From NCBI GenBank assembly GCA_009885795.1, contig VFKA01000033.1:1-46333 (forward strand): 46,333 nucleotides of DNA, in the 5' to 3' direction. Positions 1-46,333 of this stretch are shown one piece after another (the first letter of the stretch is position 1; the number at the start of each line of letters is the position of its first letter). This stretch comes from Rhodospirillales bacterium. GTDB taxonomy: Bacteria > Pseudomonadota > Alphaproteobacteria > Dongiales > Dongiaceae. The notes under the pieces are model-generated. The model was not told where the DNA came from and did no database searches. It worked only from the letters and a program-made list of their open reading frames with translations. Position numbers and translations under genes: made by a program.

Positions 1-1153
<1,153 letters not shown>

Positions 1154-1192
1154 TTATTGTTCCTTTGTCTCTGTCTCTTGTTCGATTTCGAG

Positions 1193-1510
1193 TTAGGCGG
1201 CCTTCTTCTTGGACTTGAAGACGCCCTCGATGATTCCCATGATGTCGGACTCCTTCATGATGAGGAGTTCGTCGCCATCGATCTTGACTTCGGTGCCGGA
1301 CCACTTGCCGAACAGGATGCGGTCGCCGGCCTTCACCGACATGGGCAGCAGACGGCCCTCCTCGTTGCGGCCCCCTTCGCCGACGGCGACGATCTCGCCT
1401 TCCATCGGCTTTTCCTTCGCGGTGTCGGGGATGATGATTCCGCCTGGGGTCTTCTCTTCCCCCTCGAGCCGGCGAACCACGACGCGATCATGGAGCGGTC
1501 GAAACTTCAT
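1193..1510 (-). CDS. groS: Co-chaperonin GroES (10 kDa)
   Basis: 105-residue co-chaperonin that caps the GroEL ring and closes the folding chamber. The N-terminus [21 protein letters not shown], the mobile-loop residues [16 protein letters not shown] and the [11 protein letters not shown] segment are all typical, and the length matches the family. It is the first gene of the operon. An untranslated leader of roughly 80 bases separates it from the CIRCE operator, and groEL follows 42 bp downstream. Confidence 0.98.
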
Positions 1511-1593
1511 GGATTCTCTCTCCCTTTATTCTGATGGCCAATGTCGCGATTGCGACAGGCTAGGCCCCGTCCGTCGGTGGCCGGAGCCCATTG

Positions 1594-1620
1594 TTAGCAC
1601 TCGTCTATAGCGAGTGCCAA
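1594..1620. promoter_or_regulatory. CIRCE operator (HrcA binding site) of groESL
   Basis: The sequence reads TTAGCACTC, nine bases, then GAGTGCCAA. The CIRCE consensus is TTAGCACTC-N9-GAGTGCTAA, so one base differs in the second arm. It lies immediately downstream of a promoter-like sequence for groES, where bound HrcA would block transcription. Heat-shock derepression by loss of HrcA activity is established knowledge for this element. The hrcA gene itself is not in the window. Confidence 0.95.
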
Positions 1621-1621
1621 G

Positions 1622-1650
1622 GATTTAGGGACGCCGTCGGTCGGAGTCAA
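1622..1650 (-). promoter_or_regulatory. Probable sigma-70-type promoter of groESL
   Basis: On the reverse strand TTGACT (1645-1650) and TAAATC (1622-1627) are separated by exactly 17 bases, and the CIRCE element begins 2 bases after the -10. The -35 is good and the -10 moderate. The position relative to CIRCE supports the call. Confidence 0.7.
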
Positions 1651-1787
1651 GGCGAATTACCCAGGTTTTGGCAGCACTTACACGGTTATGCTGCTAACGC
1701 GTTGAAATTAATGGATTATTGAATTTTGTGTCTCATCCTGGTATGGCAGTTTCGAGGAAGGAATCCGAAGGCACGACGGAGGCGACG

Positions 1788-2057
1788 ATGGCAACGCGGG
1801 ATTTGTCGATGCAGCTCAGGGACTACCGCCTGACCACGGCGGAGATCCTCTATCATCTGCCGGACCACCCAGGCCTGCTGCAGACCTTTGTCTGGCAGGA
1901 TCTCGACCTCGCCCCGAAATTTCCAGTCCTCCACCGATTTCTCGATTTCTGGGGGCGCAGCCTGGAAGGCAAGCTTCATTCCGTGAAGGTGGCGTCCGCG
2001 ACGCTGGTGCAGCCGGCCAGGTTCCGCGTCGCCGGCGCCTACATGACCCTGCACTGA
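1788..2057 (+). CDS. usg: Usg-family protein (function unknown)
   Basis: 89-residue cytoplasmic protein of the small Usg family, found mainly in alphaproteobacteria and named from a gene next to the Caulobacter trp operon. The body matches the family pattern: LxxYxLTTAEILYHLPDHPxLLQ, then WQDLDLAPxFPVLxRFLDFW, then EGKLHSVxV and a closing R.....LH. The ATG at 1788 is chosen because GGAGG (1778-1782) sits 5 bases upstream and the family begins here. Upstream in-frame starts at 1719 and 1743 would add a non-conserved tail. No biochemical role is established. It converges on the flavoprotein gene ending at 2060, and the gap is only 2 bp. Confidence 0.88.
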   Translation: MATRDLSMQLRDYRLTTAEILYHLPDHPGLLQTFVWQDLDLAPKFPVLHRFLDFWGRSLEGKLHSVKVASATLVQPARFRVAGAYMTLH

Positions 2058-2059
2058 AT

Positions 2060-4048
2060 TCAGAGCGATACGGCCAGCTTGCGCGCCTCGTAGATGGCCA
2101 TGCCGGCGGAGCGCGCCGCCACCGCATCGCCGAGCGTGCGAATTTCGAGGCCCGAATCGGCAAGCTCGGCCGTGAGCCGGTCGTCCGGTGTGTTGGTGCA
2201 GGCTAGCACCAAGCTGTCGAATTCGCGCTCCTCCGCCTCGCCCGTATAAAGATCCGCGATGGTGGCGGTGGTGCCGGACCAGCGCGTCAGCACCTTGGCC
2301 AGCAGCACCTCGACGCCGAACTTGGCGAAGCGTTCGCGCGTCGTATCCCCGGTCAGGCTGAGGTCGAGCGCGCCGGCCGCCTTCTCCGCCGCCGTCAAGA
2401 CGGTGACCTGGTGACGTTGTTGGGCGAGGTGAAGCGCCGTGCCGCTCGCCGGCCACCAGCCGTTGATGTCGTCGAGCAGCAGCACCCGCGAGCCCGGCAC
2501 CACGGTCCCTTCGAGCACGTCGTGGATTGTGGTGACGTTGTCCTGACCGGCGCCGGGCAGTTGCGCGACATGCGGCAGCGAACGCTGGAAGCCCTCGCGC
2601 GACGGGCGCGATCCGGTGGCGAGCACGACAATGTCGGCGCCGGATCGCCGGATGTCATCGGCGGTCATCTCGGTGCGCAGATTGACGCGGACCTGGAGCG
2701 CCTCGAGCTGTCCCTGGTACCAGTTGAGCAGCGCGCCGATCTCGCCCCGCTCCGGCTGCCCGGCCGCTAGACGAAATTGCCCGCCCAATTCGCCGCCGCG
2801 CTCGGCGAGCGTGACGCGGTGGCCGCGCGCCGCCGCCATGCGCGCCGCCTCCAACCCCGCCGGGCCGCCACCGACGATGAGTACCGTCTTCGGGCTCTTC
2901 GCCGGCACCGGCCTATCGCCTTCCCATTCGGTTTCGCGGCCCACGGACGGATTGACCAGGCAGCTTCCCCAATAATCGCGCAGGCGCCGCCCGATGCAGA
3001 GCTGATTGCAGGAGATACAGGGGCGGATGTCGCCGGGCCGGCCGTCGCGCGCCTTGTTGGCGAGGTGCGGGTCGGCGATCTGGCCGCGGACGATACTGCA
3101 GAGATCGGCCTGGCCGGCGGCGAGGATCGCCTCGGCGTTGGCCGGCGTCTTGATGCGGGATTCGGCGGTGATCTTGGCGTGACGCACGACCGACTTGAAG
3201 GCCGCAGCGTCCTCGGCGCCGAGGCGGAACGGAAACTGGAACGAGGGCACGATGGCGGAGAAGCGGTTCAGGTAGCTGCCGGTGCCGCTCGAGAAGTAAT
3301 CGACCAGGCCGCGCTCGTCGAGATAGCGGATGATCGCCTGCTTGTCCTCGATCGTAAGGCCGCCCGGATAGGGCTCGGCGCCGGAGATGGTCATGCCGAT
3401 GATGAAATCGGGGCCGGCCATCTTGCGGATGCCTTCGCAGATGGCGGTCGAGAAGCGGACCCGGTTTTCGAGGCTGCCGCCCCAGCGGTCCGCGCGGCGG
3501 TTGGTGAGCGGGGACCAGAACTGGTCGATGAGGCAATTGTAGCCGGCGAAAAGATCGACGCCGTCGAAGCCCCCGTCGCGGTCGCGCCGGGCGGCCTCGA
3601 TGAAGGAGGCTATGAGCTCCTCGATCTCGGGGTCGGTCACGGCGTGGCTGCCCCATTGGTCGTGATAGGAAGGAACGCCGGAGGGCGACCAGTACGGCTC
3701 CCAGGAATTGTCCTGATCGCCGTGGCCGCCGACATGATAGATCTGATGGATCATGACCGTGCCGTGGCCGTGGCACTCGTCGTTGATCTTGCGGAAATAG
3801 GGGATGATGGAATCGTCGGTGCGGAAATTCGCCCGCGTCAGCACGCCGGTGCGGTGCGCCGGGTGCGGTTCGACCACGATCATCGCCGCCCCGCCGCGCG
3901 CGCGTTCGCGGTAATAGCCGAAATGGCGCTCGGTCGGCAGGCCCTCGACGCTCATGTTGATGGTGTGGGCGCCGAAGACGATGCGGTTCTTGAGCTCGAG
4001 ATGGCGGAGCTTCAAGGGTTGGAACAGATGCGGGAACTGGCCGGTCAT
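2060..4048 (-). CDS. Old-yellow-enzyme/TMADH-type NAD(P)H:flavin oxidoreductase with 4Fe-4S
   Basis: 662-residue multidomain flavoprotein of the 2,4-dienoyl-CoA reductase/trimethylamine dehydrogenase family. Residues 1-340 form the FMN TIM barrel, with FGAHTINM, HQIYHVGG and the TNRRADRWGGSLENR signature. A Cys cluster C344-x2-C347-x3-C351-x11-C363 should bind a 4Fe-4S centre. Residues 388-662 carry a second dinucleotide fold beginning IVGGGPAGLEAARMAA. Such enzymes oxidise methylamines or betaine-like compounds, or reduce enones. The substrate cannot be read from sequence. The choline-sulfatase and polyamine transporter nearby make an N-methyl compound plausible, but this is inference. The start codon overlaps a CATG facing the transposase element at 4092. 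Confidence 0.9.
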   Translation of the reverse strand: MTGQFPHLFQPLKLRHLELKNRIVFGAHTINMSVEGLPTERHFGYYRERARGGAAMIVVEPHPAHRTGVLTRANFRTDDSIIPYFRKINDECHGHGTVMIHQIYHVGGHGDQDNSWEPYWSPSGVPSYHDQWGSHAVTDPEIEELIASFIEAARRDRDGGFDGVDLFAGYNCLIDQFWSPLTNRRADRWGGSLENRVRFSTAICEGIRKMAGPDFIIGMTISGAEPYPGGLTIEDKQAIIRYLDERGLVDYFSSGTGSYLNRFSAIVPSFQFPFRLGAEDAAAFKSVVRHAKITAESRIKTPANAEAILAAGQADLCSIVRGQIADPHLANKARDGRPGDIRPCISCNQLCIGRRLRDYWGSCLVNPSVGRETEWEGDRPVPAKSPKTVLIVGGGPAGLEAARMAAARGHRVTLAERGGELGGQFRLAAGQPERGEIGALLNWYQGQLEALQVRVNLRTEMTADDIRRSGADIVVLATGSRPSREGFQRSLPHVAQLPGAGQDNVTTIHDVLEGTVVPGSRVLLLDDINGWWPASGTALHLAQQRHQVTVLTAAEKAAGALDLSLTGDTTRERFAKFGVEVLLAKVLTRWSGTTATIADLYTGEAEEREFDSLVLACTNTPDDRLTAELADSGLEIRTLGDAVAARSAGMAIYEARKLAVSL

Positions 4049-4091
4049 GACGGGCGCTTTGCGTTTGCTACCGAGAGGACAAGTCTATACC

Positions 4092-4901
4092 TATTTCGGT
4101 GACAGTGCACTTAATTGACTCCTCGGCGCCCCGCGCCTAGTCTCGCGCCATGGCCCGCCTCGCCCGCCTCGTCGTTCCCGGCCTGCCGCATCATGTGACC
4201 CAGCGCGGCAACGGCCGGGCGCGCACGTTCTTCGGCGACGACGACTACGCGCTTTATCGCGATCTCCTGGGCGAGAGTTGCCTTGCGGCCGGCGTCGAGG
4301 TCTGGGCCTGGTGTCTGATGCCCAATCACGTGCATCTCATCCTGGTCCCCGCCGACGCGGACGGATTGCGCCGCGCGCTGGCCGTGGCGCACCGGGCTTA
4401 CGCCGGCGCCATCCAGGCCCGGCGCAAGCGCACGGGCCATTTCTGGCAGGGCCGGTTCGGTTCGGTCGTGCTGGACGAGGAACACTTGGCGGCGGCGGTC
4501 CACTATGTGTCGCTGAACCCGGTGCGGGCGCGTCTGGTCGACCGGCCCGAGGCGTGGCGTTGGTCGAGCGTCCGTGCGCATCTTCATGGCAAGGATGACG
4601 GTCTGACGACGCCGGGACCCGTGCGGGAGCGGTACGCGCCGTTCCGTGCTTTTCTCGAGCGGCCCCCGGCACAAGATGCCGAGACGCGGCTGCGCGCCGC
4701 CGAACGTGTCGGCCGCCCGCTGGGCGACGATTCCTTTCTCGCGCGGCTGGAGCGGCAGGCCGGGCGAAAGCTGCGACCCGGTAAGCGCGGCCCCAAGCCT
4801 GTCCTCGGGCCGGCCCTTGGCCGGACCCGGGGGCCGCGCCGGTCGACCCGCGCCGGGACGTCACGCCGGGACGAAGATTAATTAAGTGCACTGTCACCGA
4901 A
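4092..4901 (+). mobile_element. Y1-transposase (RAYT/IS200-like) element with terminal inverted repeats
   Basis: The element is bounded by a 25-base left arm (4092-4116) and a 22-base right arm (4880-4901). They are perfect inverted copies over 22 bases, sharing the core GGTGACAGTGCACTTAATT. The only gene between them is a Y1 transposase. The same arms occur around 10096-10181 without a gene. The right arm overlaps the transposase stop codon and contributes the apparent start codon of the next gene, ctaA. No target-site duplication was evident, which agrees with single-strand Y1 transposition. Confidence 0.85.
4150..4881 (+). CDS. REP-associated tyrosine transposase (Y1_Tnp, IS200-like)
   Basis: 243-residue Y1 HUH-type transposase of the RAYT kind. 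The N-terminus MARLARLVVPGLPHHVTQRG is the family opening. The metal-binding HUH motif is H60-V61-H62 within MPNHVHLI, and the catalytic tyrosine is Y119 in AVHYVSLNPVRARLV. These enzymes cut and rejoin single-stranded DNA at hairpin ends and are usually linked to short palindromic repeats. Residues 150 onward form an extra helical, strongly basic C-terminal part (GKRGPKP and Arg-rich end) that may bind DNA. The stop codon TAA (4879-4881) overlaps the right inverted repeat. Catalytic residues are intact, so it may be active. Confidence 0.92.
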   Translation: MARLARLVVPGLPHHVTQRGNGRARTFFGDDDYALYRDLLGESCLAAGVEVWAWCLMPNHVHLILVPADADGLRRALAVAHRAYAGAIQARRKRTGHFWQGRFGSVVLDEEHLAAAVHYVSLNPVRARLVDRPEAWRWSSVRAHLHGKDDGLTTPGPVRERYAPFRAFLERPPAQDAETRLRAAERVGRPLGDDSFLARLERQAGRKLRPGKRGPKPVLGPALGRTRGPRRSTRAGTSRRDED

Positions 4902-5932
4902 TTACGGTCTGGCTGCTGATTTGCGCGGGCATGATCGCGGTCATGGTCGTGATCGGCGGCGTCACGCGTCTCACCGAATCCGGGCTGTCGATCACCGAAT
5001 GGCGGCCCCTTGGCGGAATCTTGCCGCCGCTGGGCGAGGCCGATTGGCGGCACCTTCACGATCTCTACCGCCAGACGCCTCAGTATAAGCAACTCAACGC
5101 CGGCATGACGCCGGCCGAATTCAAGACGATCTTCTGGTGGGAGTATGTGCATCGGCTGTGGGGCCGGCTGATCGGCCTCGCCTATGCACTGCCCTTCCTG
5201 TGGTTTCTCGCGAAGCGCCGGATTCCTGGGCGTCTCGGCCCGCATCTCTGGGCCATCCTCGGCCTCGGCGGCTTGCAAGGGCTGGTCGGCTGGCTGATGG
5301 TCGAGAGCGGACTCGCCGACCGGCCCAGCGTCAGTCAGTACCGCCTCGTCGTCCACCTGCTGCTGGCGCTGATCATCTATGCCTATATCCTGCGCATCGC
5401 CTTCGCGCTCATGCGCCCGGCGGCATCGCGACCGCCAGGCTCGCGACGCCTGCGCGCCGCGCTTGCCGGGGTGACGGCGCTGGCCTTCGCGACCATCGCC
5501 ATGGGCGGGTTCGTGGCCGGTCTCGACGCCGGCTTCATCTACAATACCTTTCCGCTGATGGGCGGGCGCCTGGTGCCGGGGGATCTCCTGGCGCTCTCGC
5601 CGTCATGGCTCAATCCGTTCGAGAACCCGGCGGCGGCGCAGTTCGCGCATCGCTGGCTCGGCATTCTCCTCACGACATCCTGCGTGGTCCTGTGGGCGGC
5701 GGGCCGCCGGGCCGGTCTCGCGCGAAACGAGATCGCGGCGGTCGCCGGGATGGCGGCCGTCCAAGCGGCGCTCGGGATTGCCACGCTGGTTCTGGTCGTC
5801 CCCATACCCTTGGCCGCGGCGCATCAGGGCGGCGCGGTCATATTGCTGGGCTTGCTGCTCTGGGCCTGGCACGCGGCCGGCCTGCCCGGCCAGGATGTCA
5901 GTCCGGTTTACAAGCGCCAGGGGCCGCGCTAG
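4886..5932 (+). CDS. ctaA: Heme A synthase (CtaA/COX15), N-terminus altered by adjoining mobile element
   Basis: Integral membrane monooxygenase that converts heme O to heme A for aa3-type cytochrome oxidase. About eight membrane segments are visible. The four heme-ligand histidines expected in the family are present: H89 in WWEYVHR, H157 in YRLVVHLLL, H255 in QFAHRWLG and H313 in AAHQGGA. The family motif GGVTRLTESGLSITEWRP lies near residue 25. The only upstream in-frame start is GTG at 4886, which is inside the right inverted repeat of the transposase element. The native N-terminal ~10-15 residues appear replaced by MHCHR. An ATG at 4931 is the next start but would cut into the first helix. 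Whether the gene is still expressed well is uncertain. Confidence 0.9.
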   Translation: MHCHRITVWLLICAGMIAVMVVIGGVTRLTESGLSITEWRPLGGILPPLGEADWRHLHDLYRQTPQYKQLNAGMTPAEFKTIFWWEYVHRLWGRLIGLAYALPFLWFLAKRRIPGRLGPHLWAILGLGGLQGLVGWLMVESGLADRPSVSQYRLVVHLLLALIIYAYILRIAFALMRPAASRPPGSRRLRAALAGVTALAFATIAMGGFVAGLDAGFIYNTFPLMGGRLVPGDLLALSPSWLNPFENPAAAQFAHRWLGILLTTSCVVLWAAGRRAGLARNEIAAVAGMAAVQAALGIATLVLVVPIPLAAAHQGGAVILLGLLLWAWHAAGLPGQDVSPVYKRQGPR

Positions 5933-5982
5933 CCTGAGCCTACCGTCAATAAACGGTTACCATTTCAGGACAAGGAGGAGTC

Positions 5983-7146
5983 ATGACCAGGGGATTCTTG
6001 CGTTTGATGCTCGCCGGCGGAGCCGCGCTATGTTTCACGAGCGTGGCCGCCCAAGCGGACATGATGAAGAGCGTCGGACCCGGCGAGGGCGAAGTCGCGA
6101 TCGTCGCCTGGGCCGGCTACATCGAGCGCGGCGAGACCGACCCGGCCTATGATTGGGTGACCGGCTTCGAAACCGCGACCGGCTGCAAGGTGACGGTGAA
6201 GACCGCGGCGTCGAGCGACGAAATGGTGTCGCTGATGAACGCCGGGGGCTTCGACTTGGTGACCGCATCGGGCGACGCCTCGACACGGCTCATCGCCGGC
6301 GGCACGGTGCAGGAAATCAACACGGCGCTGGTGCCGAGCTGGAGCACGGTCGACCCGCATTTGCAGAACGCCAACTGGCACACCGTCGATGGCAAGCACT
6401 ACGGCGTACCCTACCAGTGGGGCGCCAACGTGCTGATGTACAACGCCAGCCTGTTCGAAAACGCGCCGACCAGCTGGAACGTGGTGTTCGAGGAAACGAA
6501 GCTGCCCGACGGCAAGTCGAACAAGGGCCGCGTCCAGGCCTATCAGGGGGCGATCTACATCGCCGACGCCGCGGTCTATCTGAAGTTCAACCGGCCCGAC
6601 CTCGGAATCACCGACCCCTATGCCCTCGACCAAACGCAGTTCGACGCGGTGATGCAGCTCCTGCATGGACAGCGCGAGCTGGTCAACCGCTACTGGGGCG
6701 ACCCCGCGGTGCAAGCCGAGGACTTCACCAACGAAGGCGTGGTGGCGGCGCCGTCCTGGCCCTACCAGGTGAACCTGCTGCGCGCCGAAGGCAAGGTGCG
6801 GATCGGTAGCACGGTGCCGAAAGAGGGCGCCACCGGCTGGGCCGACTCGACCATGATGCACGTCAACGCGCCCCATCCCAATTGCGCCTATCTGTGGATG
6901 GAGAATTCGATCCAGCACTCGACCCAAGGCGGCGTCGCGGCCTGGTTCGGCAGCGTGCCTTCGGTTCCCGCGGCCTGCACCGGCCACGCGCTTCTCGGCG
7001 AGACCGGGTGCAAGACCAACGGCATCGATAACTTCAACCGCATCCACTTCTGGCGCACGCCGGTCGCGGAATGCGGCGGCGGGCGTACTTGCGTGCCGTA
7101 CCAGGACTGGGTGAGCAGCTATCTCGCGGTCAAGGGCGGCGTCTAA
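5983..7146 (+). CDS. YdcS-like periplasmic substrate-binding protein, polyamine-type ABC transporter
   Basis: 387-residue binding protein of the PotD/PotF superfamily (COG0687), preceded by the strong ribosome site AAGGAGGAG (5972-5980). A Sec signal peptide ends near residue 25 (AAQA|D). The mature chain has YGVPYQWGANVLMYN, typical of PotD folds. It also has six cysteines, including the C-terminal TGCKTN, ECGGG and TCVPYQDW region. That cysteine-rich ending resembles E. coli YdcS rather than PotD, and the operon order binding protein, ATPase, permease, permease is that of ydcSTUV. The ligand is probably a polyamine or similar cation, but this is family knowledge, not shown here. A GC-rich hairpin follows the stop. 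Confidence 0.9.
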   Translation: MTRGFLRLMLAGGAALCFTSVAAQADMMKSVGPGEGEVAIVAWAGYIERGETDPAYDWVTGFETATGCKVTVKTAASSDEMVSLMNAGGFDLVTASGDASTRLIAGGTVQEINTALVPSWSTVDPHLQNANWHTVDGKHYGVPYQWGANVLMYNASLFENAPTSWNVVFEETKLPDGKSNKGRVQAYQGAIYIADAAVYLKFNRPDLGITDPYALDQTQFDAVMQLLHGQRELVNRYWGDPAVQAEDFTNEGVVAAPSWPYQVNLLRAEGKVRIGSTVPKEGATGWADSTMMHVNAPHPNCAYLWMENSIQHSTQGGVAAWFGSVPSVPAACTGHALLGETGCKTNGIDNFNRIHFWRTPVAECGGGRTCVPYQDWVSSYLAVKGGV

Positions 7147-7164
7147 AAGCGTAATCGACCCAAG

Positions 7165-7195
7165 CGGCCGGGCGTTTCTCGCGAGCGCCCGGCCG
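7165..7195 (+). terminator. Intercistronic GC-rich hairpin after the binding-protein gene
   Basis: CGGCCGGGCG (7165-7174) pairs perfectly with CGCCCGGCCG (7186-7195) across an 11-base loop. No T-run follows, so it is not a classical intrinsic terminator. It is more likely an mRNA 3'-end stabiliser or partial attenuator that keeps the binding protein more abundant than the membrane parts. Confidence 0.55.
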
Positions 7196-7211
7196 GGATG
7201 CGATTGCGGTC

Positions 7212-8252
7212 ATGACTAAGACTAACGGCGTTGCCGTCGCCTTCAAGGGCGTGAGCCGCGTCTTCGGCGAGGTGCGTGCCGTCGACGACGTGTCGTTCGA
7301 GATTCGCGACGGCGAGTTCTTCTCGCTGCTCGGCCCCTCCGGCTCCGGCAAGACCACCTGCCTCAGGCTCGTCGCCGGCTTCGAGCAGCCGAGCCGCGGC
7401 GAAATTCTGTTGCACGGACGCGCCATGGTCGGGGTGCCCCCCTACGAGCGCGACGTCAACACGGTGTTCCAGGATTACGCGCTGTTCCCGCACATGTCCG
7501 TGCTGGAAAACGTTTCCTACGGCCCGATGATTCGCAAGGTGCCGAAACTCGAGCGCGGCCGGGACGCCGAGACGATGCTGGAGATGGTGGCCTTGGGCGG
7601 GCTCGGGGAGCGCAAGCCCTCGCAGCTTTCCGGCGGCCAGCGCCAGCGCGTGGCGCTCGCGCGCGCGCTCATCAACCGGCCGAGCGTCCTCTTGCTGGAC
7701 GAACCCTTGGGCGCGCTCGACCTCAAGCTGCGCGAGCAGATGCAAGTCGAGCTGAAGCAGATCCAGCGCCAGGTCGGCATCACCTTCATCTACGTCACCC
7801 ACGACCAGGGCGAGGCGCTGTCCATGAGCGACCGCGTCGCCGTGTTCAACAAGGGGCGCATCGAGCAGATCGATACGCCGGCCCGCGTCTATGAACGGCC
7901 CACGACCGCCTTCGTCGCCGGATTTGTCGGCGTCTCCAATCTTCTGAGCGAGGGTGCCGCGGCGGCCGTGACCGGGGCGCGCCAGCCCTTCTCGATCCGG
8001 CCGGAGAAGATCCACCTGGTCGAGCGCGGCGCCGCCATCCCCGCCAGCGCCTGCGCCGTGGATGGGCGCATCGCCAGCGTTCTCTACCTCGGCGCCAACA
8101 CGCGCTTCGAGGTCGCGCTCGACACCGGCGGCATGCTCACGGTGATCGAGCAGAACCGCGAGGAAGTGCAAGCCGGGGGCTGGCCGCTGGACCGCCCGGT
8201 GCGCCTGTGGTGGGAGCGCGCCCACATGCAGGCGATCGGCGGCAAGACATGA
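7212..8252 (+). CDS. ABC transporter ATPase, PotA/YdcT type
   Basis: 346-residue ATPase that powers the polyamine-type importer. Walker A is GPSGSGKTT (41-49), the signature is LSGGQRQ (139-145) and Walker B is LLLDEP (159-164), followed by the switch His in YVTHDQGEA. Residues ~265-346 form the TOBE regulatory domain ([11 protein letters not shown]). The stop codon overlaps the ATG of the first permease (ATGA at 8249-8252), indicating translational coupling. The length fits the family and all catalytic motifs are intact. Confidence 0.95.
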
Positions 8253-9190
8253 GCGTGGCCGTCGCGGCTCCGGCGGGCCCAAGCCTCGCCAGGCGGGCCT
8301 CGAGGCTCCTCTACCTGCACCCGCGCCTGGCGCTGGCGCTGCTGCTGGCGCCGCCGCTGCTGTGGCTCGGAATCATCTATCTGGGCTCGCTGTTCGCGCT
8401 GCTGGCGCAGAGTTTCTTCTCGATCGATTACTTCAGCGGCAAGATCGTGCACGAGCCGACGCTTGCCACCTATGCCCAGCTGTTCACGGCATCCAACCTA
8501 AGCGTCATCCTGCGCACCGTGATCATGGCGCTGATGGTGACCTTCGTCTGCGGCGCGATCGCGTTCCCGCTCGCCTATTACATGGCGCGCTTCGCGAGCC
8601 CTCGCGCGAAACTCGTCCTCTACCTCGCGGTGACGCTGCCGTTGTGGTCGAGCTACCTCGTTCGCGTCTATGCATGGCGGCTCATCCTGTCCAAGGAAGG
8701 CGTCATAACCTGGACGCTGGATTCGGTCGGCCTGCTGCCGGTGCTGGACTGGGTATTGGCGCTGCCCATCGTCGGCGGGCCGTCGCTCACCTCCTCCTAT
8801 ATCGGCACCGCGACCGTGTTCGTGTACATCTGGCTGCCCTACATGATTTTGCCGATCCAGGCGGCGCTGGAGCGCGTGCCGCGCTCGCTGATCGAGGCGT
8901 CGGCCGATCTCGGCGGCCGGCCGCGGGAGACCTTCCGCAACGTCATCCTGCCGCTGGCGATACCGGGCGTGGCGGCGGGATCCATCTTCACGTTCTCGCT
9001 GACGCTGGGCGACTACATCATCCCGAGCCTGGTCGGCAGCAGCCGGCCCTTCATCGGCACGGTGGTGCTGGAGCACCAGGGCGCCGCCGGCAATATTCCG
9101 CTGGCCGCGGCCTTCGCCGTGGTGCCGATCGTCATCATGATGGGATACTTGGCGCTGGCGCGCCGCCTCGGGGCCTTCAGTGCGCTCTGA
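8249..9190 (+). CDS. ABC transporter permease, PotB/YdcU type
   Basis: 313-residue inner-membrane permease with about six membrane helices. The EAA loop that docks onto the ATPase reads [25 protein letters not shown]. The ATG at 8249 is chosen because it overlaps the ATPase stop and gives the same length as E. coli YdcU. An upstream in-frame start at 8207 would read through the ATPase gene. It pairs with the permease starting at 9180. Confidence 0.94.
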
Positions 9191-9992
9191 ACGCCCCGGC
9201 GGCGGGTGGGGCCTCAAGGGCGCCGCGGCCTTCGGCGTCTTGTTTCTCAACATGCCGCTCGCCTTCATCCTGCTCTACGCCTTCACCACCGACGACCGCA
9301 GCTTTTCGTTCCCGCCGCCCGGCTATACGCTGCAATGGTTCGCCGTCGCTTGGGGCCGCCACGACATCTGGGAGGCGTTCGCCCTGTCCTTGCAGGTGGC
9401 GGTACTCGCCACAATCGGCGCCATCGTGCTTGGCACCTGCGCGGCGGCGGCGATGTACCGATTCCGTTTCTTCGGCAAGGAATCCGTGACGCTTCTCATC
9501 CTGTTGCCGATCGCGCTGCCCGGCATCGTCACCGGCATTTCCTTGCGTTCGGCCTTCGCGCTGGGCGACGTGCCGTTCAGCTTTTTCACCATCGTGCTGG
9601 GCCACGCGACGTTTTGCGTCGTCGTCGTCTACAACAACGTCATCGCGCGCTTCAGGCGCAGCTCGCCGGCGCTCATCGAGGCCTCGATGGACCTTGGCGC
9701 CGACAGCTTCCAGACCTTCCGCCACGTCGTCCTTCCGAGCATCGCCACCGCGCTTCTGGCCGGCGGCATGCTGGCTTTCGCGCTCTCCTTCGACGAGGTG
9801 ATCGTCACGACCTTCACGGCCGGGCAGCAATCGACCCTGCCGATCTGGATCCTGAAGGAACTGACGCGCCCACGCCAACGGCCCGTGGCCAACGTCGTCG
9901 CCGTCTTCGTGATCGTCGTGACGCTGGGGCCGATCCTGTTGGCCTATTACCTAACCCGCGATACCCATGACACGGCGGGTAGCGGCAAATAG
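9180..9992 (+). CDS. ABC transporter permease, PotC/YdcV type
   Basis: 270-residue permease, second half of the transporter's membrane channel. It starts with GTG at 9180, inside the last codons of the previous gene, an 11-base overlap that suggests coupled translation. The EAA motif is [21 protein letters not shown], and about six hydrophobic helices are visible. It is the last gene of the four-gene transporter operon. The region after its stop holds the palindromic repeat cluster. Confidence 0.94.
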
Positions 9993-10032
9993 CGCGACCG
10001 ATCGGCGCTCTCCCGCAGCCTGTGTTGAATTC

Positions 10033-10095
10033 ATATTTCGGTGGAATTCATATTTCGATATTTCGGTGGATATTTCGCGATATTTCGGTGACAGA
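10033..10095 (+). repeat. Ladder of partial copies of the inverted-repeat tip
   Basis: The octamer ATATTTCG occurs at 10033, 10050, 10058, 10070, 10080 and 10095. Four copies continue as GTG and two as GTGACAG, matching progressively more of the inverted-repeat arm at 10096-10120. A shorter mirror-image series (TTTCGG and TATTTCGGG on the reverse strand) follows the right arm at 10181-10197. It looks like repeated partial duplication of the element end. Confidence 0.75.
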
Positions 10096-10181
10096 TATTT
10101 CGGTGACAGTGCACTTAATTCAGCGCCGGCGCACGAGGCGCGTAGTCGCGATCCTCAATTAAGTGCACTGTCACCGAAATA
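10096..10181. mobile_element. Miniature (non-coding) derivative of the Y1-transposase element
   Basis: Two perfect 25-base inverted arms (10096-10120 and 10157-10181) share the core GGTGACAGTGCACTTAATT with the ends of the transposase element at 4092-4901. They enclose only 36 bases. The spacer (CGGCGCACGAGGCGCGTAGT...) resembles the sequence just inside the left end of the transposase element (CGGCGCCCCGCGCCTAGT...). This suggests it arose by internal loss from such an element and could be moved in trans by the transposase. Confidence 0.8.
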
Positions 10182-10253
10182 CCCGAAATACCGAAAACTT
10201 GAGCAGCGCGGAATAGCATCGCCTCGGTGAGCGCGGCTGGAGCCGCGGCCCGG

Positions 10254-11477
10254 CTACCAGGAAACGTTGACGAGCGAGAAACAACGGTCCTGAGCCGTTT
10301 CGCCCGCGAGCCGGCTGCGATACTGCTCCAGGTTGCGCATGACGCGGCGGACATAGTTGCGCGTTTCCGGATAGGGGATGGACGACACCCATTTCGTGAC
10401 ATCGACGCCGTTGTCGCGCGGGTCGCCATAGGCACGCATCCATCCGAGTACCCGCTGCGGACCGGCATTGTAGGCCGCGATGGCCAGGACATAGGACCGG
10501 TCGAAGAGGTTGAGCAACTCATCAAGATAGGCGCGGCCCAACGCGATGTTGAAATCGGCGTTTCGGGTCAGCTTCGACTTGTTGAAATTCAGCTTCAGCT
10601 TTCCGGCCACCTGCTTGGCCGTATCTGGCATCAGCTGCATGAGGCCCATGGCGCCCTTGGAACTGACGGCTTTCGGGTCGAAAGCGCTCTCCTGCTTCAT
10701 GACGGCGAGTACCAACGCATCCTCGGGCCCGTCGCCGTTGAAGAGCTTGCCCATCGGATAACCCACGGAATTGGTAATGAAATCGTCACCGCCCGGCGCC
10801 ATGCCGAAATCGGCCAGCTGGACAACCGACTGCAGCGAGGCCTGGGTAAGCTCGGCCAACGCAAGCTGGCTCTCCAGTCCGGCGACCTGCCGGCGCAGTT
10901 TCTGGTTCTCGCCGCGGCCCTTGCCGACATCGTTGCGCAATCCGCCGAGCTGGGCCGCAAGGCGCGTGCCGATCGCGGTCAGGTCGCTCTTCTCGCGCTC
11001 GACCCGCGCGAGGCGTTCGGACATCTTCTCCATCTCGCCCGACAGCGTCCGGTTCAGCGTGACAATGTTGTCGAGCCTGGCCTGAAACTCCACCAAATGC
11101 CGCCCGAGCGCCGCGCCGCCGGCATCGTCGGATTCCGAGGACGCCGGGACGCCTTCCGGCTTTCCGGTCAGGCGACCCGCGATCGAGGCCAGTTCGCGGT
11201 AGCTGTCCTGTGTTTCACGGAGCAAATCGGCATAGGCCCGGCTCGCGCGTATGAGATCGGGCTCCTCGCCGCCTATCGACGACAACAACAGCCCGGCGCC
11301 GCTGCCCACGATCCAGACCGCCGCCATGACGATGCCGGCCGCGGCCATGGCTTGGGCGCGGGTCGTCAGCGTGAGACAATGGAGGCGGCCATCCGTGCGG
11401 ATGATGAGGTCGCGCGGCCGGAACCAGCGCCGGACGGCCTCCTGACAGCGTTGCTTGATCGTACCCGAAACTTGCAT
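10254..11477 (-). CDS. SLT-type lytic transglycosylase with N-terminal membrane anchor and coiled coil
   Basis: 407-residue cell wall enzyme that cleaves the MurNAc-GlcNAc bond of peptidoglycan. One membrane helix spans residues ~43-66. Residues ~125-220 are heptad-rich and probably form a coiled coil. The SLT domain runs from ~245 to 395, with catalytic E263 in KQESAFDPKAVSSKGAMGLMQLMP and the family AYNAGP motif. The N-terminal region (PRDLIIRTDGRLHCLTL) resembles the start of alphaproteobacterial M23 peptidases that also carry a coiled coil. It probably acts in the periplasm, tethered to the inner membrane. It is transcribed alone, divergently from the permease gene at 11772. Confidence 0.9.
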   Translation of the reverse strand: MQVSGTIKQRCQEAVRRWFRPRDLIIRTDGRLHCLTLTTRAQAMAAAGIVMAAVWIVGSGAGLLLSSIGGEEPDLIRASRAYADLLRETQDSYRELASIAGRLTGKPEGVPASSESDDAGGAALGRHLVEFQARLDNIVTLNRTLSGEMEKMSERLARVEREKSDLTAIGTRLAAQLGGLRNDVGKGRGENQKLRRQVAGLESQLALAELTQASLQSVVQLADFGMAPGGDDFITNSVGYPMGKLFNGDGPEDALVLAVMKQESAFDPKAVSSKGAMGLMQLMPDTAKQVAGKLKLNFNKSKLTRNADFNIALGRAYLDELLNLFDRSYVLAIAAYNAGPQRVLGWMRAYGDPRDNGVDVTKWVSSIPYPETRNYVRRVMRNLEQYRSRLAGETAQDRCFSLVNVSW

Positions 11478-11771
11478 GCGTGCCTTGGAATGCCGATCTC
11501 GTCCCGGTCAGCCAACTCGACCGGAGCCGCGATCACTGTTAACGAGGGCGGACGCAACGTAGGGAAATCTAGCAGAAACCGCCTCGTGCGCCTACCCGAT
11601 CTTATGCCCCGCCCCGCCGGGACGATCTCTATTGCTTGTTGCCACCATAGTTTGTGGCGGATTCAGGAAGTTAGCGCGGATATAGGGGTAGCGCTCCACT
11701 TACCTTGCCCACTATCTTGCCGGCAATTGGCCGTCCCGGTGGTCCGGCGGCACGAATCAGGAAGGCGCCCC
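11478..11771. other. Divergent intergenic region, nothing recognised
   Basis: 294 bases between divergently transcribed genes. It must hold both promoters. I see no clear -35/-10 pair, operator palindrome or small gene. AGGAAGG at 11759-11765 is the ribosome site of the next gene. Confidence 0.5.
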
Positions 11772-12767
<996 letters not shown>

Positions 12768-12772
12768 TACGA

Positions 12773-13333
12773 ATGGAACAGATGTCATTGCAAGTCGAAC
12801 GAACGGCGATCGACGGCGTCCTGGTGCTGACGCCGGCCCGCCACGAGGACGAGCGCGGGGTCTTCGCCGAGACGTATAGCGCGCCGGCCTTTGCCGCGGC
12901 CGGGATCGCGTGCGCTTTCGTCCAGGACAACCAGTCCCTGTCGCGGCGAGCCGGCACGGTCCGGGGCCTGCATTACCAGTCTCCGCCCTTCGCCCAGGCC
13001 AAGCTCGTGCGGGTCGCGCAAGGGTCGATCCACGACGTGGCCGTCGACATCCGCCGGGCGAGCCCGACCTTCGGGCGGTTCGTCGCGGTCGAACTCAGCG
13101 CCGCCAACGGGCGCCAGCTTTTCGTTCCCGAAGGCTTCGCCCATGGATTCTGCACCACCGAGGATTCGACGTTGGTCCTCTACAAGGTATCGGCGCCTTA
13201 CTCGCGGGCGCACGACCGCGGCGTCTTGTGGTCCGATCCCGCCTTGGGCATTCCCTGGCCGGTGAAACCGGACGCCGCCATCCTCTCCGATAAGGACCGC
13301 CGCCATCCCCTTCTGGCGGATATCCAAGCGTGA
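12773..13333 (+). CDS. rfbC: dTDP-4-dehydrorhamnose 3,5-epimerase
   Basis: 186-residue cupin-fold epimerase, third step of dTDP-L-rhamnose synthesis. The catalytic histidine is H67 in VRGLHYQ, and the active-site tyrosine region is LYKVSAPYS (Y137, Y143). The RGVFAETY motif near residue 28 and VPEGFAHGF are typical. An ATG at 12782 is an alternative start that would remove three residues. The stop overlaps the GTG of rfbB. It lies first in the compact rfbCBDA set, whose product feeds O-antigen or other rhamnose-containing glycans. Confidence 0.95.
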
Positions 13334-14403
13334 GCGACGTCAAGCCTACGCGCGTGCTGGCGACCGGGGGCATGGGCTTCATCGGTTCGGCCGTCGTGCA
13401 TCTGCTGGCCAACGAGGGCGTGGAGGTTCTGAACGTCGATGCCCTCACCTACGCGGCCAATCCGGCCTCGCTCGCCGGCCTCGCCAACCGGGCGAATTAC
13501 CGTTTCGCCAAGGCGGATATCACCGACGACGACGCCATGCGGCGCCTGTTCGAGGAATTCGACCCGGACGCGGTGATGCACCTCGCCGCCGAATCGCATG
13601 TCGACCGTTCCATCGACGGCCCGGCGCCCTTCATCGCCACCAATGTCACCGGCACCGCCATCATGCTGGAGGCGGCGCGCCATCATTGGCAGCGGCTTGC
13701 GCCGGCGCGGCGCGAGACGTTCCGCTTTCATCACATCTCGACCGACGAAGTTTACGGCGCGCTGGGGGCCGAGGGGCGCTTCACCGAGGCCAGCCCCTAT
13801 CGGCCGAGCTCGCCCTATGCCGCGAGCAAGGCCGGCGCCGATCATCTGGTCCGGGCCTGGGCCACGACCTACGGCCTGCCCGCCATCATCACCAATTGCA
13901 GCAACAATTACGGGCCGCGCCAGTTCCCGGAAAAACTCATTCCGCTTGCCATCATCAACGGCCTGCAAGGCAAGCCGATCGGCGTTTACGGCACCGGCAA
14001 GAACGTGCGCGACTGGCTGCATGTCGAGGACCATGCGCGCGCCCTCTGGCTTGCATTGCGCCGGGGGCGCGTCGGCGAGACCTACAACATCGGCGGCGAC
14101 GCCGAGCGCGCCAACATCGCCGTGGTCGAGCTTATCTGCGATCTTCTGGATAAATTCGCGCCCGACGGCGCCGGCCCTCGCCGCCGCCTGATCCATTTCG
14201 TCGCCGATCGTCCCGGCCACGATTGGCGCTATGCCATCGACGCCGGCAAATTGCGCGCGGAGCTCGGCTGGCGCCCGGAGGAATCCTTCGATAGCGGCCT
14301 GGCCAAGACGGTGCGGTGGTATCTGGAAAACCGCGAATGGTGGCAGCCGATCTTGAGCGGCACCTATCGCGGCGAGCGCCTCGGCCTGGGGTCGGAAAGA
14401 TGA
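13330..14403 (+). CDS. rfbB: dTDP-glucose 4,6-dehydratase
   Basis: 357-residue extended-SDR enzyme converting dTDP-glucose to dTDP-4-keto-6-deoxyglucose, second step of the pathway. The NAD-binding motif is TGGMGFIGS (12-20). The catalytic triplet T138-D139-E140 lies in [10 protein letters not shown], and Y163-x3-K167 in SPYAASKAG. It starts with GTG in a GTGA overlap with rfbC and ends in an ATGA overlap with rfbD. Both overlaps argue for one polycistronic message. All expected residues are present. Confidence 0.96.
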
Positions 14404-15290
14404 ACCGGCTTCTGGTGTTCGGACGCGAGGGCCAGGTCGGGATCGAACTCATGAGCCGCGCCGGCCACTTCGGCTTCGAGTTGGACGGCCCGGCGCGGCG
14501 CCAAGGCGATGTGACCGATGCCGGCGCGGTCGAGGCCGCCTTCGCTCGCGGCCACGCGGACGCGGCCGTCAACGTCGCGGCCTACACCGCCGTCGATCGG
14601 GCGGAAAGCGAGGTCGAGGCGGCCTTCGCCGCCAACGGACAAGGCGCCGCCATCGTCGCCGCCGCGGCACGGCGCCACGAGATGCCGCTCATCCATGTCT
14701 CCACCGATTTCGTGTTCGGCGACCGGCCGGAGAAACGCCCCTGGCTGGAAGAGGACCCGATCGCACCGCTCTCGGTCTATGGCGCCAGCAAGGCAGCCGG
14801 GGAGCTCGCGGTGCGCGCCATCCAGCCGCGCCACGTCATCATCCGAACCGCCGGGGTCTTCAGCCGGCACCGCCGCAACTTCGTGAAGGCGATCCTGGCG
14901 GCGGCGCAAGAGGGCCGCCCGCTCAACGTGGTCGACGACCAGGTGACCTGCCCGACACCGGCCGGCGACGTCGCCGATGCGATCCTGGTCGTCGCGCGCG
15001 GAATCGGCGAAGGCGGATCGGCCTGGGGCACTTTCCACTACTGCGCCACGCAAGCGGTGACGTGGCATGGCTTCGCCGACGCCATCCTTGGCGAGTACGA
15101 AGGCCAGGGCGGCGCCCGCCCTAGGCTGACACCGGTTAGCAGCACGGTGTTCGGCGCGCGGGCGAGGCGGCCCGCCTATTCGGTCCTGGACTGCGGGCGC
15201 ATCGCCCGCGAATGGAGCATCGAGCAGCGCCCGTGGCGCGCGGCGCTGCCTGCCATCGTCGCCGCCATCGTCAAGGGAGCCTCGCGATGA
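14400..15290 (+). CDS. rfbD: dTDP-4-dehydrorhamnose reductase
   Basis: 296-residue SDR enzyme that performs the final reduction to dTDP-L-rhamnose. The cofactor loop is GREGQVG, in place of the more usual GxxGQLG. The catalytic segment is STDFVFGD with YGASKAAGE, and the C-terminal RRPAYSVLD is a family hallmark. The ATG at 14400 overlaps the rfbB stop. A longer in-frame start at 14316 lies within rfbB and is rejected. The stop overlaps the start of rfbA. Confidence 0.95.
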
Positions 15291-16153
15291 AAGGAATCGT
15301 TCTCGCCGGCGGCGCCGGCACCCGCCTCCACCCGATCACCGTCTCGGTGTCGAAGCAGCTGCTGCCCGTCTACGACAAGCCGATGATCTATTACCCGCTA
15401 TCGACGCTGATGCTGGCCGGATTGCGCGACATCCTCATCATCACGACGCCCCATGACAGGCCGAGCTTCGAGCGCCTGCTCGGCGACGGGTCGCAATGGG
15501 GCCTGGCGCTGCGCTATGCCGAGCAGAGGGAACCGAAGGGCCTCGCCGAGGCCTTCATCATCGGCCGCGACTTCATCGGCGCCGATCCGGTGGCGCTGGT
15601 GCTGGGCGACAACATCGTCTTCGGGCATGGGCTGACCGAGCAGCTCGCGGCGGCCGCCAAGCGGCGCAATGGTGCCACCGTGTTCGGCTATCAGGTCCGC
15701 AACCCCGAGCGCTACGGCGTGGTCGAGCTCGACGCCGCCGGCCGCGCGATCGCCATCGACGAGAAACCCAAGGCGCCCAAGTCGCGCTGGGCAGTGATCG
15801 GCCTCTATTTCTACGACAACGACGTGGTCGAGGTGGCGCGCACCGTTACGCCCTCGGCGCGGGGCGAGCTTGAGATCACCGACGTGAACCGGCGCTATCT
15901 CGAAGCCGGCCGCCTCGCGGTCGAGCGCCTGGGGCGCGGTTTCGCCTGGTTCGACGCCGGCACGCATGATTCTCTTCTGGAAGTCAGCGAATTCGTGCGC
16001 ACGGTGGAACTGCGCCAGGGCATGAAGATCGGCTGCGTCGAGGAAGTCGCCTACCGCATGGGGTTCATCGGGCCTGAGCAGGTGTTGCGTCTCGCCGCCG
16101 CGTTCAAGAACAACGCGTATGGCGATTACCTGCGCGAGGTGGTGGCGGGATAG
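15287..16153 (+). CDS. rfbA: Glucose-1-phosphate thymidylyltransferase
   Basis: 288-residue nucleotidyltransferase, first and regulated step of dTDP-L-rhamnose synthesis, joining dTTP and glucose-1-phosphate. The nucleotide-binding motif [11 protein letters not shown] and [18 protein letters not shown] lie at the N-terminus. The metal/sugar motif is LGDNIVFG, and [20 protein letters not shown] is typical of the short RmlA type. The start at 15287 overlaps the rfbD stop (ATGA). It is the last gene of the operon. A cluster of palindromic sequence follows the stop. Confidence 0.96.
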
Positions 16154-16188
16154 CACCGAAATTCGGATGCCCGAGACCTATGGCCGAT

Positions 16189-16311
16189 CCTTCGAGACGG
16201 GCTTACGGCCCTCCTCAGGATGAGGAATGTTTTCTCATGCCGCGGAGCCGGCGAGCCTACTCCGCCGAAGCAGCCGCTTCGGCTGCGAAGGCTGGAAGCG
16301 GCGTCTCGAAG
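16189..16311. repeat. Intergenic palindromic repeat after the rhamnose operon
   Basis: CTTCGAGAC (16190-16198) and GTCTCGAAG (16303-16311) form the outer arms. An inner perfect hairpin pairs GCAGCCG (16270-16276) with CGGCTGC (16280-16286). A small palindrome CCGAA-A-TTCGG lies just upstream at 16156-16166. The CCTTCGAGAC...CTCAGGATGAGG style resembles a dispersed intergenic repeat type common in alphaproteobacteria. Lying between convergent genes, it may help end transcription. There is no T-run. Confidence 0.55.
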
Positions 16312-16346
16312 CATGGCGGCCGGGCCAAGACTATCGAGATTTGGCG

Positions 16347-17624
16347 TTACGGCAAGATCGCCTCGAACTCGAAGGGCAGCAGCGCGGCGGCGCGGCGGAA
16401 CTTCTCCTCGAGCTCGGCCCGGCTGTCGCCGGCGAGGTTGATGAGGCCATGGCGGAAGCTGTAGGCGTCCTGGGCCAGGGCCGACAGACGGTCGCCTTTC
16501 CCGGCGAAAGACAGGAACCGCGCTTCCGGATAGAGGGCGCGCACGCGCGCGAAGTCGCGGGGCCCCGGCGCCTTGCGGACGATGGCGTCCGTGAAGCGCC
16601 GCAACACGAAGGCGCCCGCCGCCTTATGCCGCCCATCGCGCGGGACGAAGCCGGGGGCCTGCCCGGTCGCCAGCCGGACCAGCAAATCATGGCTCGAGGT
16701 TCCATCGACGTGCAGATAGAGGTCGCTGAACTGGCTGCAGAAGCGCGGGTTCACCTCAATGATCTTTGGCCGGCCGCTTCGGTCGACGAAGAATTCGATG
16801 TCGAGAACGCCGTCGCCGAAGCCGATATGCTCGGCGAATTTCCGGGCGATGGCGATCATCCTGGCCTGGACCGCGCGCGGCAGGCGCGAAGGGTAATCGA
16901 AGCGCTTGAAACTCGGGCGCCCGGCGAACCGCACCGAATCGACGATGCCGAGGAGCGCGAATCGGCCGCGATGCATGGTGGCTTCGAGCGTGCATTGCCG
17001 CCCCTTCATCAGCGCCTCCGCGATGAGCCAGTCGCCGCCCACGCGCGGCAAACCCTTTCGCCGCGGGACCATGGTCAGCATCTCGTTGAAGGCGGCGGCG
17101 TAGGCAGGCATCTCGGCCCGGGCGCGGGTTTGGGCGCGCGCGAGGTCGTCCATGGTCTCGATGCGAAAGCCCAGATGCGACAGCGAGGTCTTGATCGGCT
17201 TCAGCCAGAACGGAAAGCCGAGCGCGAGCTCGCGCCGGCGGTAGTCGCGACCGGGATCGATGAGCTGAAAGCGCGGCACGGCGGCGGGCGCCACTTCGCG
17301 CTGGACGATCCTGCTCCAGTACTTGTGATGGCAGAGCAACGAGGCGTTGAGGCCCGGTCCGGGCAGGCCCAGCGCCTCGGCGATCGCGGCGGCGAGCAGG
17401 CTGCCAGGGTAATCGTCGAAGGCGATGACACCGGCGGTCTTTAGCTTGCGCCGGCGCAGCTGGCCAAGCGTGTCGGCGAGGTATCGCCGTGGGTGGCAGA
17501 GGGCCGGGTCGTGCACCGCCGCCTCATCGCCGGCCGAGAAGAACTCAAGATGCCGGGCATCCGGCAGCAGCTCAAGGCAGTCGGCGTCCTCCGGCGTGAG
17601 ACCAAGGGCGAGGACGCTGAACAT
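16347..17624 (-). CDS. ATP-grasp-fold protein of unknown specificity
   Basis: 425-residue protein with an ATP-grasp domain in roughly residues 85-320. Visible landmarks are a nucleotide-binding lysine in FPFWLKPIKTS (K142), the lid acidic residue in DWLIAEALMKG (E203), metal-ligand E277 in VLDIEFFVD, and E290/N292 in IIEVNPRF. Enzymes of this fold join a carboxylate to an amine or thiol using ATP. Residues 1-80 look like a preATP-grasp Rossmann-like domain, and the C-terminal 100 residues match nothing I recognise. It lies 78 bp downstream of two small exported paralogues and a lipoprotein, all on the same strand, so they may form one operon. The substrate is unknown. Confidence 0.75.
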   Translation of the reverse strand: MFSVLALGLTPEDADCLELLPDARHLEFFSAGDEAAVHDPALCHPRRYLADTLGQLRRRKLKTAGVIAFDDYPGSLLAAAIAEALGLPGPGLNASLLCHHKYWSRIVQREVAPAAVPRFQLIDPGRDYRRRELALGFPFWLKPIKTSLSHLGFRIETMDDLARAQTRARAEMPAYAAAFNEMLTMVPRRKGLPRVGGDWLIAEALMKGRQCTLEATMHRGRFALLGIVDSVRFAGRPSFKRFDYPSRLPRAVQARMIAIARKFAEHIGFGDGVLDIEFFVDRSGRPKIIEVNPRFCSQFSDLYLHVDGTSSHDLLVRLATGQAPGFVPRDGRHKAAGAFVLRRFTDAIVRKAPGPRDFARVRALYPEARFLSFAGKGDRLSALAQDAYSFRHGLINLAGDSRAELEEKFRRAAALLPFEFEAILP

Positions 17625-17702
17625 CTTGCCTGTCCATCGACAGCCGCCGGCGGCCGGGGCCGCCCGCTGCTATTTACCGACGATCAAGCCGGCCATACCC
17701 CA

Positions 17703-18218
17703 TCAGTTGGAGCCGCCGTCGATGCTGTCATTGCCTGTGCCCCCGTCATCTCCGCCATCCTCGTCACTGCTTCCGAAACAGCCGGCGAGGGCGCAGATGA
17801 TGAGCGCGGCGCCGACACCGGCGCCCCCGATCATCAAGGCGTGCTCCGTCGTGGCCATGGGATCGTCGGGGTCGCCATGGAAGCCAAGCGTCGGTCCCAC
17901 GAGGGGCAGCGTGTTGACGCCGGCGAAGTTGAGGGCGACCGGCCCCTGGTCGTTGAACTTCAGATCCATGAAGGACTGCATCGGCACATAGCCGTTACCG
18001 CCCAGCGACGAATCGGGCACGATCGCGGGCTGGCCCTCGACCTGGCGCCCGACGTGAAAGCCGAACTCCGGAGATTCCTCGAGTACGTCGCCGCCGAACG
18101 ACAACGTCCAGTAGGCGCCGGCCGCGATCCCGTCATCGGCCGCCGCCGGCGGCAGGGCCGGCATGACCGAGGCCAGGACGAATGCCGAACTGGTTAGCAA
18201 CAATAGAGGTTTGTTCAT
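17703..18218 (-). CDS. Small exported protein, four-member local paralogue family (copy A)
   Basis: 171-residue protein I cannot assign to a known family. A Sec signal peptide ends near residue 27 (PPAAA|DD). The mature part has a strand-like AGAYWTLSF, then FGFHVGR, then the family's best-conserved block (FMDLKFNDQGPVALNF followed by LPLVGPTLGFHGD). Residues ~127-147 form a hydrophobic segment ending AGCFG, followed by a 24-residue Asp/Gly/Ser-rich acidic tail. This copy has Ser where the other three have Cys at residue 10 or 11. It shares the block and the hydrophobic-Cys-acidic ending with the genes at 18347, 24356 and 25095. Confidence 0.75.
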   Translation of the reverse strand: MNKPLLLLTSSAFVLASVMPALPPAAADDGIAAGAYWTLSFGGDVLEESPEFGFHVGRQVEGQPAIVPDSSLGGNGYVPMQSFMDLKFNDQGPVALNFAGVNTLPLVGPTLGFHGDPDDPMATTEHALMIGGAGVGAALIICALAGCFGSSDEDGGDDGGTGNDSIDGGSN

Positions 18219-18346
18219 GGTGCCCTCTCCTGGAATGGCGTCGCCTCTCGCGCCGGTTCGGCGCGATCCGGGATCGCCGGTTTCATTCGCTCAAAAATTC
18301 CCGCGGTTTCGTTGCCGGCGACACCCCCAGGCCATCGCCGCGTCAA

Positions 18347-18841
18347 CTACTTGCTTTCATCGTGATGCCCTTCATCGCCGCCGCCGAAGCAGCCGGCGAT
18401 GGCGCAAAGGACAACGATGAGCGCCGCCCCGCCCAAGCCACCATAGATGTACCAGTGCTCGATCTCCTCTTGCTCGGCATCGTCGCCGTCGCCATGGAAG
18501 CCCAGCTTCGGACCCAGATAGGGCAGCGTGTCCATGCCGCCGAAATTGAGCGCGACCGGGCCTTGATCGTTGAACCTCAGGTCCATGATGGATTGCCCCG
18601 GCGCATAAGCGGTGCCGGCCAAGGCCGTATCCGGCACGATCGAAGGCTGGCCCTCGACCTCGCGTCCGACCCGGAAACCATATTGCGGTTCAGCCGTGAA
18701 TTGATCGTCGCCGCCGAACGAGAACGTCAGATAGCCCCCCGCCGCGACCCCCTCCTCCGCGACCGCCGGCCTTGGCATCGCCGGCATGAGTGACGCAAGC
18801 ACGAACGCCGAACATGTGAGCAGTAACACAGGCTTTTTCAT
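18347..18841 (-). CDS. Small exported protein, four-member local paralogue family (copy B)
   Basis: 164 residues, with the same layout as copy A. The signal peptide MKKPVLLLTCSAFVLASL ends near AVA|EEG. Then come GGYLTFSFGGD and FGFRVGREVEGQPSIVPD, and the conserved block IMDLRFNDQGPVALNFGGMDTLPYLGPKLGFHGDG. A C-terminal hydrophobic helix ends CAIAGCFGGG, with a short charged tail EGHHDESK. It lies 128 bp upstream of copy A and 41 bp downstream of the lipoprotein gene on the same strand. Copies A and B resemble each other more than the 24-25 kb pair (both have EGQP.IVPD), indicating a local duplication. Function unknown. Confidence 0.75.
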   Translation of the reverse strand: MKKPVLLLTCSAFVLASLMPAMPRPAVAEEGVAAGGYLTFSFGGDDQFTAEPQYGFRVGREVEGQPSIVPDTALAGTAYAPGQSIMDLRFNDQGPVALNFGGMDTLPYLGPKLGFHGDGDDAEQEEIEHWYIYGGLGGAALIVVLCAIAGCFGGGDEGHHDESK

Positions 18842-18882
18842 CTCAATCCCGCCTTGTTGGTTCGATTGTCCCGGCCGCCCTG

Positions 18883-19533
18883 TCAGGCGCCGGTCTCATC
18901 CGGGCTCCAGCCATCGAGCCACTCGTCGAGAGGCACGATGGAAGGCGCCTTTCCGTTGTCGAAATACCAGCTGTCGACCGCGAAACGCTCGCCCGTCGCG
19001 CGATCCTCGACCGATGCCGTGGCGTGGGTCAGCAAACCGCCGCGGCCATATTCGAGCAGGCCGCGCAATTCGGGCTGCAACGTTTGGTGCCGGCGCAACA
19101 AGCCCTCGCGCTCGAGCAGTCCGAGGAAGTTGGTCGTGTTCACGGCCTCGGAATAACAATCGAGTTGATCGGGAGAGTCGGTCAGCCAGGTGGTGCCGGC
19201 CAAGTCGCCCGAGGTGCCCGCCTGCCGTCCGGCGATGGTCTCCATGAGCGCCACCGCGTCGGCGATCTGCTGGCGCTCGGTCTCGGAGTCGGGGGAAGCG
19301 GGATCGAAGAGCGCCCGCACTTGCGACCAATCGGCACCCTCGAATCGCAGAGTGTGCCCGACCGCGCAGCCTTCGCCGCCGCAATAGAGGAATGCTTCCT
19401 TGGTGTTGTCCGAGAAGAGATGGCCGGTGATGGAACCCGGGGCCTCCGTTCGGCAGGCGCCAAGCATCGCCGCCGCGGCCATCATCAGCACCGCCCCCAG
19501 CCTGCCCGACTTCCAAGCCATAGCCCCCGCCAT
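18883..19533 (-). CDS. Putative lipoprotein, function unknown
   Basis: 216-residue protein with a lipoprotein signal peptide. The lipobox L24-G25-A26-C27 places the lipidated cysteine at residue 27, after a hydrophobic run. AGGGGGG at 19541-19547 gives a ribosome site for the ATG at 19531-19533. ATG five residues in is an alternative. The mature part has conserved-looking motifs (DSPDQLDCYSEAVNTTNFL, GLLTHATASVEDRATGERFAVDSWYFDNG) of a kind seen in uncharacterised proteobacterial lipoproteins. No catalytic signature is apparent. It is the first gene of a reverse-strand set that continues into the paralogue pair and the ATP-grasp gene. Confidence 0.8.
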   Translation of the reverse strand: MAGAMAWKSGRLGAVLMMAAAAMLGACRTEAPGSITGHLFSDNTKEAFLYCGGEGCAVGHTLRFEGADWSQVRALFDPASPDSETERQQIADAVALMETIAGRQAGTSGDLAGTTWLTDSPDQLDCYSEAVNTTNFLGLLEREGLLRRHQTLQPELRGLLEYGRGGLLTHATASVEDRATGERFAVDSWYFDNGKAPSIVPLDEWLDGWSPDETGA

Positions 19534-19671
19534 GCCGCGCCCCCCTAAGGCACGCCGATCGGAAGGGTCGATCTTGCAGATTAGCCCGCGCGGAGTCCAG
19601 CTTGCCCTCGTTCCTCATGTTCCAGGCTTGAAGCACCTGTTAGAGTGGCCGGCCGCCACCCGAGGCCACGA

Positions 19672-21225
19672 ATGAGCACGCCGCCCAACATCCTGCTGGT
19701 GATGTTCGACCAGCTTTCGCCGCAATCGCTGCCGGTTTACGGCCATCCCCTGGTGCAGGCGCCGCATCTGGATGCGCTGGCCCGGGGCGGAGCCGTGTTC
19801 GAGAACGCCTATTGCAATTCGCCGCTCTGCGCGCCCTCGCGCTTCTCGATGATGGCGGGACGGCTGGCCGGCCGTATCGCGGCTTACGACAACGCCGCCG
19901 AGTTTCCCTCCGCCGTCCCCACCTTCGCGCATTATCTGCGGTTGGCCGGATACCGCACCTGCCTTGCCGGCAAGATGCATTTCGTCGGCGCCGATCAGCT
20001 GCACGGATTCGAGGAGCGCATCACCACCGATATCTACCCGGCGGATTTCGGTTGGACGCCGACCTGGGACGATCCCGAAAAAATTCATTGGTGGTTCCAC
20101 AACATGCTGAGCGTCGTCGAGGCCGGGCCTTACGACCGCTCTCTCGAAATCGATTTCGACGAGGAGGTCGGCTACCAGGCCGAGCGCTGGATTTACGACC
20201 GGGCGAGGGCGGCGGACCGGCGGCCGTTCCTGCTGACGCTCTCCTTCATCCATCCGCACGACCCCTATCTGGCGCCTCGGGACTACTGGGCGCGTTACGA
20301 CCACGCGGCGATCGACATGCCCATCGTGCCGAGCGTGGCCCCGGACCGGCGCGATCCGCATAGCGCACGCATGCACCTTCTCTATGACCGCGACGAGTAC
20401 CGGGTGACGGACGAGCATGTCCGCGCCGCCCGTCACGGCTATTACGCCATGATCAGCCACGCCGACGCGCTCATGGGCCGGGTGCTGGCCGCACTTGCCG
20501 CCACCGGCCAGGCCCAAGACACGGCGGTGATCGCCACGGCGGATCATGGCGACATGCTGGGCGAGCGCGGGCTCTGGTACAAAATGAACTTCTTCGAGCG
20601 CTCCGCGCGCGTGCCGCTCATCGTCAAGGCGCCGGGCGAGGCGAAGCCCCGGCGCGTGGCGGAGAACGTGTCGCTGGTCGATCTCCTGCCGACGCTCTTG
20701 GACATCGCCGGCGCGGGCGCGGCCGGCGAGATCATCGAGCCCATCGACGGCCGGAGCCTGTTGCCGCTCGCCCGTGGGGACGGCGCGGGGTGGCCCGATA
20801 CGGTCTTGGCCGAGTACATGGCGGAGGGCACGACCGAACCGGCCTTCATGATCCGGCGCGGGCGCCACAAATACATCGCCTGCGCCGGCGATCCGCCGCT
20901 GCTGTTCGACCTCGCGGCGGACCCGAACGAGCTCGACAATCTCGCGGCGAAACCGGAGCACGCGGCCCTGGCCAATGCCTTCGCGGCCGAAGCGGCGCAT
21001 ATATGGGACTCGGCCTCGCTTCGCCGCGACATCGCCGCCAGCCAGCGCCGGCGCGTCGCCGTGCAGGAGGCCTTGCTCGCGGGCAAGGTCCATCCATGGG
21101 ATTTTCAGCCTAAGGAGGACGCCTCCCGGCAGTACAATCGCAACTATGGCGGCGAAATGTATGACACCGACCGGCGCGCGCGCTGGCCGCGCCGGCCCGA
21201 GCCCCCCGCCGATGGCGGCACATGA
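19672..21225 (+). CDS. betC: Choline-sulfatase
   Basis: 517-residue arylsulfatase-fold hydrolase expected to release choline from choline-O-sulfate, a precursor for glycine betaine or a carbon and sulfur source. The formylglycine motif is C53-A-P-S-R57 in SPLCAPSRFSM. NILLVMFDQLSPQSLPVYGH and ATADHGDMLGERGLWYKMNFFE carry metal-ligand aspartates and the choline-pocket region. The C-terminal tail ending YGGEMYDTDRRARWPR is the choline-sulfatase-specific domain, which favours betC over other sulfatases. The ATG at 19672 has GAGG 6 bases upstream and fits the family length. It has no signal peptide, as expected for the cytoplasmic enzyme. The stop overlaps the next gene's ATG. Confidence 0.88.
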   Translation: MSTPPNILLVMFDQLSPQSLPVYGHPLVQAPHLDALARGGAVFENAYCNSPLCAPSRFSMMAGRLAGRIAAYDNAAEFPSAVPTFAHYLRLAGYRTCLAGKMHFVGADQLHGFEERITTDIYPADFGWTPTWDDPEKIHWWFHNMLSVVEAGPYDRSLEIDFDEEVGYQAERWIYDRARAADRRPFLLTLSFIHPHDPYLAPRDYWARYDHAAIDMPIVPSVAPDRRDPHSARMHLLYDRDEYRVTDEHVRAARHGYYAMISHADALMGRVLAALAATGQAQDTAVIATADHGDMLGERGLWYKMNFFERSARVPLIVKAPGEAKPRRVAENVSLVDLLPTLLDIAGAGAAGEIIEPIDGRSLLPLARGDGAGWPDTVLAEYMAEGTTEPAFMIRRGRHKYIACAGDPPLLFDLAADPNELDNLAAKPEHAALANAFAAEAAHIWDSASLRRDIAASQRRRVAVQEALLAGKVHPWDFQPKEDASRQYNRNYGGEMYDTDRRARWPRRPEPPADGGT

Positions 21226-22325
21226 AGGACTGCCTCGAAGGCTTGCGCGTCATCGATTTTTCGCAATGGCTGCCGGGCCCGCACGCGGCGCTCATCCTGG
21301 CCGATCTCGGCGCCGACGTGTTGAAGGTCGAGCCGCCGGGCGGCGATCCGATGCGCGACATGGAGCCCAAGGGCGGCGATGGCGTGTCCGCCGGCTACAA
21401 CGCCACCAATGGCGGCAAGTTGGTTCTGCGCCTCGATCTCAAGAGCGTATCCGGCGCCGCCGTGTTTCGCCGGTTGGCGGCGAAAGCGGACGTACTCCTC
21501 GAATCCTTCCGGCCCGGCGTCATGGATCGTCTGGGGTTCTCAGCCGCGGCGCTGCGCGCCCTCAACCCGCGCCTCGTGCACACCGCGCTCTCGGGTTGGG
21601 GCCGGACCGGTCCCTATGCCGGGCGCGCCGGGCACGACGTCAACTATCTCGCGGTCGGCGGCAGCCTCGCCTATAGCGGCACGCCGGAGCGCCCGACGCT
21701 CGGCCGCGTGCCGGTGGCCGACTTCGCCTCGGCCTTGACCGCGGCGGTCGCGACGCTCGCCGCCTTGCAGCGGCGTCAGGCGGCCGGCCAAGGCGCCTTC
21801 GTCGACGTCAGCATCATGGAGTCGGTTCTGGCGTGGCAGGCCGAACCCTTCATCGCCCAGCGCATGGGGCGCATCGGCAACCGCGGCGAGGGACTGCTCG
21901 GCGGCGGCGCCGCCTGCTACAACATCTACCGCGCGGCCGATGGCGGGTTCGTGACGCTGGGCGCGCTCGAAGCGAAGTTCTGGGCGGCGTTCTGCCGCGC
22001 GGTCGGCCGCCCGCAATGGATCGCGCGCCGGGATGAGAGTCTTCCGCAGCATGATCTCATCGCGGAAGTGTCGGCGCTGTTCGCGTCGCGCCCGCGCGCG
22101 CGTTGGCAGGCGCTGCTCGATCCCGTCGATTGCTGCTTCGAGGCCGTGCTGAGCGCCGGGGAGGCCCGCGACCACCCGCAGATAGCCGGGCGCGGCCTCG
22201 TCCAGGAGACCGCCGGAGGCGTGGATGTGCTTTTCCCCGCCTACATCGACGGCCGCCCGCCCATGCCCCGAATGCCGGCGAGGCAGATCGGCGAGAGCGA
22301 GGCGCTTAAGCGCTGGCAGGCGTGA
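21222..22325 (+). CDS. CaiB/BaiF family CoA-transferase
   Basis: 367-residue family III CoA-transferase or racemase-like protein. The N-terminal LRVIDFSQWLPGPHAALILADLGADVLKVEPPGGDPMR is typical. The nucleophilic aspartate is D139 in AGHDVNYLAVGG, and FVDVSIMESVLAWQ and GRVPVADFASALTA are family blocks. It overlaps betC by 4 bp (ATGA), so the two are co-translated. A link between choline sulfate use and CoA transfer is not obvious, and the acyl substrate is unknown. AMACR-like racemase activity cannot be excluded. Length is near the short end of the family. Confidence 0.88.
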   Translation: MKDCLEGLRVIDFSQWLPGPHAALILADLGADVLKVEPPGGDPMRDMEPKGGDGVSAGYNATNGGKLVLRLDLKSVSGAAVFRRLAAKADVLLESFRPGVMDRLGFSAAALRALNPRLVHTALSGWGRTGPYAGRAGHDVNYLAVGGSLAYSGTPERPTLGRVPVADFASALTAAVATLAALQRRQAAGQGAFVDVSIMESVLAWQAEPFIAQRMGRIGNRGEGLLGGGAACYNIYRAADGGFVTLGALEAKFWAAFCRAVGRPQWIARRDESLPQHDLIAEVSALFASRPRARWQALLDPVDCCFEAVLSAGEARDHPQIAGRGLVQETAGGVDVLFPAYIDGRPPMPRMPARQIGESEALKRWQA

Positions 22326-22381
22326 GCCTTACCTGCGCCCCTAGCGCCCGCGATCTTTGAAACGTGAGTCGGGCCTCTATC

Positions 22382-22428
22382 CTTCGACAGGCTTGAGGCA
22401 TGAGGCCCTCATGCCGAGCTTGTCGAAG
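22382..22428. repeat. Imperfect intergenic palindrome
   Basis: CTTCGACA (22382-22389) and TGTCGAAG (22421-22428) form the outer arms. GGCATGAGG (22397-22405) pairs with the inner CTCATGCC (22408-22415). It lies between convergent genes and may act as a bidirectional transcription barrier. It resembles the dispersed CCTTCGACAGGCT-type repeats of proteobacteria. Confidence 0.6.
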
Positions 22429-22499
22429 CATGGGGGCCGGGGCCGTGAAACACGCTTCTATAATTCTTGGTGTTATACCAGCCGACAAAATACATGACT

Positions 22500-22635
22500 C
22501 ACCCCCACCCGGCGCTTCGCGCCGACCTCCCCCATCGAGGGGGAGGTAAATATTGGCGCGGGTTCGGCCACTTACCTCCCCCCTTGCGGGGGAGGTCGCG
22601 AGGCTGAGCGTCGCGAAGCCGAGCGGGTGGGGGGA
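22500..22635. repeat. Long compound inverted repeat between convergent genes
   Basis: ACCTCCCCC...GGGGGAGGT occurs twice as hairpins (22525-22546 and 22574-22596). Outer arms CCCCACCCGGC and a diverged GCGGGTGGGG enclose both, with GCTTCGCG and CGCGAAG inside. The whole can fold into a cruciform-like structure. Sequence of this style is a widespread intergenic repeat in alphaproteobacteria. The ~330-base region after the CoA-transferase gene holds this, the smaller palindrome at 22382, and no gene I can support. Confidence 0.6.
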
Positions 22636-22657
22636 TCATGGATAGAGTCGCTTGGTG

Positions 22658-23269
22658 TTAGCGTCCGATCTCGACCTGGATGTCGGTCGGGTTGCCGCCG
22701 CAGGTCAGGTTCATGTCCTGGGGGCAGGCGGAGACGACAACATAGGAATCCATGTCGGCGCGTAAGATTATTGAGTCGCCCGGCTTGGTGTCCGGCGCCT
22801 TGACGGCAAAGGTGCCGTCCGGGTTGATGAAGAAATTGGTGAAGAGGTTCCAAGGCTGCGGCGTGAAGGGCAGTCGCAGCTTCAGCGATTTCAGCGCGGC
22901 GTGGAAATTGTCGGTGCAGCTTGCGTGCTTGCCTTTTACGCCAAGCTCCTTGTAACGCCATTTGTCGCAGGCGGCGAACTGCATGTCGTGCTGGCCGGGC
23001 GAGCGGTCCTCGAGAACCGTGACGATCGGGCGGCGATGGGTCGTATAGGCGGAGTCGCCCTGACCGGGGTAGAGCTTCTCGATCGACGGCTTGGTGTGCT
23101 CGCAGGAGAGATACTCGCCGAGGTCGCGCCGGTTGATGGCCCAGAAATCGACCGGCTGCTGGCCGTGCAGATCGGTGATGCGGATGAGGTCGCCCTTGCG
23201 CACCGGAAAGCCCTTGCCGGTCCGCGCCGGGACGTGGAAGGACTGCTTTGCCTTGAAGCTCCTGGCCAT
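22658..23269 (-). CDS. DUF1989 (urea carboxylase-associated) family protein
   Basis: 203-residue protein of the family annotated as urea carboxylase-associated. The hallmark C-terminal VSACPQDMNLTCGGNPTDIQVEI is present, with two cysteines. The central HTKPSIEKLYPGQGDSAYTTHRRPIVTVLED and NLFTNFFINPDG segments are also typical. Members sit next to urea carboxylase, allantoinase-like or guanidine-metabolism genes, but their reaction is not firmly established. The gene is divergent from the polysaccharide-deacetylase/PuuE-like gene at 23350, with a gap of 80 bp that must hold both promoters. This pairing supports a role in nitrogen-compound breakdown. Confidence 0.88.
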   Translation of the reverse strand: MARSFKAKQSFHVPARTGKGFPVRKGDLIRITDLHGQQPVDFWAINRRDLGEYLSCEHTKPSIEKLYPGQGDSAYTTHRRPIVTVLEDRSPGQHDMQFAACDKWRYKELGVKGKHASCTDNFHAALKSLKLRLPFTPQPWNLFTNFFINPDGTFAVKAPDTKPGDSIILRADMDSYVVVSACPQDMNLTCGGNPTDIQVEIGR

Positions 23270-23349
23270 GTCGGTTACTCCCTGATGATCCCTGGTCTGG
23301 CGAACGATGCTCGATTTGGACTATGCGGTTCAACAAGAAAGAGGATCCC

Positions 23350-24279
23350 ATGATCGCGAACCCCATCAAATGGCCCGACAACGCCCGCGTCGCCGTCGCC
23401 ATCACCTTCGACATCGACACCGACAGCATCCTGCACATGGCCCATCCCGACCGCGCCGACACGCTGGTCACGGCGGCGTCATGGCTGCGCTACGACTCGG
23501 TGGCGGTGCCGCGCATCCTCGAGATGTACCGGCGTTTCGGCCTCAAGCAGACCTTCTTCTTCCCGGCCTGGTGCATGGAACGCTATCCGCATCTTGTCGA
23601 TCCGATCCTGAAGGGCGGCCACGAGATCGCGCATCATGGCTATCTGCACGAACACCCGAACGAGCAGTCGAAAGAGGGCGAGGCGTATTGGACCGAGCGG
23701 GCGATCGATACCATCGTCAAGATGACCGGCCAACGCCCGCGCGGCTACCGCGCGCCGCTCTACAATTTCTCCAAGAACTCCGCCGACATCCTGTGCAAGA
23801 ACGGGTTCCTCTACGATGCGACACTGATGGGCGACGACATCCCCTACATCCTGAAATGCAAGAGCGGCAGCCTGATCGAACTCCCGTCGCACTGGGCGAT
23901 GGATGACTGGCCCCCTTACGTCCATAGCATCGAGATGAACTACATGATGCCGATCAAATCGCCGGACGAGGCGATGCTGGTCTACATGTCCGAGTTCGAG
24001 GCGATGTGGGAATACGGGGGCTTGTGCGTCGCCGTCTGGCACCCCTTCGTGTCGGGCCGGCTCGCCCGCTGCGCGCGCATCGCCAAGATGATCGAGGACA
24101 TGCAGAAGAAGGGCGGCGTGTGGTTCGCGCGGATGGAGGACATCGCGCTCCACGTCAAGAACGCCGTCGACGACGGCAGCTACAACCCTCGCGTGGACGA
24201 GCTACCCTATTATGATGGCCGCATTCCCGAACTGCCGAAGGACTGGAAGGGCCATCCGGCCTCGCACAAGGGGTGCTGA
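23350..24279 (+). CDS. NodB/PuuE-type polysaccharide deacetylase family protein
   Basis: 309-residue metal-dependent amidohydrolase with the NodB fold. TFDIDTDS provides the catalytic and metal aspartates (D21, D23). EIAHHGYLHEHP provides the metal histidines, RGYRAPLYNFS is the next motif, and CVAVWHPFVSGR lies near the end. The ATG at 23350 follows AAAGAGG and is preferred to an upstream start at 23323. Members close to this sequence are often annotated as polysaccharide deacetylase or allantoinase PuuE. The adjacent DUF1989 gene and the absence of a signal peptide favour a cytoplasmic amide or ureide hydrolase. The substrate is not determined. Confidence 0.85.
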   Translation: MIANPIKWPDNARVAVAITFDIDTDSILHMAHPDRADTLVTAASWLRYDSVAVPRILEMYRRFGLKQTFFFPAWCMERYPHLVDPILKGGHEIAHHGYLHEHPNEQSKEGEAYWTERAIDTIVKMTGQRPRGYRAPLYNFSKNSADILCKNGFLYDATLMGDDIPYILKCKSGSLIELPSHWAMDDWPPYVHSIEMNYMMPIKSPDEAMLVYMSEFEAMWEYGGLCVAVWHPFVSGRLARCARIAKMIEDMQKKGGVWFARMEDIALHVKNAVDDGSYNPRVDELPYYDGRIPELPKDWKGHPASHKGC

Positions 24280-24308
24280 GACCGGCGCGCGCGGCGGAAT
24301 TCATCCCG

Positions 24309-24344
24309 CAACAAGGAGATCCCGATGATGGGAACTCCTTGTTG
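24309..24344. terminator. Strong hairpin between convergent genes, probable bidirectional terminator
   Basis: CAACAAGGAG (24309-24318) pairs with CTCCTTGTTG (24335-24344), and TCCC with GGGA inside, leaving one A/A mismatch and a 6-base loop. It lies between the stop codons of convergent genes at 24279 and 24356. No T-run is present, so termination would be Rho-assisted or structural. Confidence 0.55.
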
Positions 24345-24355
24345 AAGCGATACCG

Positions 24356-25045
24356 TCAGGCCCGAACGATCTTCGAACTCATCCACAAGCGGATGGCGCG
24401 CTTCAATCCCGGCTTGTCGGCGATGTAGGCGGCGAACCTGGGTCCCTGGGCGATATAGAGCGCGCGGAACCACACCGGCGCCTCGTCCAGGAGCCAGTTG
24501 CGGAACATGCGCCAACGCAAGTCGTGCTTGCCGTATGCCGCGCGGGCCACCCAGCAAGCCGGCTCGCCGCCGTCGCCGTGCCCGTCGCCGCCGCTGAAGC
24601 AGCCGGCGATCGCGCAGATGATGAGGCCAAGGGCCACGGCGCCGCCGCCGAGATACAAGAGGTGCTCCTGATCTTCCTGCTCCTGGGACATCGAGCCGTC
24701 GCCATGGAAGCCGAGCGGCCCGGCCACGATCGGCAGGGCATCCATGCCGCCGAACATCAGGGCGGACGGCCCCTCGCCGGTGAACTTGAAATCCATCATG
24801 GCCGGCCTGAACGGGTCATTGCCGCCGGCCCAGCCGTCGGGGGCAAAGGTGAAATCCTCTTCGATCTTGCGGTCCATGCGGAACCCGAAGACCGGCTCAC
24901 TGGCGGCGCCCTCGGCGCCGAACAATGGGATCGAGTAGTAGACGCCCCCCACGATGCCTTCGTCGGCCGAGGCCGGCGGCAGCGTCGCGGTCAAGCTCGC
25001 CAAGGCGAAGCTCGAGCATGTCAACAACAGCACTGATTTTTTCAT
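24356..25045 (-). CDS. Small exported protein, paralogue family (copy C), with extra C-terminal CWVA module
   Basis: 229 residues. The first ~155 follow the family plan. A signal peptide ends near PPASA|DEG, followed by GGVYYSIPLFG and FGFRMDRKIEED, the block MMDFKFTGEGPSALMFGGMDALPIVAGPLGFHGDG, and a hydrophobic helix ending CAIAGCFSGGDG. Unlike its three paralogues it continues about 65 residues with ACWVARAAYG, WRMFRNWLLDEAPVWFRALY and RFAAYIADKPGLKRAIRLWM. This looks like a recurring small C-terminal domain of alphaproteobacterial proteins, reminiscent of CFI-box C-termini. Function unknown. It lies 49 bp downstream of copy D on the same strand. Confidence 0.75.
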   Translation of the reverse strand: MKKSVLLLTCSSFALASLTATLPPASADEGIVGGVYYSIPLFGAEGAASEPVFGFRMDRKIEEDFTFAPDGWAGGNDPFRPAMMDFKFTGEGPSALMFGGMDALPIVAGPLGFHGDGSMSQEQEDQEHLLYLGGGAVALGLIICAIAGCFSGGDGHGDGGEPACWVARAAYGKHDLRWRMFRNWLLDEAPVWFRALYIAQGPRFAAYIADKPGLKRAIRLWMSSKIVRA

Positions 25046-25094
25046 GATCTTCCCCCCATTCGACAGTTAAACGTTACAGGCCGGAAGCGCGAGG

Positions 25095-25574
25095 CTACCG
25101 GTCCTTGCCTTCGCCGCCGTCGCCGTCGCCGTCGAAGCAGCCGAGGAGCGTGCAGATGACGAGGCCGAGGACCAAGGCGCCGCCGGTAATCATGAGCCCA
25201 TGCTCGGTTTCTTCTCCCGGAGCGCCCCGATTGTGGAAGCCGAGCGGTCCGGCAACGATCGGCAGGGCATCCATGCCGCCGAACATGAGGGCAACCGGCC
25301 CCTCGTCGTTGAACTTGAAATCCATCATGGCCGGCCGATACGGGTCGTTGGCGCCGGTCCAAGCGTCAGGGGCAAAGGTGACATCCTCTTCGATCCGCCG
25401 GTCCATGCGGAACCCGAAATTGGGCTCGCCGGCGGCACCCTTGGCGTCGGCGAACGGGATCGAATAATAGAAGCCCCCCGCGACGCCATCGTCCGCCGCG
25501 GCCGGCGGCAAATACGCGGTCAAGCTCGCCAAGGCGAAGCTCGAACAGGTCAACAACAACACTGGCTTTTTCAT
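25095..25574 (-). CDS. Small exported protein, paralogue family (copy D)
   Basis: 159-residue member closest to copy C. The signal peptide MKKPVLLLTCSSFALASL ends near PPAAA|DDG. FYYSIPFADAKGAAGEPNFGFRMDRRIEED follows, then the family block MMDFKFNDEGPVALMFGGMDALPIVAGPLGFH, a hydrophobic segment ending ICTLLGCF, and a short acidic Gly-rich tail (DGDGDGGEGKDR). The start at 25574 is set by the conserved MKK opening. A longer in-frame start at 25718 would bury the signal peptide. Copies C and D are almost identical in several stretches of 10-20 residues, indicating recent tandem duplication. Function unknown. Confidence 0.75.
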   Translation of the reverse strand: MKKPVLLLTCSSFALASLTAYLPPAAADDGVAGGFYYSIPFADAKGAAGEPNFGFRMDRRIEEDVTFAPDAWTGANDPYRPAMMDFKFNDEGPVALMFGGMDALPIVAGPLGFHNRGAPGEETEHGLMITGGALVLGLVICTLLGCFDGDGDGGEGKDR

Positions 25575-25716
25575 GGTTTTCCCCCCTCGATTGAAAGCCG
25601 AGCGTAGAGAGTACGCCCGCCCCGATCCGCCGCTCAAGACTTTTCTTGCCTCCATGGCACCCTCGCCAAGCCGCTCATCCTGGTCTATCCATTGGCCCTC
25701 CGAAAAGGTCTCGTTC

Positions 25717-27090
25717 ATGCGTGGTCATCACCAGCTTCTTTCGCGCATTCGCGGCGACATAACCGGGATCGAGTGGCCGCCGGTTCCCATCGGCTTGACG
25801 GCCACGCTGGCCGCCCTCCTTCGCCAGCTCGAGGACACGCAGTGGCTCGACCCCCGGGAACTCGCGGCGCATCAGCATCGCCAACTGGTTGCGCTGGCCC
25901 GCCACGCCGCCACGCATTCGCCGATGTTCCGGCGGCGCCTGGAGCGCGCCGGACTCGAGCCGGGTGATTTGGGTTCTTCCGATGGATTGCGGGCGCTTCC
26001 CCCGCTTGGGCGGCGAGAACTCCAATCGGCCGGGACCGATCTTTACTGCGCCGAGCTTCCCGCCGGCCATGAGCCGACGAAAGAAGCGCGCACGTCGGGC
26101 TCGACCGGAACGCCGGTGATCGTGCGGTCGACCCCCATGACCCGCCTGTTCTGGCTCGCGCTCACCATGCGGGAGCATCTTTGGCACGACCGGGATCTGA
26201 GCCGGCGGTTCTCATCCATCCGTGGGATGAGTACCCGCTATGCCGAAAGCGGAGATTGGGGCCAGCCGGTGAACCTGCTGTTTCCAAGCGGCCCCATGCA
26301 GCGAATCTCGGCACGGACCGACATCGGCCAGCAAGTCGAATGGCTGCTCCGCTTTCGGCCCCACTTCCTGCTGACCTATCCCAGCAACCTCGACGGCATT
26401 GTCCAGCACTGCGCAAAGCTCGGCCTTCGACTGCCGGGCCTCGTGGATGTCCGCACCATCTCCGAGACGCTGTCGCCCAGGATCCGCGAGGACGCGGAGC
26501 GGACCCTCGGGGCGAGAGTCATCGATCAGTACTCGGCGGCCGAAACCGGCTCCATCGCCTTGGAGTGCCCGCAGAGCGGCCTCTATCACGTCATGTCGGA
26601 AAGCGTCATCGTCGAGGTGCTGGATGAGGCCGGCAACGCGTGCCGCGAGGGAGAGATCGGCCGCGTCGTCGTCACGAGTCTGCACAACTTCGCCACGCCC
26701 TTGATCCGCTACGAAATCGGCGACTTCGCCGAGCTCGGCGGTGCCTGTCCCTGCGGCCGCGGCCTCCCGACGCTGAAGCGGATACTGGGCCGGGAGCGAA
26801 ATCTGATCCGGATACCCGACGGTACGCAACACTGGCCGCTGCTGGGTTTGTTCGTATATCAGGACATAGCGCCCATCGTTCAGTTTCAGTTCGTCCAATA
26901 CGAGCTCGACAAGATCGAGGTGAGACTCGTGGTCGAGGAGCCGCTGTCGCCGGACCAGGAGGCGGCGCTGAAAAGCTGCATTCACATGACCCTTACATAC
27001 CCGTTCGGGCTGCGGTTCCGCTACTTCGAGACGGAGATCCCCCGTGGCGCGGAGGGAAAGTTCGAGCAATTCATCTGCCAGGTACCGTGA
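25717..27090 (+). CDS. PaaK/CapK-like adenylate-forming (CoA ligase family) enzyme
   Basis: 457-residue member of the phenylacetate-CoA ligase branch of adenylating enzymes. The ATP-binding P-loop-like motif is ARTSGSTGTPVIV. The A5-type motif is DQYSAAETGSIALECP, and LIRYEIGDFAELGGACPCGRGLPTL contains the conserved Asp. The hinge region is LGRERNLIRIPDG. The start is uncertain: ATG 25717 has only a weak AAAAGG upstream, and an ATG at 25654 is also in frame. The gene is divergent from copy D. CapK-like members act on polysaccharide or coumarin-type acyl substrates and PaaK on aryl acids. The natural acid is unknown. The end lies 6 bp before a tRNA fragment. Confidence 0.8.
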   Translation: MRGHHQLLSRIRGDITGIEWPPVPIGLTATLAALLRQLEDTQWLDPRELAAHQHRQLVALARHAATHSPMFRRRLERAGLEPGDLGSSDGLRALPPLGRRELQSAGTDLYCAELPAGHEPTKEARTSGSTGTPVIVRSTPMTRLFWLALTMREHLWHDRDLSRRFSSIRGMSTRYAESGDWGQPVNLLFPSGPMQRISARTDIGQQVEWLLRFRPHFLLTYPSNLDGIVQHCAKLGLRLPGLVDVRTISETLSPRIREDAERTLGARVIDQYSAAETGSIALECPQSGLYHVMSESVIVEVLDEAGNACREGEIGRVVVTSLHNFATPLIRYEIGDFAELGGACPCGRGLPTLKRILGRERNLIRIPDGTQHWPLLGLFVYQDIAPIVQFQFVQYELDKIEVRLVVEEPLSPDQEAALKSCIHMTLTYPFGLRFRYFETEIPRGAEGKFEQFICQVP

Positions 27091-27096
27091 AGGTCT

Positions 27097-27151
27097 TGGT
27101 GCCCCTGGCCGGAGTCGAACCGGCACGTCCTTGCGAACAACGGATTTTGAG
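27097..27151 (-). pseudogene. 3' fragment of a tRNA-Leu gene (anticodon loop to CCA)
   Basis: On the reverse strand the sequence runs from the anticodon loop (CTCAAAATCCG), through a leucine-type long variable arm (TTGTTCGCAAGGACG) and a perfect T-arm (GCCGGTTCGACTCCGGC), to the acceptor strand CAGGGGC and encoded CCA (27097-27099). The matching 5' half is absent: the upstream bases cannot pair with the acceptor or anticodon stems. The truncation inside the anticodon loop is where many tyrosine integrases cross over, so this is probably an attachment-site scar. It is not a functional tRNA. Confidence 0.8.
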
Positions 27152-27203
27152 TATACGGCACGCGGTTTCGCGGGGCTGCGACGCATTTCGCCCGACCCAA
27201 TAC

Positions 27204-27220
27204 TTTTGGGAATCCCAAAA
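27204..27220. repeat. Short palindrome downstream of the hisD-like gene
   Basis: TTTTGGGA, a central A, then TCCCAAAA: a 17-base palindrome 28 bases past the stop of the reverse-strand hisD-like gene. It could be a weak terminator hairpin for that gene, or a protein-binding site next to the tRNA fragment. Confidence 0.4.
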
Positions 27221-27247
27221 TCCGCTTCAATCGGATCGGACTACGTT

Positions 27248-28573
27248 CTAGTTCCGGTTTGGATGAACCGCCGCCGCGGCATAGGGAGCAATGTCGATGC
27301 CGCCATGCCGGCGCAGCCGCACATTCGCCTGCTCGCCGTGGCCGGCGAACCCTTCGAGCGCGCAGAGCCGCGAGCAATAGGCGCCGATCCGCACGCTGGC
27401 CTCGTCGGTCAGCACGCGCTGATAAGTGCAGGTCTTGAGGAACTTGCCGACCCACAGGCCCCCGGTGTAGCGGGCCGCGCCCTTGGTCGGCAGGGTGTGA
27501 TTGGTGCCGATGACCTTGTCGCCATAGGCGACATTGGTGCGAGGCCCCAGGAACAGCGCGCCGAAATTGGTCAGACGGTTCAGGAAAAAATCATTGTCGA
27601 TCGTCATCACCTGAACGTGCTCGAAGGCCAGGCGGTCGGCCACCCCGGCCATTTCTTCATACGAGTCGCAGACAATGACCTGGCCATAGTCGGCCCAGCT
27701 CTGCCGCGCGATGTCGGCGGTGGGCAGAATCTTGAGCTGGCGCTCCACCTCGGCGATCACGCCCTTCGCCAGTTCCTCGGAGTTGGTCAGTAGCACGGCC
27801 GGCGAGGTCGGCCCGTGCTCGGCCTGGCCCAACAGGTCGATGGCGCAGATCTCGGCATCCACCGTCTCGTCGGCGATGATCAATGTCTCGGTCGGCCCGG
27901 CGAACAGGTCGATGCCGACGCGCCCATAGAGTTGCCGCTTGGCCTCGGCGACGAAGGCATTGCCGGGCCCGACCAGCATGTCCACCGGGGCGATGCTCTT
28001 GGTTCCCAGCGCCATGGCCCCAACCGCCTGAATGCCGCCGAGCACCAAGATCTCGTCGGCGCCGCCCATGTGCATCGCCGCCACGATCGCCGGATGCGGC
28101 TCGCCCTTGAACGGCGGCGCCGCGGCGACCACGCGTTTCACGCCGGCGACCTTCGCCGTCACCACGGACATGTGCGCCGAGGCCACCATGGGGTACCGCC
28201 CGCCGGGCACGTAGCAGCCGACCGCGTTCACCGGGATGTTCTTGTGGCCCAGCACGACGCCGGGCAGGGTCTCGACCTCGATGTCCTGGATGGCGGCGCG
28301 CTGCTTCTTCGCGAAGTTGCGCACCTGCTCCTGGGCGAAACGGATGTCTTCCAGATCCTGCGCCGGGACCTTCGCGATCGCCGCTTCGATCTCGGCTTGC
28401 GTCAGCCGGAAACTCTCCCGCGCCCAGCCGTCATATTTCTTGGCGAGATCGCGCACGGCGTCGTCGCCGCGGGCTTCGATATCGCTCAAGATCAGCTCCA
28501 CGGCCTGGCGAATTTCGGTATCCGCCTTGGCGATCTCGGCGGCGTCCTTGCCCCGCTTGAGGTGGCGTGCCAT
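27248..28573 (-). CDS. Histidinol-dehydrogenase-family NAD-dependent alcohol dehydrogenase (catabolic type)
   Basis: 441-residue zinc-dependent dehydrogenase of the HisD superfamily. The zinc ligands of HisD align with Q250 and H253 (GQAEHG), D352 (GDKVIGTNH) and H412 (FAGHGEQ). The catalytic Glu-His pair is E318-H319 (LAFEHV). No histidine-biosynthesis genes are near. The sequence style ([33 protein letters not shown]) matches catabolic HisD paralogues such as sulfopropanediol 3-dehydrogenase (HpsN). It probably oxidises an alcohol to a carboxylate during substrate breakdown. It is co-oriented with the SDR gene and divergent from the LacI-transporter operon, suggesting shared control. The exact alcohol is unknown. 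Confidence 0.85.
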
Positions 28574-28606
28574 GCGGGCCCTTTCTTCGGCGGTTAGTCA
28601 AAAAAT

Positions 28607-28620
28607 TGCATCCGCATGCA
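28607..28620. promoter_or_regulatory. Candidate operator upstream of the hisD-like gene
   Basis: TGCAT-CCGC-ATGCA is an inverted repeat about 34 bases before the hisD-like start codon. Its reverse-strand reading (AATGCATGCGGATGCAAT) partly resembles AATGCAATGCG at 30752-30762, before the transporter operon. This suggests a shared LacI-family site. Weak evidence only. Confidence 0.35.
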
Positions 28621-28660
28621 TTCTACGGACTAAGGCTGGCGCGGGGCAAGTGTCGGCCGA

Positions 28661-29431
28661 TCAGACCGCCGTCCAACCGCCATCGACCATCAGCGCCGAT
28701 CCGGTTATCAAGGCCGACGCATCGCCGGCAAGGAGAACGATGGCCCCCATGATGTCTTCAAGCCGGCCCAATCGGCCCATCGCGATCTTCGAGATAATCA
28801 AGTTGCGCGTGGCCGGATCGTTCAAGGTGATCTTGGTCAGTTCGGTTTCTATGAAGGTCGGGCACAGCGTGTTCACCCGTATGCCGTCGGCGCCATACTC
28901 CCACGCCAGCGCCTTGGTGAAGCCTTCGACGGCGTGCTTCGTGGCACAATAGATCGTGCGCTTCATCCCGCCGACATGGCCCATCTGCGACGATATGTTG
29001 ATGATCGAACCGCCGCGTCCCGCTGCTTTCATCGCCTTCGCCGCCGCGACCGCGGTGAAGAAGGCAGCCTTCACGTTGAGGTCGGTGACCGCATCGTAAT
29101 CGGCCTCGCTCACATCCTCGGCCAGTGCCGGCCGGTTCGTGCCGGCGTTGTTGACCAGAATATCGAGCCGGCCGAGCCCGGCGATGGCCGCCGTGACGGC
29201 GTCGCGGTCGGTCACGTCGAGCCGGATCGCCGCCGCCGGATGGCCGGCCGCGCGAATGGCGTCGGCGACGGCCTCGACCTCGGAGAGCGTGCGCGCGGCC
29301 AGCGTCACGCGCGCGCCGGCCTCGGCCAGCGCCACGGAAGCCGCCATGCCGATGCCCCGCCCGGCGCCGGTCACGAAGGCACCGCGCCCATCGAGGCGAA
29401 AGGAAGGGGTTTGCGGCAAACTCAACGTCAT
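28661..29431 (-). CDS. Short-chain dehydrogenase/reductase (classical SDR)
   Basis: 256-residue NAD(P)-dependent oxidoreductase. Landmarks are TGAGRGIG (21-28), NNAG (94-97), the Ser region NISSQMG, and Y161-x3-K165 in IYCATKH. The C-terminal MVDGGW is typical. The start at 29431 (MTLSLPQTPSFRLDGR) is the natural one. The frame stays open far upstream but that part is non-coding antisense to the regulator gene. It lies 87 bp upstream of the hisD-like gene on the same strand and probably shares its transcript. The two could oxidise the same substrate in consecutive steps. Substrate unknown. Confidence 0.9.
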   Translation of the reverse strand: MTLSLPQTPSFRLDGRGAFVTGAGRGIGMAASVALAEAGARVTLAARTLSEVEAVADAIRAAGHPAAAIRLDVTDRDAVTAAIAGLGRLDILVNNAGTNRPALAEDVSEADYDAVTDLNVKAAFFTAVAAAKAMKAAGRGGSIINISSQMGHVGGMKRTIYCATKHAVEGFTKALAWEYGADGIRVNTLCPTFIETELTKITLNDPATRNLIISKIAMGRLGRLEDIMGAIVLLAGDASALITGSALMVDGGWTAV

Positions 29432-29593
29432 CGGCAAGCCCCTAGGGAAATTCGATGTTCCGCGGGTAAATGATTGGAATCGATGGAGCAAACTAACTTC
29501 ACTCCCCCGTCGCGGCAAGTCCTCCCGACGATGAACCCCCGCCCACGCAAGCGGATGTTGACTTTGATGGCCTCGGCGATGAATTTTAATGCA

Positions 29594-30652
29594 ATGCCGG
29601 TATTCAAGAGATCGATCGATAGCCCCGCCAATAGTCACAACGAAAATGGCGGAGCGGCGCGGCGCAAACCGCCAACCTCCTATGACGTGGCGAAGGTGGC
29701 CGGCGTGTCGCAAAGCGCCGTCTCGCGCGCCTTCAGCCAAGGCGCCAGCATATCGAAAAAGACGCGCGCGGCGGTCATGGAGGCGGCGGGCGCCCTGGAC
29801 TACAGACCCAATGCCATCGCACGCAGCCTGATACGCCGGCGCTCCGACATCGTCGGGCTGGTGATGGCGGACCTCACCAACCCGTTCTATCCGGAGGTCC
29901 TGGTGAAGTTCACCGAGCAGCTTCAGGCCATCGGCAAGCGCGTCCTGCTTTTCACGGTGCCGCCGAATCATTCGATCGACGATACCCTGCCGCAAGTTCT
30001 GCAGTATCAGGTCGGCGGCGTGGTTATCACGTCGGCCACCATGTCCTCCGCGATGGCCGAGATTTGCCAGCGGTTCAACGTGCCGGTCGTTCTTTTCAAC
30101 CGCTCGGTCGCGGTGGACAGCGTCAGCGCGGTGTGCTGCGACAATTCCAGTGGCGCCAAGGCCATCGTCGACTTCTTCATCGCCCGCGGCCGCCGGCGCC
30201 TCGGCTTCCTGTCCGGCGACACCGATGCCTCCACCAACATCGAACGCGAAGCCGGTTTCCGCCGCCGGGCGGCCGAACACGGCATCCATGCGATCGAAAC
30301 GGTCGCCGGCGGCTTCAGCTACGAGGGCGGCTACAAAGCCGCACTCGAAATCATGGCGAGACGCCCACGCCCCGATGCCCTGTTTGCCGCCAATGACGTG
30401 ATGGCCTTAGGCGCGTTGGATGCGCTTCGCTACCAACTCGGCCTCGACGTGCCCAAGGACGTCGCCGTCATCGGGTTCGACGACATCTCGGCCGCCGCCT
30501 GGCCCTCCTACAAGCTCACCACCTTCCGCCAGCCGATCGACCGCATGGTCGCCGAGACGATCCGTGTGCTGGGCGAGGAGATCGAAGGCGAAGATAGAGG
30601 CGGGCGTACCATCCAGATCGCCGGGCGACTTATCGAACGCGGGTCGGCCTAA
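29594..30652 (+). CDS. LacI-family transcriptional regulator
   Basis: 352 residues from the ATG at 29594, the usual size for the family. Upstream in-frame starts at 29483, 29531, 29567 and 29579 are also possible, and no strong ribosome site decides between them. The helix-turn-helix is TSYDVAKVAGVSQSAVSRAFSQGASISKKTRAAV, with the hinge LDYRPNAIARSLIRRRSDIVG. A periplasmic-binding-like ligand domain follows (LVMADLTNPFYPEVL, FAANDVMALGALDALR, VAVIGFDDISAAAWP). It lies between the leftward dehydrogenase genes and the rightward ABC transporter, so it is the likely local repressor or inducer-sensor. The inducer is probably the imported compound or its product. Confidence 0.9.
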   Translation: MPVFKRSIDSPANSHNENGGAARRKPPTSYDVAKVAGVSQSAVSRAFSQGASISKKTRAAVMEAAGALDYRPNAIARSLIRRRSDIVGLVMADLTNPFYPEVLVKFTEQLQAIGKRVLLFTVPPNHSIDDTLPQVLQYQVGGVVITSATMSSAMAEICQRFNVPVVLFNRSVAVDSVSAVCCDNSSGAKAIVDFFIARGRRRLGFLSGDTDASTNIEREAGFRRRAAEHGIHAIETVAGGFSYEGGYKAALEIMARRPRPDALFAANDVMALGALDALRYQLGLDVPKDVAVIGFDDISAAAWPSYKLTTFRQPIDRMVAETIRVLGEEIEGEDRGGRTIQIAGRLIERGSA

Positions 30653-30706
30653 TGCCTTGCTGTCCCTTGCGTGCCTTGCGCGGCTGAAACCCGGCCTCTC
30701 GCCCCG

Positions 30707-30735
30707 TTGACAGCGTCAAAAAACTAGTATGTCAT
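30707..30735 (+). promoter_or_regulatory. Probable promoter of the catabolic operon
   Basis: A perfect -35 TTGACA (30707-30712), then 17 bases, then TGTCAT (30730-30735), which matches four of six -10 positions. It lies after the regulator stop and about 110 bases before the permease start. Confidence 0.6.
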
Positions 30736-30760
30736 TGCGGTAACGAATACGAATGCAATG
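30733..30760. promoter_or_regulatory. Candidate LacI-family operator overlapping the transcription start
   Basis: CATTGC (30733-30738) and GCAATG (30755-30760) form an interrupted inverted repeat around GGTAACGAATACGAAT, directly on and after the -10. That is the expected place for a repressor site of the adjacent LacI-family regulator. The wide 16-base spacer is unlike the usual compact LacI operator, so confidence is low. Confidence 0.4.
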
Positions 30761-30844
30761 CGAAATCGAGTCTCGCGCGGGGATTGGGATCAAGGGTTTG
30801 GACGGCGGCACTGAGTTTGAACAGTGATGTGAACCGGAAAAGCG

Positions 30845-31867
30845 ATGGCTAGCGACACCTCTGGCGCTCAAGCGACGGCCGTAGGCTCAACGAGAGGTCG
30901 GTCGATTCAGGCAACCCAGCAAAAGCTCTTGCAGTGGGGCCTGCTGATCTTCCTGGTCTTTCTGCTTATCGTGTTCTCGATACTCGAGCCGCGCTTCGCG
31001 ACGCTGACCAACATTCAAAACGTGATGCGCCAGGCCGCCCCTCTGGCCCTGCTGGCGGCCGGGCAGTCCGTGGTCCTCATCGCCGGCGGCGTCGACGTAT
31101 CGGTCGGCTCGATCATCGCGCTCAGCAGTGTCGGCATGGTCGGCGCCATTTGGCAGGCCACCGGAATCCCCTTCATGATTGACGGCGTTCTCCCCGGAAT
31201 AGCGGCCGCGATCCTGATCGGCGGCGCGATCGGCGCCATCAACGGCACGATCATCGCGGCCTGGAGCGTCAATGCCTTCATCGTCACGCTCGCCATGATG
31301 ACGACGATCCGCGGCGTGGCGCTTTACGTTACCGGCGGCATCCCGCTCTACGACGATATCCCGGAAAGCATGCTCTACCTTGGCAATGGTCACGTCGGGC
31401 CGGTTCCGTTCGCGGTCTTCGTCAGCTTGCTCGGCTTCGCGGTCCTGTTCTATTTCCTCAGGCTGACGCCGGCGGGGCGGGAGACCTACGCGCTGGGCGG
31501 CAACAAGGAAGCGGCCCGGCTTTCCGGCATCAAGATCAAGCCGACCACCATACGCGCCTATCTCATCAGCGGGCTTTTCGCCGGCGCCGCCGGCGCCGTC
31601 TTGACATCGCGCAGCGGAATCGGTGCCCCCAATATGGGGTCGGGGCTCGAGCTCGACGCGATCGCGGCGGCCGTTATCGGCGGCGTCGCGTTCGGCGGCG
31701 GCGAAGGACGAGTCATGGGCGTCATCCTCGGCGTCCTGGTGCTGTCGGTTATCAAGAACGGTTTGAATTTGTACAACGTCTCGTCATTTGTTCAATTGAT
31801 TGTCATTGGGTTCATCATTGTCGCGGCTATCGTTGTCGATCGCTATCGACACCGTATCGATGCTTAG
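30845..31867 (+). CDS. RbsC-type ABC transporter permease
   Basis: 340-residue inner-membrane permease of the ribose/sugar-type (branched BPD_transp_2) family, with about 8-10 helices. Family blocks are GQSVVLIAGGVDVSVGSIIALSS, INGTIIAAWSVNAFIVTLAMMTTIRGVALYVTGG and AYALGGNKEAARLSGI-like TYALGGNKEAARLSGIKI. GGVAFGGGEGRVMGVILGVLVLSVIKNGLNLYNVSSFVQ lies near the end. GGAAAAG precedes the ATG. It is the first gene of the rightward operon, with the binding protein 78 bp downstream and the double ATPase after it. Only one permease gene is present, so it probably homodimerises, as RbsC does. Confidence 0.93.
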   Translation: MASDTSGAQATAVGSTRGRSIQATQQKLLQWGLLIFLVFLLIVFSILEPRFATLTNIQNVMRQAAPLALLAAGQSVVLIAGGVDVSVGSIIALSSVGMVGAIWQATGIPFMIDGVLPGIAAAILIGGAIGAINGTIIAAWSVNAFIVTLAMMTTIRGVALYVTGGIPLYDDIPESMLYLGNGHVGPVPFAVFVSLLGFAVLFYFLRLTPAGRETYALGGNKEAARLSGIKIKPTTIRAYLISGLFAGAAGAVLTSRSGIGAPNMGSGLELDAIAAAVIGGVAFGGGEGRVMGVILGVLVLSVIKNGLNLYNVSSFVQLIVIGFIIVAAIVVDRYRHRIDA

Positions 31868-31945
31868 GCTGACTAAACTGGAGCGCTAGAGGATCTCGAT
31901 CCGAAGATGAAACCACTTGCAACAGCTACTGAAGGGGAGGCTTTC

Positions 31946-33082
31946 ATGATCGCAAGAACGTCAATGTTACCGTTCGGCAAGTCGATGATCGTAGCCGGAC
32001 TGGTCGCGGCATCGACGCTAGCCGGCGCTACGCTGTCGATGGCTCAGGACAAAGTCGACCGTAGCGTGACGGTCGAGCAGTATCGCGCCTTGTATGGATC
32101 GAAACCGACCGGCACCTGGGTGTTGCGGGATGGCGAAGACATCTCTTGGTGGAAGCCGGTGGCATCCAAGAAATACCATCTGGCGATGGTCATCCCTCAC
32201 GTTCGCGACCCTTATTGGGTTGCCGTCGCCTACGGCGCCTACGAGGCGGCCAAGGAACTCGGGGTCAAGATGGATCTGCGTCCGGCCGGCGGCTACATGA
32301 AGCTCGACGTGATGATGGCCGACGTCGAGGATTTGATGGCGCGCGGCGTCGACGGCCTGGTCGTATCGGCGGTCGACTATTCGGCCATGGCCGTACCGGT
32401 CAAGAAGGCCTGGGATGCGGGCATCCCGACCACCTTCGCCCTGATCCCGACCTCCTATGAAGAGGCCCCCGGCGTTTCGGTCAACGACTACGAGACAGGG
32501 GTCATCCAGGCCCAGCTCGCCGCCGAGAAGCTGGACCCGAAAGCCAAAATCTTCATGTTGAACGGGCCTCCGGGCGTTGAGTGGGGCAAGGTTCGGGCGC
32601 AAGGCTTTAAGGAAACGCTGGCAAAGCTGGCGCCGGGCATGGAAATCCTCGGCGAACGCTTCCACGAGATGGACCGGACCATCGCCCAGCAATTGACCGA
32701 GGACGCCTTGGCGACGTGGCCGGACATGAAGCTGATCTTCTGCACCGCCGATTTCCAGTGCAAAGGCGCCATCGCCGCGCTTCGCGCCGCCGGCAAGAAA
32801 CCGGGCGACGTGTGGGTGACCGGCGTTCACATGGATGAGGAATCCATCGCCCTGCTGAAGGAAGGTTGGTTCGCTTGGGGCTTGAGCGAAGGCGCGGCAC
32901 TCGAAGGCAAGTATGCGACGTACATGCTGGTCCATATTCTCGAGGGCAATCCGGTCCCAAAGACGATCTTCGTCCCGATCAGGGCCTATACGCCCGAGAA
33001 TATCGCGCAGTACGAATCGACCCTGGTGGGCATCGACTTCGCGGCGCCCGGGTGGACGCCCGGCGGCACGCTCGTCGAGTAG
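31946..33082 (+). CDS. Periplasmic binding protein, RbsB/TorT-like (Peripla_BP_4)
   Basis: 378 residues from the ATG at 31946, which follows GGGGAGG (31934-31940). An upstream in-frame ATG at 31907 lacks a ribosome site. A Sec signal peptide ends near SMAQ|DKVD. The mature chain has an N-terminal extension of ~45 residues before the type I binding fold (YHLAMVIPHVRDPYWVAVAYGAYEAAKELGVKM). Then come GVDGLVVSAVDYSAM, KIFMLNGPPGVEWGKVRAQGFKE and IFCTADFQCKGAIAALRAAGKKPG. The ending FVPIRAYTPENIAQY recalls TorT, the TMAO-sensing periplasmic protein, as much as sugar binders. The ligand is therefore open. A strong intrinsic terminator follows. Confidence 0.9.
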   Translation: MIARTSMLPFGKSMIVAGLVAASTLAGATLSMAQDKVDRSVTVEQYRALYGSKPTGTWVLRDGEDISWWKPVASKKYHLAMVIPHVRDPYWVAVAYGAYEAAKELGVKMDLRPAGGYMKLDVMMADVEDLMARGVDGLVVSAVDYSAMAVPVKKAWDAGIPTTFALIPTSYEEAPGVSVNDYETGVIQAQLAAEKLDPKAKIFMLNGPPGVEWGKVRAQGFKETLAKLAPGMEILGERFHEMDRTIAQQLTEDALATWPDMKLIFCTADFQCKGAIAALRAAGKKPGDVWVTGVHMDEESIALLKEGWFAWGLSEGAALEGKYATYMLVHILEGNPVPKTIFVPIRAYTPENIAQYESTLVGIDFAAPGWTPGGTLVE

Positions 33083-33092
33083 CGAGCGATCT

Positions 33093-33138
33093 CGATCGAG
33101 GGCCCGGCGAAATCGGCCGGGCCCTCGATCGGTTTTTT
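33093..33138 (+). terminator. Intrinsic terminator inside the transporter operon
   Basis: A perfect 16-bp stem (33093-33108 with 33116-33131, core GAGGGCCCGGC/GCCGGGCCCTC) with a 7-base loop is followed by GTTTTTTCT. It sits 11 bases past the binding-protein stop. Read-through would supply the ATPase and enzymes at lower level, or downstream genes have their own promoter in 33139-33247. Confidence 0.9.
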
Positions 33139-33247
33139 CTAAGCGAGGTTGTCGAGCGGTGTGTCCGAGATCATGCTTCGCCGGATGGAGGTCGTCGCAT
33201 GGCGGAGCGGATCGGCAAGGGGCCGATTGCGCGGCTGGAGGGGGACC

Positions 33248-34747
33248 ATGAGTAGCCAGGGCGGCGCCAGCCTCCTTCGCATGGAGAATATCGACAAGTC
33301 GTTCCATGCGGTCCACGCGCTGAGCGGCGCGAATTTCGAACTGAATGCCGGGGAACTCCACGTCCTGTTGGGCCAGAACGGCGCCGGCAAGTCGACCCTC
33401 ATCAAGATTCTGTCCGGCGCCGAGCAGATGGATTCCGGCGCCATCTCCGTGAACGGCGTGCCCACGGTCATTCGCTCGCCGATCCACGCGAGGCAATTGG
33501 GTATCTGCACGGTCTATCAGGAATTCATGCTGATACCGCAGCTCAGCGTCGCCGAGAACATCCTTCTCGGGCGCCGGGTCGTCAAGAACCACATCGTCGA
33601 CTGGAAAAGCATCTATCGCCGCGCCGAGGAGATCATCAATCGTCTCGGTTTCGACATCGACGTCCATCGTCGCGTTAGCCAGCTATCCGTGCATCAGCAG
33701 CAAGTCGTCGAGATCGCGCGCGCGCTCGCCCATGACGCCAAGATTCTCATTCTGGATGAGCCGACCGCTGCCCTCACCGGAAAGGAAATCGAGCGTCTGT
33801 TCGAAATCCTCTTGGGATTGCGCAAGGATGGGGTCGGGATCATCTACATTTCGCACAACCTCGAGGAAGTCGAACGTATCGGCGACCGCGCCACCGTGCT
33901 GCGTGACGGACGGACCGTCGCCACGGTCGATCTCAAGACGACGTCCGTCGATGAACTGCCGAAGCTCATGATCGGCGAGGACATCAAGGAACCCTTCCCC
34001 AAGCTCGACATCGAGAAGGGCGACGTCGTCATGAGCGTGGCGCAATGCAGTGACGCCGACGGCCGGTTCACGAATGTCAACTTCACGCTTTGCGCCGGCG
34101 AGATCGTCTCCTTTGCCGGACTTCTCGGATCGGGCAATGAGAGCTTTGTCCGGGCGGTCCTCGGCCTGGGCAAGCGCCCGTCGGGGACGATCGAGCTCTT
34201 CGGCAAACCCTACCAAGTCGGATCGCCCGCGACGGCCATCGAAGCGGGGCTTTTCTATCTGCCGGCCGACCGCAAGACCGAAGGCCTGATCCTTTCCATG
34301 TCGGTGTTGGACAACAGCACCTTGGCGTCGCTGCGCCATTACCTCGCCGCCGGCTTCCTGTCGGTCGCGAAACAGTCCGAGGAAAGCCTGCGCCACAAGG
34401 AAAAGCTCGATATCAAGACCGCCTCATTGGCCACGGTGTCGAGGAATTTGAGCGGCGGCAATCAGCAGAAGGTCATGATCGCCCGGGCCCTCAGCGCCAA
34501 ATCGAAAGTGATCATCTTCAACGAGCCGACCCGGGGCGTCGATATCAAGGGCAGGGTGGAGATCTACAGGCTGCTGAATCAGCTCGCCGCCGAAGGCGCT
34601 GGAATTATCTTCATCAGTCAGGAATTGTCGGAGACGATCGGCATCAGCGATCGCATCATGATCTGGCGGGATGGCGAGATCATCCAGACCCTGGATCACG
34701 GCCATGCGAACAAGGAAAAAGTCCTGAGCCTTATTACGGGAGCCTAG
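33248..34747 (+). CDS. RbsA-type double-domain ABC ATPase
   Basis: 499 residues from the ATG at 33248, placed by GGAGGGGG just upstream. In domain 1, Walker A is GQNGAGKST (42-50), the signature is LSVHQQQ (146-152) and Walker B is ILILDEP (166-172). In domain 2 the P-loop is degenerate (GLLGSGNES, 291-299, lacking the GKS/T), as is normal for the family. The signature is LSGGNQQK (401-408) and Walker B reads VIIFNEP with Asn for Asp (424-427). Domain 1 should therefore carry most hydrolysis. It completes the importer with the permease and binding protein upstream. HyuA follows 65 bp downstream. Confidence 0.93.
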   Translation: MSSQGGASLLRMENIDKSFHAVHALSGANFELNAGELHVLLGQNGAGKSTLIKILSGAEQMDSGAISVNGVPTVIRSPIHARQLGICTVYQEFMLIPQLSVAENILLGRRVVKNHIVDWKSIYRRAEEIINRLGFDIDVHRRVSQLSVHQQQVVEIARALAHDAKILILDEPTAALTGKEIERLFEILLGLRKDGVGIIYISHNLEEVERIGDRATVLRDGRTVATVDLKTTSVDELPKLMIGEDIKEPFPKLDIEKGDVVMSVAQCSDADGRFTNVNFTLCAGEIVSFAGLLGSGNESFVRAVLGLGKRPSGTIELFGKPYQVGSPATAIEAGLFYLPADRKTEGLILSMSVLDNSTLASLRHYLAAGFLSVAKQSEESLRHKEKLDIKTASLATVSRNLSGGNQQKVMIARALSAKSKVIIFNEPTRGVDIKGRVEIYRLLNQLAAEGAGIIFISQELSETIGISDRIMIWRDGEIIQTLDHGHANKEKVLSLITGA

Positions 34748-34812
34748 CGTTCAATGGATCGGACCATGACCACGATGCACCGTCTCGCGCGCCGCGGGGA
34801 CGCAGAACGCGC

Positions 34813-36900
34813 ATGAGTACCATCGGCGTCGATACCGGCGGCACGTTTACCGATCTCGTCTATATGCGCGACGACGGACAGATCGAGGTCGCCAAGCGCC
34901 CGTCGACGCCGCCGGATTTCTCGGTCGGCGTCATGGACGTGGTGGAGGCCATCGACAAGGGCCGCAACGTGCTCGGCGGTCTCGACTACTTCTATCACGG
35001 CACCACGGTGGCGACGAATGCGATGATCACCGGGTCGGGTGCCAGGATCGGGTTCATCACTACGGCGGGTCACCGTGACGTGCTGCCGATGATGCGGATC
35101 ATCGGCCGCTCGGCCGGCAAGTCCGAAATCGAACTGAAGCAGTACTCCTACAGCGACAAACCGGCGCCGATCGTTCCGAAGAGCAGGATCAAGGAGGTGC
35201 ATGAGCGCATCGACTACAAGGGCGCCGTCGTGGTCCCGCTGAACGAGGCGAGCGCCCGCAAGGCCGTGCGCGAATTGCTGGCGGACGGCGTGCAGGCGAT
35301 CGGCGTGTGTTTCCTGTGGTCGTTCAAGAACCGCGGCCATGAAAGGCGCATGCGCGAGATCATCGTCGAGGAAGCGCCCGGGCTGCACGTGTCGATCTCC
35401 AGCGACATCGTGCCCGCGATGAAGGAATACGAGCGTTCGGCGACGACCGCGGTGAACGCCCATGTCGCGCCCCTGCTCACGAGCTATCTCTCCAAGCTCC
35501 AGGATGCGCTGCGCAAGCGCGGCCTCGGCTCGCCCTTGCTGGTGATGCAATCCATGGGCGGTGCGATGCGGGCGGCGGATTCCGAGCGTCGCTCGGTCAA
35601 CACACTCGCTTCGGGCCCGGCCGGCGGAATTGTCGCCGCGAAATTCCTGGGCAATCTGCTCGGGCATCGGAACATCATCGGCGCCGATGTCGGCGGCACC
35701 AGCTTCGATGTCGGCCTCGTCGTGGATGGCGAGCCGATCATCACCTCGACCTCGACCGTCAACCAATACACGCTGCTGGCGCCCACCATCGACATCGTAT
35801 CGATCGGCGCCGGGGGCGGTTCCATCGCGTGGGCGGATCTCGGCCGCCTGAAGGTCGGGCCGCACAGCGCCGGCGCCGATCCGGGCCCGGCCTGCTACGG
35901 CCGCGGCGGCGTGCAGCCCACGGTCACCGACGCCGACATCGTGCTCGGCTACATCGATCCGGATTATTTCCTCGGCGGCGATTTCAAGCTCAACCGCGCC
36001 CTGGCATTCAAGGCGATCGAGGAAAAGATCGCGCGGCCCTTGGGCATGAGCGTGCGCGACGCGGCGTCCGGGATCATCGAGATCGCCAATCATCACATGT
36101 CGGATCTCATCCGTAAGATGACGATCGAGCGCGGCTACGATCCGCGCGATTTCGTGGTCTATGGCTTCGGCGGCGCCGGCCCGCTGCATGGTGGCGCGTT
36201 CGGGCGCGAGCTTGGCGTCAAGGAAGTCATCTTCCCGCTTGGCAACATCTCGTCGGCCTTTTCCGCCTTGGGCTTGGCGGTCTCGGATCTGACGACGGTC
36301 ACTCAGCTTTCGGATTATGCCCTCGCGCCCTTCGACGCGGCGATCGTCGGCAAGCATTTCGAAGCGCTTGAGAAAGAGGCCGTGGAGAGCCTCAAGGGCG
36401 GCGGCGCCAAGCGCGGCAAGATCACCCTGCAACGCATCCTCGAGCTTCGTTACAAGGGCCAAACGCACCAGGTCGATACGCCGGTCGGCGGCGGGGCGAT
36501 CACGTCGAAGACTCTCGAAGCCACGATCAAGGAATTCGAGCGCCGCTATGAGCGGCTTTATGGCCGCGGCTCCGGTTTCCGCGAGGCGGGGATCGAATTG
36601 GTGACCTACCGCGTGCTGGGCACGACGCATATCCAGGACGCGCATCTGCAAAAGCTTGCCGAGGGCGACAGCGATCCCGCGCCGGCCCGCTTGGGCGTCG
36701 AGAAGCTCTATTGGCGCGAACTGAAACAAGAGGTCGAGACCGCGATCTATGGCGGCAAGATCAAGCCCGGCATGGCGTTCGACGGGCCGGCCGTCATTCG
36801 CTTCGAGGCGACCACGGCGCTGATCCACCCCGGCCAGCATGCCCGGATCGATTCCTACGGCAACGTCCGCATCGCGAACAAGAGTGGGACCTCGAGATGA
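34813..36900 (+). CDS. hyuA: HyuA-family hydantoinase/oxoprolinase/carboxylase alpha-type subunit
   Basis: 695-residue ATP-dependent subunit of the hydantoinase A/5-oxoprolinase/acetone carboxylase family. The sugar-kinase-like phosphate motif GVDTGGTFTDLV (5-16) opens the protein. GTTVATNAMI, NTLASGPAGGIVAAKFLG, ADVGGTSFDVGLV and GAGGGSIAW follow, then YGFGGAGPLHGGAFGREL. These place it in the ASKHA fold part of HyuA. Such subunits phosphorylate or activate a cyclic amide or a ketone together with HyuB. The stop overlaps the ATG of the hyuB-like gene. Neighbouring amidohydrolases and RidA proteins suggest a nitrogen ring substrate rather than acetone, but this is inference. Confidence 0.92.
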   Translation: MSTIGVDTGGTFTDLVYMRDDGQIEVAKRPSTPPDFSVGVMDVVEAIDKGRNVLGGLDYFYHGTTVATNAMITGSGARIGFITTAGHRDVLPMMRIIGRSAGKSEIELKQYSYSDKPAPIVPKSRIKEVHERIDYKGAVVVPLNEASARKAVRELLADGVQAIGVCFLWSFKNRGHERRMREIIVEEAPGLHVSISSDIVPAMKEYERSATTAVNAHVAPLLTSYLSKLQDALRKRGLGSPLLVMQSMGGAMRAADSERRSVNTLASGPAGGIVAAKFLGNLLGHRNIIGADVGGTSFDVGLVVDGEPIITSTSTVNQYTLLAPTIDIVSIGAGGGSIAWADLGRLKVGPHSAGADPGPACYGRGGVQPTVTDADIVLGYIDPDYFLGGDFKLNRALAFKAIEEKIARPLGMSVRDAASGIIEIANHHMSDLIRKMTIERGYDPRDFVVYGFGGAGPLHGGAFGRELGVKEVIFPLGNISSAFSALGLAVSDLTTVTQLSDYALAPFDAAIVGKHFEALEKEAVESLKGGGAKRGKITLQRILELRYKGQTHQVDTPVGGGAITSKTLEATIKEFERRYERLYGRGSGFREAGIELVTYRVLGTTHIQDAHLQKLAEGDSDPAPARLGVEKLYWRELKQEVETAIYGGKIKPGMAFDGPAVIRFEATTALIHPGQHARIDSYGNVRIANKSGTSR

Positions 36901-39173
36901 CCAAGACAGTCCTGAAGATCCCCGGCTCCGAGCGCTTCGCCGCGCAGGGCAAGCGCCCGGAGCTGTCGGCCATCGCGCCGAAGCTGAAGATTTTCCCCTA
37001 CGACCCCAGCCACGAAATCGATCCCATCACGCTCGAGGTGGTGGGGCACAAGCTGTGGCAGATCAACGACGAGCAAGGTCAGGCGTTGAAGAAGATCTCA
37101 GGCTCGCCGGTGGCGACCGACGCCAACGATTTCAACGTCGTGTTGTGCGACGAACTCGGCGACATCGTCAATATCGGGCCGTACTATTTGCCGCACGCGG
37201 CCAATGTCGATTTCATGGTGAAGTGGACGCTGGAAAACCGCAGCGACAATCCGGGTATCGAGCCCGACGACATGTTCCTGTGCAACGACTGCTGGGTGGG
37301 CGCCCTGCACCCGCAGGACGTGGCGGTGTACTCGCCGGTCTTCGTCGAAGGCCAGCTCTTCGCCTGGACGGGCTCGACGATTCACCAGGTCGATGTCGGC
37401 GGCGTCAACATCGGCTCCTGGTGTGTCGATGCCGAGGATCATTTTGCCGAGGGCATGACCTATCCGCCGATCAAGATCGTCGAGCGCGGGGTCATTCGCA
37501 AGGATATCGAGGACGTCTATCTGCGCCGCTCGCGCGCGCCGAACCTGGTCGCCCTCGATCTGCGCGCGCATATCGCCTCGAACAATGTCGCCAAGCAGCG
37601 CCTGATGGAGCTGGTCGAGCGCTATGGCGCGACGACCATCCACTCGGCCATGAAGAAGCAGATGGATTACGCCGAGCAGCGCTTCCGCGAGCGCTTGCGG
37701 AAGATTCCCGACGGGATCTGGCGCTGCGAGACCTATCAGGAAGTCTGCAAATCCGGCGACCGCGGCGTCTACAAGACCTTTCTCACGATGCGCAAGACCG
37801 CGGACAGGCTGCAATTCGATTTCACCGGGTCGGACCCCAATGCCGGCATGATCAATTGCACCCGCGCCGGCGCCGTCGGCGGCTCGGTGGTCGCGATCCT
37901 GCCGCAGCTCTGCTACGATATCCCTTGGGCGCTCGGCGGGCTCCACCGCGCCCTCGACTTCGTGACGCCGCTGGGCACGGTGATGAACGCCGAGTTCCCC
38001 CATGGCGTCTCCATGGGCTCGATCTCGGGTACCTGGGCGGCCACCAATTCGGCCAACATCTGCGTCGCCAACATGCTCTCCAGCGTGCCCGAGTTCCAGG
38101 ATCGCTTGCTGGCGGGATGCATCGGCTCCTGGTCCACCGTGATCGCCTCCGGCCTCGACAATAACAAACTGCCCTTCGTGACCATGATCATGGACGCGAT
38201 GGCGGGCGGCTGGGGCGCGCGGACCTTTGCCGACGGTGTCAACACGGCGGGGCTGATGGCGGCGATCACCGGCCAATGCCCCAACGTCGAAACCAATGAG
38301 GGCCTCTATCCGATCCTTTATCTGTACCGGCGGGAAACCAGGGACTCCGGCGGTGCCGGCGAGTATCGCGGCGGCATGGGGGCCACCTCATGCTGGATAC
38401 CGTACGACACGGAGAATCGGCCGATCGAGATGGTTCTGGCGACGTTCGGACAGGCGTTTCCAACGGCGCTTGGGGTCGATGGCGGCTATCCCTCGAATAC
38501 GGCCATGTACAAGATGGTGCGCGGCTCCAACGTCGCCGAATGGTTGGCGCGCGGCGAGATCCCGTCCGACCTGTCGCAGATGCAGGGCAAGCTCGAACAC
38601 CTCCCGCAAAAATACGAGACCCAGCAATTCCCCGAGGACGTCTTCGAGCAGACCTGGGGCGGCGGAGGCGGCTACGGCGATCCCTTGCGCCGGCTGCCGG
38701 CGAGTGTCCTGGCCGACGCGGTCAACGACACCATCTCTCTTGGGGCGGCCAAGAAATACTACGGCGTGGTGATCGAGAATGGCGCGATAAACGCCGCCGC
38801 CACCGACAAGGAGCGCCTGCGCATCCGCACCGAACGGATCGGACGCGCGCCGCGTGCCGCCAATGGCGGGGCGATCGGCAATTCGAACGGCCGCATCAGC
38901 CAGTTCCTCCTGGTCGACCGGAAGCACAATATCGTCTGCCAGAACTGCGGCCACGTCATCGGCCCGTTGAAGCAAAACTACAAGACCAACATGGTTCGCA
39001 AGGACAACAACATCCAGGAGGCCAATCCCCTGATCGTGGATCCCAAGATCTTCATCGATCCGGAGATGGTGTTCAGGCAGTATTTCTGTCCGTCCTGCGC
39101 GGTGCAGGTCGAAACCGAAGTCTTGCTCGCGAGCAGCGAACCCGTGTGGGACAAGGAACTTTTTCTCGAATAG
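36897..39173 (+). CDS. hyuB: HyuB-family subunit fused to an acetone-carboxylase-gamma-like zinc domain
   Basis: 758 residues, about 180 longer than a plain HyuB. Residues ~35-590 are the hydantoinase B domain: DPITLEVVGHKLWQINDEQGQAL, FLCNDCWVGALHPQDVAVYSPVF, MINCTRAGAVGGSVVAILPQL and FEQTWGGGGGYGDPL. From ~640 a second domain carries two Cys pairs, C681-x2-C684 (CQNCGH) and C731-x2-C734 (CPSC), and ends WDKELFLE. This resembles the small zinc-binding gamma subunit of acetone carboxylase, normally a separate protein. The fusion hints that the HyuA/B complex is carboxylase-like. It begins in an ATGA overlap with hyuA. Confidence 0.88.
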   Translation: MTKTVLKIPGSERFAAQGKRPELSAIAPKLKIFPYDPSHEIDPITLEVVGHKLWQINDEQGQALKKISGSPVATDANDFNVVLCDELGDIVNIGPYYLPHAANVDFMVKWTLENRSDNPGIEPDDMFLCNDCWVGALHPQDVAVYSPVFVEGQLFAWTGSTIHQVDVGGVNIGSWCVDAEDHFAEGMTYPPIKIVERGVIRKDIEDVYLRRSRAPNLVALDLRAHIASNNVAKQRLMELVERYGATTIHSAMKKQMDYAEQRFRERLRKIPDGIWRCETYQEVCKSGDRGVYKTFLTMRKTADRLQFDFTGSDPNAGMINCTRAGAVGGSVVAILPQLCYDIPWALGGLHRALDFVTPLGTVMNAEFPHGVSMGSISGTWAATNSANICVANMLSSVPEFQDRLLAGCIGSWSTVIASGLDNNKLPFVTMIMDAMAGGWGARTFADGVNTAGLMAAITGQCPNVETNEGLYPILYLYRRETRDSGGAGEYRGGMGATSCWIPYDTENRPIEMVLATFGQAFPTALGVDGGYPSNTAMYKMVRGSNVAEWLARGEIPSDLSQMQGKLEHLPQKYETQQFPEDVFEQTWGGGGGYGDPLRRLPASVLADAVNDTISLGAAKKYYGVVIENGAINAAATDKERLRIRTERIGRAPRAANGGAIGNSNGRISQFLLVDRKHNIVCQNCGHVIGPLKQNYKTNMVRKDNNIQEANPLIVDPKIFIDPEMVFRQYFCPSCAVQVETEVLLASSEPVWDKELFLE

Positions 39174-39215
39174 GCGAGACCTGGAGCATACCGGTCATCG
39201 CTGGAGGTTGACGCC

Positions 39216-40490
39216 ATGACGAAGACTCTGTTCACCAACGTCAAGATTTTCGACGGCACGGGCAGCGCGCCCTTTGCCGGCGAGGTGCTTGTCGAAGGCA
39301 ACCGGATCGCGAGTGTTACCAAGGGCAAGAACGAAGCCCCTCTCAAGGATGCCAAGATCATCGATGGCGGTGGCGCCACGCTGATGCCGGGCCTGGTCAA
39401 CGCCCATTGCCACATGAGCTACACCGGGCCGGAGCGCATGAGCGACATCCCGCCCGAGGAACACACGCTCATCACCATGCACAACGCCAAGACGATTCTC
39501 GATTGCGGCGTGACCGCCGCGGTCGGGGCGGGGGCGGCCAAGCCGCGCCTCGATATCGTGGTGCGCAACGAGATCAATGCCGGGCGCATACCGGGGCCCC
39601 GTTACCTCGCCTGCACGCCGGAGATCACGGTCACCAGCGGGCTTGGCGACGTGCGACAAACCCATGCTTATCATAACGATCTGTCGCTTTATGCCGATGG
39701 CCCCGATCATATCCGCCGCGCCTGCCGCGAGTTGGTTCGCGAGGGCGTCGACGTGATCAAGCTCATGATCTCGGGCGACCATCTCGTGCCCGCCATGTGC
39801 GACGCCGAGCAACTGGCCATGGACGATGACGAGGTCGCGGCCGGGGCGAGGGTCGCCAAACAACGCGGCCGTAAGCTCGCCGCCCATGCCCGCAACTCGG
39901 AATCGATCAAGCTCTGCGTCAAGCACGGCATCGAACTCGTCTTTCACGCGACCCTCGCGGACGAGGAATCGCTCGATCTCCTCGAGAAGAACAAGGACCG
40001 CTTCTGGGTCGTGCCGGCGATCGGGTTCACCCACGCGACCGCCTACGAGGCGGGCGATCACGGCTTTCCGCTGGAAACGGCGAAGGAAATGGGATTCGTG
40101 CGCGAGCTCGAGATCGGGGCGGAAACGCTGACCAAGATGCATGCCCGCGGCATCAAGGTGCTGCCCTTCGGCGATTACGGGTTCGGCTGGACGCCGCACC
40201 ACACCATGGCGCGGGACTTCGGGCACTTCGCCAACTATCTCGGCATGAAGCCGGCGGAGATCCTGCGTGCCGCGACGCTCTACGGCGCCCAGGCCTTTGG
40301 CAAACCGGACGAGCTCGGCTGTGTCGCTCCGGGTTGCCTTGCCGACCTCATCATGATCGATGGCGATCCCCTGGCCGATCTCACCTTGTTCCTGGACCCG
40401 GCCAAGATCCTCATGATCATGAAGGACGGCGTCTATCACAAGGCGCCGACGCAGCGCCGCTCGGAAAGAATACCCGCGGCCGCGGAATGA
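39216..40490 (+). CDS. Amidohydrolase (imidazolonepropionase/prolidase-like branch)
   Basis: 424-residue TIM-barrel metal hydrolase, preceded by GGAGG about 8 bases before the ATG. Metal site landmarks are the HxH in VNAHCHMSY, the bridging Lys region GVDVIKLMISGDH, His in KLAAHARN and ELVFHATL, and the final Asp in VLPFGDYGFGW. PGCLADLIMIDGDPL is the C-terminal composite-sandwich motif. The branch acts on cyclic amides, ureides or dipeptides in the cytoplasm. Its place right after hyuAB suggests it hydrolyses the ring or the product. It ends in an ATGA overlap with the next gene. Confidence 0.9.
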   Translation: MTKTLFTNVKIFDGTGSAPFAGEVLVEGNRIASVTKGKNEAPLKDAKIIDGGGATLMPGLVNAHCHMSYTGPERMSDIPPEEHTLITMHNAKTILDCGVTAAVGAGAAKPRLDIVVRNEINAGRIPGPRYLACTPEITVTSGLGDVRQTHAYHNDLSLYADGPDHIRRACRELVREGVDVIKLMISGDHLVPAMCDAEQLAMDDDEVAAGARVAKQRGRKLAAHARNSESIKLCVKHGIELVFHATLADEESLDLLEKNKDRFWVVPAIGFTHATAYEAGDHGFPLETAKEMGFVRELEIGAETLTKMHARGIKVLPFGDYGFGWTPHHTMARDFGHFANYLGMKPAEILRAATLYGAQAFGKPDELGCVAPGCLADLIMIDGDPLADLTLFLDPAKILMIMKDGVYHKAPTQRRSERIPAAAE

Positions 40491-41689
40491 CGGGTCTGGC
40501 GGCACACAAGGCGCGCGCCGCGACAAGGGCGGAGCTGGTCTCTCGGGCGGAAGCGCTGCGGCCTGGAATCGCGGCGCGCGCCCGGGACGTCGAGAACCAG
40601 CGCCGCCTCCCCGACGAGACCATCCGGGAACTCCTGGATGCGGGCCTCTTCCATGCCCTGCAGCCGGCCCGTTTCGGGGGCAGCGAGCTCGATTACGCCA
40701 CGATGGTCGAGCTCTGCTCGGTCATCGCCAAGGACTGCGCGTCGAGCGCCTGGATCCTCGGCAACTTCATCTGCCACCAGTACATGATGGCGAACTGGCC
40801 GCGCCAGGCGCAAGAGGAAGTCTGGCTCGAAAAGCCCGACGCCCTCTACTCCGGCGTGGTGATCTTCTCTTGCGGCAAGGCGGTCCGGGTCAAGAATGGC
40901 TACCGGTTGAAGGGGCGCTGGCCCTTCGCCAGCGGTTGCCTGCACACAACCTGGTTCGTCTTCGGCGCCACCACCGAGGAAGGCAATGGCGGACCGCCTT
41001 CGCTCAAGATGTTCCTGCTGCCTGCGTCCGACTATCGGATCATCGACACCTGGCAGGCGATGGGCCTGCGCGGCACCGGCAGCCACGACCTCGAAGTCGA
41101 CGACGTGTTCGTGCCCGAGCATCGGGTGCTGGACGTCGAGCGGATCAAGGGCGGCGATCATCCGGGCAGCGACGTGAACCCCGGGCCGCTCTACCGCGTG
41201 CCGGTCTATGCCATGTTTTCCTATGTCCTGAATGGCGTCGCCATGGGCATCGCCCAGGGCGTGGTCGAGAGGTATCGGGAGAAGACCCGTACACAAACCG
41301 CGCGCTCCAGCGGCCAGCCGATCGCCAATTTGACGACGATCCAGGTCAAGATCGCGGAAGCCGCCGCCTCGGTCGATGCGGCTTTTTCTATTTCCTACCG
41401 CAACTGCGACGAGGTCATGGCCATTGCCGCCACCGGCGGCGTCCCGACCATGGAGCAGAAGGTGCGCTACCGGCGCGACGGCGCCTTCGCCGTGAAACTC
41501 AGCACGCACGCGGTCGATCTGATTTTCGGCGTCATCGGCGGCGGCGGCCTCTATGAGAGCAATCCGATCTCGCGCGCCTTTCGCGACATCCATGCGACCG
41601 CCGTGCACCTGACCCAGACCTGGGACCTCAACGCCGCCGCTTACGGCCGGGTCGTGTTGGGGCTCGATCCGGAAAATCCAATGCTTTGA
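40487..41689 (+). CDS. Acyl-CoA-dehydrogenase-fold flavoprotein, probable group D monooxygenase
   Basis: 400-residue protein with the acyl-CoA dehydrogenase N-, middle and C-terminal domains. Landmarks are RRLPDETIRELLDAGLFHALQPARFGGSELDY, CSSAWILGNFICHQYMMANWP-like DCASSAWILGNFICHQ, RWPFASGCLHTTWFVFGA and WQAMGLRGTGSHDLEVDDVFVPEHR. The usual catalytic Glu region of true acyl-CoA dehydrogenases is not evident. The C-terminal half resembles the HsaA/HpaB-like two-component hydroxylases that use reduced flavin from a partner. No flavin reductase is seen in the window. It is co-translated with the amidohydrolase (ATGA overlap). Likely a hydroxylation or N-/S-oxidation step; substrate unknown. 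Confidence 0.82.
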   Translation: MTGLAAHKARAATRAELVSRAEALRPGIAARARDVENQRRLPDETIRELLDAGLFHALQPARFGGSELDYATMVELCSVIAKDCASSAWILGNFICHQYMMANWPRQAQEEVWLEKPDALYSGVVIFSCGKAVRVKNGYRLKGRWPFASGCLHTTWFVFGATTEEGNGGPPSLKMFLLPASDYRIIDTWQAMGLRGTGSHDLEVDDVFVPEHRVLDVERIKGGDHPGSDVNPGPLYRVPVYAMFSYVLNGVAMGIAQGVVERYREKTRTQTARSSGQPIANLTTIQVKIAEAAASVDAAFSISYRNCDEVMAIAATGGVPTMEQKVRYRRDGAFAVKLSTHAVDLIFGVIGGGGLYESNPISRAFRDIHATAVHLTQTWDLNAAAYGRVVLGLDPENPML

Positions 41690-41741
41690 CTCGGGCGCCG
41701 ATGCCCAAGCTACTATCTCAACCACGAGCGAGCAGAAGATC

Positions 41742-42125
41742 ATGCCCAAGAAAATCATATCGACGCCCAAGGTGGCGCCCCTTCCGGCACCGTTCTCGAT
41801 GGCCACGAAGGCCGGCAACATGGTTTTCGTCGCCGGCATCACGGCGATGGGCACCGACGGCAAGCTCGTCGGGCCGGGCGATATCAGGGCCCAGACAAGG
41901 CAGGCCCTCGAGAGCATCAAGGCGCTGGTCGAAGCGGCCGGCGGCAGCCTCATGGACGTGACCAAGACGACGGTCTACATCACCGACTTCGCCAACTACG
42001 CCGGTATGAACGAGGTCTACCGGGAATATTTCCCCAATGAGCCGCCGGCCCGGGCGACCCTGCGCGTCGGCCTGGTCAGGGAAGAGATGCTGGTCGAGAT
42101 CGATGCCATCGCGGTCATTGGCTAG
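41742..42125 (+). CDS. RidA/YjgF-family enamine-imine deaminase
   Basis: 127-residue small cytoplasmic trimeric protein. The family core is MVFVAGITAMGTDGKLVGPGDIRAQTRQALESIKALVEAAGGSLMDVTKTTVYITD. The key substrate arginine is R104 in EPPARATLRV, matching Arg105 of E. coli RidA, so it should hydrolyse reactive enamines or imines. It lies between the two flavin-dependent oxygenase genes, where such intermediates could form. A second RidA follows at 43353, a pairing that recalls RutC in pyrimidine catabolism. The ribosome site is weak. Confidence 0.92.
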   Translation: MPKKIISTPKVAPLPAPFSMATKAGNMVFVAGITAMGTDGKLVGPGDIRAQTRQALESIKALVEAAGGSLMDVTKTTVYITDFANYAGMNEVYREYFPNEPPARATLRVGLVREEMLVEIDAIAVIG

Positions 42126-42208
42126 CGGTGCCTCTACGGCAAGTTCCCGATCCGCGGATTATCAAGTAGTCATCGTTTGGTGTTTTTTGTCGTAAGTGAA
42201 GAGTTGAG

Positions 42209-43306
42209 ATGAAACTTGGTTATTTCATAATGCCTCTACATCCGGTGTCACGGGACTACACCGAGACCCTGCAAGAGGACTACGAATCCGTCCTGCTGGC
42301 CGAGGAACTCGGCTTCGAAGAAGCATTCATCGGCGAGCACGTGACCGACAAGGCCGAGACCATCACATCGTCCCTGCTGTTCATCGCGACGCTGGCCCAC
42401 ACGACCAAGCGCATCCGCCTCGGATCGGGCACGGTGAACCTTCCCAACCGGCACCCGGCCGCTGTCGCCGCCGAGGTCGCCATGCTCGACCACATTCTCG
42501 AAGGACGATTCATCTTCGGCATATCTCCCGGGGGATTGCGCTCCGATTCGGAAGTGTTCGGCAACCTCGATGCCAACCGCACCGAGATGTTCGCGGAGGC
42601 CATCGACCTCGTGCTCGGCATCTGGGCCGGCGAGGCGCCTTACAATCTGCAAGGAAAGTACTGGCGTATCTCGACCGAGAAGACCCTGCTCAAGGACATC
42701 GGCCAGGGCATCATGCCGACGCCGTATCGTAAACCCCATCCCCCCATCGTCGTCACCGTCGTCGCGCCGCATTCCAAGGGTATCGTCAAGGCGGCCGAAC
42801 GCGGCTGGACGCCGATCTCGGCCAACTTCCTGCAGCCGGTTTGGGTCGCGTCGCACTGGCCCATGTACACGCAGGGCTGCGCCAATGCCGGCCGCGTCGC
42901 CGATCCCGCCGATTGGCGGGTCGCCAAGAGCATTTTCGTGGCCGACGATGAAGCGACGGCCAAGCGCTATGCGCTGGAACCCGATGGTCCCTACTTCCAC
43001 TATTTTCGGCAGCTGGTCGCCAAGCTCGTCGGCAACGGCCGCCCCGAACTCTTCAAGCACGATCTGTCTCTTCCGGACACCGCGATCACCATGGACTACG
43101 TTCTGAAACACCTGGTCATCTGTGGTACCGTCGACAGCGTCGTCGATCAGATCCTGGCCTTCCGCGAGCGGATCGGCGATTTCGGTACGCTATTGTACGC
43201 GGGGCAGGACTGGGTTTCCCGAGAATTGGGCCGACGCTCGATGGAGCTGATGGCGAGCGAGGTCATGCCGCGCGTCAATGCCGCGCTTGGCGCTTCACAA
43301 GATTAA
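42209..43306 (+). CDS. Luciferase-like (LLM class) flavin-dependent monooxygenase
   Basis: 365-residue TIM-barrel flavin monooxygenase. The opening MKLGYFIMPLHPVSRDYTETLQEDYESVLLAEELGFEEAFIGEHVTD, then IRLGSGTVNLPNRHPAAVAAEVAMLDHILEGRFIFGISPGG, are the classic LLM blocks. LVICGTVDSVVDQILAF lies near the end. It needs reduced FMN and oxygen. The start follows GAAGAG. The 83 bases upstream are AT-richer than the surroundings, with a TTTTTT run, and could hold a separate promoter. Flanked by RidA genes on both sides, it resembles the RutA-RutC arrangement, though it is not obviously RutA itself. Confidence 0.9.
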   Translation: MKLGYFIMPLHPVSRDYTETLQEDYESVLLAEELGFEEAFIGEHVTDKAETITSSLLFIATLAHTTKRIRLGSGTVNLPNRHPAAVAAEVAMLDHILEGRFIFGISPGGLRSDSEVFGNLDANRTEMFAEAIDLVLGIWAGEAPYNLQGKYWRISTEKTLLKDIGQGIMPTPYRKPHPPIVVTVVAPHSKGIVKAAERGWTPISANFLQPVWVASHWPMYTQGCANAGRVADPADWRVAKSIFVADDEATAKRYALEPDGPYFHYFRQLVAKLVGNGRPELFKHDLSLPDTAITMDYVLKHLVICGTVDSVVDQILAFRERIGDFGTLLYAGQDWVSRELGRRSMELMASEVMPRVNAALGASQD

Positions 43307-43352
43307 GAGGACGTTGAGATAATCCGGTGGACCATAGGAGGAGGAAATCGAG

Positions 43353-43748
43353 ATGGTGAAGAAGACGTTCATCCGGCCCAAGGGGATGCACCAACCCTTC
43401 AGCCAGTACTCGCATGTCGTGATCGTCGAAGCGCCGAGCAAGTTCATCTTCTGCGCGGGTCAGGTCGCCGGCGACGAGAACGGGAACATTCTTGGCCCGG
43501 ACGATTTCGAGGCGCAGGGCGAGCTCGTCATCAAGAATCTCAAGAAGGCTCTGGCCGAGGCCGGCGCCTCATTGACCGATGTCGTCAAACTGGTCAGCTA
43601 TGTCTGCAGCCCGCACGACGTAAAGAAAGTAAGGGCGCTCGTCAGAAAGCATTTTACCGAGAACCCGCCAGCCAACACGATCTGCATTCTGCGAGGCCTT
43701 GCCCATCCGGACTACCTGCTGGAGATCGATGCGACGGCGGTGGTTTGA
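43353..43748 (+). CDS. RidA/YjgF-family protein lacking the catalytic arginine
   Basis: 131-residue RidA-fold protein with a very strong ribosome site (AGGAGGAGG, 43336-43344). The fold is clear (FIFCAGQVAGDENGNILGPDDFEAQGELVIKNLKKALAEAGASLTDVVKLVSYV and DYLLEIDATAVV). At the position of the RidA arginine it has Asn108 (NPPANTICI). Subfamilies without this Arg lack enamine deaminase activity in tested cases, so it may instead hydrolyse another bond, as RutC does for aminoacrylate peracid, or act as a partner. It converges on the reverse-strand deacetylase gene. Confidence 0.9.
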   Translation: MVKKTFIRPKGMHQPFSQYSHVVIVEAPSKFIFCAGQVAGDENGNILGPDDFEAQGELVIKNLKKALAEAGASLTDVVKLVSYVCSPHDVKKVRALVRKHFTENPPANTICILRGLAHPDYLLEIDATAVV

Positions 43749-43776
43749 ACCGGCTCCGAAAAGAGCAACAAAGCAG

Positions 43777-44652
43777 TCAACCGGAGCGGCGCTGGCCGAG
43801 ATACCAGTCGAGGATCTTGTCCCCTGTCCAGAACACGACATCGGAATGGCCGCGGGCATGCGCGTAAATCGCCTCGAGATAGCGCATCCGGTGCGGCTGC
43901 CCGGAGATGTAGGGGTGAATGGCGACGGCCATGATCTTGGCCCGTTCCCGGCCTTCCGCGTAGAGGCGATCGAACTGGTCGATGCAGCGGCGAGTGAAAT
44001 ACTCGGATTCGTGATGCTGGACGATCATCATCGGAATGTCGTTGAGCTCGACCGAGTAGGGCAGCGTCACCAGCGGTCCATGGGCCGTGGCGATCTCGGT
44101 CGGTTCGTCGTCATGGACCCAGTCGCCGATGTAGCGCACGCCGGCCTCGGCCAGCAGGTCCGGGGTGTCGTAGGTCTCGGTCAGTCCCGGACCCAGCCAG
44201 CCGACGGGGCGCCTGCCGCAGAATTTCTCAAGGATGTCCATCGACCGCAGGATCATCGCGCGCTGGTCCTCGACCTTGTGGATCGGCATCTGTTCATAGG
44301 CGTGGCCCATGAATTCCCAGCCGGCGTCCCGGGCCGCCGCCGCCACGCGCCCGTAATCCTCGCACACGCGCGCGTTGATGGAGAGCGTCGGCTGGATGCC
44401 CAGTTCGTCGAACAGCTTCAGGAAGCGCCAGAAACCGACCCGCATGCCGTATTCGTGCCAGCTCCAGTTCGGCACATCGGGAAGCAGCACCTGCCCCGTT
44501 GGCGCCGGCAGCACCTGACGCGCCATCGGGCGGGCGATGTCCCAAACCTCGAGATTGACGATGGTCCAGAACACCAGCCGGGCATTTCCGGGCAGCACCA
44601 ACTTCGGGCGGTCGACGATGGCGGAATAGGCCGTTCTGTCGCGCGGGATCAT
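43777..44652 (-). CDS. Polysaccharide deacetylase/PuuE-like amide hydrolase
   Basis: 291-residue NodB-fold protein of the putative urate catabolism/allantoinase PuuE type. Landmarks are WTIVNLEVWD, NWSWHEYGMRVGFWRFLKLFDELGIQPTLSINA, WEFMGHAYEQMPIH with metal histidines, GWLGPGLTETYDTPDLLAEAGVRY and AVAIHPYISGQPHRM. It has no signal peptide, so it should act in the cytoplasm on an amide or ureide. It is the only leftward gene in this part of the island and is divergent from the aminohydrolase at 44742, with an 89-bp gap. It is the second NodB/PuuE-like gene in the window (the first is at 23350). Confidence 0.87.
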   Translation of the reverse strand: MIPRDRTAYSAIVDRPKLVLPGNARLVFWTIVNLEVWDIARPMARQVLPAPTGQVLLPDVPNWSWHEYGMRVGFWRFLKLFDELGIQPTLSINARVCEDYGRVAAAARDAGWEFMGHAYEQMPIHKVEDQRAMILRSMDILEKFCGRRPVGWLGPGLTETYDTPDLLAEAGVRYIGDWVHDDEPTEIATAHGPLVTLPYSVELNDIPMMIVQHHESEYFTRRCIDQFDRLYAEGRERAKIMAVAIHPYISGQPHRMRYLEAIYAHARGHSDVVFWTGDKILDWYLGQRRSG

Positions 44653-44741
44653 CGCTATACTCCGTCACGCCGGTCGAACTACCTTAGCCTCAACACGCGG
44701 CGCGGGACAACGTTGTTGGCGATCCCGGAAGGAGTGTCGCC

Positions 44742-46229
44742 ATGAAGATCGTGCGCGGTGGCCTTGTCTTGCCGGGAGCCCGGGCAGCGGCGACGCCCGC
44801 CGATCTGTTGATCGAGGACGGCGTCGTTCGCCGCATCGGTCCGCCGGGCATGGCGGCGCCCGAATCGGCGATAACGATCGATGCGGGCGGACGGCTGCTG
44901 GCGCCCGGACTGGTCAACGCGCACACGCATAGCCATTACTGTTTCGGCAAGGGCCTCGGCGACCGCTGGACCCTGGAGATGATGCTGAACGCGGCGCCGG
45001 GAATCACCGGCGGATTGACCGCCGAGGACTTGCATCTCTCCACGCTCTGTTGCGCCATGGAGATGGTCCGCAACGGGTGCACCTCTTGTTACGATCTGGT
45101 CATCCAGCTTCCGGCGCCGTCGATCGAGGTTTCAATGGCGATCGGGCAAGCCTATGAAAAGGTCGGGCTGCGCGCGGTCATTGCCTTCCAGATGGCCGAC
45201 ACCACATTCTGGCGCGCCATCCCCGGTCTGATCGATGCCATTCCCGACAATCTGCGCGAGCGCGTTCTGCGGATCGCGGCGACACCCTTCGAGCAAAGCC
45301 TGGAGGCCTGCCGGCGCGTCATCGCCGCCTGGCCCTTCGGCACCGAGCGCATCCGCCCGGCTCTTGCGCCCGGCATCCCCTTGCTCTGCAGCGATCCGTT
45401 TCTCAAGGGCGCCTGCGAATTGGCGCGCGATAACGGCCTTGGTTTGCACACGCACCTGGCCGAGACCAAGGTCCAGGCCGTGACCGCGCTGAGGCGTTAC
45501 GGCCGAAGCCTGACCGCGCATCTCGATGCGCTGGGCTATCTCGGGCCGAATTTCACCGCCGCGCACGGCGTGTGGCTCGACGATGACGATCTGGCGAGAC
45601 TCGCCGACAAGGGCTGTTCCATCGCGCACAATCCCGGTAGCAACCTTCGCCTCGGCAGCGGCATCGCACCGGCGCGCCGCATGCGGGCGGCGGGGGTGAC
45701 GGTGGGCGTAGGAACCGATGCCGGCACCTGCTCCGACCACCTCAACATGTTCGAGGCCATGCGCCTCGCCGCGCTGGTCTCCCGCGCGACATCGCCGGAC
45801 CCCGATGAGTGGCTCTCGGCCGATGATGCGTTCGCGATGGCGACCGAGGACGGCGCCCGGGTCGCTGGGTTCGCGAACACCGGGCGGATCGAAGAGGGCT
45901 ACCGCGCGGATATCATTTTCTTGAACCTGGACAGCTTGAATTATGTGCCGCTCAATGATGCCGTGCGGCAGATCGTCTACTGCGAGAATGGCGCGGCCGT
46001 CGACAGCGTGATGGTCGGCGGAAACCTGGTTCTCGATCACGGCCGGTTCACCGGCGTGGACGAGGCCGCCGTGATCGGCGCCGTTCGGGCCGCTGCCCGG
46101 CGCGTGGCCGAGAAGAACGCCGAAAGGAAGGCGGAGTTGGCCGCGATCGAACAGATCGTCGGTCGGTTCTGCCTCGGGTTGGCTCGGGCGCCTCACCCTA
46201 TCAACCGTCACCTGACCGGCGATTCCTAA
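44742..46229 (+). CDS. Amidohydrolase of the TrzA/AtzA/guanine deaminase branch
   Basis: 495-residue metal-dependent hydrolase or deaminase. The metal HxH is in VNAHTHSHY, then LGLHTHLAET, then TAAHGVWLDDDDLARLADKG. The diagnostic block is CSIAHNPGSNLRLGSGIAPARRMRAAGVTVGVGTDAG, with the metal Asp. The C-terminal VGGNLVLDHGRFTGVDE completes the composite domain. AAGGAG lies 7 bases before the ATG. Relatives remove amino or chloro groups from triazines, purines, pyrimidines or related N-heterocycles. This is the strongest hint that the island handles a nitrogen ring compound. The exact substrate is unknown. Confidence 0.9.
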   Translation: MKIVRGGLVLPGARAAATPADLLIEDGVVRRIGPPGMAAPESAITIDAGGRLLAPGLVNAHTHSHYCFGKGLGDRWTLEMMLNAAPGITGGLTAEDLHLSTLCCAMEMVRNGCTSCYDLVIQLPAPSIEVSMAIGQAYEKVGLRAVIAFQMADTTFWRAIPGLIDAIPDNLRERVLRIAATPFEQSLEACRRVIAAWPFGTERIRPALAPGIPLLCSDPFLKGACELARDNGLGLHTHLAETKVQAVTALRRYGRSLTAHLDALGYLGPNFTAAHGVWLDDDDLARLADKGCSIAHNPGSNLRLGSGIAPARRMRAAGVTVGVGTDAGTCSDHLNMFEAMRLAALVSRATSPDPDEWLSADDAFAMATEDGARVAGFANTGRIEEGYRADIIFLNLDSLNYVPLNDAVRQIVYCENGAAVDSVMVGGNLVLDHGRFTGVDEAAVIGAVRAAARRVAEKNAERKAELAAIEQIVGRFCLGLARAPHPINRHLTGDS

Positions 46230-46269
46230 GCAGACCTGTAATGATTGGCCAACGGGAGAAATGCGTGAT

Positions 46270-46286
46270 TCAATCTCTGGGATTGA
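46270..46286 (+). other. Small hairpin before the last start codon
   Basis: TCAATC, five bases, then GATTGA form a short hairpin that ends just before CGGAGGT, the ribosome site of the gene at 46302. A 12-codon open frame (46261-46299) runs through it and stops three bases before that ATG. It could modulate translation of the next gene. Speculative. Confidence 0.25.
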
Positions 46287-46301
46287 TTCGGAGGTCTGAT
46301 C

Positions 46302-46333
46302 ATGACGGGCAAGACTCCTTTGAAGGTCACGCA
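46302..46333 (+). CDS. Start of an unidentified gene cut by the right edge
   Basis: ATG at 46302, 6 bases after CGGAGGT (46289-46295). Only MTGKTPLKVT is encoded before the window ends, too short to identify. Its orientation and spacing make it the likely next gene of the catabolic operon. Confidence 0.55.
   Translation, partial: MTGKTPLKVT

Follow-up and report, generated by a model that had tools for sequence, protein, structure and literature searches.

A probable TIRYT-family miniature element in a Rhodospirillales genome and the truncated tandem copies outside its arms

The closest described relatives of the locus reported here are TIRtrons, in which a RAYT-like HUH tyrosine transposase (TIRYT) sits between long inverted repeats (Di Nocera et al. 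2013, PMC3733652). According to the parts of that paper drawn on here, the repeats of TIRtrons in some organisms also occur elsewhere as singles, dimers and groups, and large REP clusters are repeated in tandem along with variable lengths of flanking DNA. Related enzymes are grouped in TnpAREP subclass 2.1, to which the available sections of Corneloup et al. 2018 (PMC6006769) assign 291 of the 292 RAYT group 1 sequences of Bertels 2017. The way in which RAYT-like proteins spread repeats has been described, in the sections available, as poorly understood. Neither the chemistry nor the mobility of a TIRYT is tested in the portions of the TIRYT and TnpAREP literature consulted, and our literature searches returned no report of a TIRYT cutting arms such as these. 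Our locus lies in a window of 46,333 nt, the whole stretch of DNA that was analysed, from a Rhodospirillales bacterium. Like a TIRtron it has a RAYT-like HUH tyrosine transposase between long inverted repeats, and these repeats are found elsewhere as singles, dimers and groups. Its arm, GGTGACAG, is one mismatch away from GGGGWSAS, which the same parts of PMC3733652 give as an optional motif of some TIRs only.

The transposase unit occupies 4092-4904. Its left arm (4092..4116, + strand, assigned by sequence comparison) and right arm (4880..4904, - strand) form terminal inverted repeats of 25 nt that are 96% complementary, and the transposase gene (4150..4881, + strand) encodes 243 aa with HVH at residues 60-62 and a tyrosine at 119; H60, V61, H62 and Y119 are invariant in all 12 aligned transposase sequences. 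A profile search finds a Y1_Tnp domain (1.9e-7), and the NCBIfam model REP_Tyr_transpos gives 69.2 bits, under its 80-bit cut-off. Solved relatives are weak by sequence alone (best E 0.05). The predicted model of the protein (pLDDT 84) has as its best match, and closest solved fold, E. coli TnpA-REP (4er8; Z 16.2, rmsd 2.6, 153 aligned), ahead of IS608 (Z 10.2), and thus predicts a RAYT/IS200 fold. This predicted fold and the long inverted repeats together argue that the unit, set against the description in the parts of PMC3733652 used here, is on its sequence a TIRtron with a TIRYT and not a GTAG-REP system.

Seven matches to the transposase protein are present in its own genome, and of the transposases found there with these arms the window copy alone is intact; the pieces lying near such arms in C80 and C89 are transposase fragments. 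Among 11 transposase units with these arms, the arm core lies 52-55 nt before the ATG in 10 and 117 nt before it in the eleventh (L104). The same genome also holds same-superfamily transposases with other inverted repeats or end motifs, namely GGGGTCAG (L033, L034), GGGGACAC (L036) and GGTGACGGTATATAATT (L032, which has one internal stop). A GC-rich inverted repeat at 4794-4839, in the 3' part of the window's transposase gene, has seven short matches of 87-95% in two relatives (G004, G008). At its right border the unit meets COX15: the GTG predicted to start the downstream COX15 frame (4886-5932) lies inside the right arm, with a stop just upstream (4880-4950 region). In all eight relatives inspected the COX15 frame is open further upstream, in some with a plausible ATG 20-odd residues earlier, so the insertion of the unit seems to have replaced the start of this gene.

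The miniature element lies at 10096-10181 and consists of a left arm (10096..10120, + strand), a 36-nt interior (10121..10156, no strand) and a right arm (10157..10181, - strand), the arms being assigned by comparison with the ends of the transposase unit. The two arms are inverted copies of each other, perfect over 25 nt and 96% identical over 28 nt. A reading made beforehand from the letters alone (the sequence-only reading) had noted that they match the ends of the transposase unit; they have the same sequence as its left arm and agree with its right arm at 24 of 25 positions. The 19-nt arm core occurs four times in the window and in none of 100 shuffles. No Rfam family reaches its gathering score in the window.

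We regard the element as very probably a miniature member of the TIRYT family. As judged from its ends, it is most likely non-autonomous and mobilised in trans by the 4092-4904 transposase or a relative of it. The sequence-only reading had proposed such a trans-mobilised derivative, and a non-autonomous element of this kind is supported: the ends are the same, the unit is of the RAYT superfamily and the element is one of many. An origin by internal deletion is not supported, since the similarity of the interior to the unit falls short of significance; an interior taken from the parent unit is typical of miniature elements but not required. Its claimed resemblance to the sequence just inside the unit's left end amounts to a score of 23 against a shuffled mean of 19.1 (sd 3.2), a value reached by 13% of shuffles. 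An arm-anchored comparison gives p = 0.12, with two mini-element interiors of another genome (G063) scoring higher. At p of about 0.12-0.13 the resemblance is not significant, and we do not retain the element as an internal deletion of this unit.

The arms belong to a family with many copies in the genome. With up to 3 mismatches the 19-mer arm core has 37 matches there and its reversed control none. The 15-mer TTCGGTGACAGTGCA is found at 33 exact places, counted by hand, and at 85 places with up to 3 mismatches as against 32 for the reversed control. The arms occur singly, as inverted pairs, in clusters and at the ends of transposase units or remnants. Beyond this genome their spread across the Alphaproteobacteria is, as read from sequence matches, patchy. 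An arm 17-mer is present in 3 of 61 genomes (the own genome and 60 relatives) and absent from all 16 genomes of the same family; the exact arm 15-mer is present in 11 of 385 genomes of the class, the own one included. We take this class to be the Alphaproteobacteria because one of its genomes, G532, agrees in contigs and places with the named genome G061. A titled scan for the arm gave 26 stretches, all from Alphaproteobacteria by label or genus, some of the genera being ones that we take to belong to that class. The TIR pattern AATTGGGGACANTATACATATT was met in one of 398 genomes, namely the own one. In a plasmid collection, relatives of the transposase occur in 27 of 72,556 records, and the mini-element as query gave one weak match, in Caballeronia (E 0.8, query 45-77, mostly interior).

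An unexpected feature of this family, absent from the sequence-only reading, lies outside the arms. In the window, the intact left arm is preceded at 10027..10095 (+ strand) by five truncated tandem copies of the arm together with flank bases, read from the sequence (junctions of locus L010). The arm is cut at nt 9 in the copy at 10027-10043, at nt 6 in 10044-10057, at nt 9 in 10058-10068, at nt 6 in 10069-10077 (not a clean junction) and at nt 12 or 13 in 10078-10093. Outside the right arm (10182..10197, - strand) there is one truncated copy with a clean junction and possibly a second, more decayed one. Each copy consists of a few flank bases plus the first bases of the arm and is sited outside the intact arm. 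Across the family, 59 of 170 outermost arm ends carry at least one extra copy of the arm's first six bases within 45 nt outward, a seed that is found in 0.4% of shuffled flanks.

Of 182 adjacent seed pairs that we read, 100 form clean tandem junctions, with an overlap of 0-4 nt, and the remaining 82 do not. A cut at a multiple of 3 nt is possible in 91 of the 100 clean junctions, and the other two phases fit 43 and 23, ambiguous junctions fitting more than one. Where the arm part is up to 16 nt long, 84 of 94 junctions allow a cut at nt 6, 9 or 12, a count in which the requirement for a six-base seed favours cuts at 6. A cleaner measure is obtained by restricting the set to junctions without microhomology and past nt 7, which leaves 37, and 29 of these are in phase (18 at 9, 8 at 12 and 3 at 24), the other phases having 2 and 6. 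With an arm part of at least 8 nt, 56 of 65 junctions fit, whereas 2000 simulations in which cuts were placed uniformly gave 35.6 (sd 3.8, maximum 48); in all of these counts the junctions of one array are not mutually independent. A 3-nt step is not proven by these figures, because the cuts at 6, 9 and 12 coincide with purine-purine steps of that stretch of the arm.

The other side of the junction is less regular. In 75 of 84 resolved junctions the host-side start falls 1-4 nt beyond the outer side of the ATTT of the arm, and its first base shows a mild bias towards G (42 of 78, against 111 of 342 alternative positions); no dinucleotide rule for it emerged among 45 unambiguous junctions. In 37 of 84 junctions the restart base is the same as the arm base that would have come next. 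Repeats across the inner border were seen at 15 of 167 ends and are, by eye, whole or near-whole arm units that begin outside, so that fresh units appear to arise at the edge of the intact arm.

Similar patterns were found in a further 38 ends, drawn from 8 genomes, for which one core mismatch was allowed; about three G054/G055 ends among them overlap the first set. Copies are present at 12 of the 38 ends, 14 of 24 junctions are clean, 12 of these 14 fit the phase, and 5 of the 7 without microhomology past nt 7 are in phase. By eye, similar copies also lie at other TIRYT ends of the own genome, at GGGGTCAG (C89) and GTGACGGTATATAATT (C6, C5), and the other GGGGTCAG ends inspected in that genome are without them. 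Of seven plasmid transposase loci, three have clear inverted repeats (L267, L268, L269); two of the seven show copies, again by eye: L269 (Pseudoalteromonas) at its right end, and L266 (Skermanella rosea), in which no pair was found, next to its left motif. The other five have none.

To these observations we give a reading in two parts, a TIRYT-family miniature element and truncated copies made by the transposase, and we put the probability of this whole explanation at roughly 0.6. In this reading the transposase probably causes the copies. Related enzymes form a 5'-phosphotyrosine link and leave a free 3'-OH (PMC8266576, in the parts consulted). In our scheme the transposase would recognise a single arm, nick the DNA a few bases outside it and remain attached to the 5' end. 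Extension of the free 3' end would follow, copying the flank bases and the arm's first 6, 9 or 12 nt (sometimes all of it), and the extended end would be rejoined to the linked 5' end. Each cycle would leave one short tandem unit outside the intact arm and would need neither microhomology nor a partner arm. This exact order of nicking, extension and rejoining we put forward tentatively. The broader proposal, that TIRYTs write quantised tandem copies of the start of their own ends by repeated nicking, extension and rejoining, with one 24-nt arm as the minimal active unit, may prove right, and we hold it with similar reserve.

One alternative concerns the element itself, and on it the mini-element would be two separately inserted single arms around host DNA, the interior being target sequence. 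We compiled 121 arm clusters after removal of repeats (118 from 15 genomes, 3 from the G054 and G055 loci). Within a genome the interiors are mostly unrelated, which speaks against a miniature element amplified from a master copy and suits two independent arms, as do the conserved arms and the existence of single ones. Separate insertion of arms would also suit the end of rplC in the own genome (C23; L003 about 1163-1243, G000:C23), where three tandem arms in the same orientation lie in frame, lengthen ribosomal protein L3 by about 30 residues and move the stop onto the rplD start; in 15 relatives searched, the junction is visible in 14 and the arms are in none of these. However, in the 50 inverted pairs that these clusters hold, the core-to-core spacing is 48-60 nt in 28. 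A few pairs of mini-elements do have a common interior (6 of 97 within-genome pairs, one of which, L204 and L205, is possibly one place at two contig ends).

A comparison that bears on this alternative comes from another genome than the window's (G069), where the region of a mini-element was matched in 13 of 16 genomes and 7 were inspected at the junction. Six of the seven lack the element, and in them two neighbouring genes overlap at that place (ATGA, by eye); in G069 these genes are separated by the element with its interior, one truncated copy and another 18 bases. None of the six has a counterpart of the interior, which is not target DNA, because the adjoining genes of the relatives leave no room for it. 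Movement as a whole unit is thus supported, on sequence comparison, at this one empty site. A suggestive point in the other direction is a mini-element interior of G065 that shares 16 of 17 nt with the sequence at a relative's lpdA stop, but this match arose after three sequences had been inspected, and a shuffle reached 28 against its score of 29. We consider the two-arm explanation unlikely and keep the mobile miniature element as the preferred reading. The seventh relative at the G069 site (G062; L305, G062:C26) carries a different insertion with inverted repeats.

A comparison at L108 met no empty site at its mini-element; at about 5781-5885 of that locus (G070/G627) lies another kind of repeat, roughly 105 nt long, which matches tens of places in G627 and a larger number in its relative G533. 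Direct repeats of 29-68 nt (score at least 26), far longer than the usual target duplication, flank 6 of 108 elements tested (113 in total): L151, L162, L019, L160, L187 and L210. In L187 the repeats are 49 and 96 nt away from the element, and in L160 the left one is at a distance of 137 nt. In a same-locus random control, whose draws may span these elements, 2 of 400 draws reached 36 and 42, and a cross control was confounded by overlapping loci (118 and 230). With 6 of 108 elements so flanked, long target duplications were rejected as a general feature. Separately, at L300 894-2577 (G065:C14) a 1.26-kb insertion, which contains a gene and has a mini-element at its right end, lies between the copies of a 213-nt direct repeat (98%); the matching place in G770 and G771 lacks this insertion.

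A second alternative leaves the movement of the element to the transposase and attributes the truncated copies to replication slippage at a hairpin into which the inverted arms would pair. In general, hairpins are known sites of duplication, and the whole mini-element folds into one, with a stem of 25 bp (z about -11), because its two arms are complementary. Taken by itself, the window arm forms no stable structure (-0.4 and -0.2 kcal/mol, z about 0). Slippage of this kind needs an arm pair, yet single arms bear copies as often as pairs do (13 of 32 and 37 of 100 ends, respectively; Fisher p 0.83), which speaks against it; here a single arm is one with at least 6 mismatches to an inverted partner in the 160 nt inside it, and the 32 include some ends that belong to transposase remnants. 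Copies are also present at 5 of 14 degenerate pairs and 2 of 8 contig-edge cases, and less often, 2 of 16, at the ends of transposase units. Slippage usually needs homology as well, but the clean junctions have a microhomology of 0 nt in 48, 1 nt in 47 and 2-4 nt in 5, and the cut points are quantised. The one-base class, at 47 of 100, is above the roughly 28 expected by chance, and pairing may therefore play some part. Overall slippage fits worse than nicking by the transposase, and we hold it to be quite improbable.

The sequence-only reading had also called the element a REP/BIME-like hairpin containing GTAG. The tetranucleotide is indeed there, at 10142-10145 in the interior, but carries no apparent meaning: GTAG or CTAC is found in 4 of 50 mini-element interiors against 3.4 expected by chance and is not part of the arm sequence, and the unit fits a TIRYT. 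That we are dealing with an ordinary REPIN or BIME of a GTAG-recognising RAYT, for which inverted pairs, clusters and a RAYT-fold transposase could be cited, can be set aside as highly improbable, there being no GTAG rule, no folding of the single arm and a REP_Tyr_transpos score short of the cut-off.

If the transposase makes the truncated copies, they may be a natural record of strand cutting and rejoining, and the recorded sites would then predict cleavage positions. At the borders of genes the copies would represent a novel source of tandem repeats, of which the altered end of L3 is a possible case, and, within the literature searched, an undescribed way of making such repeats. Among the matches listed from the RAYT, TIRYT, REPtron and TnpAREP literature, most subscription journals lying outside this scope, no title or abstract opening describes truncated outward copies, nor does any listed in a literature text search with GGGGTCAG; a text match to GTGACAGTGCAC was unrelated.

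Compared with the known systems, the truncated outward copies set our locus apart from the TIRtrons of PMC3733652, in whose main text, as far as it was covered, we found no mention of them and the terms 'duplication' and 'target site' occur 0 times. With TnpAREP subclass 2.1, as presented in the available sections of PMC6006769, it shares a long protein with a C-terminal extension and the lack of a REP hairpin near the gene. The extension characteristic of that subclass is helix-turn-helix-like. For our protein a Pfam search with E up to 10 gave no match beyond Y1_Tnp; the predicted model places helices between residues 141 and 204 and has low confidence at residues 222-242. The E. coli TnpAREP with its REP/REPIN sequences (4er8; PMC8266576, in part) resembles our system in fold, HUH motif and tyrosine, and differs in that the window system has neither a GTAG rule nor a single-arm stem-loop. 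The quantised, outward, truncated tandem copies are the part for which we found no description, and the system to which they belong, a TIRYT with dispersed ends, is of a known kind.
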